From Polychytrium aggregatum (Eukaryota > Chytridiomycota > Chytridiomycetes > Polychytriales), in NCBI RefSeq assembly GCF_025602895.1, contig NW_026516215.1:124001-188000 (forward strand): a stretch of DNA of 64,000 nucleotides, written 5' to 3'. Numbering within the stretch: position 1 is the stretch's first letter; each line of letters opens with the position of its first letter. Below are positions 1 through 64,000 of this stretch, piece after piece. Below the pieces are notes generated by a model, which ran no database searches, had not been told where the DNA came from, and saw only the letters and a list, made by a program, of their open reading frames with translations. The position numbers and the translations under genes are program-made.

Positions 1-1
1 G

Positions 2-1606
2 CGTTGGTCCGACACCATGAGGTTACCTGGGCGGCACCGATGCAGCGTCGAGGCACGGCTCCTCCAGAGAGCGGACGCAATCAATGCACAGTCTGAATCC
101 GCACCGTTGCCTAGAACCGCTTGTGCGGAAGCCGACGGGGGTCTGGGATCGCTTGCATTCATTCCAAACACCGGAAACCCCGCTAATGCGCTTGTCTCGA
201 CTCGCGCATCAGGCTTCGATGGATATCCCGGCGGATATCAGCCGCCGACCGACCCTCTGGTCGTTTTCTCAAGCTTCTTTGGAGGCACCAACCCGTTCTC
301 GGACTTTTTCTCGATCCACACGGATCCTGCACGCCCGCTCACAACGTCCAACATCAAGAATCCGCCCGAGAGCAGCGACAAACTTGGGCGCCTGTTTGGG
401 CAAAAGTTTGGCGGTCTACATGGCATGAACAAAGGATCGGTTGGCCTTGGAGCCGGACCGGTGCAAGCGCCGCCAATCGAGTCCTTTTTGGATGTGACCC
501 TCGAGGAGCTGTATACGGGAGCCGTCAAGCGTGTCAAGATCAAGCGCAAGGTATGATTTCGGAGATATGGTTCGTTCGTGCAGCAAACGACCGACGGATG
601 GGCATGTGCCATGGATGACAGAGCCGGAGGGTTCAGTCCGTCCGGCCTGCTGGCCAGTGCGACAAGCGACTCTCGTCTCGATGAACGATTGATAGTAAAT
701 TGAAACCGCTGCACATATACCGTGGCCTGGTAGGTGCTTAACGACGATGGCATGACGACGCGCGTAGAGGAGAAGCTGTTGAGTATCGGGATCGAAAAAG
801 GCCTCAAAAACGGTACACGTGTGGCATTCCCCCAGCTTGGAGACCAGGGTGGAAACATGATTCCAGGTAAAGCCAGACGCGGAACTGTGATTGTGGCTCT
901 AGAAGCCAATCGCACCGGAAGAGAGCGAAGCTCCAAACCCACGAGCAATCGGCACTGGAGAGTGCGAAAGCATACATACTGAGTTCCTGTGGCTGCACCT
1001 CACATACACACCGCTGTCGTGGCTTGGATATGATGAAGCCGATTTGGTGTTCATCATCCGCGAGAAACCCCATCCGGTATTCACCCGCAACGGAGACAAC
1101 CTCGAATACACCTCGGACATCCCCTTGATCAAAGCTTTGATTGGATCTGTGGTCGAAATCAAGACACTCGATAAGCGGATACTGAAGATTCCCATTACTC
1201 AGGTTGTCAGGTACGGGAACAATGGACAACACGGACGCATGGAAATGGGGCTTCTTGGTACTACGGATCCACTCAAACACTACATCTTGACCCGGAGGGT
1301 AGCTACTTGTTTGCGATGGCGCTCATGACGAGCGCCTGTGTGAACATTTCCGAAGGAGGCCCACGCTCTATTCGATTGCGTGGTGACCAAACATTTGCCA
1401 TCGCCTGACTCGACCCTCCTCTATCATTTGACCACAACCGAGCTAGCCCTGAGAGTGTCATCGAAGTCTCGAAAGAGGGCATGCCCATCTACAAGTCCGT
1501 TTCGGAGGAGCAGGGCAAGCTGCTGATCAAGTTCAAGATCACGTTTCCGACCTATTTTTCGGAAAGCCAAAAGAAACTGCTCCATCAGGCCTTCGTGCAG
1601 CAGTAA
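2..1606 (+). CDS. DNAJB13: DNAJB13-like Hsp40, radial spoke co-chaperone (5' partial)
   Basis: C-terminal part of a type II J-protein. It contains the Gly/Phe hinge with FFGGTNPFSDFF and both substrate-binding beta domains (DVTLEELYTGAVKRVKIKRK; REKPHPVF; KEGMP; FPTYFSESQKKLL). The spacing and the FFGG.NPFS hinge fit DNAJB13 (radial spoke protein 16 in flagellates) better than Sis1, and the CxxCxGxG zinc region of type I J-proteins is absent. Four exons can be read: up to 550, 734-866, 1039-1210 and 1447-1606 (TAA). The borders join without frame breaks, for example the codon for Ser split across 1210/1447. The frame is open from base 2, but convincing homology begins only near 213, after a possible acceptor CAG. 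The J-domain must lie left of the window. It converges on RAD18 with 223 bp between stops. Inferred role: flagellar radial spoke assembly. Confidence 0.85.
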
Positions 1607-1829
1607 ACACTCTCTCAGCGAATACTGAGTGCCCGACGGCAGCAATTGACAATGAAACGAGGATCTCGATGGGACAGGGCGACGGAACGGCATCATGACC
1701 GCATAGGAGACCGCGATGCCTGAAGAGGACGCGGCAGACACAGTGAAGCTGAACAATGATAGATTTCGTCGCATTCATACGGCTTGCACAACTCAAGCGA
1801 GAGCGATATGCGGGCGGAAGATGAAACTC

Positions 1830-4011
1830 TCATCGGGCGTCAGTTGGGTTGGCTGTAAGCCGCGGAGGCGATTCCGGAACTTCATCTGGCAGATTGTCGA
1901 GGCGGTCCAGGAACGAATCTAGGGCCGTGCTGCCGTCCTGATCGTCAGCAGCATTACCCGACCCAATCCCAATTCCAGCTCCAGCAGTGGTGATGCTTTC
2001 AAGCGGACGGAGGTCGCTGGGAGCTGGGTCATCGCCAACAGAGTCGTTGTTGCACAGCTCCGAAGGGGCAGTGGTCTTGGGTCGCTTGTTCGACCGAGCG
2101 TGGGCAAGGAGCTGATCAAACTCGCTATGGTACCTGAGCAGTGAAGGAGATTCCAGGCAGCATCCACAAACAGAGTCAAGCACAAATATACAACATATAC
2201 TGCACCGTGCACTGAGTTCGCATCAGATTGAGGTTGTTCGGCGAGCGTATTCGATACGGCTCGCGATCGACCTCCTCGGATCACACTCCCAAGAAACCCA
2301 CAATGCATGAAAAGGATATGATGCTGCTGCTTTTCGTTTTCGATTTCGGTGTTGGTGGCATGGTCAGCCGTCATGGTCAGAGCAGTCGAGGAGGCTGTTA
2401 GCTTGGTTTTCTTGGCCTCAGATGCCTCCCAGTGGTCCAGATCACGAAGCAGCTGGGCAGTAGATTTCTTCTTGGAGGCATCTTGGTTGGCATTGTAGAG
2501 GACTAAATACTGCTTGTGGCGCCGGATCATGCCTTGTCGGTCGCCGTGAGACGAGATTCCTTCGCTCTGTGTCAAGAGACGTGAGATAATGGCGCTCAGT
2601 CGACGCTCCAAGCGGCGCGGCTGACGACCCAATATCGGTAATTCTGACCTTGAGCAGCTGCCGTAGCTTGGCCTCTCCCAAGCCGCTGTAGACGACCGAT
2701 TTCTTGTACTTTTGAGGTGTCGCGCGGGAGGCGCCCCTTGGCGAACTGGTGAGGAGAGTCCAAGACGGCATGGCAGCATGTCATGACGATGGGTTTGGAT
2801 AAGCTCGCCGCGATACGGATGAAACACACAGATCCGGACACGCAGAAAGACAAAGCCCAAAGAACGGGCAGTCAGTGCCGCTCTCGGATGAACGAGGGCC
2901 ATGGTGCCTCAGAAGATCAGATCCGTGGAGTGGCTGGCAAATGTCAGGGCTGCGACGAGAACAGGAGAGTCACCAACCTCGTTGACGTCGTCGATATGAC
3001 TGATCGACGGTCTCGTACATTCGGCATAAACTCAGAGTCTTGGCCATCGTCATCATCATCGAGCACGATCGGCGAAGGCTCCTTCTCCACATGCAGCTGG
3101 CAGTTGTGATCCATGTGGCTGTTGAGCTTGGCCATCTTGACTCGACAGGCGCACAACGGACACTCGACCACCTGGCCCGCTAGGAAGTCAAAGTGCCGAG
3201 CAGAGTAGATCAGATCGGATCGGATCGGATCGGATCAAATCAGGTCAGATCGGAGCGAGCCGCAAGGCTGTCGGGTATGCACAGATGATAACGCTCGAGT
3301 CGTTCCTTGGAGAATATGGATGCTGAACTTTACCGGCGGGCTGGATTGATGCAGAGGGGTCGCTGAGCGGTGGCTGGCTAGCCCGCGACGGAGGCGTTGA
3401 CAGTGACAGCTGCTCCAGCTTGCGCTTGTTGCGGGTGTTTGCCGATGGTGCCGACGAGGGGTCAGTGCGGTGGAGGAACTGGGGTTCAGATTCAGATTCG
3501 GGTAGCGGGACATGGATGGTTTGAACTTGGGCGTGGGCGGTTGTCGGGGACTGCTTTTGGGTTTGCTCGAGGGCCGGGATATATGTGCGACAGGACTTCC
3601 AAGCCAATATGAGATCCTCGATCACTACAACAAAGCAGCAGATTTGACAGCAGATCGGGTGAGCGTCAGCGGCGATGATCGCTGCCGATGTCCTTGCCCA
3701 AGAGCGTCGAGTATCACTCCAGCGCAGACCGCACGGTGTGCGGCACGGCAGTTCAGGCGTGCACCAGTCGTACATCGATTGGGCTTGAGTTGCTGTGAGT
3801 CGGACGGCACTCGACAGGAAGGACACGACTGGGTTTCTTGCAAATGCGAGCGGATGCACCTGGAGCAGTGGTTGTGGGAGCAGCCAAGCAGCATCATGGG
3901 GGTGTCAAAGAACTCGCTGCAGATCCCGCACCGCAGCAGCTGGTCGATCTCCTGGAACTGGCGAAAGCGCTGGGGCCAATCGGAAGGAAATGTGATATCG
4001 GCTTCGTTCAT
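1830..4011 (-). CDS. RAD18: RAD18 E3 ubiquitin ligase (post-replication repair)
   Basis: RAD18 with RAD6 monoubiquitinates PCNA at stalled forks. The domain order is diagnostic. An N-terminal C3HC4 RING starts at about residue 26 (CGIC...GCSHNHCSRCI...CPSC), followed by LKPNR and IEDLILAW. A UBZ4 zinc finger follows (CPLC...HMDHNC, near 3160-3090), with an acidic DDDDD run after it. A SAP segment (GLGEAKLRQLLK / HGDRQGMIRRHKQYL, about 2690-2500) precedes the RAD6-binding-like tail (ANQDASKKK...LLRDLDHWE). At least five exons are inferred, and the joins at 3770/3650 and 3330/3180 keep the frame. I chose the ATG at 4011 (MNEADITFPSDW); an in-frame ATG at 4044 would add eleven mostly Ala residues. 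It is divergent from DPY30 and probably shares its promoter. The last exon (1830-2183) is less certain. Confidence 0.9.
3200..3250. repeat. GATCG-type pentamer microsatellite in RAD18 intron
   Basis: A run of atcgg/gatcg units (GATCGGATCGG...) lies between the RAD18 linker exon and its UBZ exon. Five or more near-perfect units are visible. It sits in an inferred intron, so length change would not affect the protein. Confidence 0.7.
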
Positions 4012-4222
4012 GGCAGCAGCAGCGGCGCTTTGCGGGCAGATCATCGGTCGGGTCTCGGGATGGCCAAGAGCCAGAGATTTGAGCGCCGCATCAGGACTGC
4101 GAGGGCGGCAAGCGCGACACGTGACAATGGGGCTGAAATCCAGGCCACGCGCGAAATCGAGCCTCGGGTTTGGACAGACGATTGAGCCTCGGGTTTAGAC
4201 AGACGATCGGCCCAAAGACACG
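4012..4222. promoter_or_regulatory. Shared divergent promoter RAD18/DPY30 with a 25-bp direct duplication
   Basis: Only 211 bp separate the two start codons. Inside are two direct copies of a 24-base element at 4159-4182 and 4184-4207 (GAGCCTCGGGTTT then R, GACAGACGAT), differing at one base. They end 15 bp before the DPY30 ATG. No clear TATA box was seen. Regulatory function is inferred from position only. Confidence 0.5.
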
Positions 4223-4835
4223 ATGGCAGAAAGCAAATACGGTAAGTCTACGTGGCGGGGGGGGGAGAAATGCGGTCCGACGGAAGCGCACTCGCAAATA
4301 TGCCGGGGCTTTCTGCTACTGACCGGCTCCTACAATGTCGCCACGACCGATCCGCCGACAACCCAGAAACCGTGCGCGTTTCTGGCAACACCGACGAGAA
4401 TCCGTTCGAGGCCATCGGTCTCACGAACGCCGTGGAGGTGAGGAATGTTCGGGCAGCCGTGGTTTCCTGGCGACAGCCATGTAGCGATGCGGCGTGAACG
4501 GCCGAGACAATGTCGCTAACCGAGACTGCCGCCGCGACGCTTGTTGTGAGCATAGGATCTCGTTCAGGCCGAACGGCACCACGTCACCAGCATGAACAAA
4601 GCCCAGCTCCATTCACTGCCTCTGCGATCTTATCTCGATCAGACCCTGATTCCAGTACTTTCAGAGGGCATGAAGGCGATCGCAAAAGAGCGGTAAGGAC
4701 AGGGCCACCAGCCAATGAGCGATACATGGTGCTCGGGGATATGCTGCTTACAGCCGGCGGTGATGTTTGTTGCGCAGGCCGCCAAATCCATGCGAATACC
4801 TGGCCCTATTTCTGCTCCGCAACGGGCCCAAATAG
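4223..4835 (+). CDS. DPY30: DPY30-like subunit of the COMPASS H3K4 methyltransferase complex
   Basis: Small protein of 94 residues assembled from four exons: 4223-4241, 4367-4437, 4556-4692 and 4778-4835 (TAG). The borders all follow GT-AG and keep frame. The C-terminal half is a typical Dpy-30 dimerisation motif (Pfam Dpy-30): SLPLRSYLDQTLIPVLSEGM, then AKERPPNPCEYLALFLL, then RNGPK at the C-terminus. In known members this X-type four-helix bundle binds ASH2/BRE2 in COMPASS. Dpy-30 motifs also occur in radial spoke proteins, but those are normally larger, and the short free-standing form fits the COMPASS subunit. The gene escapes simple open-frame searches because its first exon is only 19 nt and the last 58 nt. 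Confidence 0.85.
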
Positions 4836-5190
4836 CGTCGCATACTTGACGAACCCGACGCCAGATGGCGCTTTGGTTCGATATCGCAAGCAGCGACGAT
4901 ATCTCATCCCAGGCGCGAGCTACCCAAACACTCTGATACACTCGGATCACTCGCGAGGACCACATGGTGCTAGAGCTGCAGCAATAAACAACATAGCAAT
5001 TAATGCCGGACGGCCGCTTCCCAGGGGTGAGCAACAAGGGGAGACCACGAAGAATCAAAAACGGCCAAGCATTGTATTCCATATCGACTGCAGTGATCAA
5101 CACTGAGATTGCCAGTGTCATGGCGCCCAACTTGGCCAGACCGGTTTTGGGACGTGCTGTAAGCCCACATGGCCCAGGAGGGAAATTGAT

Positions 5191-6819
5191 CTAAAGGCGA
5201 TTGGTTTTGAAGGTTCGCTGGATTGGGCGACCAAAGTCGCTGAATCCCAGATATGAGCTCGAGGTGCGGCGGCGGACATGCGCAGGCTTGGCCCGAGTGC
5301 CCAGAGCAGACGCTGGCGTCGCCGTCGTTATCTGTGTTGGTGGTGATGGTGCTGACTTTGAGGCTGCCGCCAATATTGGGGTCGATGGGAGTCGCTGGAT
5401 CGAATTGCCGCCCGAAATTGAGAGCTTCTCCCAATGGCGCGGCTTTCGCACAGCCTTGATCCGCGGCGGCTTGAGGAACGAATGGACAGCGGCACGGTCC
5501 CACCCCAGCTTGTTGCGGCCGATCAGTTCTGAAAGCGGGCGAGCACTCATCGATGGCGAGTCCCAAGGTGCGGGTGAGATGTCGCTGTCGCTGTCACTGT
5601 CACTGCCAGCATCGCGTGGATCCTGGGAAACAATGTCCATGGATTCCTCTGTCCAGAACGACCCGAACGATGTGGCATCACGTAGGGCGCACGCAAAAGG
5701 CGGCAAAATGCGCAGGTCTGACAGGATGTTCTCGTCCGACTCTGTCGATTCGGAATGCACAGACACGCTTGGGAGCGATATCAGATCGATAGGGATGCGA
5801 CGAGTTGAGGATCCGGCGAACGAGGACTCGGATGATGAGCGAGCAAGTTGCAAAGACGTCTCGTTGGCGGCCTGGACGCCGTCTGCCTGGGCCATATCGA
5901 CGTCGGCGAGGTCGGCGGTGCAGTTTGTTTGGCCTGCCAGTGGCAGCGACACCACCCGTTTGAGACGCTGGCCGACATGTGTAATGACGATATAGTTGGC
6001 CTGCTGTGGCTGTGGGTCTGGTTCAGGTTCAGGCCCAGGTTCAGGCTCGTCCGAGGTGGTGGAACCCGTCGCATCGTGGTCGATAGCTGTGTGGACTGAG
6101 CTTGTCCCCTCGGTACTTTCGATACAGGTCGCTGGCTCGATGTTGGCCGATTTGAGAAACCGAGGGGATCGTCGTAGAGGCAGCGGTGTAGCAGGAGCGA
6201 CGGGAGCGGCTGCCGGAACGAGCGGCGATCCTGCAGGCGAGGACGTGAATGCACCCTGGCTGGAGGACTGTCGATCGAGGGGATCTGGGGGAATCATATA
6301 GATGCTGCTTGGGCTGTCCGTTGGTGCAAATGCCAGGGTATCCGTGCTGTCGATCGTCGTGTGGGCGACATGAAGGACACTCGCGTCGCTGAGGACGAGT
6401 GCGCCGTGTGGTGCGTCATCGGGCCTGGTGCTCGAAGGTTCGCTGGGGCTCAAGGCAGTTGCACTTGACGGTGTGGCTACTGGTGCGCTGGTCTCGTTGG
6501 AGGCGATGGAGGGTATCTGCTCCTCCGGGGCATCGGTGGGGCAGCATGGATCCGGCTGTGCCTTTGCTGGCCGGAAAGGTCTGGATTGGGGCTCAGCCAC
6601 CTTGGGACGCACACTCCGCGCGCGGATGGCTGGGGGGTCGGGCCGCTCACCCTCTTCTCTGGAGGCAATTGTCTTGGTGGCGTTGGATGGGCTTGGAGGC
6701 GACCGAGCAGCCTCCTGGAGGTGCGAGCGATAGACTTGCTCCCAGCCCGGCGACAGCGTCGGGTATGGACGGGGCTGGGACTTGCGGCCGTAGGTGCGGA
6801 TGACTCGAGGAGTGGACAT
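5191..6819 (-). CDS. Orphan low-complexity protein, 542 aa, function unknown
   Basis: Single open frame; I chose the ATG at 6819 (MSTPRVIRTYGRKSQPRP). An upstream in-frame Met at 7212 would read through the start region of the neighbouring gene. The protein is rich in Ser, Pro, Ala, Asp and Glu and is predicted to be mostly disordered. It has an N-terminal basic RTYGRK motif, a Pro-Glu repeat (EPEPGPEPEPDPQPQ) near 6030, an acidic SDSDSDSD run near 5600, and a conserved-looking basic C-terminus (KPPRIKAVRKPRHWEKLSIS; SSSYLGFSDFGRPIQRTFK). Such short motifs in disorder are common in chromatin or cell-cycle regulators (RTYGR-like motifs occur in several), but no family can be named. It is divergent from the nucleoredoxin gene. 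Confidence 0.65.
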   Translation of the reverse strand: MSTPRVIRTYGRKSQPRPYPTLSPGWEQVYRSHLQEAARSPPSPSNATKTIASREEGERPDPPAIRARSVRPKVAEPQSRPFRPAKAQPDPCCPTDAPEEQIPSIASNETSAPVATPSSATALSPSEPSSTRPDDAPHGALVLSDASVLHVAHTTIDSTDTLAFAPTDSPSSIYMIPPDPLDRQSSSQGAFTSSPAGSPLVPAAAPVAPATPLPLRRSPRFLKSANIEPATCIESTEGTSSVHTAIDHDATGSTTSDEPEPGPEPEPDPQPQQANYIVITHVGQRLKRVVSLPLAGQTNCTADLADVDMAQADGVQAANETSLQLARSSSESSFAGSSTRRIPIDLISLPSVSVHSESTESDENILSDLRILPPFACALRDATSFGSFWTEESMDIVSQDPRDAGSDSDSDSDISPAPWDSPSMSARPLSELIGRNKLGWDRAAVHSFLKPPRIKAVRKPRHWEKLSISGGNSIQRLPSTPILAAASKSAPSPPTQITTATPASALGTRAKPAHVRRRTSSSYLGFSDFGRPIQRTFKTNRL

Positions 6820-7085
6820 GGTGTGGTGACGGAGAAAGACGACTGGAGTCGACAGCCGGCGAAGGCAGAGACGCTGGTGGTGGCAACGACACTGGAGAAG
6901 GCGGTGGTGGCAAAGACGCTGGTGGTGGGGAGGTGATGCCACTGGGGATCCGGGTATATATCGGGCGCGCCTGCTTTGGGCGACTGCGCAGCCGCCTTCC
7001 CCTTCAAATACCGCGCTGCGTTCGCGAAGCAATCCTCGCTGCGTCTCCTCCCCCCCGATCTGCCTCCGCTGCCCTCCCCGCGTCC
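6820..7085. promoter_or_regulatory. Divergent promoter with TATA-like element
   Basis: 266 bp between the orphan protein start (6819, minus) and the nucleoredoxin start (7086, plus). It contains GGGTATATATCGGG near 6951-6964, a TATA-like box about 125 bp before the plus-strand ATG. The same region has a GGTGGTGG-rich stretch near 6880-6935. Confidence 0.45.
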
Positions 7086-9662
7086 ATGACTTCCGATAGC
7101 CCCGTCGACCTCCTTGGCCCAAGCCTGCTGGCCGTCGACACCAGCAAGCCCGTCCCTGCCGATGCTTCCCATGTTTGGGAGGGTGTCGGTTGCGACGGCT
7201 GCTCTGCCACACCCATCGAGGGCCGCCGCTTCAAGTGCAGCGACTGCAACAACTATGACCTATGCGAAGCGTGCCATTCCAATGCCGCCACGGTCCATCC
7301 CGACCACACCTTCGACGAAGTCAAGATCCCGGAGGCGTTTGAAACCAAGACAGTTTCGACCCAGGAGGCGCTCGCCGGCAAGTACATTGGCCTGTACTTC
7401 AGTGCCCACTGGTGAGTGCCCTCTGCAATCCATATCTGATTTCGATCATGTCTGGGGGCCTGTGCCAGGGCTCGCGTTGGTCTCGCGCCGACTCGGGACT
7501 GATGCGATCTGACCGATATAGAAGATGTGATCTGATGTAATCTGATATGGCATGTTCTCCTCGCAGGTGTCCTCCCTGTAAGATGTTTACCCCGAGGCTG
7601 GCAGAGTACTACAACTCCATGGTTGCTAAGGGCACGGTAAGCTTGCGAGAGAAGGGCGCCGGCTCCCGAAGAAATGTGCTGTTCCAGGGCCTGGTCGCTC
7701 GCCAGGAAACGAACGCTGACTTGGGCTCTTGTGCTCTGTCTAGCCCTTTGAAATCGTCTTTGTGAGCTCGGACTCGGATCAAAAGTCGTTCGACGAGTAT
7801 TTCTCGCAGATGCCCTGGTAGGTGACCCCACAGCAGGCCGTTCTGGTCGACCATTTGAGTTTAGCACAGTCTCGCCGTTGATCTCCCCCCCCCAAAAGCC
7901 GTCTTCCCGCTCGATCATTTGCCTTGGGTTATCACAGCTTCAGCCCCTGCCCATCTGACTCCTTTTGCCGCCCTCATCGTGTCTGTCTTGACCTGTCGGC
8001 CAGGCTTGCTCTGCCATACGAGAACAGGGATACCAAGAACGCTCTTAGCCGCAAGTACAAAGTTGAAGGCATCCCCACGCTCGTGATCTTGGACGAGCAC
8101 GGCAATTCCATCACAAAGGATGCCCGCTCCAAGGTCATGGGCGATCCCGAGGGTCTCGGCTTTCCCTATGCTCCTCGCCCGCTGAGCGAAATGCTCGGCA
8201 ACGTCTTTGTGAACCGCGAGGGCGAAAAGTTCGACCGCTCTGACATTGACGGCAAGATTCTGGGCCTGTATTTCTCGGCCTCGTGGTGCGGCCCGTGCCG
8301 AAGATGTACCCCTCTCCTCGCAACACTCTATGAAAAGCTCAAGGCCAAGCAGACCAACTTTGAGATTGTCTTTTTGTCTGGCGACAAAGATGAAGAAGCG
8401 TTTACGGGTGAGCAACGCTGACGCAGCCTGCTGTGGGCCCTATGGCTCTCGAGAGAGTAGCGTGCGCTCGGCACATCTGGGCAGACTGGAGCGAAACTTG
8501 ATATTCGGCAGACTCGCCATGCTCGTCTCTGATGCTGATAGCCTTCTCGTCACTTGTGTCTGAGCAGAGTACATCAAGGAGATGCCTTGGCTTGCGCTGC
8601 CCTTCAAGCATGCCAAGAGTGCTTATGAGGAGCTTAGGTAGCTACACCGCTGACGTACTCAAAGCCCCTCGGTCCAGGCGATGGTGCGGACCTGTTCCTA
8701 TGCTGATGTATTGCTGACACTATCGCCATCTTTGTCTCTACCCATTTCTCTTGCTCTGCGCACCAGTGATTTTTATGGTGTGGATGGTATCCCCTCCTTG
8801 GTGATCCTCGACGAAAACCGAAAGATCATCAACAAGGACGCTGCTAGTGTCGCGATGAACGACAAGGACGGAGTCGACTTCCCTTGGGCCCCCAAGAACG
8901 TCGTGGACCTCGCTGAGGTGAGAAGCAGGGCGGTCGGTCTGGTTGCATGTTTGGCCATGCCGTCGTAGCTACGATACTGACTGCGGCATTTTGCGGAACA
9001 GGGTATCGAGTCGGCTGGCTTTAGCATCAACGAAAAGCCCGCGCTGGTTGCGTTTTTCCCGAACGAGTCCGAGGTGAGACCGTCGTCCCGGGGAGATCCG
9101 GGAGGTGTCGATGGGACGAGCTGTTGGTTGTGGATGATGCCCAACCAGTCGCTCTTGTGGCTGTATCTATGCATCTAAACGTTACGATTTGCACTCGTTC
9201 AGGACGAGAAAACTCGCATTCGGGGCGTCGTGCAGACCCTGGCCAATCAACGCAGCACCAAGGTCGTGTGCACTGGAGACACCTGCACCATGGAGTCGGT
9301 TGAGCCCGACACAATCTTCTTCACTGTCAAAGAGACTTCCGGCATGAGCGAGAGGGTTGCCAGCATTTGCAGCATCTCGGAGGAAGAGCTCGGCAGCCCC
9401 TTTGTGCTCATCTTGGATGTGCCCCAGCGTCAGTTCCACATCTACCGAGGCAGTATTGAAGTGGTGAGTGATGCTTGGACATGGCGAGTTTGGTATACCG
9501 ATGTCTCTCTTGCAGCGGAAGGTGTGAGATTCGTGGCGCCGGCTGCGTGCTTGATGGAAGTCGAAACAAAGTCTGACGCCGTTCTCGGCGGACTTGCAGA
9601 ACACGCTTGCCGACCTTATCAGCCAGTACAACTCGGGAAGCCTTGAAACCACCGGCTTTTAA
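7086..9662 (+). CDS. Nucleoredoxin-like thioredoxin-fold protein with N-terminal ZZ zinc finger
   Basis: Multi-exon gene. Residues ~30-75 form a ZZ finger (CDGC...PIEGRRFKCSDC...YDLCEAC...HPDH). Two nucleoredoxin-type thioredoxin domains follow. The first has FSAHWCPPCKMFTP (Trp codon split across the intron ending at 7566), FEIVFVSSDSDQ, MPW and GIPTLVILDEHG. The second has FSASWCGPCRRCTP, FEIVFLSGDKDEE and GIPSLVILDEN. A third redox-dead domain (PALVAFFPNESE...FVLILDVP, near 9040-9460) and a short tail ending SLETTGF follow. This matches the order of animal nucleoredoxin except for the added ZZ finger. Expected role: thiol-disulfide reductase in cytosol or nucleus, with ZZ as a protein- or ubiquitin/N-degron-binding module. 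Exons recognised include 7086-7411, about 7567-7634, 8010-8407, 8568-8637, 8766-8920 and 9002-9462 in parts. It converges on the IMPase gene. Confidence 0.85.
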
Positions 9663-10256
9663 GGAGCCGACACTCCGACAAGATGCGTTGCTCTTGAAGG
9701 CCAACCCCGACACTGTTGATGTGTGTCGCCAAGGCTCGTGTCAAACCTGCAATCAACGAAGCGACGCACTCGTTTGAATAAGTAGCCAGTCGGCGGTAAT
9801 TATTTGTTATCTCCATGTTTTTGTTGTACCAAGCAGTTTGCAGTGCCAGGTAGCCGTGCGATGTTCTGTGGACTGGACTGAACCGCACCGCATCGCTCGG
9901 CAAAATATATTCCCGTTTGTGAATCAATCGGCGGCGTATTTTTCATCGCATTGGCAGAGAGAGCAAAGAACAGGCGTTCAGCGTGGGGTACAAGGTGACG
10001 GGAGAAGAGTGCGTGATGTATGGGTTTTGGACAGGATCGACCTGGCTTGGGCCAAGAATTTCGGCTGATGCTGCAGCGGAGCAAGTGCATCGCCATCGGC
10101 ATTGCCATCGACATTGATATTGATATTGCCACATCCTGGAAGAGAACAGAGCTGACCGAGCAGACCCGCTTGTGCAGACCCGCTTGTGCAGACCCGCTTT
10201 GGCTGCCAGACTGGTGTGATTTCGCCGAATCTGCACATCTCCCGAGCACTGGGGTT
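9663..10256. other. Convergent intergenic region with short tandem repeats
   Basis: Gene-free stretch of 594 bp between the nucleoredoxin and IMPase stop codons. It holds small direct repeats: an ATTGATATTG run near 10112-10132 and three copies of GCAGACCCGCTTGT near 10160-10199. Open frames here look random, and nothing else is supported. Confidence 0.6.
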
Positions 10257-11401
10257 TTAATCTCTCGACATCTCGGGCAGCGGGCCAAGACGTCCTCGAA
10301 CTGATTCGACCAGGGCATCCAAGCCCTGGTTGGAGTCGCCCATGCAGCGGACAACGAGAACCGAGCGTGCCAAGGGGTCGAACTGCTCCTGAAGAACCTG
10401 CGGCGAACAACCAGCCAAGCGAGAGGGTGCCGACGGCTGTGCGTCCTGTCGAGTCCAGTTGAGAACGGCTCCGCCGGCCTCGCGGACAATGACGCTGGCC
10501 GCACAAATATCCCAGATGTGGATGCCGGCTTCCCAGTAGAGATCGCAGCTGCCACGGGCGACAAAGCACATATTGATGGCGGCACTGCCAAAGGAGCGGA
10601 ACCCGCGAGATGGGGCGGCCATGATCCGGTGGATGGTTTCGACCTTGGAGGACAGAACGGAGGCAGATCGATCGGAGCCGTACTCGCTGATGACAAGGGC
10701 CTCAGCCAGCGATTCCAGCGGGCGCGGAGGATCAAAGAGCGGCAGCTGCTTGCCGTTCCAGAAGGAGCCCTGACCAGCGATGCCAGTGTATAGATCGCCC
10801 AGGATCGGATTGAAGACCACGCCGAGAACAGCGGTTTTGTTGACCGTCAGGCCGATGCAGATGGCCACGAAGGGCAGGCCGTGGACCTAAGAGAGCGAGA
10901 CAGATGAGGATGGGCATGGTGCAGCGAGGCAGCGAGGCAGCTGGAATCGATCGGATGGCGAGCCCTGGAGCGCTCGGCACCAGCAACATAGCCGACAAGG
11001 CCAGAATGAAGTAGATGCCGAGGATTGGATGTGCCGGGGAGGGTTGCGATACCTACAAAGTTGGTGGTGCCGTCGATGGGATCGACGATCCAGGTGGGGC
11101 GGTCCGAGAGCCCGCAGCTGGAGTCGGTGCTCTGGGCCATGGTTTCCTCGCCCACAAAGGCGTGGTCGGGGAAGTTGCTCCGGAGCTCGGAGAAGATGAG
11201 TTGCTCCACGGCCATATCTGTAGCTGTGACGAGATCGACGGGGTTGCCGCCCTTGGTGGCGACTTTGATGTCGGCAGCAGCAGCAAGAGAATCGGACTGG
11301 CGAGAGCGGCTGTGGAAGGCATCGACGATGAGCGGGGCGGCTTTCTCTGCGATCGAGACTGCGGTCTGGAGAAGGCGTGGATAGTCTTCGGGAGAGACCA
11401 T
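10257..11401 (-). CDS. Inositol monophosphatase
   Basis: Mg2+-dependent phosphatase that releases myo-inositol from inositol phosphates, feeding phosphatidylinositol synthesis. Two exons, 11401-11057 and 10886-10257, give 324 residues with the join TNF/VHGLPF. Catalytic signatures are all present: [18 protein letters not shown] (metal-binding Glu), [13 protein letters not shown] (both metal-binding Asp) and the C-terminal [20 protein letters not shown] with the catalytic Asp. Length is slightly above the usual ~275-300. The start [11 protein letters not shown] was chosen because upstream in-frame sequence is a His-rich translation of a GATGGTGG microsatellite. It is co-oriented with the carrier gene upstream. 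Confidence 0.92.
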
Positions 11402-11409
11402 GGCGGCGG

Positions 11410-11506
11410 ATTGAGACGTTGGTGGATGGTGATGGTGGTGGTGGATGGTGATGGTGGATTGAGATGGTGATGGTGGATGGTGATGTTGGTGGTGGATGGT
11501 GATCGA
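11410..11506. repeat. GATGGT/GGTGGT microsatellite in the IMPase leader
   Basis: Imperfect run of gatggtgatggtggtggtgg directly upstream of the IMPase ATG, read on the plus strand. It would be CAC/CAT-rich in the mRNA leader. It is similar in base pattern to the far longer GATGGN repeat at 18.7-19.6 kb. Confidence 0.7.
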
Positions 11507-11766
11507 CCAGGGCATGACTGGCTCGATCCGACAATCCGCCCGTCACGTGCAGCAATCCACTCCGCCAACGCGTTCCGGAACCGTCTCCCGGGCACGTCGG
11601 CTTGACCAGACGCAGGCGCAAGTCGAGCCGGCCACAACGAAGCACCGCAGCCAGTCACAGCGCCGGCAGTGGCTATGAGAATGAACTATATTTGCACTTC
11701 GGCCGAGTGGCCGCAAACCCAAAACACCAGAGAGACCAGATCTATTGACAACCAGGAGGAGGCAAT

Positions 11767-13057
11767 TTAACCGGAGCCGCCGGAGTAGGCCTTGCCGAAC
11801 ATGATGAGCTGGAGCTGATCGTAGCCAGAGATGGCACCGGCACCGGCGATGGCACGGAGGATGTTGGCACCAGCACCCTTGAAGAAGGACGAGAAGCCCT
11901 CGTTCTTGAGGATCTGGCCAGCGCAGTCCAGGGCGGATCTGTACTTGGTTCCGGTACCAGCAGTCATCATCATACGACGGCGGATAGTGTCAACGGGGTA
12001 GGCGAGCAGGGAGGCAACGTTGGTAACACCGAAACCGAGGATGAAGGAGCCGAGGAAAGAGTTCTTCATATCGCCAGTGAGGACCAGGGGCTTGATCGAG
12101 TCGTACATGCCGAAGTAGAGACCACGGTAGATGATGATACCAACGAGGGAAATGCCGAAACCACGGTAGAGACCAGCAACACCATCGGTGGCAATGGTTT
12201 GCTTGTAGACATCAACGAGGCCAGCGTACTGACGAGCACCGCCCTTCTTGGCAGACTTGTTGTCGTTGGCAAGACGGGTACGGGCAAAGTCCAGGGAGTA
12301 GACAACCGAGAGAGAGAGGGCACCGGCGGCGGAACCGGCGGCGATGTTGCCGGCAACGCTGGAAGACGAGGGAGGCGTATGCTATGTTTAGTGTCTCGTT
12401 GGCGGCCACGGCAGCCCGACCCAGGGCGGCATGCAGTCCTATTTATGCTTACAAGGCGGCGTAGTTCTCCTTCTTCTGGCCGAAGAGCTGCTTGAAGTAA
12501 TCCTTGAAAGCAAAGTTCAAGGCCTGGGTGGGGAAGTAGCGGATGACGTTGGCAAGGTTACCACGCCACAGGGAGCCGGCACCCTCCTCCTTGATGACAC
12601 GACCGAAGCAGTCGACGATGCCCTTGTAAGGAGTAGCAAGACGGCCGCTCTTGATCATCTCATCTTGGTTCTACAGATGTATGGCAAAGTGCGGGATTAG
12701 CGACGGTGGTCAAGGACTCAGCAGTCGGGGAATGCGCTGACGAAGAAGGCGGGGAGGACCGCAAGCCATGCTCAGGGGGAAGGAAACCAAGCAAATCTGC
12801 AGTTTGTTTCCGATCACCAGGCGACCGAATACAGAGTGCGGTAGCGGGCACTCTCGTCTGGACTGGGACAGGTGGGGGGGCAGAGGCGAAGACAGGCAGC
12901 TGCCGCAGCGAACAGTGCTCACCTGGATGAGGAGCTTGACACGCTCGATGGGAGCAGCAATGGTCTTGGAGACAGCGGCGGCAACACCACCGAGGAGGAA
13001 ATCGGTGGCGAACTCGGCGGGAGTCTTGGTCTTCTTCTTGACAGGGGCACCAGACAT
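11767..13057 (-). CDS. AAC: Mitochondrial ADP/ATP carrier
   Basis: Exchanges matrix ATP for cytosolic ADP across the inner mitochondrial membrane. Three exons, 13057-12923, 12670-12453 and 12358-11767, give 314 residues in frame. The carrier-specific RRRMMM hexamer is present after PVDTI. The three mitochondrial carrier repeats each carry the P-x-[DE]-x-x-[KR]-like motif ([24 protein letters not shown]). The N-terminus ([16 protein letters not shown]) lacks a cleavable presequence, as usual. Codon choice is strongly biased to C/G-ending codons, unlike neighbouring orphan genes, as expected for a highly expressed gene. A GATATAAAG TATA-like sequence lies about 75 bp upstream of the ATG on the minus strand. 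Confidence 0.96.
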
Positions 13058-14262
13058 TTTTTCGAATCGGATCTCGTAAAACGAAAGGAAAAAGGGTGAG
13101 GAGGAAAGCGGCGTGCCGGGCCTGTCGCGGGCTTTATATCTATCCGCCGCCGGTCCGCAGCGATGAATGAAAATTTTTGCGTTTGCGTTCTTCGTTCGCC
13201 CTCGCCGAGACGGGGCTGGAGCGATCTCGGCATCTCCCGGCGAGAGCGCCATCGTGTGGCTGGCAGCACGCCTCGCTACTGTCTCGCTGCTGCCTGGCGC
13301 TCTCGGTCTGCTCCCTGCATCCTCTCTCTGCGCCGTCGGCGAGGACGGGCGAGGAACGCGTGTGGCGTGTGTGGCGCAGGCGGCCATTGTCTGGCCTGTT
13401 TGCAGAAGCCCGCCGACGCGATTGCGTTGCAGATTTTTTTTTTTCGAGGGGAAGCCACAAGGGAGGAAACGCAGGGCCATTGGCTGGCGTGGGGCGGGCT
13501 GCGCACGGCGTTGCACTGCCGCTCGGGCGGCTGCGTGTGCGACGGTCGCGATTGTGTTGCGCATTGTGTCTCTGAACCACACAACACAACACAACACAAC
13601 ACAACACAACACAACACAACACAACACAACACAACACTGCGCTGTGTAATGCCGCACCGCGCCGCCGCCCTATCTTTGTGGCCGTGCCTGCGGACGGCTG
13701 CGACGCGTCGGTCTCCCCGACAAGCCCGGCCAATCAGCTCGGGCGAGTCTGCCGCGAGCCGACCCGGCTCGGTCATGTGAAAGCCACACCCAGCCAGCCC
13801 GAAATGGGCAACGCGGACAGCCTGGAGCAGCATCCAAACGATCATGTCCAAACGATCATGTCGGAAAGCAGTGGGACGCATCGCCTCGTCAGACAAAAGC
13901 GGTATCGCATCTTACGCTCGGCCAGGGGTGTCCAAGTGGGTGAACCTGGGATGGGGAGGAAGACGCAGGGCAAAGAGCAAAATCGCTACAAGACCTCGGC
14001 GAGAAGATGATCCAGGGGTTCGGCTGCCGTCAGATTCACACATCCCACACAAGCCACGCAAGCCATCCGTGTGTGAGCATGTCTAGTTTCAGAAAAAGTT
14101 TGTTGTATTCGCGGTGATTGGCACGGCAGCACTCACTCCACTCGGACCGTCGCCACCGGTTGTGTACCACTGGCACGGCTTACGATGCATGCATCCGGAC
14201 GTCGGTATCCAGCGGCTCTGAACCAAGGCCCAAGCAAGACCTGACTCTTGGCCCAGCGCATC
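13058..14262. other. Intergenic region upstream of the ADP/ATP carrier
   Basis: About 1.2 kb without a supportable gene. It contains the carrier promoter, a poly-T tract near 13436-13443, and the ACAAC pentamer repeat at 13580-13636. Open frames on both strands here have no family resemblance and are interrupted by the repeat. Confidence 0.6.
13580..13636. repeat. (ACAAC)n pentanucleotide microsatellite
   Basis: About eleven perfect units of ACAAC (CACAA in another phase), flanked by GAACCAC and ACTGCGC. It lies about 520 bp upstream of the ADP/ATP carrier ATG. Perfect repetition suggests recent expansion. Confidence 0.9.
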
Positions 14263-16463
14263 CTACATCATGCGCACATAGTTGGCCGGGAACTGACCCT
14301 GCCGCTCGCCAATCCGGCCCGTCCACCAATCCTGAACGTTGCCGGACGACTCGGTAATCGTGATGATATCGCCCTTCTTGAAGCCGAGATCGCCCTCTTG
14401 TTCGGGATCATAGTCAAAGAGGGCCATCGCTCGTGGCTGGCTGGACTGGAGCGTCCCAGTGCGCGGTGGAAGTGCAGGAGTATAGGCTGGCATGGGCTCA
14501 GAGCCAGGGCTGGTTGCCGACTTGGCGTCGTACTCGGACGACAGGCGATCGTCATGAGCAGATCCGTAGCTAGGACCACCGAAGGATTGTGACGGCGAAG
14601 CCTGTGCGCCCTGTTGAGCACCTTTGGCTGTGAAGCTCCGGCCGAGCTGGGCGTACGCCTTGATGCCGCGAGCGGACGGTGCCAGGACTCTTTCCTCGCC
14701 GAAGCGGCGGTTGAGCGCGCGGTAGAGCGGGTCGGCCATCGCAGGCGGCTCGATCGTCCCATTTGCCAGATCCAGAGGATTCACCGCGCGGTTGTAGAAT
14801 CGAGAGTTGGCTTCGTTGCGCGCGACGATGGCGGAGCCTTCCAGTGAAAGACCAGCAAACAAACCCTTGGACTTTGAATACGAATAGATCGGGGCCAAGC
14901 TGAGACCCGTGGCAGCAGCCTCGGTCGATCGGCCTGGGGTAGATTGCGAACATTGACAGGGTCAGAGCAGAGACCACGCACCTCAACGAGAGAACTCTGA
15001 CAACGCATTGGTGGTAGCCTCGATCGTCACCATGGGTTCGTCAATGCAAGCTTTGAATTCCGAGCTGCAAGCCCCTGGCGACTCTCGCACCAGAAACCCA
15101 GAATCCACAACCGCCACTTCCGATTCTTGATTCCGGCAGGCATTTCCGGACCAACGATCCGGGCGACGGCGTCGTGTCCTTCCTGACACTTCCTGGCTCT
15201 CCTCAGCGTAGCACGTCACCTACCGACTGGGCCAGCTGCGATGGAGAGATTGCCACCAAAGGTCAAGTTGCCCTTCTGGAAAAATGCTCGAACAGCATCG
15301 TCGGTGTTCAGGATAAAGACACAGTCCGTGATCTGGGCTCCGATCTGGGCTCCAAAGCCAGCGCCGCCAGCCGCAATCGCAGATGGCGCTGTGTCGAGAA
15401 TGATGGCAGATCCGAGAGGCTGGTCAGCACAAACTCCAGATCGAACACTTCGGGACGAGTACCCTGGCATGTCCATCGAATTCTCATCGTGGGCGCCACC
15501 AAGCCAAGCCTGAGCGACTCGACACAAAATGTCGTTACGTCAGTCTCTGAGCAGTGCCAGTATCGGACCATTTCTTACCAGACCAACGGCCATCAGGCAA
15601 CCGAGCAACGACCAACCCAGCGCCGCCACGGCCAGACCATACAAAGCCGGCCTTGACTGGTAGATGCCGCCAAGGTCGGGGCAAATGACACGAGCGCAGC
15701 GTTAGCGAACGATCAAGGCCGAGCGTACGATGCTGGGCGGCACGCCAGCACAGACGGATGAGCACGTCGACCGGATGGCAAGGGATGGGCCTTCCTACCA
15801 ATCGTAAGCACGGCAACGCCGCGGGCGTTTTCGAGCACACTCATGGGGATGAGGTGTGCATCAATTTCATTGTTGCGAGGAATAAACTGCTCTAGGATCG
15901 AGGCAGCCTGAGGGTCCACGACAAAGATCCAGGATGGGAGTGTCGATTCAATAGCAGCCAGGAGATCCAAGATTCGGCGGTGCCGGATTCGAGGTTGGCG
16001 ACCGTATCCAGGATAGGTTGCGACAGTCAAAAGATGCAGAAGACAGAGGACAGGACAGACGGCAGAGGAATGGACGCAGACCGCACCCGGAAGTTGCCAA
16101 TGCGGGCCGTCAGTGAGATGAAGGGGCAGTATTAAATGGTTGGTGAGCCAGTATCCGCAACTTCGGCAGGGCTCGACGGACTGAAAGGATTGCAGAGCCA
16201 CAACCAGCCAGACAGAGCATGCCTCTGCAGCAGTGTGATATGTGTGGCTGTCCTTTGCAATAGCTGGGCCGAATCTGATGGATCCGCAGTGCTCGGCCCT
16301 CGCAACACTGGGCGGTTGGCGGCGGATGATGCGGGAAATAGCCTGAGCACGGAGCCGGACATACCTTTCGGCACTCTTCCTCCAGACTTTCGGGGAGGGG
16401 TGTGTGCAGCGTCGTCGAGACGGCAGTGAGGCCGTTGCGGACGTTATCTTTCAACTTTTGCAT
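14263..16463 (-). CDS. YSC84/SH3YL1-family actin-binding SH3 protein
   Basis: The N-terminal SYLF (Ysc84/DUF500) domain is spread over several exons: LKDNVRNGLTAV...PLPESLEEECRK, then ILEQFIPRNNEIDAHLIPMSVLENARGVAVLTI, KAGFVWSGRGGAGLVVARLP, GAGFGAQIGAQITDCVFILN, GGNLSIAAGPVGR and IYSYSKSKGLFAGLSLEGSA. A Ser/Pro linker and a C-terminal SH3 domain follow (ALFDYDPEQEGDLGFKKGDII...WWTGRIGERQGQFPANYV). Family members bind phosphoinositides and F-actin and act at endocytic patches with Las17/WASP-type partners. The ATG at 16463 (MQKLKDNV) gives a normal family N-terminus. Exon borders between 14900 and 16400 are approximate; at least five introns are needed. Confidence 0.9.
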
Positions 16464-17318
16464 TTCGATTTTGCTCGATGATTGCGAGGAGCAGCGCAGA
16501 CAAGATGGACAAGACGAGAGACTGGATGAGGGCAAGGAGAAGCGAGGGGGGCCCTGGGCGAGCGAACCCGCCTTGGCGGGCATGCGCTCCACAAGGCTCC
16601 ACCAGCCAAGACGACCCCGCCCAAACCTGGGCCTTGGCGAGCCTGCGGCTGAATGGCCAGAGCATTCCACGGTGGCGAAATGCCCAAGCAGCAGCTGGGA
16701 CACACGAAATGCATGGGAGGCAGTCCCGGACTTGCAGGATCGCTATCCGTGGCAATGGCTGGCCCGCCTGCAGTAACCAAGTCTCTGACTTTACCAATGG
16801 CCGCTGTTGCAGATCGGGGCCATCTCGGAGCTTGAGTATGCATACTCCCCCCCCAGCCAGATGTCGTGCTTGGGAAGAGATTGGTATCTATTGGGCAGCT
16901 GTCATCAACGGAGGCCACAGAGAGCCATTGCACTGCCGTTGTTGTCACCGGTGGCTGCTAGCAAGGTCGTCATGGTCGAATGTCCAAGGGCTCTCTGTAT
17001 TTCATAGCCCTTATAAACCAATTCCCGCGAGCGGTGATCCACCTACTGGCTGCGCAAATGCGGGAATCGGCGGATCGTGATGGGCAAACTCCATCCGCTA
17101 CAGCATGAGTATCTTCGGACGGATATACGTTGGTTCCATGTGTGGGTGGTTGGTACTTTTAGACAAACCGCGGACATGGATCTTCACATCTAGAACAGGT
17201 GGACAGTCAGCTTTCCGCTACCGAGTGATTCGCCCATTTTGCGCACTGCGATCGCCCACGGAACACAGGTATTTGACATCGATGTTCACTGGGCCGGATT
17301 CGGGATGGGCCTACCAAG
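16464..17318. other. Intergenic region, no gene seen
   Basis: 855 bp between the SYLF-SH3 start and the surface receptor stop. Open frames on the plus strand (for example 16478-17080) have no recognisable motif and read as random sequence. It should contain the SYLF-SH3 promoter and the receptor 3' end. Confidence 0.55.
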
Positions 17319-20300
17319 CTAAGCACCCTCATAGAGCGGGTTGTCATGAAGGCCGCCGGGTGACTGATAGAGCGGATTCATCTGGCCCGAGAAGGGATTG
17401 CCAGTCATGGCGTTCGTCAAGATATTGGAACGAATGAAGTTGGTTCGATAAAAGAAGATTGCTGCTCCTGCGGCCCCCACGGCAGCAACGCCTCCGGCAA
17501 CGGTTGCAGCAATGATAGTGGTGCTTGTGGCAATTGGCGGCTCCTGGACGGTCTCAAAGGGCAGGCAGCCCTGGAAGGGGGCGCTTTCGATCGAAATATA
17601 CGACGGTAGGTCGGTATCAGAAACGAGCGAAACTTCCCTCACAAACATGCTGCCATTGAGTCGACCGGCAAATCGGGTCAGCGTCGCCGACGGAGCGAGA
17701 ACCATTCCGAATAGGCTGGTGTTGCCACTGAAGGCCACAGTCGTGGCATTGGCAAAATTGAGCACCAAGTGTGTTTGGTAAGGAGAGAGCCCCGACATGT
17801 CGAGGTTGCTGACTTGGATGTCGCCGGCTTCTTCGATATTGAGAATCAGGGTAAGCGTTTGGTTGCAACTCTGGCTTGGTAGACTGTCCAGTACGAGACG
17901 AGTACACCTTGACAGGTCGCCAGCAGCGATGGTCACTATGGCGATGACATCTTCGGGAGAGCTTTGGCCGATTGAGATTTGACTATTGTTGAGCTCGTAG
18001 CGCGCATTGTCGGCAGTGGCCAAAAGTGCACTAGAGACCTTGGATAGATACTGAAAGGTGAGGGAGAGATCCGAGGCGTTCTATTTGAGGCATTAATCGA
18101 GTTCTAGTTAATGGTCGAACAAGTAGCAACAGAAGCGCAAGCAAAAGGCGCTGACGGCATCGCAAAGATGGGAAGCCGAAGGATGCAGCGAGATACCCAC
18201 AGGATACGACACACATCCACTTGTCATGAGCGTCACTGACTGGGGATAGGAAGTGTTTGCCCCGTAAAAGTCGCCAAAATAGACTTGTAGTGCAGCCGAG
18301 GCGAGGGAGCCTTGATTAGTGACGTTGCCATTGACGACCGCAGCACCCAATAGAGAGATGGGACTGCCGCTTTGATTCAGATACATGGATATGTTGTCGC
18401 AGGATGAGAGCTTGGCACTGTAGAGGGAAGCACCTATTTGAAGTCCACTGGAGGAGAGATTGCCTCCTACAGCAATGCGTCCGGTGATCGCTTGTTGCAA
18501 GATCAAATAAATGCTGTGTAAGAGGTGGTTACAAACAGCTGGCAACTATCAGCGGGGTGAAAGATGACAACGGGTTCGACCGGACTTTACCTCCTTGATC
18601 GACATTGACACTATCCCGAGCCATTAGCGCATATGAATTGAATGGAAGGCCATCAACAGGACCCCACAACGGTTGTCCACATAAGAAGCCAGAGAGAATA
18701 CGGCAACTTGAAGTTGGGAGCGATTGTGATGGTGACGATGATGGTGATGGAGATGGGGATGGTGATGGCGATGGCGATGGAGATTGTGATGGGGATGGGG
18801 ATGGGGATGGTGATGGTGATGGTGATGGCGATTGTGATGGGGATGGGGATGGTGATGGTGATGGTGGTGGGGATGGAGATGGAGATTGTGATGGTGATGG
18901 CGATGGCGATGGCGATGGAGATTGTGATGGTGATGGCGATGGTGATGGCGATGGCGATGGAGATTGTGATGGTGATGGCGATGGTGATGGTGATGGTGAT
19001 GGTGATGGTGATGGAGGTGGTGATGGGAATGGAGATGGGGATGGGGATGGTGATGGTGATGGTGATGGTGATGGGAATGGAGATGGGGATGGAGATGGCG
19101 ATGGCGATGGCGATGGGGATGGTGATGGAGATGGTGATGGTGATGGAGATGGTGATGGCGATTGTGATGGTGATGGGGATGGGGATGGTGATGGTGATGG
19201 TGATGGTGATGGTGATGGTGATGGTGATGGTGATGGTGATGGTGATGGTGATGGTGATGGTGATGGTGATGGTGATGGTGATGGTGATGGTGATGGTGAT
19301 GGTGATGGTGATGGTGATGGGGATGGTGATGGTGATGGCGATGGCGATGGCGATGGAGATTGTGATGGCGATTGTGATGGTGATGGTGATGGTGATGGTG
19401 ATGGTGATGGTGATGGTGATGGTGATGGTGATGGTGATGGGAATGGAGATGGGGATGGAGATGGCGATGGCGATGGCGATGGGGATGGTGATGGAGATGG
19501 TGATGGTGATGGAGATGGTGATGGCGATTGTGATGGTGATGGGGATGGAGATGGGGATGGGGATGGCGATGGCGATGGTGATGGTGAAGACGTAGTCGTG
19601 GTGTTATCTGTTCCCGTCGAAGGCAAGGTATAGACCAAGGTTAGAAACCAGTCACTTGAATTCGTCCTCTGGGTGGATTCTAACGTTTACAATTACCCAA
19701 GCTTATAACTCACCAGGAACAGTCATACATATGACAGAATGCACCACTGTATCAAGCACAGTCGTGGCAAATGCCAAAATCGTGATGTTAGCATGTGCTG
19801 CGCCACAAATGCTTGGGAGCCGACGGCTCTGGACCCATGCTATCCAAAGTACCATATTCGCCAAAGCATTGATAAAAGGCTCCATGAGAGATCAAATTAT
19901 ACACATCACTCGGTTTTTTTTGCCCATCCCCCCTGCTCTTTGTCTCTGATGCTCACCTTGATCGAAAAAGTTGCTGGTGTAGAACGACCCGGACATTGTA
20001 GCATTGCCGGAGGCACAAAAGTCTTGGAGGGCATATGTTCGAAGATATCCATTGCCCTGGAGTACGAGAGCTTGCAACGATTGAGCGAGCCCACTGCCCT
20101 GCAGATTTTGCAAGGTCCGAGCCGAATCAAACCCGGTGTAGTCGTCATTCTCGGCACTGTCTCCTGGATTTCCGTACTGGGCCAGGGATGTATGGATGGT
20201 GCTTTGGGCAGGTGGTGGACTTGTTGACGACGCCAGGGTGTTATAGTAGGCGTTGTGCGAATCAAAAGTGCTTTGGGGCCCATATATATTGGCATTGAAG

Positions 20301-21998
20301 TCGCTCTTGATCAGGATGGACACCAGAGCCTGACTGCTCAGGATGGCGTTGGCCGTGGCGGCGATTTCGGCGTAGGCCACATCAGCCAAGACGATGGGCT
20401 CGGGCGAATTGCGATAGATCTGGTTTTGTCTAGACGATTTGTAGTATATGCTTGGAGAAAAAGTTGGCTCGAACTGATATGTCGAGTACGGCGGGTACGA
20501 TTTTGGACACCGCCGCGAATCTAAAAGTGAAGTTGGTGATTGGGTGAACCCATGGTACATTAATATGGCCCTTGCATCGCAAAAGGTAGCCAACGGCAAT
20601 CGATGTCCTTATCTTGAACATGAACCAGCAGTTGTTTCCCCTCGCACCGGAAAGACGCACCAACAAGGGTGGTTGCACAGGCATAGGCCGAAGCATTTTG
20701 ACCGGCGAGGGTATATTTACTGCAGCGATAATGGCCATGGAGAGCGACGAGGCTTGATTAGATCATTCGCACCGCTTCTGCACGCATCATGACAGAACAA
20801 CGCAAGGCATTGAAGACAGCGTGTCGCCACCTGGGCAAAGGCACCAAGGTTATGACTTTTTGCTGTAACCTACGCGAGGAGCGGAAGATCGCTGTCTTCA
20901 TCGGTGACCAGGATGATCTGCTTTTGGCTGGCTGGATTCCATTGAAGCGAGCAGTCCTGACTGGTGGTAAAGTCTGACTGCAAGGTGCGCAGGACACACA
21001 ATTGGCCGCACGGCGAGTGGAAAGCACAGTCGCGAGGTCAGCCGCTGACTTTGCACGGCTTCAAGCTAGCCACTGACTCTGGATAACTCCAAGGCTGCCC
21101 TCACGAGCGGCCACAGTACGAATGTGCCGGGGGGCCGTTGGTAAGGGTTCATCGGTGTGCTGCGACCAGGAATGCTTACCATGCACGTTTGGGCCAAGTC
21201 TGCGGGGTTGGTTAGCACCACCCTGATGGCTTCCAGTCCTGGTGCGATTTGGGAAATCCACCGTTCAGATTTATGCGTAGCAAGTGAAAGGGAGAAGGGT
21301 GGGAAGGAAGAGGAAGAGGAGGAGGAGGAAGGCGAGAATGTCCAGTCAGATCCAGTGGTTGGGCAGCGTTCGACAGCTGCATAATATTTGATGCGCACTG
21401 CATCGAGGGCAATCGGGAGGCATACCGGCTTCCTGAGCCAAGCCCGAGCAGCCGACAGCGCGCAGGGCACTCTGGGTCACATTCCCGTCCATCTGGAAGT
21501 GACGTGGCACCCATGGAGCGGCAGAAGTACCCGACGAGTCGGATCGACGAAGCGAGAAGCAGACATGAGAGAGTCAGCACGGCTTTGCTAATAAAAAGAT
21601 CCAGACCAAGGCTCTGACCTCATCGTCAGACCATCACGATGGCTCCGCAGGCCGAGCAAGCTCGTGGGAACCGATGGAGCTGCCCTGTGTGGTGCGACGG
21701 TGCGGCTCACCGTAAATGGGAGGTAGATGGATGGCAGTCCGCCAAAGGTCACGATGCCGAAGCGGGCGTTAACGCTGCGGTCGGCGAGATTCTGAACAAA
21801 GGTCGACAGGCCGTCGGCAATGGCGAGTTGGTAGGGACACATGCTCGGAGAAATGTCGATGAGGAACAAAAAGTCGGACGCGAACTGAACCCGGTTGATG
21901 GTGGTTGTGTTTTGGCACACAATGGCCGCCAAGACCCGATGAAGTCCCAGGGAGCTGACGAAGAGCCAGACGAGAAGCCACCATGGCGGAGTAAACAT
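17319..21998 (-). CDS. Integrin-beta/Sib-like surface receptor: vWA, Ser-Pro stalk, choice-of-anchor-A-like domain, TM, NPLY tail
   Basis: Multi-exon gene for a type I membrane protein, probably over 1,100 residues. Order: signal peptide ([19 protein letters not shown]...); vWA domain with MIDAS DISPS in [35 protein letters not shown] and [11 protein letters not shown] (about 21890-20920); a mixed region near 20600-19700; a ~290-residue (Ser-Pro)n stalk (19590-18715); a choice-of-anchor-A-like region ([62 protein letters not shown]); a Gly/Ala-rich membrane helix ([20 protein letters not shown], about 17510-17450); and a short tail with NPFS, NPLY and NPLY, ending 17322. Tail NPxY motifs bind talin/PTB proteins in integrins. 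The single-gene assignment rests on common strand, continuous frame logic and one signal peptide/TM pair. Splitting into two genes near 19650 is the main alternative. Confidence 0.7.
18715..19592. repeat. GATGGN hexanucleotide repeat encoding the Ser-Pro stalk
   Basis: Nearly 880 bp of GATGGT/GATGGC/GATGGG/GATGGA units with occasional GATTGT and GGTGGT variants. On the minus strand it reads Ser-Pro dipeptides (tca cca tcg cca), with rare Gln or Phe. Synonymous variation at Ser and Pro third positions, with the dipeptide kept, supports coding on the minus strand. Higher-order duplications are visible, for example a block at 19069-19170 that recurs at 19435-19533. Confidence 0.93.
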
Positions 21999-23045
21999 GG
22001 TCGTGCAGAAGCAGTGTTGATGAGAAGCCTGTCCAGGGAGGACCCGCGACAGAAGCTGGGGTGTGAAGCAGGGATGCGTCGGGGCTGTAATTGCGACGGT
22101 TGTGGATGTCAGGCCGATGGCGACCAAGGACAACGCAGCAGAGTAGCTCGATGCGCAAACGGCAAGAAACGAGGGGAGAAGGCCCAAGTCGGAAGATATA
22201 GCTGGCATGCTCAGAAGGAGGCAGAAGCGGGAGCAGCATTAATATCAGCACTGGCATCAGCAAGCGCGGACTGATTGGCGATTGGATCGAGGCCAGCCGA
22301 TCACTGGCCATTGGAGCAAAGTGGCCGATTTCGGAGTCAGACAGGAATACACCAAACTCACTCCGAAGCGGGACACTTTCACACACTCGGATGGCGTTAT
22401 AATCCGGTCTGCTAGCAATTTGACTCTCTAGCCCTGCATCTTCTTGGTCTGACCTGTGGTGACTGCATCCATGGCAGCGAATCCCGACCCAGCCATGCCA
22501 GATGCCCCTCTGGGTCATAGATAGGGAGGGGTGTGTATTGCAACCCACAAGAACGGCATGGATTGCCCTGCTGACGGACGAAACACTCCGGACCAGTTCA
22601 AGCCGATACGAAATAAAAAGAAACTGTAAAAAGGTTTATTCCATTCGATTAAGAGGTTCACAAAGGGGGCTTAGGGGGAATGGGCCGAGTTCACATTCCA
22701 GAGCAGAGAGAGGGGGTCACGGATCCGCTATAGAAGTTTGACATCAGTGGGAGAGGGAGGCAGGGGAGGAGGAAAGAGAAGGGAGGCAAGCTTGGTTAAA
22801 AGGGAAATTGCAACAGCCAATATGATGTTATTCACAAAACATAAACCTTTTATTATAAAAAGCAGAGAAATAATAAAATACAATCATGTCCTGTGAAGCT
22901 AACATCCATACTTTTATACGGATTGGGGATACAGAAGATGATGGCACATTGCAATTTCTATGAACTGTAAAATTCAGGGGAGCATCTTGGCAAAAAGGGA
23001 AAATGAAGGAAGAAACGGTCAACTCACTTCGAGGGAGCTAACCAT
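21999..23045. other. Intergenic region, AT-rich 3' segment
   Basis: About 1 kb between the receptor start and the stop of the repeat-rich secreted protein, both minus strand. Positions 22590-23020 are clearly AT-richer than the rest of the window, with several TTTATTATA/AATAAA-type words (minus-strand AATAAA-like near 22840-22880). It probably contains the 3' UTR and poly(A) signals of the secreted protein gene. No gene supported. Confidence 0.55.
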
Positions 23046-24980
23046 TTAGTAGTAGCCGGGGGTGGAGGTGGGGGTGGCGGTAGCCGAGGGAGCGGCGGAG
23101 GAGTAGACGGGGGTGGTGGAGGGGGTGACGGAGGGAGTGGCGGAGGCCGAGGAGTAGACGGGGGAGTAGCCCGAAGAGCAGGGGTTGGTGGGGGTGGCGG
23201 TGCCAGAGGGAGCAGCCGAGGAGTAGACGGGGGTGGTGGAGGGGGTGACGGAGGGAGTGGCGGTGGCCGAGGAGTAGACGGGGGTGTAGCCCGAAGAGCA
23301 GGGGTTGGTGGTGGGGGTGGCAGTGCCGGTGGGGGCAACCGAGGAGGAACCGTAGACGGGGGTGGTGGCAGAGCCGGTGGGAGCGGCAGAGGAAGAGCCG
23401 TAGACGGGGACGGACGAGGGGGTGACGGTGCCGGTGGGGGCAACGGAGGAAGAGCCGTAGACGGGGGTGGTGGCAGTGGGCTTGGCAGAGGAGGAGACCT
23501 CAGCAGTGCAGGGGGTGGTGGTAGGGGTGGCGGTGGCGGTGGGGGCAACCGAGGAGGAACCGTAGACGGGGACCGAGGCAGTGGTGGTAGCAGTGCCAGT
23601 GGGGGCAACGGAAGAAGAGCCGTAGACGGGGGTGGTGGCGGTGGCCTTGGCGGAGGAGGAAACCTCAGCAGTGCAGGGGGTGGAGGTAGGGGTGGCGGTG
23701 GCGGTGGGGGCAACCGAGGAGGAACCGTAGACGGGGACCGAGGCAGTGGTGGTAGCAGTGCCAGTGGGGGCAACGGAAGAAGAGCCGTAGACGGGGGTGG
23801 TGGCGGTGGCCTTGGCGGAGGAGGAAACCTCAGCAGTGCAGGGGGTGGAGGTAGGGGTGGCGGTGGCGGTGGGGGCAACCGAGGAGGAACCGTAGACGGG
23901 GACCGAGGCAGTGGTGGTAGCAGTGCCAGTGGGGGCAACGGAAGAAGAGCCGTAGACGGGGGTGGTGGCGGTGGCCTTGGCGGAGGAGGAAACCTCAGCA
24001 GTGCAGGGGGTGGAGGTGGGGGTGGCGGTAACGGTGGCAGCCAGGGAGGAGGTGGCAGAGGGAGTACCGTAGACGGGGGTGGTGAGGGTAGCCTTGGCGG
24101 AGGAGGAGACCGAGGGGGTGCCGTAGACGGGGACAGTGCCAGTGGGGGTGGCGGTAACGGTGGCAGCCAGGGAAGAGGTGGCAGAGGGAGTACCGTAGAC
24201 GGGGGTGGTGACGGTGGCCTTGGCGGAGGAGGAGACCGAGGGGGTGCCGTAGGTGGGGGTAGCGGTGCCGGTGGGGGCAACGGAGGAGCTGGCCTTCTTG
24301 GAGCACTTCTTCTTGGTGGCGGTGGTGGTGCCGGTGGGAGTAGCAGTGCCGGTGGGCTTGGCCGAGGAGATGGCGGAGGGAGTGCCGTACGAGGGGGTGG
24401 TGGTGGCGGTAACGGTGGCAGCCAGGGAGGAGGTGGCAGAGGGAGTGCCGTAGGCGGGGACCGAAGCGGGGGTGGTGGCAGTGGGCTTGGCCGAGGAGAC
24501 GGCAGAGGGAGTGCCGTACGAGGGGATGGTGGGGGTGGCAGTGGCGGTGGGAGCGGCCGAAGAGGCAGCAGAGGGCTGGCCGTAGACGGGGAGGGTAGGG
24601 GTGGAGGTGGCGGTGGGAGCAGCAGACGAGACGGCGGAGGGAGTGCCGTAGACGGGGGGGACTGGGAGAAAGAATAGAAAGCATATTTAGTCAGGAGCGA
24701 GTCAGGCCAACGAGGAGCGAGCACCTAGTCGCAGCTTCGCCCTCTCATGAGAAGCCCTGCAGGAAAGTGGTCTTCCGCAGGTTGCAGCACGAGCGAGCTG
24801 GTTTGCTGTCGTCGCTTGGAGATGGCCCAGCAAATTCGTCATCGCTGATGCCGCTCCCGCTGCTTCTCTGATTCAGTTTCAGTTTCAGTTTCTGGCTCCG
24901 GGATAAGACCTACCGTAGGCAGCCTGAGCCGAGACGGCAACAGAGGCGATGACAGCAGCAGAGATGAGGGCGGACTTCAT
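23046..24980 (-). CDS. Secreted Ser/Thr/Pro/Ala-rich tandem repeat protein
   Basis: Two exons, 24980-24914 and 24661-23046, give 560 residues. Exon 1 encodes a signal peptide (MKSALISAAVIASVAVSAQA, then AYG). The mature part is built from VYGTPSA-SS-AxPTATxTP units, with KATATTPVYGSSSVAPTGTA and PCTAEVSSS variants, one Lys-rich insertion (TKKKCSKKASS, near 24300), and a short C-terminus TPGYY. Three 165-bp tandem copies cover 23506-24000. The high Ser/Thr content predicts heavy O-glycosylation, and the few Cys residues recur in CTAEV. No GPI signal or membrane helix follows. It is probably an extracellular or wall-associated mucin-like protein. The Pro-only reading in another minus frame is a shadow. 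A TTTAAATA element lies near 25105, upstream. Confidence 0.85.
23506..24000 (-). repeat. Three 165-bp tandem repeats within the secreted protein
   Basis: The word GTGCAGGGGGTGG recurs at 23506, 23671, 23836 and 24001, giving an exact period of 165 bp (55 codons). Copies two and three are almost identical over their full length, while the first differs by a few substitutions and diverges at its left end. The fourth start at 24001 leads into a diverged unit. Confidence 0.93.
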
Positions 24981-27900
24981 TTCGTCTAGATTGGTCTGGA
25001 AGAGCAAGAGGGCGAGAGGTTCTAGCGGTGGTGCTGAGACGTCTAGTGTGGCAGACTGCTGTAGCGTTCGGTGAGGTGCAAGAGGGGACGGGCGGGAGGC
25101 ACGATTTAAATATCTTCTGCGAGGCGGGAGCCAGGAGGAGGGCGAGCCGCGAGGCCTTTCCGGAAATGGCATCCGGCCGTGACACGGTGTGACCGGCGCG
25201 GATTACATAACGCGTGCCATGGAACACGTGCTGCATGTCCCACGCTTCCGGCAGCCAGCGCCCAAACAATGAGCGCACGAACCGCGGCTCCCGGAAGCGG
25301 GCGTACGAGGCAAGGGCCAATGGCAGCCGCGCAAATGCACCCACTTGCACGGAGCTGGTCAAGGGGCGTGCGGTGGCGGCAAGGCGGCGGAGCGCGTGTG
25401 CTGAGCAGCCCACAGAGACAGCGCAGGGGCAACAGACATGGACACGCGGCAAGGGCCCTTGCTGCCACGCCTTGCTGCGTCGGGGCTGTGGCCGCAGCAA
25501 GGCAGGCAGCAGACCGCGTGGCGACAAGAGGCTGCTGGGCAGAAACGCAGCGCAACGCGGCCCCCCCCCTCTCACCCGCGGGCACAGAGCGTGTTGCAGA
25601 CACGGTTGCCCGCACTGCACAGTGGCCCCACAGTGCCGGCCATGCTGCTGCAGCCACACGGCCTGTGGCGGCTGGCGCCTCCTCGCGGCCCCGGACGCGT
25701 CCGCGCGCGAGCCGAGCCCGATGTCCAGAGTGGGCTGGCGCGCCGACCTGAAACGAGCAGCCCGACGCGGCAAACCCAGCGTGCCCGGCAACAAGGGCGT
25801 ATCCAACCAGCACGACCCGTCTGTGCGGCCAAGCAATGCAGGCGAGCTGCTCAGCGCCTGCACCAATCGCAGGCCGTGCTGCCGGAGCGCGCACATATCG
25901 CTGCTATCCATCGGCCCACCCTTGGCCGACACAGCACCGCCTTGCTCGCTGGCTGAGAGATGCACCCGCCCACGCGCCGGGTGTCTGCTGCGACAGGCTC
26001 GAAGGAGACGAGGGCACGCCAAGGGCTCGCCGAGGGCCAGCCAGCGCAAAACGCATCTCGCACTCGCCGACGATATCTCCACAAACATCTCCACAAACAC
26101 CTCCGCGAACACCTCGGTCTCCTCCCCGGGTGCCAGGGCAAGCGGCATCGGCCGCATCAGCAACGTGCTGCATGTGCGTCTGGCATGCCTTGCCGGCTCG
26201 ACCACGAGCAGCGCGTGTTGCCGCTGCCCCGTTGAGCCGCCGGCCATGACCGCCACAGCGACAACGCCGCCGTCTTTCCCCGCACCAGCGGCTCTCCCCC
26301 TCCCTCCTCGGCTTGCATGGGGCCCTCGTTGCAGGTGCGGCACGCCGTCTCGGCAAACGCATTCCCCTTGCCCTCTGTGCCCGCACCGAGCTTGCTGCCC
26401 AGGCCATGTGCGACTTGCCTCTGGGAGTCCATGCGTCATGCTCCAACACAACGTGGTTACCAGGATGCGCATGATGTCCTTTGCGCCGTCTCCTGGCATG
26501 CCTGGCGCTTGCTGGATCGCTCGATGGATTGCTGGCTGCGTCGCTCTGGGCCGCCTCGCTTGTCGCCCTGTCCGTTGCGTCGCTTGTTGCTGGTTCTGGC
26601 CAGTCGCCCCCCCCCACCCATCGCTCTGGTCCACGCCTCGCTTTCCCACTCGCGCTGCTTGGTCTTGCCGCTTTTTCGTCTTGTTGGGTCTGCCCTGGAT
26701 CCTCGTCCACCAACAAAGCCCGTGTTGGGTCATCGCCGCCATGGCTGCGATCTCGGCTCGGCCATGGCCCTGTCGCGGCCCGTCATGCATGCGCGCCTGC
26801 CTCGCTCGCCATACTGGCTCGCTCCAAGGAGGCTCTCGCAGCGTGCTGCTTTGCGAATGCTGAAAGCGCCGTGTGGTTACTCCCTGCACGGCGGCTGCTC
26901 CTCTCTTCTCCGCTCCGTCTGCTCTGCCCTGCTTGACCAACGCTTTGGCTGCTTGATCGACGCCTCCAGCTGACTCACTCGACCCCATTCAACCTGCTCA
27001 GCCGATTGATTACCCTCCCTTTCTCGGCAGGCTTTGGGTCCTCGCTCCTCATGAGCCAGCCGCTCATGTGCCCAACTCTGTGCTGGCCCCCCCCCTGCCC
27101 CTGCTGTCGTCTGTGCTGTCCCGCTCTTCGCTGGCTGCCCTCCCCTCGCCTTCGCCTTCAGAGTCTGTTCCTCCTTCGGCAGCACCAAATGGCGTCTCGC
27201 CCAGCATCAAATTTGGCTGGCTCCCACGCCCTTGTCACGCCCCACTCCCTGTCCGTTCCATGACCGCCGTCGCTGTTGCTCAGGCTCGTTTCATGCACCA
27301 GCAGACCCTGCCCCACAATCGCACACGGGCATCTGAGTTTGCACACCTTGCCAGCCAAGCTTGCTCATGGCGGTCGAGGCCAGGCTGTGCCGTGCCATGC
27401 CCGATCGCCCAGCGATTCATGCTCGCCAAGCGCAATCAGCCCAGGGCAACCTCCAGCGGTCACCACTGTCTGTATCCACCCGCCAGAGACGCATCTCCAT
27501 CCCCATCCTGTCCAATGTCGTTAGTTCATTTGTCGTTCTATCGGCCATTTGGCTCTCTGCCATGCTCCATGTCGCCGCCAAAGCATCGGGCCGGCCTGGG
27601 CCCCACTCGGGTCGCATAACCCAACCCAGTTCAGCCCATCTTTGTTCGCTTCTTGGCTTTTGGGTCGTGCTGGAGGTTGTGCTGGAGGTTGTGCTGGAGG
27701 TTGTGCTGCTGGCCAGTCCTATCACGATCGATTGGTCTGGCCGGCCTGTCTCGTTTGCCAGTCCGTCTCGCCATCTTGTCAGTCCGTTGCGACTTCATAC
27801 TGATCTGTCCTTTTGTTGAAACCAGAGACAGCGTGATTCTCAACCAGTACCCTCTCGATGGCCCGTGGGGGTGCTGCCTTTCCATCCCCCAGTCGGTGTC

Positions 27901-29137
27901 TCCCTTTCACTTGGAGCTTTGCGTCGAGGATGCGATCGACGGGCGTTGTGATCGATGGAAATGGGATTCCCATCCGGAAGCGTCCACAGCCGGCACTTTG
28001 TTTCGCCATCTCCGAAATGCACATCGACCAGCGAGGCCTCCCACCTTCGACACAATCCGCACCCGCTGTTGCTCCCTGCTCTGCGCACCAGGCTTGTGCT
28101 TGGTGTGCTGTCTTGTCCTCTCGCCCTCCCTCTCCAGGCCGGCTGGCTGGCTGGCTGGCTGGCAGCCGGACCTCCCAAAGGGTCTGTTGGGCGGAGCTTG
28201 CTTCCGCAGCCTTGCGCCGTCCGATACCATTCGATACCATCCGAGACCATTCAATGCCGTTCGAGGCGGGCGAAACTCCGTCCGGCGGTTGCTGTCCAGC
28301 CGCTGCCCTGGGGATCCTCAGACGATGAACCCGCGAGCCGATCTGGGATCGTCATACACAGCAGCCACACTATGCCGCGATAGGATCGATGTCGTCGTCT
28401 GGGATGTGGGTATATCCTCAAGCGCCTCTTGTCTGCCAGAGTAGCAGCATCCTCTTGCTGCATCTTCCTGCTGCATCTTGCTGCGGCGCCTTGCTGCACT
28501 CTCTCGATCTCGTCCGATCTCGTTGTCTGTGCCATGTGCCCTTGCACCTCTGGCTGCTGAGCCCACCAACTTCCGTCCCGAGTGTCCGTCTCTCAAACGG
28601 GAGACTGCTGTCCAGGACACCGACCGAACACCACCATCCTCATGCCCACTTGCTGGCCTCCCTCTCGTCTGAGAAAGGGAGCATTGCTTTTGGTGGTCCA
28701 ATTGCCCGGCCAGCTCAACTCCACCGCTGCTGGCGGCCGCCTCTGCCCAGTCATAAAGCCCTCTCGCCGCCGTTCGCCCGCCCTTTTCTCTCCCTCCTCG
28801 AGACCGCCTTTTGAGCTTCCTTTGCTTGCCCGCCTGCCCGTCGATCGTTGGCCTCTGTTTATCGCTCGTCCTCCGCCGGATTGTCTCTTGGATTCCTTTC
28901 GAGTCGCCCTCCTCCTTCGCCTGTTGCTACGATCAGCCTTGGTTATTTTTCCGGCTCCCGACTGGCTCCAGTTCCTGTGTCATCCAAAGGCGGCGCATTG
29001 ACCTTCCCGCTGCCCTCTGTTTTATCCTCTATTCTCTTGTCTGCATCGTCGCCGATCGTCTGGTTCAGTCCAGCCAAGCCCAGTCCACCCCCAGCATATC
29101 GTCTCCAGCTCTTGCGTCTGTTCTCGACACCACTGCC
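24981..29137. other. 4.1-kb GC-rich intergenic region between divergent genes
   Basis: No gene is supported. Long open frames exist on both strands (692 codons minus over 24910-26988; 549 codons plus over 25214-26863), but they overlap each other and have Arg/Cys/His/Pro-rich random-looking composition with no motif. They are explained by high GC and scarcity of TA-containing stops. From about 27000 to 29137 the plus strand is C/T-rich, as expected for a long leader or promoter of the gene starting at 29138. Small repeats: GCTGGAGGTTGT x3 near 27668-27706, GGCTG run near 28139-28162, CATTCGATACCATCCGAGAC-like repeats near 28208-28262. Confidence 0.55.
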
Positions 29138-31151
29138 ATGCCCCGATCAGAGTCCGGATCTTCCCCGAGCTCTACTTGCATCTCTGCCATTTTTTCGACA
29201 GACTCTCCATTCGCCTTGCCTCAGTGGAGCCATTTGCCCAACAGTCTCACCCCAAACGACTCGCAAAGCCTCCGGTCCCACCATAGCGACGACCTGCTGA
29301 CCGCAGAGTCTCTCGATCCCAGCGACGACGACTTTGAGTGCACTGACATGACCGAGATTGCCGAGATTGCCAAAAAGACTGCCGAAAGCGTCCTGGGATC
29401 GTCGCCTTCGAGAGGCTGTCGATACAACCCGGGCCCACCGTCTCGCTCGCTCGGCCTGACCAGGCCTCCTATCGGCAAGCTCGCCCGCTCGCCGGATGAC
29501 CTCTACGAAAGCCCTCCGCGCTCGCCCCTGTGGCCGTCGTCAGAAGGTTGTGCTTGAACCCTGGCTCTGTCGCTCCTCTTGTCTTGCACATCTCTCAGCC
29601 CAGCTCTCTGGCCTTGGCCTTGGTCTCGGGCTGTGTCTGTCGCTGCTCTGGTCTGGTCTGGTCTGGTCTGGGCTGTGCTCATGAAGGGCTCCTCCCGCGC
29701 TCGCTCGCTCATGGCCCTCGTGTTGGTGCTGTCCTGTCATCACCATCGGCTCCCGGCATCGGGCAGCCCACAGCCGCCTGAGACAAGACACCCGGGTCGG
29801 TGCTGCCGCCACCGGACCTATTTTGCCGTCCTAACCTCGTCTGCGTCCTTCCCTCACCCTCGCTCTCGCTCTCACTCTCCCCGCAGCCGCGGCCGATCCC
29901 TGGCTCTCGTCCGCCACCGGCCTGTCCAAGAACAGCCGCGAGCCTCCAACCCCCGGCAGTCACGTGCCTCATGTCTCTGGCATGTCCTTTCCAGCCCCGG
30001 CCTTTGGCTCTGTCACCCAAGGCCCCTTTGGCTTCGGCGGCGCCTGTGGCAATCTCAACCCCAGCAAGACTCATCCCAGTATCGGCCTGGACATCACCGG
30101 TGGCCTTGGGGCCAGTGCTGGCCCTGCCAACCCAAACCTGCAACTGCTCCCACAACCACAGCCACAGCCACAGCCACAACAACCACTCCCGCAACAACCA
30201 CTTCCACAACCGCAGCCGCACTCACAACACCGCAAGCCGTCGCCACTCGTCCAGGCCAGCGGCTTCAACACCTTTCCGCTCGCTTATGGAAAGTCCTCCA
30301 CTCGACAGAGCCCTCTCATCATGAGACACGACTCTCCACCCTGTCCCAATGATCGAGTCAGCCCCAAGCCCAATAGTTTTGGTTTCGTGGCGACGCAGGG
30401 TTCGTCACAGCCGTCTACCCAGGCATTCCATCCCACCTTGCCACAGCACAACTTCACCGGATACCCCAACCCGACCCTCAAGCAAACTCCAGTGTCATTT
30501 CCCTCTGGTGAGTCGCTGGTGAGCGGCAATAGCATTGGCCGCCGGACCCCTCCTTCCTACTACGTCACCAAGCAGTCCCCCTCGGCCTTGACGACGTCGG
30601 CGTACCAGCCCACGGGGATTTCCTTTGACCACCCCAAGCCCAGCTCTGCTGCGAAGAAAAACGACGGCTGGGGTGGGCCGGCGCTACCAGAGGTGTATCC
30701 CCAGAATCGGCGCACTGGGGCGTTCACGGTCGGCCGTTCGCACGGATTGCGGCCAAACCCAGTGCCCCAACGATCCAGCACTCTGCACGGGGCTTTCTGC
30801 CACAGTGCCAGCCCATACTCAAGCGAAAACCAGCCCTCCGCGGAAACGGGCTATCCGGGAATGTTCCCTCCATCTGATGCTGCAGCACAGAGGACTCGTA
30901 GATCCGTCATGGATCCTTCGTTTTGGAAGGCAACTACTGTAAGTGCACCCCCCCCCCTAGGTCTTGTCCCGCACCTTTGCGTATGCTCTCGTCCTGAGCC
31001 CTGGCTGTGGGATTCACAGGAGGTGAACGAAATCGGCATTCATTTGGCTGCCAGTGGAAGATATGTCCTGCTTACGAAGCCTATCATCGTTCCATCGGCA
31101 TCCTCTCGGCAATTCTACAACAGGGAACTTATTGAACCCACCATGGAATGA
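29138..31151 (+). CDS. Orphan Pro/Gln/Ser-rich protein, 530 aa
   Basis: Three inferred exons, 29138-29546, 29887-30938 and 31020-31151 (TGA). The first intron joins SSE to AAADPW across a split Ala codon. The start MPRSESGSSPSS was preferred because upstream frame is Cys/Leu/Pro-rich leader. The protein has an acidic patch (LDPSDDDFECTDMTEIAEIA, ~70-90), a (QP)n/QQPLPQQPLPQ tract (near 30140-30220), and a Ser/Pro/Asn-rich body. The C-terminus is VNEIGIHLAASGRYVLLTKP. No known domain; low complexity with a Q-tract and an exceptionally long upstream region is typical of regulatory proteins, but this is inference. The second intron (81 nt) has no stop in frame and may be retained. Confidence 0.65.
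29648..29672. repeat. (CTGGT)n microsatellite in intron 1 of the orphan gene
   Basis: Consecutive CTGGT units (tctggtctggtctggtctggtctgg) within the 340-nt first intron. This supports the noncoding status of that segment. Confidence 0.7.
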
Positions 31152-32630
31152 GGGCCTTTGTCCAGCGCATTTTACACCCTCCATCCGACTCGAGCCCGCC
31201 CCATTCAGGCAGACCTAAGTTCGTCATCCAACAAGCCGTGGTTTCCCCTGCCCTCCCCTTAATGGCTACTTCCCCACCCATCCCATCCCGTCCCGTCCCA
31301 CTACGTTCTCTCTCTCTCTCCGTGATGGAGAAGGGTGGAATTCCCTTGGCCGTAGAGATAGTAAGTTACCTCGTAACCCATCCCTGTCTAACTGTCCTGA
31401 TCGTAATCAAGCATCATGTCTATTTCTCGGTTGCGTCTTCTGGGCCTTTCACCGTCATTTTGCCCCTCTCCCTTTTGATTTCCTTTTACTCCTACTTTGC
31501 TTCCTTCAAAGCTCGTTTCGGGCTCCGTTAGGGTCGCTCTTCGGCGCCACTGCCCCTCTTGCATTCCCAGCCCTTGTGCCACTACCCGTCCTGCCAACAT
31601 CGGTTTACTGTTCATATGCTTGTGTACTCTCCTTGTTTATCGTCGGCTTTCTCCAAACCATGCCCGAACCATGCTCGCCTTTATTTTGCCTTGAACAATC
31701 CTCAAGTTCACCATCTCCACATTCGATTGCTGCACAGTGCTTTACTTTGACTTGCTTATCGTTGTCCTTGACTCCTCCTGCCCTGCATGTACACGTATTT
31801 TGGGACATTGGTCCTCACCTTGCCACCCTCCCCCTCTCTCTCGGATCGGCTGCAGCACGGGTGCCACCACCAGTCCGTGCTCTCGCCTCGCCATCAGCCG
31901 AGTCTCGACATGTGTTGATTTGAATACACCTTATTCAGGGGGGAAATGAGACACTGGCCCATAATCCATATGTTGGTGTGGTATGTGATGGGCTTGCGTT
32001 CAATGAAGCCATGCAATTCAACAGATCACCTCCGAGTGAAGACCGCCGGTCGCTCTCCGGTCTCCACAATCGACCTGAACTGGTCTTGGAGTGCCAGCGG
32101 TGAGTGGGACTCATGGACACACTGGCGAATGGTCATGGCCAGCGCGCATTGGCCTTGATACCAAATTATTCGGTCAATGACCAAAGATTCGGGTGTCCCG
32201 TTGCTGTGTGCATATGAACATCTGCATGTGAGCATCTGCATGTGAGTATCTGCATATGAGTATCTGCATATGAGTATCTGCATGTGAGCATCTGCATGTG
32301 AGCAAGAGTGCACCGGCACCACGGTCCCAGCCGCTTCCAGCCGGCTCGAGCCGGCGTGCCAGCCCCAAACAAATCGGGCTGTGCTCTTGGTGCCTTTGAC
32401 CCGCCTCGCCCCTCTCCACCTCCTTCCGTCCTCCTTCCGTCCTCCCGCCGTCCTCTCCTCCAGGATCTCTGCTTGGGCTGCGATTCCTGGCTCCTCCTTC
32501 TTTGCGTTGCAGTTGGCCCACCAGCTCCTCAGAGCCTTCCCCAGTTCATTTGCCCGCCTGCTGTCGAGCTTTCGCCCGCCCCCCCCCTTGGCAGTCCACT
32601 GTCTCCCCCTCTCCTTTTCTCTCCGTCGCC
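31152..32630. other. Intergenic region with a 14-bp minisatellite
   Basis: About 1.5 kb between two plus-strand genes. It is T/C-rich from 31260 to 31900 with CTCTCTCTCT at 31310-31320. The minisatellite at 32219-32302 is described separately. C/T-rich sequence near 32395-32625 probably belongs to the promoter and leader of the membrane protein gene at 32631. Confidence 0.55.
32219..32302. repeat. 14-bp minisatellite, six copies
   Basis: Six consecutive units of CATCTGCATGTGAG with variants (T at position 1, A at position 10) in the order type1, type1, type2, type2, hybrid, type1. It lies about 330 bp upstream of the four-helix membrane protein. Confidence 0.92.
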
Positions 32631-33206
32631 ATGGCATTCAAGGACAAAGTTGCCTCACTCTTTGCCACCTTTCGCATCAAGTATCTCCGGCACTTCCTCG
32701 CCGTCCTGGCTGGCATCGGGACCGTCCTGCTGATCAGCGTCTTTGTGACAGGCATGCTCGCCAATCTCTATGTCGACTTCGGCCTGAACCCGGACCCAAC
32801 CGAGCCTCGTCGATGGGCTCTGGGCCGGTTCGGGCCGCCGTACATCATCGTCCACGCGGGCCTGGCCGGCGGTCTCATCTTTGTCCTCGTCGTCGCCTTG
32901 ATCTTTTCGATAATGACCCTGAGCCTGTGGACCATCATCCCGGCCGCCATCTTCAACGTCGGTGTCATCATGGGCCACATTTACGGCTTCAGCTTTATCG
33001 ACTCGAACGGCAACGACGCAGGCTCATCCCTCAATATGTCCATCAGCTTCTTGGTCACCTTCCTGGGTTTGCTCGCTTACTGGGCGTTGGCTGTTGCGCC
33101 GCAGTACCAGCTCCCTCTGCGCTACACCTGGATCAAGCCCACGACCTCCATCCCGACCCAGGGCATCCTCCTGGAAGACCAGCCAACCCAACAGACCCAA
33201 GTTTGA
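32631..33206 (+). CDS. Four-helix membrane protein, unknown function, 191 aa
   Basis: Intronless frame starting MAFKDKVASLFATF with the context TCGCCATGG. Four hydrophobic segments are visible: residues ~23-46 (FLAVLAGIGTVLLISVFVTG), ~77-99 (YIIVHAGLAGGLIFVLVVAL), ~101-123 (TLSLWTIIPAAIFNVGVIMG) and ~140-160 (ISFLVTFLGLLAYWALAVA). The loop between helices 1 and 2 has NPDPTEPRRW. The C-terminal tail is short and polar. The sequence suggests a small integral membrane protein of the secretory pathway or plasma membrane. It resembles no family I can name. Coding potential is supported by strong codon bias and the ordered helix pattern. Confidence 0.8.
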   Translation: MAFKDKVASLFATFRIKYLRHFLAVLAGIGTVLLISVFVTGMLANLYVDFGLNPDPTEPRRWALGRFGPPYIIVHAGLAGGLIFVLVVALIFSIMTLSLWTIIPAAIFNVGVIMGHIYGFSFIDSNGNDAGSSLNMSISFLVTFLGLLAYWALAVAPQYQLPLRYTWIKPTTSIPTQGILLEDQPTQQTQV

Positions 33207-33924
33207 GCCTCCCTCCCGTCCTCCTCTCCCCAACCCACACCCACGACGGAGGCAAGGCCCACCACTTATCCTCTCTTCCCTAGACCCTCCCAATCGTCTC
33301 TATTTCTACATGCGGCCAGCCATGACACAGACAAGCTCCTGGGCTCGCTGCGTCTGCTGTCATTGGCTCCGTCGATCCACCAAACCCCCCCCCTGACTGT
33401 CTCTCCCTTACCCTTTCTTCCCCTCTCCGCCTCTCTTCTCTCTCCCTTCTCCCTTTCCTCCTACCTCTGACTATGCGAACCTGTACATACCATTCGCCTC
33501 TCCAGGCTCTCCAACGCCAAATCAATCTGACGGTGCCATTCTCTGTGTCCGGCCTTTGTTTTGCTCTCGCTCTCTCCGGGCCACCCTCCTTCCTTTCCGT
33601 CCCTTGTCCATCCCATCTTTCCAACTAGCGGATCGGCGGTCGACTCGATTGCTCATGGGTGCCTCGAGTATGTCTTTATGGGGGCGAGGCCAGACGAAGC
33701 CAAATCAAAACCAAACGAGACAAGACGAGCCAAGCCGAAGCTGCATGGACTTGCCTATGCCTCCTCCTCAAGTTTCGATGACCTGAATTGCTCGTTTCGG
33801 GATTCCCCTGCACGCGCACACACATCAGCTATTTACAGCCAATCCAATAAAAAGCAGGTTTTGGTCGTCGATGAATGTTATCACACAACACATCGCGTGC
33901 TGGTCATGATCATTCAGTGATGTG

Positions 33925-34260
33925 TTTCTGGATCTGAATCAAGGACGCTTTCTCGCTCAGATGACGCCCCGCAAGCGAAAGGCACCACCCAGGCAATGGT
34001 GATTCAAGCGACTCCAAGTGTGCTCACAGTGCCGGGAAGCCAAGCGACTCGAGAAACCATGGAGCAGTCCAGAGGGTCGAGTGAATGCACCACACTCCCA
34101 CATCGAGTGGATGCACCACACTCCCACATCGAGTGGATGCACCACACCTCCACATCGAGTGAATGCACCACACTCCTACACCGACACAGGGGATCGACCG
34201 AGTGTATTCAGGGTGAGGCTCCTGAAACCAAAAACAAAGGACAAAAAAAACGATTGCCAA
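33925..34260 (+). repeat. Dispersed repeat family, copy A
   Basis: Shares several blocks with the reverse complement of 43610-43860: TTTCTGGATC(T)TGAAT, GCGACTCGA..GAAACCATGGAGC, TCGAGT(G/A)(A/C)ATGCACC(A/G)CA(C/T)TCCCACAT and GATCGACC(G/A)AGTGTATTCA, in the same order. No open frame or terminal repeats were seen, so the class of element is unknown. Confidence 0.7.
34081..34184. repeat. 26-bp minisatellite, four copies, inside dispersed repeat A
   Basis: Units begin GTGAATGCACCACACTCCCA at 34081, 34107, 34133 and 34159 with one to three substitutions each. The matching segment in copy B (about 43700-43730) has a single unit, so the array expanded after the copies separated. Confidence 0.92.
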
Positions 34261-34544
34261 CGAAGACTGGAAGCAATCGCACGGCTTGCCCACCAGGGCC
34301 AGCGCAAGTTCAGCAGGCTTGAATCGCTTATGCCATAAAAGGGACTTTGTCCCGCTATTTCATGGAATGATTGTGGTGGGGAGGGTATTGTCACAGAGTC
34401 TTCGCCCCTCGGTTCTTCTTGGGGGAGAAGGGGCCGTTTGCTGGCTTGAATGTGGTCTCCAAAGTGGACACAGAGCGCCAAGAGCCTTGATTGATCTTGT
34501 ATCGTTGCCGGGAGATTTGAGAGAATATCGACGAGTGCGTTGTC

Positions 34545-35096
34545 CTACAGCTCTGCACTGGCCTCGGCATCCTCCCGGGCCCTGAGGTATTCACGAATCT
34601 CCTCGAGATGCAGGAATCGCACGGGTTTGCCTCGTGGTACGCCATGCCAGAGCTCTGCCGATCCCGTTGCCAGAAGGACCTTCCGGGCGAGCTCGCAGGA
34701 GGCGTACTTTTCATAGGCCGCAGCTTTCATGACCTCATCCTTGATCGAGTCCCAGTGCTGGATCTGGGCCGAGTCCAGAAAGGCAACCTGTCGATTCTGC
34801 TGGGCAATGACGCCGTCTCCAAGCCCGATCTCGGTGCCGCTCTCGACTGTGAACCTGAAGGCGAGCTCCGGGTTGGCCAGCCTGATCTTGGCCGCCTGGA
34901 AGGCGTGCTCGATCGAGTTGAAGGTGAATCCGTCGTATACGAACGGCGCGATATGAAAGTTGCTCAGGACCCGACGCCAGTCCGGGATGGCCTGCAGGCT
35001 CTCATAAAGCCCTGGATCTGTGATCCACTCGTTCACCCCGCGACCAGGGCGGACGTCCTTACTGCGGGAATAGAAGAAGAATTTGTCGGGCCGCAT
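34545..35096 (-). CDS. NADAR (YbiA-like) domain protein
   Basis: 184 residues: MRPDKFFFYSRSKD, then LSNFHIAPFVYDGFTFNSIE, HAFQAAKI, IAQQNRQVAFLDS, IKDEVMKAAAYEKY, LLATGSAELWHG and a charged C-terminus. The SNF-x-PF-x-YDG-x-x-F-x-S-x-E-H-x-F-Q-x-x-K pattern and the late LL-x-T-G-x-x-x-L are the NADAR/DUF1768 signature, here nearly full length. In known members the domain acts on N-glycosidic bonds of riboflavin intermediates or on NAD-derived ADP-ribose adducts. Residues matching the active site (the Glu-His of IEHAFQ) are present. The frame stays open far upstream (to 35708) without homology; a TATATTTGA sequence near 35272-35280 on the minus strand argues for a start downstream of it. Confidence 0.85.
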   Translation of the reverse strand: MRPDKFFFYSRSKDVRPGRGVNEWITDPGLYESLQAIPDWRRVLSNFHIAPFVYDGFTFNSIEHAFQAAKIRLANPELAFRFTVESGTEIGLGDGVIAQQNRQVAFLDSAQIQHWDSIKDEVMKAAAYEKYASCELARKVLLATGSAELWHGVPRGKPVRFLHLEEIREYLRAREDAEASAEL

Positions 35097-36025
35097 TGCT
35101 GATGACGAAGCGGTGTTGGAATGGGAGGGTTGCGTCGAGGAGGACGAGGAGCAAGGGATGAAGGGAGCGGGAGTACCGTCTGATTCCAAAAGAGAACGGC
35201 GTTGTTTTATCTTACTGCAGATGGGAAGCGAGGCCACAGAAATCCGCGGCACCATGGGCACCGGGACTTTCAAATATACCATGCTGAGACCAAATCCCAA
35301 GCAGGTCGAAGGGCGCGGGGGGGTGCAACATGCGAAGGCGGCCGACGTGGGTGGCAAAGCAAGTTGCTGTGCCTTTGGAGCTGGGCCAGTCCGCAGCAGC
35401 GGTCGTCGCTTGCAACCAGCGGGGCCTCCAGACGAGGTTTGGGCGAGAGAGGATGGATACCCAGCAGGGACCGGGCGTTGGCGGTGCCAAGACGGCCCAG
35501 GGAATGTCGTGGAAGCCGGTGGCTTCTGATCCTGCGTTCCCGCTTGCGCGTTGGCGTCGACTCCTCGCTGCAGTGCACCAGCCAAACAGGCCATCGCAAA
35601 TGACGGATCCCTTGCGTCGATGCTGTCGCTGGGACCATGGTACATGGCACATGTGCGATTGTATCTGCAGTGGCAATCTGGTACCGGCCATGCCATAACC
35701 ACACCCACGCAGCAATCCCCCGCTCCTCGAGGCCTCCATAATCAGCCGACGCAGTCTCTCGCGGCCCGTGCGATGGACTGGCTGTGTAGCTTGCTCCATT
35801 ATCCAAGCAATGTTGTGCCTCAGCGATATTGCTCCCAGCTGTCATCTTGGCGGGATAAACTCCAATCGCCATCCATATATCTCTCTATCTATCGCCCATC
35901 CATCAAGGTCCACGAGAGCCTTTCCTAGAGCATCGCTGATGGTTTTCTTGTAGATGCGCGGTACCAAGTGTGCGGTGAGGGAAGACTGCGGGCTTGGCCT
36001 GTTTGCAATCTCGGCAAATGCAGGT
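35097..36025. other. Intergenic region, no gene seen
   Basis: 930 bp between the NADAR start and the DPCD stop, both minus. Contains the NADAR promoter with a TATA-like element near 35272-35282 and a CTCTCTATCTATC run near 35881-35893. Overlapping open frames on both strands have no recognisable motif. Confidence 0.55.
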
Positions 36026-37024
36026 CTATATGGACCCGTACTCTCCTTTTTTCCTCATATCGATTCGCTCTCGGCGCTCCCGGTCTTCTTTCTCGAGGAT
36101 AGCCTGGGGCTTGGTGTACTGGAGGTACGGAATCACCAACGATGGTCAGAAGAGGGATAGGCAGGTTGGGCTTGCCCCACTCACCCATGCCAGCTGCGAC
36201 TTACCGCAATAACCAAAGTATTGGCTCCCCAATCGTGTTTGACCGAGCTTTGGTCTAGGGAGATTCCGGCTCGTCGCATGTCGGGCATGGCCAGACGCAC
36301 ATAGTATCTGCTCGAGTGCAGGGGCGTCAGGCATCAGACGTCGGGTATGAGACGAAGAACCAGATCGGCGGAGGCAAGACACGGCTGTGTGAATTGCTGG
36401 GGATTTCAATGACAGTGCCGGCCAAGGACTCTGGCAACGGCTCTGGCCAGCCAGGAAGCTTCAGTAGAGCACTCACTTCTTGTTGGTTGTTCGAACGACA
36501 ACTTCGCTGGTTGCCTGGTCGACGCCGATCACATAAGTGTCCTTGGGATAGGGCAGGTTCCGGATCCGCCAAGAAAACAGCAAACGAGTATCTCGGCGGT
36601 GCACCACGGGCGTCTGTGACGATTCTCGGATCGGGGCGTCGTCGCTGAGGGTGGCCGTGCGTTGGGCCAGAGGCGGTTCCCCGACCTCGTAGGTCCAAGG
36701 CAGCTCGCGGCCGATCAGGGACTTTGATCGAGTCTTGCGCACTGTGACGGGCGGGAAAACGAGGTGCTGTGTCAGCGCTGCTCTATCGATGCTCGAAGCC
36801 ACGACGCCGAGATCCGATTCACATCCTGGCAAACACGGACAGAGAAGATCGTCGGACGCGTTCGAGTACTCCTCGACCATCTCGAGACCCGAGGGAAAGT
36901 GGGTGTGGACGGCCAGCTTGTCGCTTGAATTGAAATATGAGCGCACTGGCTCGATCGCCGCGGCGGCTGCTTTCTTGGCCTCCTCGTCACGCGTGGGGCG
37001 GGCAGAGGACTTGCTGGAGAGCAT
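36026..37024 (-). CDS. DPCD: DPCD ciliary protein homolog
   Basis: Three exons, 37024-36477, 36307-36205 and 36118-36026, give 247 residues without frame breaks. It carries the DPCD family core: HTHFPSGLEMVEEYSNASDDL, then WTYEVGEP, RRDTRLLFSWRIRNLPYPKD, VVVRTTNKKYYVRLAMPD, LVIAYTKPQAILEKE and a basic end. DPCD is linked to primary ciliary dyskinesia and is conserved in organisms with motile cilia, where it is thought to assist axonemal assembly together with R2TP/RUVBL proteins. It is slightly longer than the ~200-residue animal protein because of the N-terminus and an insertion after LPGCESDLG. The ATG lies within the last unit of an 8-bp repeat. It is divergent from the rhomboid gene. Confidence 0.93.
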
Positions 37025-37086
37025 CTTGCTATCTTGCTATCTTGCTATCTTGCTATCTTGCTATCTTGCTATCTTGCTATCTTGCT
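37023..37086. repeat. Eight perfect 8-bp repeats abutting the DPCD start codon
   Basis: ATCTTGCT repeated eight times without error. On the minus strand it is AGCAAGAT, and the last unit supplies AT of the DPCD ATG. It therefore forms the immediate 5' leader of DPCD. Confidence 0.95.
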
Positions 37087-37615
37087 CAGACCGCGATTGT
37101 GCTGGTGGTGCGAATGCTGGTCGAGCCTCGAAAAGATCTGCAGAGATGCCTGCGGTTGAACTCGCTCTCAAATGTCAACCCCTGCGGTTGAGCTCGCTCT
37201 CAAACGTCGACCCCCCACACTTCTCTCCGGAGCGCGGGAAAAGTAGCCAGTGCCCGGGCGTGGGAGCGAGCCGCCCTGACCGATTTGGCTGGCGGCCGGA
37301 CCGGTTGGGCGGGTTGGACTGCCCGAGGCGCAGCGGCGGTGCGTGATGCCCACATGACCGAGACGGGCAACGCGGCTTCTCGTCTGTGCCAGGCATCCGC
37401 ATCCGTTCCACCGCGATCGCCTTGACGCCGAGCGCCAATACAGACGCAGAAGCAGACACCGGGCTGGAAGCAGCGCTGGAAGCAGAGGCAGAGCAGAAGC
37501 AAAAGAAGAAGACGAAGAAAAGTAAAAGTAGAGGCAGAGGTAGAACCTGTAGATCGATCGAGCCTCCCATATTCCTAGCCACACGCACACAGATTCCGAG
37601 ACTCGAGCATCGGCC

Positions 37616-38554
37616 ATGGCGGACACCCACCACGACAAGCCCGAGCAGGACAGCAGCGACTCGCTCTGGAGGAGTCTTATACCCTGCTCAGGGACGACCC
37701 TGGCGCTGCTCGGCACGGCGGCGTTTTGCCTCCCGTCGCTATCGTCAACGTACTTCAAGTCCTTTGGCATGAGCCAGCCGCCACTCGATCGAACCTTTGT
37801 CCTGCGGAACTTTTTCTTCGTCTACGAAGCCCAGCCCCGCTTCCGCCTGCTCTCACCCAGCCACTCTTGGATCACCCACATGTTCCATCACCACGACATC
37901 TTCCATTTCGTCGGCAACATGTACGCCGTCTTCTCGTCGGGATGGTTCCTCGATCTGGGCTTTCTCCCAACGCTGTCGCTCTTCCTGGGTGGCGGAATAG
38001 CCGGTGCTGCCACCCACATCCTGGAATGGGCCGTGCTCAAGCGAACAGACCGACCGATGCTCGACTCCTTGCACCAAGTCGCCAGAGAGATCTCGGGATA
38101 CGGCCACCCATCCATCCCGTCGCTCTCGACCGAAGTTGAGATCATGGACTGGGTGCGTCGCCAGCTCAAGACCGCCAAGGAAGCCGTCACCGCTCCGCTA
38201 CGAGGACGCACGTTTGCGCTGTGTGGCGCCAGCGCCGGTGCCTATGCGCTGATGGGTGCAGAGCTGTGCTCGATCATCTCGGATCTGCGGCGTTGCTACC
38301 GCCGATACAAGCAAGCGCCTCGAGGATCGTACAGCCGCGATGTACACCGATCCAAGCTCTGGACCCTCATCGGCATAGCCATCGGTCGGATCGTGGCTCT
38401 GATTCCTCAGATCCTGGCTGTGCTAGAAACCGGGAACTCTGGCAGCTTCGGCATCTGGGGCTTCCAGACGCAAGCCGACATGGTCGGCTTCTCGGCACAT
38501 CTCGGCGGGTTTGCCTTTGGAGTCGCTTGGATGTACGTGTGGAAGGCGCTCTAA
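37616..38554 (+). CDS. Rhomboid-family intramembrane serine protease
   Basis: Single exon, 312 residues. Rhomboid landmarks are HHHDIFHFVGNMYAVFSSG (helix 2 with the conserved His/Asn), CGASAGAYALMGAE with the catalytic Ser in GASAG, and SAHLGGFAFGVAW with the catalytic His. All residues of the catalytic dyad and oxyanion site are present, so it is predicted active. At least six hydrophobic segments are visible, the first at TTLALLGTAAFCLPS. A long loop between helices 3 and 4 (about residues 145-200) is unusual and charged. The N-terminal 20 residues are acidic and hydrophilic with no clear mitochondrial presequence, so a secretory-pathway location is more likely than the PARL/Pcp1 type. Function in this organism is unknown. 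Confidence 0.9.
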   Translation: MADTHHDKPEQDSSDSLWRSLIPCSGTTLALLGTAAFCLPSLSSTYFKSFGMSQPPLDRTFVLRNFFFVYEAQPRFRLLSPSHSWITHMFHHHDIFHFVGNMYAVFSSGWFLDLGFLPTLSLFLGGGIAGAATHILEWAVLKRTDRPMLDSLHQVAREISGYGHPSIPSLSTEVEIMDWVRRQLKTAKEAVTAPLRGRTFALCGASAGAYALMGAELCSIISDLRRCYRRYKQAPRGSYSRDVHRSKLWTLIGIAIGRIVALIPQILAVLETGNSGSFGIWGFQTQADMVGFSAHLGGFAFGVAWMYVWKAL

Positions 38555-39760
38555 AGGCCACATCACCATTCTGATCCACAGACGGGTGATATGTATGGAG
38601 CATCCACAAGCGCTCTGGAACTTGAAAGTGTCTCCCATCGCCCCAGCGAGCCGTCACCACGGAGCGCTCAAGGCTCAGGGGATCCTGCATCAGATCAGCA
38701 CAGTTCCTGGGCAGACCTTGACGGTTGGATACGACAACTACTGGCATATCGGCTGCAGCTCGCGGCACACCCGCAGCTGCCGCCGAAAGCCTGTGGCCGA
38801 TGCAACATGTATCTTTGCAGCTTGCGTGCTGCGAATATTTCAAGAAAGCAACATGACAAGCACTGTTTTTTCCCTTGATATCCATCGCGAGCAGTGACAG
38901 GGCAGTTTGTCACTGCGATGGGATCGGTCTGGCGGAGCGATGGAGTGATGGAGTGATAGAGTGATGGACTGGTGGAGTGGTGGAGTCGGGAGACGAGGCA
39001 CATGTACCAATCCAGGTTGCTCCAACGCCAGCTGTCAAACGATGCTATCGATTGGTCTATCACCGTACGCATGCAGGTCTGTTTTGGGTTGTCCCATTCC
39101 AGTTTGGATGCGACACGACAGCGTGGCCAAAATCCAAGCCGGGCCCGTATCGACCAAGCCGCCATTTTTCGTGGGCTGTCCCCACGGAGGTTTGCCCGGG
39201 ACTTCGGCATCCACGATTCAAATGGAGTTTAGGCCCTTTGGCCGAGAATGTATCGCTCGAGTCTGTGGCTGGGTATCGAGACGGCCGAGCCTGGCACTGG
39301 CTCCTCTCGGCCGCCCATGTGATGGGGGCCTGTCAACACAGTGACCATGAATGAGTCGTCGCCGGATGTGGTCGCTGCAAGTCGGGGCAAGAGCGACCGT
39401 CTGCGGAGGAAGCAGGCCATCGGGCGAAGGGCAGCCGGTCGAACCACTCCACAGAGCGGCTCTCATGCGTAGTGCAGCGACCGAATCCTGCATACGTGGC
39501 CGACAGCGTTGCATTTCATATCCGTACTCGGGAGGGGGTGTCCCATTCCAGATCCAAAGACTCAACCGCTTCGTTGTCTGTCCAGAACGCGTCATCTCCA
39601 TGTTTGCTTTCGGCTGAGAGCGGCGCCGGGCAAGCGCCAGCCCGGTCCTGAAAAGCCAGCCGCCCCGCTGCCGATCCGGATCTTCCGCCCATCTCCCATC
39701 GCCCCGTCGATCGTCGCAACCTACTATTCCCTCGCCTGCCCTTCCTGCACCCGTCGAAGC
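38555..39760. other. Intergenic region, no gene supported
   Basis: 1.2 kb. Holds a short 9-bp repeat run (GGAGTGATG variants) at about 38937-38985 and two copies of GTCCCATTCCAG (near 39089 and 39540). A 307-codon minus-strand frame over 39218-40141 runs antisense into the dienelactone hydrolase first exon and has no motif. The final ~130 bp are the promoter of that hydrolase. Confidence 0.55.
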
Positions 39761-41525
39761 ATGCCTCTGTTTCCTCGAGTCTTGACGCCTCTGCGCTTCC
39801 GCCTTCCTCTGGGCCGGTCCGTCTCGACCCTGACCTTCCAGCCCCAGCCTGCCCTCGACGGCGGATTCACCCATGCGATCAACTCTTCGACAGCCTTTGC
39901 ACCGCAGCCGGCTATTATTGTCCTCCAGGAATGGTGGGGCATCAACGACCAGATCAAGGATCACGCCCAGCGTCTCGCAAACGGTGAGTTCATGTCGAGA
40001 CAGCAAACCCTTGGCCGATCTCGGACATGATCGCCGTGTCGGTTGGCATATCCGGCCAAGTAGATCAACTGCTTGGAGATGGATCGCGGCCTGGTTGGAG
40101 ATGTGTTTACGGATAAGTACCTCCACGACACATCTCTGCAAGAGACCACCATCGGACTCATGCTTGATTCAATCTTGATTCGATCTTGGTCCAGAAACGG
40201 GTGCCACGGCAATCATCCCCGATCTCTACAACGGCAAGAGCACGCTTGATGCTGAGGTGAGCTTGTCTACCAATTGTACCAGCCGCGGACTCTGCTCCGA
40301 AGAACTTGGCTGATTGCTTGGCCCAGGTCTTTGTTTGCTCCTGCACCGGTGGAGGCCTAATGCTATCGTACTCTATCGGACAACCCATCGTTGGTACTGT
40401 AGGAAGCATCGCACCTCATGAGCAACCTGGACTGGACCAAGGCGCTCGGCGAGCTTGAAGAACTTGTGGTTGATCTCCGCAAAGGCGAGAACGCCGAGAG
40501 AAAGATCGGCGCCGTCGGTTTCTGGTATGCACCAGCGAGCAGCAGATGCGTGGGAGGGGCTGGAATGATTGCGGCCACCAGACCGAATCCAGCCATCGAG
40601 CTGCTGCGTTTGTTCGCTGGAGTCGCTGTCCCTGGGGGCTTGATTCTGTTGATCTAATGTCCTGTACTGGCTCGCCCGACTTGGGTTGATTTCTCGAACA
40701 GCATGGGCGGCGCCCTTTCACTGGCCCTCGCCTCCAAGCTCTCCAAGTCGCCTCACCCACTTAATGGTAATGCTGACAATAGTCGATGCCGCAGAGTGCT
40801 GGCCAAGGGCAAGGCGATGCTGACCAAGGGCAAGCCGATGCTGACTCTCTCCACTCCATTCACTCTCCCAATCATGCGTTTATTGCGCGGCCTGCAACAA
40901 TCCCATGATCACGGCTGATCATGGGTCAAGCTGTGTCATCATTCTACGGCACTCCCTCTGCCGAGCACTTTGACATCGGAAGCATTCCCATTGTGACTCC
41001 CTGCCAGGCTCACTTTGGTGAGAAGGACGAGTTTGCCGGCTTCAGCGACGTGGAAACGGCCAAGAAGCTCGAGAAGGCCTGGACCGAGGCCATCAAGACC
41101 CATGGTGGCTTCCACGCCAAGGGCCTGCACAAGCTGGAGGCCAATGTCTATATTTACCCAGGCCAAGGGGTGAGTCGATGCGACTACGTTGTGCTGTGGC
41201 GACACCAGGGGAATGGCTCGGAGAGCAGAGAGCGCAACATTGAATCGCAGATCAGTCGGGCCATCGCTGCCGCTCCGGGCTGTTCCCAGTATTGTGTGAG
41301 ACTGGGTCTGTGCTGAAAGCCTCGCGCGAGTAGCTGCTGTTGCTGTCCAGAGTCATCTAATCGGTCGATGCCCTCCATTTTCAGCACGCCTTCATGAATA
41401 ACCTTAGCTGGGCTATCGCCAAGCGATCCGAGCTCGGCTTTGTCGGGGGCTTCGATCCCGACCTGGTCAACACCGCCTGGAGACGCACCTTCCACTTTTT
41501 CATCGAGCATCTGAAGACGCTCTGA
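39761..41525 (+). CDS. Dienelactone hydrolase family protein, probable mitochondrial
   Basis: About six exons. An N-terminal basic, hydroxylated segment (MPLFPRVLTPLRFRLPLGRS) looks like a mitochondrial targeting peptide. Alpha/beta-hydrolase landmarks are IIVLQEWWGINDQIKDHAQRL, IIPDLYNGK, and the nucleophile elbow GFCMGG. The nucleophilic Cys codon is split by the intron ending at 40702 (TG/C). The acid is Asp in FGEKDEF and the base is His in PGQGHAFMN (exon starting about 41384). So the full Cys-Asp-His triad of the family is present. Members hydrolyse dienelactones or related esters/lactones; the fungal substrate is unknown. The intron between GGALSLALA and GQAVSSFYGTP contains a short GGGCAAG repeat. 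The coding end is FFIEHLKTL. Confidence 0.9.
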
Positions 41526-41827
41526 AGACGCTCTGAGCGCGCTGTCGCTGTTCACGCCAGATGAGCAATATAGCACATTTCGTATTGCGCTGTCCACCGT
41601 GGCTGGCAGCACAGCAGTAGATGCCTGAATAGCGGATTGCAGCACACCAGCCCCACACACCGAGCGGCTATGTCATAGTGCTGTTGTGCAGGCTGGACGG
41701 CCAGTGGCGCAGGCCGGCAACCATGCGGCCACGTGGACAAGCTCCTGGCTTTCCACCGCGACCGCCCGAAACCAAAGGCGAGCAGAGCCAGCGTAGAGTC
41801 GAACCCGATCGTGCTCGCCGTCTCGCC

Positions 41828-43573
41828 ATGCCACAGCCGACGCTGATCCTGCTTGACCGCCTTTCCCAGAGGGTCTCCTTTCACGATGTACCCACCCGGC
41901 GCTATCCGTACGGCGAGAACAGGCAGGATGCTGGCCGCCCGCTGCCGTACAAGGTCCCTGACAGGGTGATCAGAACCCTGGCAAAGTTCGTTGCTCCGTC
42001 GGACCTGCAGTGGGTCCTGCCGCTCATCAACCGGGACTTTTATGCCGTTGTGCGCTCCGCCCCGCGGGTGGTGCTTCTCAAAATTGTTCTCTCGTCATTT
42101 GCGTCTGGGGGACACATCGCCGTTGCTCCGAGTGATGCAGTAGGATCTGAAGACGCAGCCCAAAGCAGCGACCCGACCGGTGCTGGCGAGCCAACCGCCC
42201 TCGACGCCGTGCAGCTGCACGGCAAGATTGCCAAGCCGCTGCTGACGACGTCGTTCTGCGCCCTCCCAGCCGAGTCGGTTCAGATCACCGGCGCCCACCG
42301 GTCGTGCGAGGCAGCGACCGTTCTGGTCGACTTCAAATCCGTTCCCGACACCTCAATGGGACTCACGATGCTGATCCAGAATCTGCATCAGGTTCTCCGC
42401 AAGATGCTGCCGACCGCCGAGGCCCAGGGCCAGATATTCAGCAAGCGCACTCGCACTGACGAGCTTACTCCTGGATGCATGTTCTTGCTGCCCTGGGAAG
42501 TAACCTTCCAGGTGCCCCCAGACGCACACCAAAACTTTGCCGACCAACAGCATCTCTTTCGTGTGTTGAACCTGCTGAACCCGCCCGTGGTCAACATCAG
42601 CAATCCACCTCCTGCCGTCTTCAAGATCCTGCCAAAGAATCTCAGGGTCTGCCGCATCACCGGCATTGCCGCCAAGCTCGACTTTGCTCCTCTGGCCAAC
42701 TTGCAGAAGCTGTCGATGCTGCACCTCGATGGTCATGTCGAGCACGCCTTGGATGAGCTGATCGTCCCCAGCGACCTCGCACCCATCACGCACCTTCCCT
42801 TGCGCGAGCTCGCTCTCGGCCGATGGCTGCCGCTGAGCGACTATGGTCAGCTATGCGAGGCCGTCTTGGCCAAGCTGGACGGACTCTTGTCCCTCACGAT
42901 CCGCGGCCTCTTCCAAGGTAGTGTTCTCGGCATTCACTGCTGCATCCGAGTCCTATGTTTGATGCGGCGCCGGGCTGTTGCGGCCTTGGTATCTACGCCA
43001 CATGCGCTTGATGGCTGCGGACTCTGCTCTGCGACGGATCTGGGGACTGGCTGGCTCCGGCTTTGCTGACATGGTCTTTACCTGATACATATCTCCCCCC
43101 CCCGTTTTGGGTGAATCAAAGGCGACCAAACACCACAGCTGCTCGCCGATACCGTCTCTGCACTCAAGTCCCTCGTGTACCTCGACCGACTCGTGGATGT
43201 TGACGACGAATTCTGGGACATTTTCGACACCCGCGAGCCCAATCGGTCCATCACGACGATCACCGTCGAGCTTTCCGAGGCGCCGATCCAAGGCTTCCGC
43301 TCTCTGCTCAACGGCTTCTACAAGGCATTCCCCAACGTTACTGTAGTCCGTGTCCAGTTCCGAGATCTTGAGGAAAGCGAAGGGGAGGCTCACGACAGCA
43401 TGACGCTCGAAATCCTGTCAGCCCTTGAGGGGTTCCGAGAGCATCACTCGACGGCTGTTCGGATGTTCCGGCTGGAGGGTCTCCAGCCTGGGGCTGATGC
43501 ACTAGTCCGATGGCTGGCCTTCAATTCTTACGAGGGGACGGGGAAGCACTTCCGCCTCTCCTTGGGCCGCTGA
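41828..43573 (+). CDS. F-box/LRR-like protein, function unknown
   Basis: Two exons, 41828-42916 and about 43123-43573, joined as FQ-G-DQTPQLLAD across a split Gly codon. Start MPQPTLILLDRLSQR; an upstream in-frame Met at 41678 lies in GC-rich leader. The N-terminal segment KVPDRVIRTLAKFVAPSDLQ then WVLPLINRDFYAVVRSAPRVV resembles an F-box helix bundle. It is followed by leucine-rich irregular repeats (LPKNLRVCRITGIAAKLDFA; LANLQKLSMLHLDGHV; LKSLVYLDRLVDVDDEFW; FRSLLNGFYKAFPNVTVVRV). Chytrid genomes contain many such F-box/LRR paralogs, usually substrate adaptors for SCF ubiquitin ligases. No catalytic domain. F-box assignment is tentative. Confidence 0.7.
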
Positions 43574-44204
43574 AGGCGGGCGGTTGCTGCTTGAGAGTTT
43601 GCTGGAGTTCACTTTTGTGATAGAAAACAGCCTTTTCGGGAGGACAGTCTTGAATACACTTGGTCGATCTCCTGTGGCGAGGACCGACCTGCATTGATGC
43701 CGCAATGTGGGAATGCGGTGCATGTACTCGATCATCTGGCGGGCTCCATGGTTTCTCGATCGAGATACTCGGGCGATTCGAGTCGCCGAGCTTCCAGTTT
43801 CTTTGGACAGCATTTGGTCATGGCGGGGGCGTATTCAAGATCCAGAAAATAGCGACAACTCTTGACCAGATAAGGTGTCCCCATTTCGCTGGGTGCGCTG
43901 TAAACAGGGACTGTGCGCACATGCGCTCTTTCGCACTGGCTATTGGTGGTTTGGAGCACAGTGTCGAGATGCAGTGGCCATTCGATCATCCGGACAGCCC
44001 TGTGATTTCCCAGCGTCAAGACAGCCAGGTTGCATTCTTCCGTTGCACGTGCTGCTCCGTTTTCTCATGCAACCTCTGCGACCAGGCGCCTGCGTTTTCG
44101 ACCTGGTCCATCCCCCGGCATCGCGAATCCCAGAACCCATCGACAGACGGGCTTGCATCAGGGCCGCAGGTGCACTCGACTCCCAACATCCCATCGTCTC
44201 TGCT
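43574..44204. other. Intergenic region with dispersed repeat copy B
   Basis: 630 bp between the F-box-like gene stop and the PEX2 start. The first ~290 bp are an inverted copy of the repeat at 33.9-34.3 kb. The remainder should contain the PEX2 promoter; no gene seen. Confidence 0.6.
43610..43860 (-). repeat. Dispersed repeat family, copy B (inverted relative to A)
   Basis: Contains TGAATACACTTGGTCGATCT, AATGTGGGAATGCGGTGCAT, CTCCATGGTTTCTCGA and TTCAAGATCCAGAAAA. Each is the reverse complement of a block in copy A at 33.9-34.3 kb, in matching reverse order. Divergence of roughly a fifth of positions suggests an old repeat. Confidence 0.7.
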
Positions 44205-46005
44205 ATGAGCCAGGATCCCCCCGAGTTCTGGCGAGAGGGCATGGCGGCCAACGCAACCCAGTCGCGCCCCATCAACACCCAGCGTAGGCATCCGACCGAG
44301 GGCCATCCGTACCCGAAGACAAGTGCGTCTGCCCTTCGGTCCCTTTCGAGCCTCTGGCTGGGCTCACTGCCGGCAGCGGCGCCCTTGTGGATCATGCGGG
44401 TAGCGCAGCTGGATGCAGACGTGCTGGATAGCGAGCTAATAGGCACGCTCAAGGATAACTTGATGCAAGTGCTTGCACCATGGAAGGTATGCAGCGTCGA
44501 GACTCGAGTCGAAAGCCGGCAGCCTCTGCAATCGTCATGTATCTGCTGGACGAGCAACCTACCGTAGCAGAGAAGGACGGGCTGATGATCCTTGGACTTA
44601 CACTGGCTCTGTACTGTCCTCTTCGAATGTCTCCGGATCTCGCACCTCGTATCCCGGAAACTGCGATTGGCGCACCAGTCATCCTGGACGGATCGCCTGG
44701 AGCCAGAGATCAACGCCGTGCTGGAATCTCTTATCTATGGCTTAGCCATGTCCACTTTTGGATCGAGCTACGGCGAGGCTCTCGAGAATCTCAAGTATCG
44801 CAACGAGCTCAAGCACGCTGCTGCCAGTAAGAGCGAGTTTGTGCTGGCGGCTGCATCCAAACGCTGTGGTACCTGTCCCTTCATGCTCGATGGTGCTCAT
44901 GCTCTTGCCCCGGTATCGACAGACGAGCATCTTCCGATCGATGCAAGGCTCTCGCGGCTCCAGATTGTGTTGCGTGGTCTCTTGACAATCGGCGGACACT
45001 GGGCTTGGACTCGGCTCACTCGCTACACCACAACTCAAGAATGGAGCCAGCGGGACGAGGTTCGTTGCAAGCGATCATGCACTCTACGGTCCTGGGCGAG
45101 TCTCCTCTGGCCAATCTGATGACTCTTGCTTCAACACACAGAGCGATATCCGTTTTAGACTCTGGGGCTGGATGCAGAGCTGTGAGGTTCTGTTCAAGGC
45201 GGTGTCCCTCGTCAACTTTTTGGCATTTCTCTATGGCGGCAGGTTCGATAGCTCCCGGAAACCACAACGAATGACACCGGGCTCCGAGAGTCTGAAACCG
45301 GCGCTCGGCAAACACTGTCGCCTCTCTAACCGAATCTGCTCACTAGATACCGAACGGTCGTTGACCGTCTGCTCGGCGCGCGGCTGGTCTACCGCCAGCG
45401 GGAAATGACCCGAAGGGTTGATTTTGACACCATGAACGGCCAATTGATATGGCAAACACTTGGGGTGGGTAGCGCCCAGCCGGCTGCTTGGATTTTCTGC
45501 TGGCTTGTCTGTGCGATCACGGCAGGGCTGCTCAGGCCGCGACTGATCACATCCTGCTCGATGATCCAGGACTTTCTGCTGTTCTTGGTGCCGTTCGTAA
45601 ATCTCCAGAAGCTCAAAAACAAACTCGCTCGGGCACTCTTCCGAGAGCCCGCTGTCCAATTGCCCGATCACATGTGCGCTATCTGTCATTCGCTCAACCG
45701 CACATCCAGTGCCATCCATACGCCATTTGTCACAAACTGTGGCCACGTCTACTGCTACTACTGCATCAAGTGAGTTCCTTTGAGTCTGTCGCAGAGGATT
45801 GCTTGTGGTAGATCCAAAGTCGTTGTTGTCGATTGGAGGGATCTTGCGGCTGCCTGTCAAGCTAACGATCCATGTTCGGCGTGCTAGATCCAGTATCCTC
45901 TCGGACTCGTCCTATCCGTGTCCTCGCTGCGGAGCTACTGTGGTTTCCATCAAGCCACAAATCGTTCTCGGCTCAGGACGTGATACCACCGAATCGTCGC
46001 AGTAG
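44205..46005 (+). CDS. PEX2: PEX2 peroxisomal RING E3 ubiquitin ligase
   Basis: PEX2 with PEX10 and PEX12 forms the retrotranslocation channel that ubiquitinates the import receptor PEX5. About seven exons. Family blocks in order: LWIMRVAQLDADVLDSELIG, the EINAVLESLIYGLAMSTFG membrane-proximal block, LQIVLRGLLTIGGHWAWTRL, FRLWGWMQSCEVLFKAVSLV, NFLAFLYGGR, RTVVDRLLGARLVYRQ, FLLFLVPFVNLQKLKNKLA. The C-terminal RING follows: CAICHSL...CGHVYCYYCIK, then after an intron SSILSDSSYPCPRCGATV. The start MSQDPPEFWREG precedes the first family block by 65 residues. The gene converges on NDUFS4 with 143 bp between stops. Exon borders in 44480-45420 are approximate. Confidence 0.9.
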
Positions 46006-46148
46006 GACAGAGTTGCAGCCATGAGATACAACTGTGTAGCGGCACAAGGCAGCGCATGTTGTGACGACGGGAGTATCGGATGAGTGTATTGTCTCAATGA
46101 CCAGGCTTCTGGACTTCACTGTTGGCGATGTGGCACTGGGCAATAAGC

Positions 46149-47256
46149 TTATTTTGTCTTGGCGATGCGGAGCTTGCCGGGGACATACTGGCGAGCAGTT
46201 AAGATCGAGCAAAGTATCAGTGAGACAGACCGAAACGAGGCGCGACTCTGATACAGCGACGCCGCTTGCACCGCTGCAGCCGCAGTCCCATGTAGCCTTG
46301 CTTTGGCGATGGACGAATGCGATTCCAGGGTCCGAACGACTGCTCTCCGTTATCGCATAGTTCACCTTGTAGTTTTCGGCATAAGACTTGATGCGGAAGT
46401 GGGCCTGCTTGGGCTCATCGATCCAGTAGTCGTAGCCGTGTCGCTCGGCAAATCGGATGGCGTCCTCCTTGGAGCGGAAGTTGTTCAGCGTAGCCAGGCC
46501 CTGGCAGGGATCGGCGCTACACGACACAGCAACGGGCAGAGTCAGTCTCACGGGCGCTCGTTCTCGGAGAGAGCCGGATGCCTTGCTACAGCCCGAGCGT
46601 TGTGCTGCCACGGTCCGAGTCGCCCTCTTGGTTTCAGATCCCACCTGCTCTGCCAGCCCATCAGCGGATTCTCCCATCGGTCCAAGGTATCAAAGTCGAT
46701 TCTCCAGTTGTTGGTCTTGTTGGTTCCGGACTGCATGGCGGTCTTGGCGGGAGCATAGATGCGGACAGAGCGACGGCTGATTTCGGGAGGGCATCCTGCC
46801 AGGATACGAAGGCGGACTGCCGTCAGATCATACATGCCGATCGAGTGCCACGCCACTTGGCAGTAGATGTGCTCGAGTCTCCTCGATGATCTCCACGAAA
46901 GTGCTGCCAGTCGGACAGGCCCCGTCTTTGAGGCAGCGCCGATCGAGGGGCTGGGAGAAATCAACACGCCAGCGACCATCGGTACTTGAGGACCATTCCT
47001 GCCCATGAATGCGCGCCATTCGTCGTGCGGACAGGTTCGACGAAGCTAGGACCTCGAACGCATCCGTGAAGTGCAGTACTGTGTCTTCGCGATCAACGTT
47101 ACCATTCAGCGCATCGACCTCGAAGATTTCGCTGCCGGTGGTGGATTCAGCCGACGGAATGACCTTGGTGTTGCCACTCATGGAGCGGGCCAGCAGCGAG
47201 CGGCTCACCGAGGGGGCGGCGACAGCAGCGACTCGCTTGTAGAGCATGGCGGACAT
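46149..47256 (-). CDS. NDUFS4: NDUFS4 (18-kDa/AQDQ) subunit of mitochondrial complex I
   Basis: Accessory subunit of NADH:ubiquinone oxidoreductase near the NADH-binding module. Four inferred exons. Exon 1 encodes a presequence (MSAMLYKRVAAVAAPSVSRS, then LLARSMSG) and GSEIFEVDALN, joined to CPPEISRRSVRIYAPAKTAM, QSGTNKTNNWRIDFDTLDRW and ENPLMGWQ, then SADPCQGLATLNNFRSKEDA, AIRFAERHGYDYWIDEP and IKSYAENYK. A last short exon encodes YVPGKLRIAKTK and stops at 46149. The conserved ETC_C1_NDUFA4/NDUFS4 core (RIYAPAK..MQSG, RWENPLMGW, KSYAENYK) is complete. The KLRIAKT phosphorylatable tail is like that of fungal orthologs. Divergent from DRC2 across 292 bp. Confidence 0.93.
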
Positions 47257-47548
47257 GGCTGATGGGAGCGGGGGGGGAGGCAGGCGGCAGACGCAGGGAT
47301 ATCAAGGCGGATGCGCTCGGCAGATGAGGGGCAAATGCGTGAGCATCAGCCAGGCCGTGATGGCCGTGTGCAGCCAACAGGCGCTCGATCAAAAGAAAAG
47401 CCCCAAATCGGGCAGGCTTCATTACGCGGTATTAATTTAATAGGCGCAACGCGCCAGCGACGCTTCGTTCCCACGCCTGCAGCGAGCCCTGGTGCTGCTC
47501 GACTGACATCCTGCTCGTCCGCATCGACACCGCGAGCACACCACAGCA
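47257..47548. promoter_or_regulatory. Divergent promoter NDUFS4/DRC2
   Basis: 292 bp between start codons, linking a mitochondrial and a flagellar gene. It contains a GGGGGGGAGG tract near 47270 and TATTAATTTAATA at about 47430-47442, the only AT-rich patch, about 110 bp before the DRC2 ATG. Function is inferred from position. Confidence 0.4.
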
Positions 47549-49958
47549 ATGGCCAAGAAGGGAAAGAAGGGAAAGAAGGGTGGAGAGGCTAAAACGGAGG
47601 CCCAGCTCCTGAAGGAAGAGGAACAGCGCAAGCGGGTCATGGAAGTCATCAAGGAGAAGGCCAAGGTGCGCGGCGGAAGCGTTTCTGGCGGCCGGATGCG
47701 TGGAGCTGACGATGGCCGCTTGGGTCGAGGTCGAGGTCGAGGTCGGAGGTTGAGCGCCTGTTGCGGCCGAAATGGCTGCTTTCGCAACGCTGGGTGCTTT
47801 CCTTCGATCCGCCTTCCTCGGCCGACCGCGCCAGGACTTCCCAGACACATGGAAGCGGAGAGGCGTCGGTGCAAGGACGAAGCGTTCTGTTGATATGCGA
47901 TAGCATACGCGAGATGTTCATTCGCAAAACTGATATTGGATGCAGGAGCGTCAGGCTCTGGAGGAAAAGAACGCCAAAATCAATATGCTCAAGATCAATA
48001 ACATGTGGAGGGAAATCATGAAAATCGGTGAGCCCGCACGACGGACGTCATGTTGCAGAACGTGCATCCAGAGCCAGACTACCGAAGAAACGACACTGAC
48101 AGAGATTCCGTTCTCGCAGCCAAGACTCGTGAGATGTCGCATCAAACGCAAGTCCTCAAGAGCGTGCACGAGCGCCAAGTCGACAGAAAGACTGTGGGGA
48201 TACTGAACCTGGGCCAGAGTCTCTTCGAGGCCGAGGAACAGTTCGAGACTGCTCTGAAGGCACATTGCATCAACGTCGATACGCTGATAGACCTGCAGAG
48301 AAGCCGCCTGGACTTTTTGATGAGCCAGTTCGAGAGCGACCTCGGCACCCTTGATACCGAGTTCAACAGCGAGAGGTACGCGCGCTTTGGCCGATCGCTT
48401 GGCTCAGATATGCGCTTAGGCAGCCATTGGGGCACTCGAGCCCTTGGTGGCCGCGGTGGCACCCGTCTGATCACATATCGAATTGGAAGAGCACGGATAC
48501 AGATGCAGCATGCAAAGGACAAGGCAGATCTTGTGGGAATCATGACTCGGATGGACCAGGAGTTTCAAGAAACCGAAGGCGATGCCAAGCACGAGTACTC
48601 CAGTTTGAAGGACGACATCAAAAACAAGGTGAGTTTCTCCGCTTCTGAGCGAGCAGCAGAGGGACTGCTCTTTGCACCTGGACCTCGCCGTCTCACATAT
48701 TCGGGCTGTCCCTTACTCCATCGGTCCAACCAGAATCTCGAAGAGAAGCATAGTCTGAGAATCCAGCTCGAGGGCACCGTCGAAGATCTGTGGAAACAGT
48801 TTCAGGCCGTGAGTCTGGCCAGAGGCATTGTCGTTCAGCATTTGGCTGCCAGCGCCCCTGCTGCTTTAGCACATCATCCGATGAACCGCTCAGGTGACCA
48901 ACTCTGGTGCTGACTGAAGTTGCGGTGGCGCCCCAGGCCTTGAACCAATACAACACTGGCACCGAGGAGCGGAAGAAGCAGTTTGAGGAACTCAAGCAAA
49001 AAGACCAAAAGAATGCCAAGGAGATCGAACAGCAGATGAAGAAACTCGTCAAACTGCAAGAGACCATCGCGGGCTTGAAAACCAAGCTGTCCAATAACGC
49101 GCGCGAGTTTGAGCAGCAGAACAAGATCCTACGGGAGGAGAAGGAGCTCATCCAGGGGCGGTTCCAGGCTCTCAAGCGCCGGATGAACTCCTTCCGGGAC
49201 GACGAGCGCAAGAAACTCACCGATCTGACCATCACCTCCAACCGCGTCCTGAAGGATCTGCAGGAGAAAGTGCAGAAGGCCGAGAAGATCATCAAACTTG
49301 CCGAGATGAACCGCAAACTCGAGGTCGAGGAGGAGAAGATTGTGCCATTCTACAAGGACTCGATTGAAGGGACCCGATACGAGGTACGCTCGCGGTGAAG
49401 TTTAGCCGGCAAGGAGTGGGAATATCTGCGGCTTGGCTCACTCACCAACCGACCATGCACAGGCGATGGACATCTCGGCCGAAAGTGGCATCAAGCTGCC
49501 CAAGGAGTTTGAGGCCATGGAGCAGTTCCACAAGCGCTTCAACAAGGTGCATCTGGACAAACTCGGGCTGGAAAAGCAGCACAAGACGCTGCAAGAGGAG
49601 AATGCCCACTTGCGATCCATTCTGAAGCAGTATCTTGATGGCATCAGCGTGACCGAGACGGTGCTGTCGCAGCTCAATCCGCTGATCGTGGTCAACGGTA
49701 AGCCAGTGGATGTGTTACCTTGGATGTGTTGCCTTGGATGTGTTGCCTTGGATGTGTTGCCTTGGATGTGTTGCCTTGGATGTGCTGCCGACTGATGCCT
49801 GAACTCTGTTTGCAGGCCGAACGAATGCTCCGCTGGATCATCCTCAAAGTCAGATGAATCTGACCTACGTTGAAGCCCGCCACCAGCTTGAGGCGCAAAA
49901 AATGAATGCCGTTGGTGATGTCGTCCCGCACCGGAGCTGGACAAGCTTTGTGCCATAA
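47549..49958 (+). CDS. DRC2: DRC2 (CCDC65) subunit of the nexin-dynein regulatory complex
   Basis: Almost entirely coiled-coil, as expected for this axonemal protein, which with DRC1 forms the base plate of the nexin link on outer doublets. About eight exons. Family landmarks: basic MAKKGKKGKKGG start; ERQALEEKNAKINMLKINN then MWREIM; KTREMSHQTQVLKSVHERQV; the block with LFEAEEQFETALKAH, DLQRSRLDFLMSQFESDLG; MTRMDQEFQETEGDAKHEYS; ALNQYNTGTEERKKQFEELK; and LEKQHKTLQEENAHLRSILK-QYLDG near the C-terminus. It ends NAVGDVVPHRSWTSFVP. The intron at 49699-49816 carries a 14-bp minisatellite. Gene length and exon order fit DRC2 rather than the paralog DRC1. Converges on PRP8. Confidence 0.9.
49708..49789. 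repeat. 14-bp minisatellite in a DRC2 intron
   Basis: Six units of GGATGTGTTGCCTT, the first with A for G and the last truncated with a T to C change. Placed between the exons ending VVNG and beginning RTNAPLD. Confidence 0.93.
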
Positions 49959-50129
49959 CATCCTCCGCGTTTCGCAACATCCAGCCAGGACTCATTGCTG
50001 GCTTCTGGATCTAAATACACACGCCTATCCCGATCCGATTGGTCCGGCCGCGGCTCCAACACAGATAGTCCTCCAACGCTCTATCGATCCGACGTTGCTG
50101 TTGAAAAGGATGTATATTGTGGTGCCTCT

Positions 50130-59239
<9,110 letters not shown>

Positions 59240-59597
59240 TGGATCAGCCCTCGATATCGACAGGTGTTCGTGTAGATCGGATGCAGTGTCGGCCTCTGGA
59301 CTCGTGCTGGTCGCCCGTGCTGATCGTCCGTTCTGGTCGTCCTTCTTGGCGCAGGTTCTCTACGGGCCGGCAGGAGTGGTCGGCGCTGACGCAGGAGCTC
59401 GCACGGGTTGGGCGATCTCGAGGAACAAGCAGAGATCTCGCTGGCGGCATCGGTGCTGGCTGTCCGTTTTTTATGCGGCTCGATCCGGCTGTTGCTGCTG
59501 GGCCGCTGGATCGAGCCGGCTGGTTGTGCGTCACACGTGACACGCCATTCAAATCACCGCCGGTGCTGCGAAGGATCGATCGGGCGCTCTGAGCAAG
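59240..59597. promoter_or_regulatory. Divergent promoter PRP8/NSUN
   Basis: 358 bp between start codons of PRP8 (minus) and the NSUN methyltransferase (plus). GC-rich, no TATA-like element seen; typical of shared promoters of housekeeping genes. Confidence 0.4.
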
Positions 59598-62211
59598 ATG
59601 GCTGCGAAAACCAGCGAGACCCCAACATGGCATCTCGCAGAGAGCGAGCCTCTGAGCGACCCGCCAGAGGGCGATCGGGCGACCAAGAATAACGAGGAAC
59701 ACCTGCCAAAGCCAGAGCCAGAACCAAAGCCAGAGTTGCCGTTGTCGTTCTTGGATTTCCTCGACAAGCAAGGTCTCTCTCCAGCAGAGTATATTCTCGA
59801 CAAAGACCATCCGATTCTGCGGTCGATCAGGTAGAGCGGCAAGCGAGTAGGGCCATCCAGCGAGCAGTCTCTCGAGCCCGATCGTCCATCGGCCAAGCAA
59901 GGATTCCCACCGCATCCCATGGTTTGCTCGGCCGCCGTCACCTCTCAGTTAATTGCTTGTACACGAACTCTCGACCTGCAGAGTCAATCCCAGAACAGCA
60001 AGTGATCTGACGCAAAGTCAGCTCGAAGCATGTCTCGGGACTGCTGTTGTTCCTGTGGCATGGCTGCCTGGATTCTATCAGTTTGATCCGAGCATCAAAA
60101 TAGCACACTTGCCGCTTTACAAGGAAGGTCGGTCGAATCGAAGGCATATCACGCTGCTGTGTGAGAGGCGCATGGATCGGGCAGACTTGGACTGAGTGCG
60201 ATCGCTGCCGAATGCCGGCGGCTGCTAACTCACTGGCCGACTCGACGCATTTCACAGGCAAGATATATGGCATCGATGTCTCCAGTGGAGTTGCCGTGCA
60301 CGCTCTTGATATCAAGCCTACCGACCAGGTTCTTGATTTATGGTGCGTTTGACAGAAGCGAGGCCGCTACCGATGGTTTGATGGGCCTGCGCTATCGATT
60401 GACCAGTGGTTTTCAAGTGACAGCATCGTTGCCCACAACAACATCGCCAGTTTATGTCTCTGAGTTGACCACAAGTACGATGGCAGCGGATTGGTCAAGC
60501 TCAGTCAAGCTACTCACCCACTCCTGCCGAATTTCCAACTTCCGTGCCCAGTTGCGCCCCTGGTGGCAAGCTTTGCTTTATTGCTGATCTACAGGGTACT
60601 GGACCCGGGACAGTGACCGGGGTCGACATCGAGGCACACCGGCTTGCGACATGTCGGAGTCTCACCAAGAAGCATAAGCTCGAGCGGGTGAGGCTGTTTC
60701 TGGCTGGTAAGGCAGTGTCAGCTACGGGGGCTCATGTCGAAGGAGCTCAAGCCCCGAGCGTTTTGCTGAGAGCTCGAACTCGAACTCCAGGCATCATGGT
60801 TGACCGAGACACTCTTCGTACCAACATCTGGATCGCCCAGACGGCACGACATTCAACGTGCATGCACCATCTGCAGTCGGCAAGCATCGTATCTACAAAG
60901 AAGTGGAGCCAGTCATGCCACGAAAGAGGCCATGGACTGAAGACGATCCTGAAGCCAAGGTCGCTCCGACAAACGAAAATCTCACCAAGCGAGTCAAACC
61001 CTTCCACGCTACACGCCTGCTCCGATCCGATCCCCAGCTCCAGCATCCCGATCTGCTCTATGACAAAGTTTTGGTTGACGCCGAGTGTTCTCACGAAGGC
61101 TCTATCTTCCATATCCAAAAGTTTGATCGCGTTGGATGGGACAACTTTGAGACCAAGTTCAACAATCCCGAGCGCATCCGCACTCTCGAGAGTCTGCAGG
61201 TGAGCAGATTGTGGGCATTTGGGGTCGATCGCTGACATGATCATTCCAGATCCAGTCTGGACAATGTTCTATCGCTGCGACAGCCCCTGACTGGTCTCCG
61301 ATGGCCCCACCTAAGCGCAGTGCAGTTGCCGTCAGTCTCTCCGACTCTGTGGGATGAAGTGGCTTCCAAAGACCTGACCTGCGCTCCACCCTGACTCATC
61401 TGCCCCAATACCTCTTTGCTCCAGCAAGGGCTAATATCAAATGGTGAGTTGCGAAACAGGTCCACTCTGTAGCTGTTTTCATGGATCTAACCCTGACCCC
61501 CGTTGTACCGACAGGATTCAAAATGTGAGTCAACATACTGCCAGACTTGGATTCTACAGGTGTCGGATTTCACAATATCTCGCTTGGTGCATGCTTACGA
61601 ACTGCTTCGGACTACATCCCCAATCCCCCTGTTGTTGGATATTAAGGCTCAAGCCCGGCGGCATCATGGTCTACAGGTGAGGTGAGGCTGGATTGGAGCT
61701 CGATGTATGTGGCTCGACACCCATTTACTAACACATTCTCTATCGTCACCAGCACATGTAGGTGAGTAATTGGAGCTTTGATTCAACCCGATGGCTCGTC
61801 TTCCTGTTTGTCACGCACGGCCGATCGACAGCAGCTCACCGTCAATTCTCTGGCGTCGGCAGTTTTGCCTGTCAGCAAAACGAATCTATCGTCGCCTGGC
61901 TTCTCGAGCAATGTCCGGATGCTATTCTGGAGGCCATACCTGGTGTCGACAAACTTCCAGTCGCGCCGACGCTGGCTGCCAAGTTCAAGAACGTCGACTT
62001 GCGCCACGTTGTTCGCTTTAGCCCCAGATGCTCCCAGACGAGCGGCTTCTTTGCAGCCAGAATACGGAAGAGGGCGCCTAGTGGTGACCAAGCCAGCGGC
62101 GACCAGGCCAGCCACGACCAGTCTGGTGACGATCGGCCGGGTGTACCATCCCGAATCCGCTCAAGCGGCGCGGGTTATCCGGAGGCCATACAACCAACAT
62201 CTGCGAAATGA
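59598..62211 (+). CDS. NOL1/NOP2/Sun family RNA m5C methyltransferase
   Basis: SAM-dependent RNA cytosine-5 methyltransferase. An N-terminal Pro/Glu spacer (KPEPEPKPELPLSFLDFLDK) leads into RSIRVNPRT, joined across an intron. Then KIYGIDVSSGVAVHALDIKP, motif I LDLCCAPGGKLCFIADL, TVTGVDIEAHRLATCRSL, motif IV VDAECSHEGS (normally PCS), motif V QGLISNGFKMLKPGG, and motif VI VYSTCSFACQQNESIVAW with the catalytic Cys. Late exons are tiny: 61425-61443, 61515-61524 (10 nt), 61647-61676, 61753-61761 (9 nt, encoding the catalytic Thr-Cys) and 61863-62211. The C-terminus SGFFAARIRKRAP is followed by a GDQAS repeat. Subfamily (tRNA or rRNA target) cannot be set from sequence alone. Confidence 0.85.
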
Positions 62212-62838
62212 ACGGATTGCTCCCGTTTTGAGCCCAAAGTTCGCCTTTTTCTGTTTGGGTGTTGAATACATCTGCTGATCCGGTAGTCCCAAATGCATCG
62301 CCATGCGTTGCTTGGAAACCAGGCCCAGGATTATGTCAGTCAGGCATCGCCTGCGGCCTTTCCAATAGCTCACGCAGTTTCGTCGCTATCAGAGCCAGGG
62401 CAACATGCATGCCCAAACAGGGGGCGGGCTCAAGGACACACTATCCGAGTGAGCTGTTCATAGCTGTGGACAGTGGAACACGGCGCAGAATCGCATCACC
62501 ATCGTCGCCAAGGGCGTGGCCGGAGTGCAAGTTCACACCAATCGATATCGGCCACGCATCAAGACTGTGCTCTCGCAAACCGAGCACGCCGTTGAAGAAT
62601 GATGATGACCGAGCGGCGATGATGAGTGGTCTATGTCATTGGAAACTGGTTGCTAAATGCGAACGCTGTCTTCTGAAGCAGCGCACGACTCTGGTTATAG
62701 TATCGCATCGTGTTCCGCTGCATTGTCCAGAGCTACAGTGCATTGCAAGCTGCTGTGTAGATATGCTCGATTCAAACAACTGTCGACTCGTACCCCAAAT
62801 CCAATCCTTGATAACTTTTACAGATAGAGAGTACCAAG
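62212..62838. other. Convergent intergenic region
   Basis: 627 bp between NSUN and kinase stop codons. Around 62225-62280 a weak match (TTGAATACATCTGCTGATC) to the dispersed repeat at 34.2 and 43.65 kb may be a third, degraded copy. No gene seen. Confidence 0.5.
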
Positions 62839-64000
62839 CTACAAGCGTTGCTTGTCGAACAACGATCGGATTGCGCCCATAAAATCGAATCCAGGCACAA
62901 GCTCGCCCGTTTCTATTACCTGCATTTGATGCTCATCGATCTGAAGCCGAAACTCCAGAGTTTTATCTTCGCTGAGCATCTGGTCGAGCATAAGTCCAAC
63001 GGCCTCCTCCGGGCTCCTGGCAGTCTCCAGGAGCGATGGCGAATCAGCCGGGCGATGGTCTGGCGAGTGCATGGAATACTTTTGAGGGAGTGGAAACCAG
63101 CGGCAGTCGTACGCAACCACATCCGCTTCCTCAGAGCGCTTGTATCTGATCTTCCCTCTGTCGAGAGCCCCGAGGACGTGTGCTTCGACAATGACCTTGG
63201 TCTGGGTGGTTTGGAGAACAAGACTGCGTGTCCCCATACGCAAACCCAGGGCGGGCTTCTCGAGTGGTTCCGGTTGTGCGGCTGTCTGAAGAGTTGCTGC
63301 TTGAGGTGACTTGCGTGTGTGCTCCACAACCGCAAATCGGCTATGAGCCTTGGTCGAAGACAGTCCGGGCTCGGTCGGCGATGCGTAGCTGTAGCTGGAC
63401 ACGCCAACAGCCTTGAGTCGAGTCTTTGACGGTGAGCATAGGACTCTCTCGGGATTCTCGGTGGTGGCACTGCGTGGTGTGAACATGGCGTGGTCCTGTG
63501 TGGGAGCTTCGAACAGATTGAGGTCGGTATTGACTGCAAGCTTGCGGGTCTCTGTCGGAGCGTTGACTGTTGTAGCCGTGGTCGAAGCGGGAGCCGATGT
63601 CGAAGCGGCCACTCGCTTGGCCTCGGGTTCACGGGTTGTCCAGTGGGATTCGATACTCTCCTCGGTGTCTTCAGTATCTTCCTGAATCTCTTGCAGCGCT
63701 GTGTGTGCGATAGGCTCCTCGATATCCATCCCTGCTGGCTCCGGACCGGCCAGGGATTGCTCTGGAGCATGCTTTGGGACTTTCCATGCTCTTTCCAACT
63801 CGCTGACCGGGGCTTTGCCCTGCTCGAGCCTGCGCATTACGAGCCAGAACTTTGCGGATGCATAGCTGGGCTCCTGTTTCCCAAGTGCCTCGATTACGCT
63901 GGCGGAGGGAAGCCCTAGCCGCTCGAGCTCGGCAAGCGCTGCCGCCTCCATTTCCTCGTCTGGCTGGATCGGGGGGTTATACTCGATATCAGGGAGCCGT
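62839..64000 (-). CDS. C-terminal part of a probable Ser/Thr protein kinase with UBA-like and KA1-like regions (5' partial)
   Basis: The frame is open to the right edge, so the start lies outside. From the edge: DIEYNPPIQPDEEMEAAALA, then ELERLGLPSASVIEALGKQ and PSYASAKFWLVMRRLEQGK. This is the pattern of the UBA-like autoinhibitory segment that follows CAMK/AMPK-related kinase domains (L-x-x-x-G-x-x-x-x-x-V-x-x-A-L...YN..A.YYLL). A long Ser/Thr-rich linker follows, then a C-terminal module with KIRYKRSEEADVVAYDCRWF and LEFRLQIDEHQMQVIETGEL, similar in strand pattern to a KA1 membrane-binding domain. The kinase catalytic domain would be to the right. Kinase identity (MARK/KIN/MELK-type) is inferred. 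Ends at 62839 (TAG). Confidence 0.6.
   Translation of the reverse strand, partial: RLPDIEYNPPIQPDEEMEAAALAELERLGLPSASVIEALGKQEPSYASAKFWLVMRRLEQGKAPVSELERAWKVPKHAPEQSLAGPEPAGMDIEEPIAHTALQEIQEDTEDTEESIESHWTTREPEAKRVAASTSAPASTTATTVNAPTETRKLAVNTDLNLFEAPTQDHAMFTPRSATTENPERVLCSPSKTRLKAVGVSSYSYASPTEPGLSSTKAHSRFAVVEHTRKSPQAATLQTAAQPEPLEKPALGLRMGTRSLVLQTTQTKVIVEAHVLGALDRGKIRYKRSEEADVVAYDCRWFPLPQKYSMHSPDHRPADSPSLLETARSPEEAVGLMLDQMLSEDKTLEFRLQIDEHQMQVIETGELVPGFDFMGAIRSLFDKQRL

Follow-up and report, generated by a model that had tools for sequence, protein, structure and literature searches.

A candidate integrin- or Sib-like adhesion receptor with a tandem NPLY tail in the chytrid Polychytrium aggregatum and in other zoosporic fungi

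Could a fungus carry a surface receptor that works as an integrin does without being an integrin? The question is raised by a locus of Polychytrium aggregatum (Chytridiomycota, Polychytriales, according to NCBI) on contig C35 of a 64.7 Mb assembly, lying within a window, that is, the whole stretch of DNA that was analysed, of 64,000 nucleotides. Chytrids and gut fungi are described in an earlier study (PMC5042518) as having talin without integrin, and in that study the scaffold genes are said not to be upregulated in Orpinomyces on cellulose; in the main text of a 2025 paper on force coupling between SibA and talin (PMC12686525), the word chytrid is absent.

On the minus strand, from 21998 to 17319, ten exons separated by nine GT-AG introns would encode a single-pass protein of 1080 aa, which is composed, in this order, of a leader, a vWA domain, a Ser-Pro stalk, a choice-of-anchor-A domain, a Gly/Ala-rich membrane segment and a tail of 44 aa (Table 1). 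The start ATG is at 21998, and the beginning of exon 1 encodes the hydrophobic leader.

Table 1. Predicted exons and tail features of the receptor gene (positions are those of the window)
Feature	Position	Strand	Basis
Exon 1: ATG, leader, beginning of vWA including MIDAS DISPS (21857-21843)	21711..21998	-	GT donor 21710; phase as in paralog model
Exon 2: vWA, running into loop-2 QEAGLEAI motif (MIDAS Glu)	21426..21492	-	paralog model; motif alignment
Exon 3: vWA	21180..21238	-	paralog model
Exon 4: vWA, loop-3 VTDEDSDLP motif (MIDAS Asp)	20874..20977	-	paralog model; motif alignment
Exon 5: vWA insert	20661..20719	-	paralog model
Exon 6: C-terminal part of vWA	19957..20520	-	paralog model
Exon 7: end of vWA unit	19714..19746	-	paralog model
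Exon 8: Ser-Pro stalk and first choice-of-anchor-A strands	18591..19607	-	paralog model; PF20597 score
Exon 9: choice-of-anchor-A (pAdhesive_15) domain	18201..18490	-	PF20597 match; paralog model
Exon 10: remaining choice-of-anchor-A, membrane segment, cytosolic tail, stop	17319..18080	-	PF20597 match; paralog model
Gly/Ala-rich membrane segment, no GxxxG, then Arg residues	17454..17516	-	hydropathy
Membrane-proximal NPLY	17367..17378	-	tail motif search
Distal NPLY, 12 residues past the first	17331..17342	-	tail motif search

The public model of the gene (P0001, BJ171DRAFT_580392; 721 residues) likewise places vWA and tail in a single gene, and differs from the ten-exon model in that the stalk is spliced out as an intron and exon 9 ends earlier. 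Since several reading frames of the repeat lack stops, an uninterrupted stalk is no proof in itself; a better argument for a stalk exon is that exon 8 also encodes the first choice-of-anchor-A strands, and that the PF20597 profile rises to 88 bits when the last part of this exon and the longer form of exon 9 are included, as compared with 63.4 bits for the public model. With the last exon as query, a paralog was found on contig C1 of this genome; it has 1587 residues, the same domain order and a stalk of 795 residues. In its model, for which the splice sites were picked by hand with the alignment as guide, all nine introns are of GT-AG type, fall where those of the receptor gene do and agree with them in phase. 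Receptor and paralog are identical at 223 of 382 positions in their vWA parts, at 149 of 388 in their C-terminal parts, and at 15 of the last 19 residues. That two adjacent genes have been misread as one, a suspicion which the dropped stalk and the shortened exon 9 of the public model might feed, has a negligible probability, as the vWA is joined to the tail in both models and the nine introns coincide in place and phase with those of the paralog; it is confirmed, at the level of the predicted gene model, that the vWA and the NPLY tail belong to one gene.

The genome holds further loci with parts of this architecture. Matches to PF20597 lie on 11 Polychytrium contigs, and in the loci examined the tandem motif is found on three of them (C1, C35 and C69). 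The last exon of the paralog occurs twice with equal score, at C1:134707 (-) and C1:157663 (+), two copies in opposite orientation with about 23 kb between them, which would be either a palindromic duplication or an assembly fold-back. In a third choice-of-anchor-A gene (L020/L012, on C69) a membrane segment is closely followed by NPLYQAPTSTGGTNPIY (NPLY..NPIY) in the +1 frame, as would result from a defective copy or from an error of assembly, and C69 and C323 carry tandem choice-of-anchor-A units of equal score about 2.75 kb apart. Adjoining the receptor gene, on the minus strand of the window (23046-24686), there is an open frame of 546 aa consisting of PVYGTPS / TATPT-type repeats, which may encode a protein of the wall or the cell surface. 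At C364:992032 (L001) and C385:200642 (L002) there is an open frame of 800 aa with a vWA match and, by eye, a C-terminal part of Hint/intein type (CFAEGTRVRM), and on C223 (L038) a frame of 592 aa has, also by eye, a similar Gly/Ala-rich membrane segment and then SH3-like stretches.

As regards the head, the original prediction had claimed a secreted vWA domain with an intact MIDAS and had proposed that its structure be predicted. The leader agrees with the first point, DISPS occupies residues 48-52, and the predicted fold is beta-I-like, the best matches listed, all 50 of them, being to integrin beta, with 12-19% identity over the structurally aligned vWA. DISPS, the QE of loop 2 and the TDED of loop 3 together supply the D-x-S-x-S, Glu and Asp of the integrin beta type; among the fungal vWA domains, counted with the truncated P0013 left out, the D-x-S-x-S is whole in 20 of 22 (P0012 starts inside it and P0017 is degenerate), the loop-2 Glu is present in 21 of 22 and the loop-3 Asp in 21 of 22. 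The acidic pair of the ADMIDAS, just after the MIDAS, is absent: the receptor has C-P-Y where beta-6 has D-D-D, the position which we take to be the ADMIDAS, and 21 of the 22 fungal domains have Tyr at position +8. In the Pfam scans none of the PSI, hybrid and EGF-like domains of integrin beta was listed, nor was the Integrin_beta head profile (PF00362) for the receptor itself; this profile is over its cut-off in P0002 (38.9 against 24.8 bits) and under it in P0022 (15.6 bits). With the vWA_SIBA-E profile the final model remains under the cut-off (20.2 against 27 bits) and the public model is not listed, the relative P0005 being over it at 28.2 bits. When the family profile was compared with the sequences of the PDB, collagen VI and a bacterial pilin came on top, and integrin beta was not first.

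Outside the fungi, the nearest vWA sequences in the searches were bacterial-type PEP-CTERM vWA proteins. Motifs of the PEAGLEAI and TDEDSD types are common to the receptor family and to the proteins of Nitrosomonas, Nitrospira, Gammaproteobacteria and other bacteria, although these last, where their end is seen, finish in PEP-CTERM-type ends and have no NPLY tail. In the vWA tree, which leaves out P0013 and P0022, one branch (support 100/99) parts 21 fungal from 17 bacterial domains. That bacteria hold integrin beta-A-like domains had been reported earlier, in a part of PMC3192720.

Between head and membrane, the Ser-Pro stalk and the choice-of-anchor-A-like domain that had been claimed are both found: 274 of the 286 residues of the stalk are Ser or Pro, and the pAdhesive_15 match (PF20597; E 1.2e-24, 88 bits against a cut-off of 23.8) identifies the membrane-proximal domain with that of the choice-of-anchor-A proteins, a domain which P0003 and P0005 also pair with vWA domains. 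The claim of a Gly-rich membrane segment with GxxxG spacing survives in its first half; residues 1016-1036 are rich in Gly and Ala, and GxxxG is found neither in the receptor nor in the paralog (0 in each), P0010 being the only one of seven proteins tested to have it. The tail, which would lie on the cytosolic side, contains NPLY twice within its last 19 residues, just as was predicted.

This tandem is not chance: in 200,000 shuffles of each tail, two NPL[YF] arose 3 times for the receptor, once for the paralog, and 0 times for each of six other homologs. The eight complete tails were also scanned singly against Pfam (24,736 families, E up to 10), and for seven of them a single family was listed, the integrin beta cytoplasmic domain (Integrin_b_cyt, PF08725), in every case under its cut-off. 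The E values are 0.0011 for P0010, 0.014 for the receptor, 0.021 for the paralog, 0.052 for P0022, 0.13 for P0002, 0.2 for P0007 and 0.41 for P0008, with no match listed for P0006; in bits, P0010 is best with 19.1 and the receptor has 15.6, against a cut-off of 23.4. In four of the eight tails the match takes in the two motifs and reaches the last position of the profile, as a motif spacing of 12 permits. As alignments, these matches are a likeness of a short motif pair and not proof of descent, and with the tail as query no integrin chain was found in the PDB.

A search for relatives combining vWA, membrane segment and NPxY tail had also been suggested. The protein searches give a family of 16 members, namely the receptor (its public copy not counted), the paralog and 14 relatives taken as fungal. 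Nine of the latter come from Synchytrium endobioticum, S. microbalum (two), Irineochytrium annulatum (two), Rhizophlyctis rosea, Neocallimastix lanati, Piromyces sp. E2 and Amoeboaphelidium occidentale, this last an aphelid (Aphelidiomycota, NCBI), and five are metagenome proteins. The vWA tree joins three of these, P0002, P0003 and P0005, to the gut fungi (support 100/100) and P0010 to Rhizophlyctis; P0013 shares 89% identity with P0010. All the named eukaryotic matches are zoosporic fungi, and no named protein of Dikarya was among the matches of searches that each scored only the approximately 8,000 candidates with most shared words. A membrane segment is reached in nine members (the receptor or P0001, the paralog, P0002, P0006, P0007, P0008, P0010, P0013 and P0022); in the other seven the gene models stop before any such segment, P0004, of Neocallimastix, ending in Cys-rich repeats. 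In eight of the nine, NPx[YF] occurs exactly twice over the full length of the protein, each time as NPL[YF] in the tail, with a spacing of 12 in five members and 11 in three, and P0013 breaks off after ANP, before its first motif is complete. Chytridiomycota, an aphelid and a protein clustering with gut fungi all retain the tandem tail. The receptor has all the features of this family, a vWA of the fungal clade, stalk, membrane segment and tandem NPL[YF] tail, and the core of vWA, stalk, membrane segment and NPLY proves, in the sequences compared, to be common to other zoosporic fungi.

Talin, for which it had been proposed to search the same genome, is present. On C13 the FERM and I/LWEQ matches lie about 7 kb apart, with long helical frames between them that by eye form the rod. 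The F3 domain is identical to that of mouse talin-1 at 62 of 88 positions and, among 28 selected positions, at 22, including K324, L325, R358, W359, A360, S365, Y377, S379, I396 and I398, positions which presumably lie at or near the integrin tail; I356, K357, S362, Q374, G376 and A393 differ. A second I/LWEQ gene (C312/C368) is Sla2-like by eye, and vinculin-like exons are found on C24. On C90 (L058-L059), FERM_M matches adjoin stretches that by eye are MyTH4-like and cytochrome b5-like; a talin-myosin VII complex is described in Dictyostelium in part of PMC9197732.

Two known systems offer themselves for comparison. The Sib proteins of Dictyostelium (SibA-E) are, as set out in part of PMC9197732, type I proteins with a vWA and a Gly-rich membrane segment, SibA having two NPxY; all of them bind talin A, and in SibA it is the membrane-proximal NPxY that does so. 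The receptor shares with them the Gly-rich membrane segment and the two NPxY, which would likewise be cytosolic, and departs from them in the vWA that remains under the Sib cut-off, in the Ser-Pro or Thr stalks of the fungal family and in its own choice-of-anchor-A domain. With integrin beta it has in common the predicted head fold, the loop-2 Glu of the MIDAS, one membrane segment and the tandem NPxY tail, and it differs from it in having neither ADMIDAS acids nor any PSI, hybrid or EGF domain listed, with no alpha subunit known. We therefore rejected its identification as an integrin, given that neither the ADMIDAS acids nor the accessory domains of integrin beta were found. The earlier idea of an integrin-like receptor is in this way divided: architecture, fold, tail and the talin of the genome speak for it, several of the integrin beta family features tested and the GxxxG do not, and working like an integrin is the claim that stands. 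As had been suggested, neither of the two known families has this architecture as a whole. Of the two results that were to refute the original prediction, a split of vWA from tail and an extracellular tail, neither turned up in the gene models and sequence predictions. As an architecture, judged from sequence and prediction, an integrin- or Sib-like receptor is well supported, because of the beta-I-like fold, the MIDAS with loop-2 Glu, the one membrane segment, the conserved tandem NPLY tail, and the talin and vinculin-like exons.

From this we infer that the protein is probably a single-pass adhesion receptor of zoosporic fungi working like integrin beta or SibA, with its tail docking on talin, and that the most likely parallel is SibA of Dictyostelium as a talin-linked adhesion receptor. 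The head would grip a surface or matrix in a metal-dependent manner, and the choice-of-anchor-A domain, present in the receptor of P. aggregatum, could also bind there; the long stalk would set the reach past the glycocalyx or young wall. On the inner side, the tandem NPLY would dock on the PTB-like F3 domain of the fungus's own talin, which in turn would couple contact to actin, vinculin reinforcing it, and all this without a known alpha partner. The role could be in the attachment or crawling of the zoospore, in encystment, or in early contact with the wall. Several observations weigh against this reading: the models that stop short of a membrane segment, the out-of-frame motifs on C69, the sub-threshold Integrin_b_cyt matches, the family profile that ranked collagen VI and a pilin first, and the scaffold genes that were not upregulated in Orpinomyces (PMC5042518).

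The main competing explanation is that the tail is an endocytic sorting signal read by cargo adaptors of PTB type, the protein being taken into the cell as an uptake or scavenger receptor and unconnected with actin. NPxY is a general PTB ligand that also serves endocytosis; the LDL receptor motif, FDNPVY, is read by such adaptors, and FDNPLY in the paralog and P0010 and FENPLY in P0022 come near it. The motif could serve endocytosis instead of, or besides, talin docking. Nevertheless, the two motifs are spaced so that Integrin_b_cyt aligns across both in the four tails mentioned, the head is beta-I-like, and the named eukaryotic matches all belong to zoosporic fungi, talin without integrin being described for chytrids and gut fungi (PMC5042518, in part), all of which makes a purely endocytic receptor unlikely.

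It has also been considered that the ectodomain alone matters, the protein being a surface or wall adhesin whose tail is a tag for membrane retention or trafficking with no signalling role, as would suit the long, wall-like Ser-Pro stalks and a putative adhesive domain that occurs as well on eight Polychytrium contigs without the tandem motif in the loci examined. This is quite improbable in view of the last 19 residues of the paralogs, so much more alike than the C-terminal part as a whole, and of the tandem motif kept without a PF20597 match in P0002, P0006, P0007, P0008, P0010 and P0022. As for true descent from integrin beta, with an alpha partner still to be discovered, the predicted fold nearest to the integrin beta I-like domain, the PF00362 score of P0002 and the sub-threshold Integrin_b_cyt matches can be cited in its favor; the absence of ADMIDAS acids and of any listed PSI, hybrid or EGF-type domain, together with the bacterial-type nearest sequences, leaves it very improbable, and the six-frame genome has no PF00362 match, a weak test, as introns split genes and the control genomes were likewise blank.

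Returning to the talin-linked adhesion receptor, its wider form, for which the balance of our judgement is even, is that this family may be the missing receptor of fungal talin, one that occurs in Chytridiomycota, gut fungi and aphelids and disappeared together with the zoospore, with a beta-I-like head nearest in sequence to bacterial vWA and a tandem NPLY tail that would stand in for integrin beta with no need of an alpha subunit. The family is in any case a concrete candidate for the receptor of talin in a fungal genome. If the proposal is true, talin-based adhesion without integrins would span amoebae and fungi, and this would bear on the origin of integrin adhesion and on how the zoospores of chytrids and aphelids grip or crawl.
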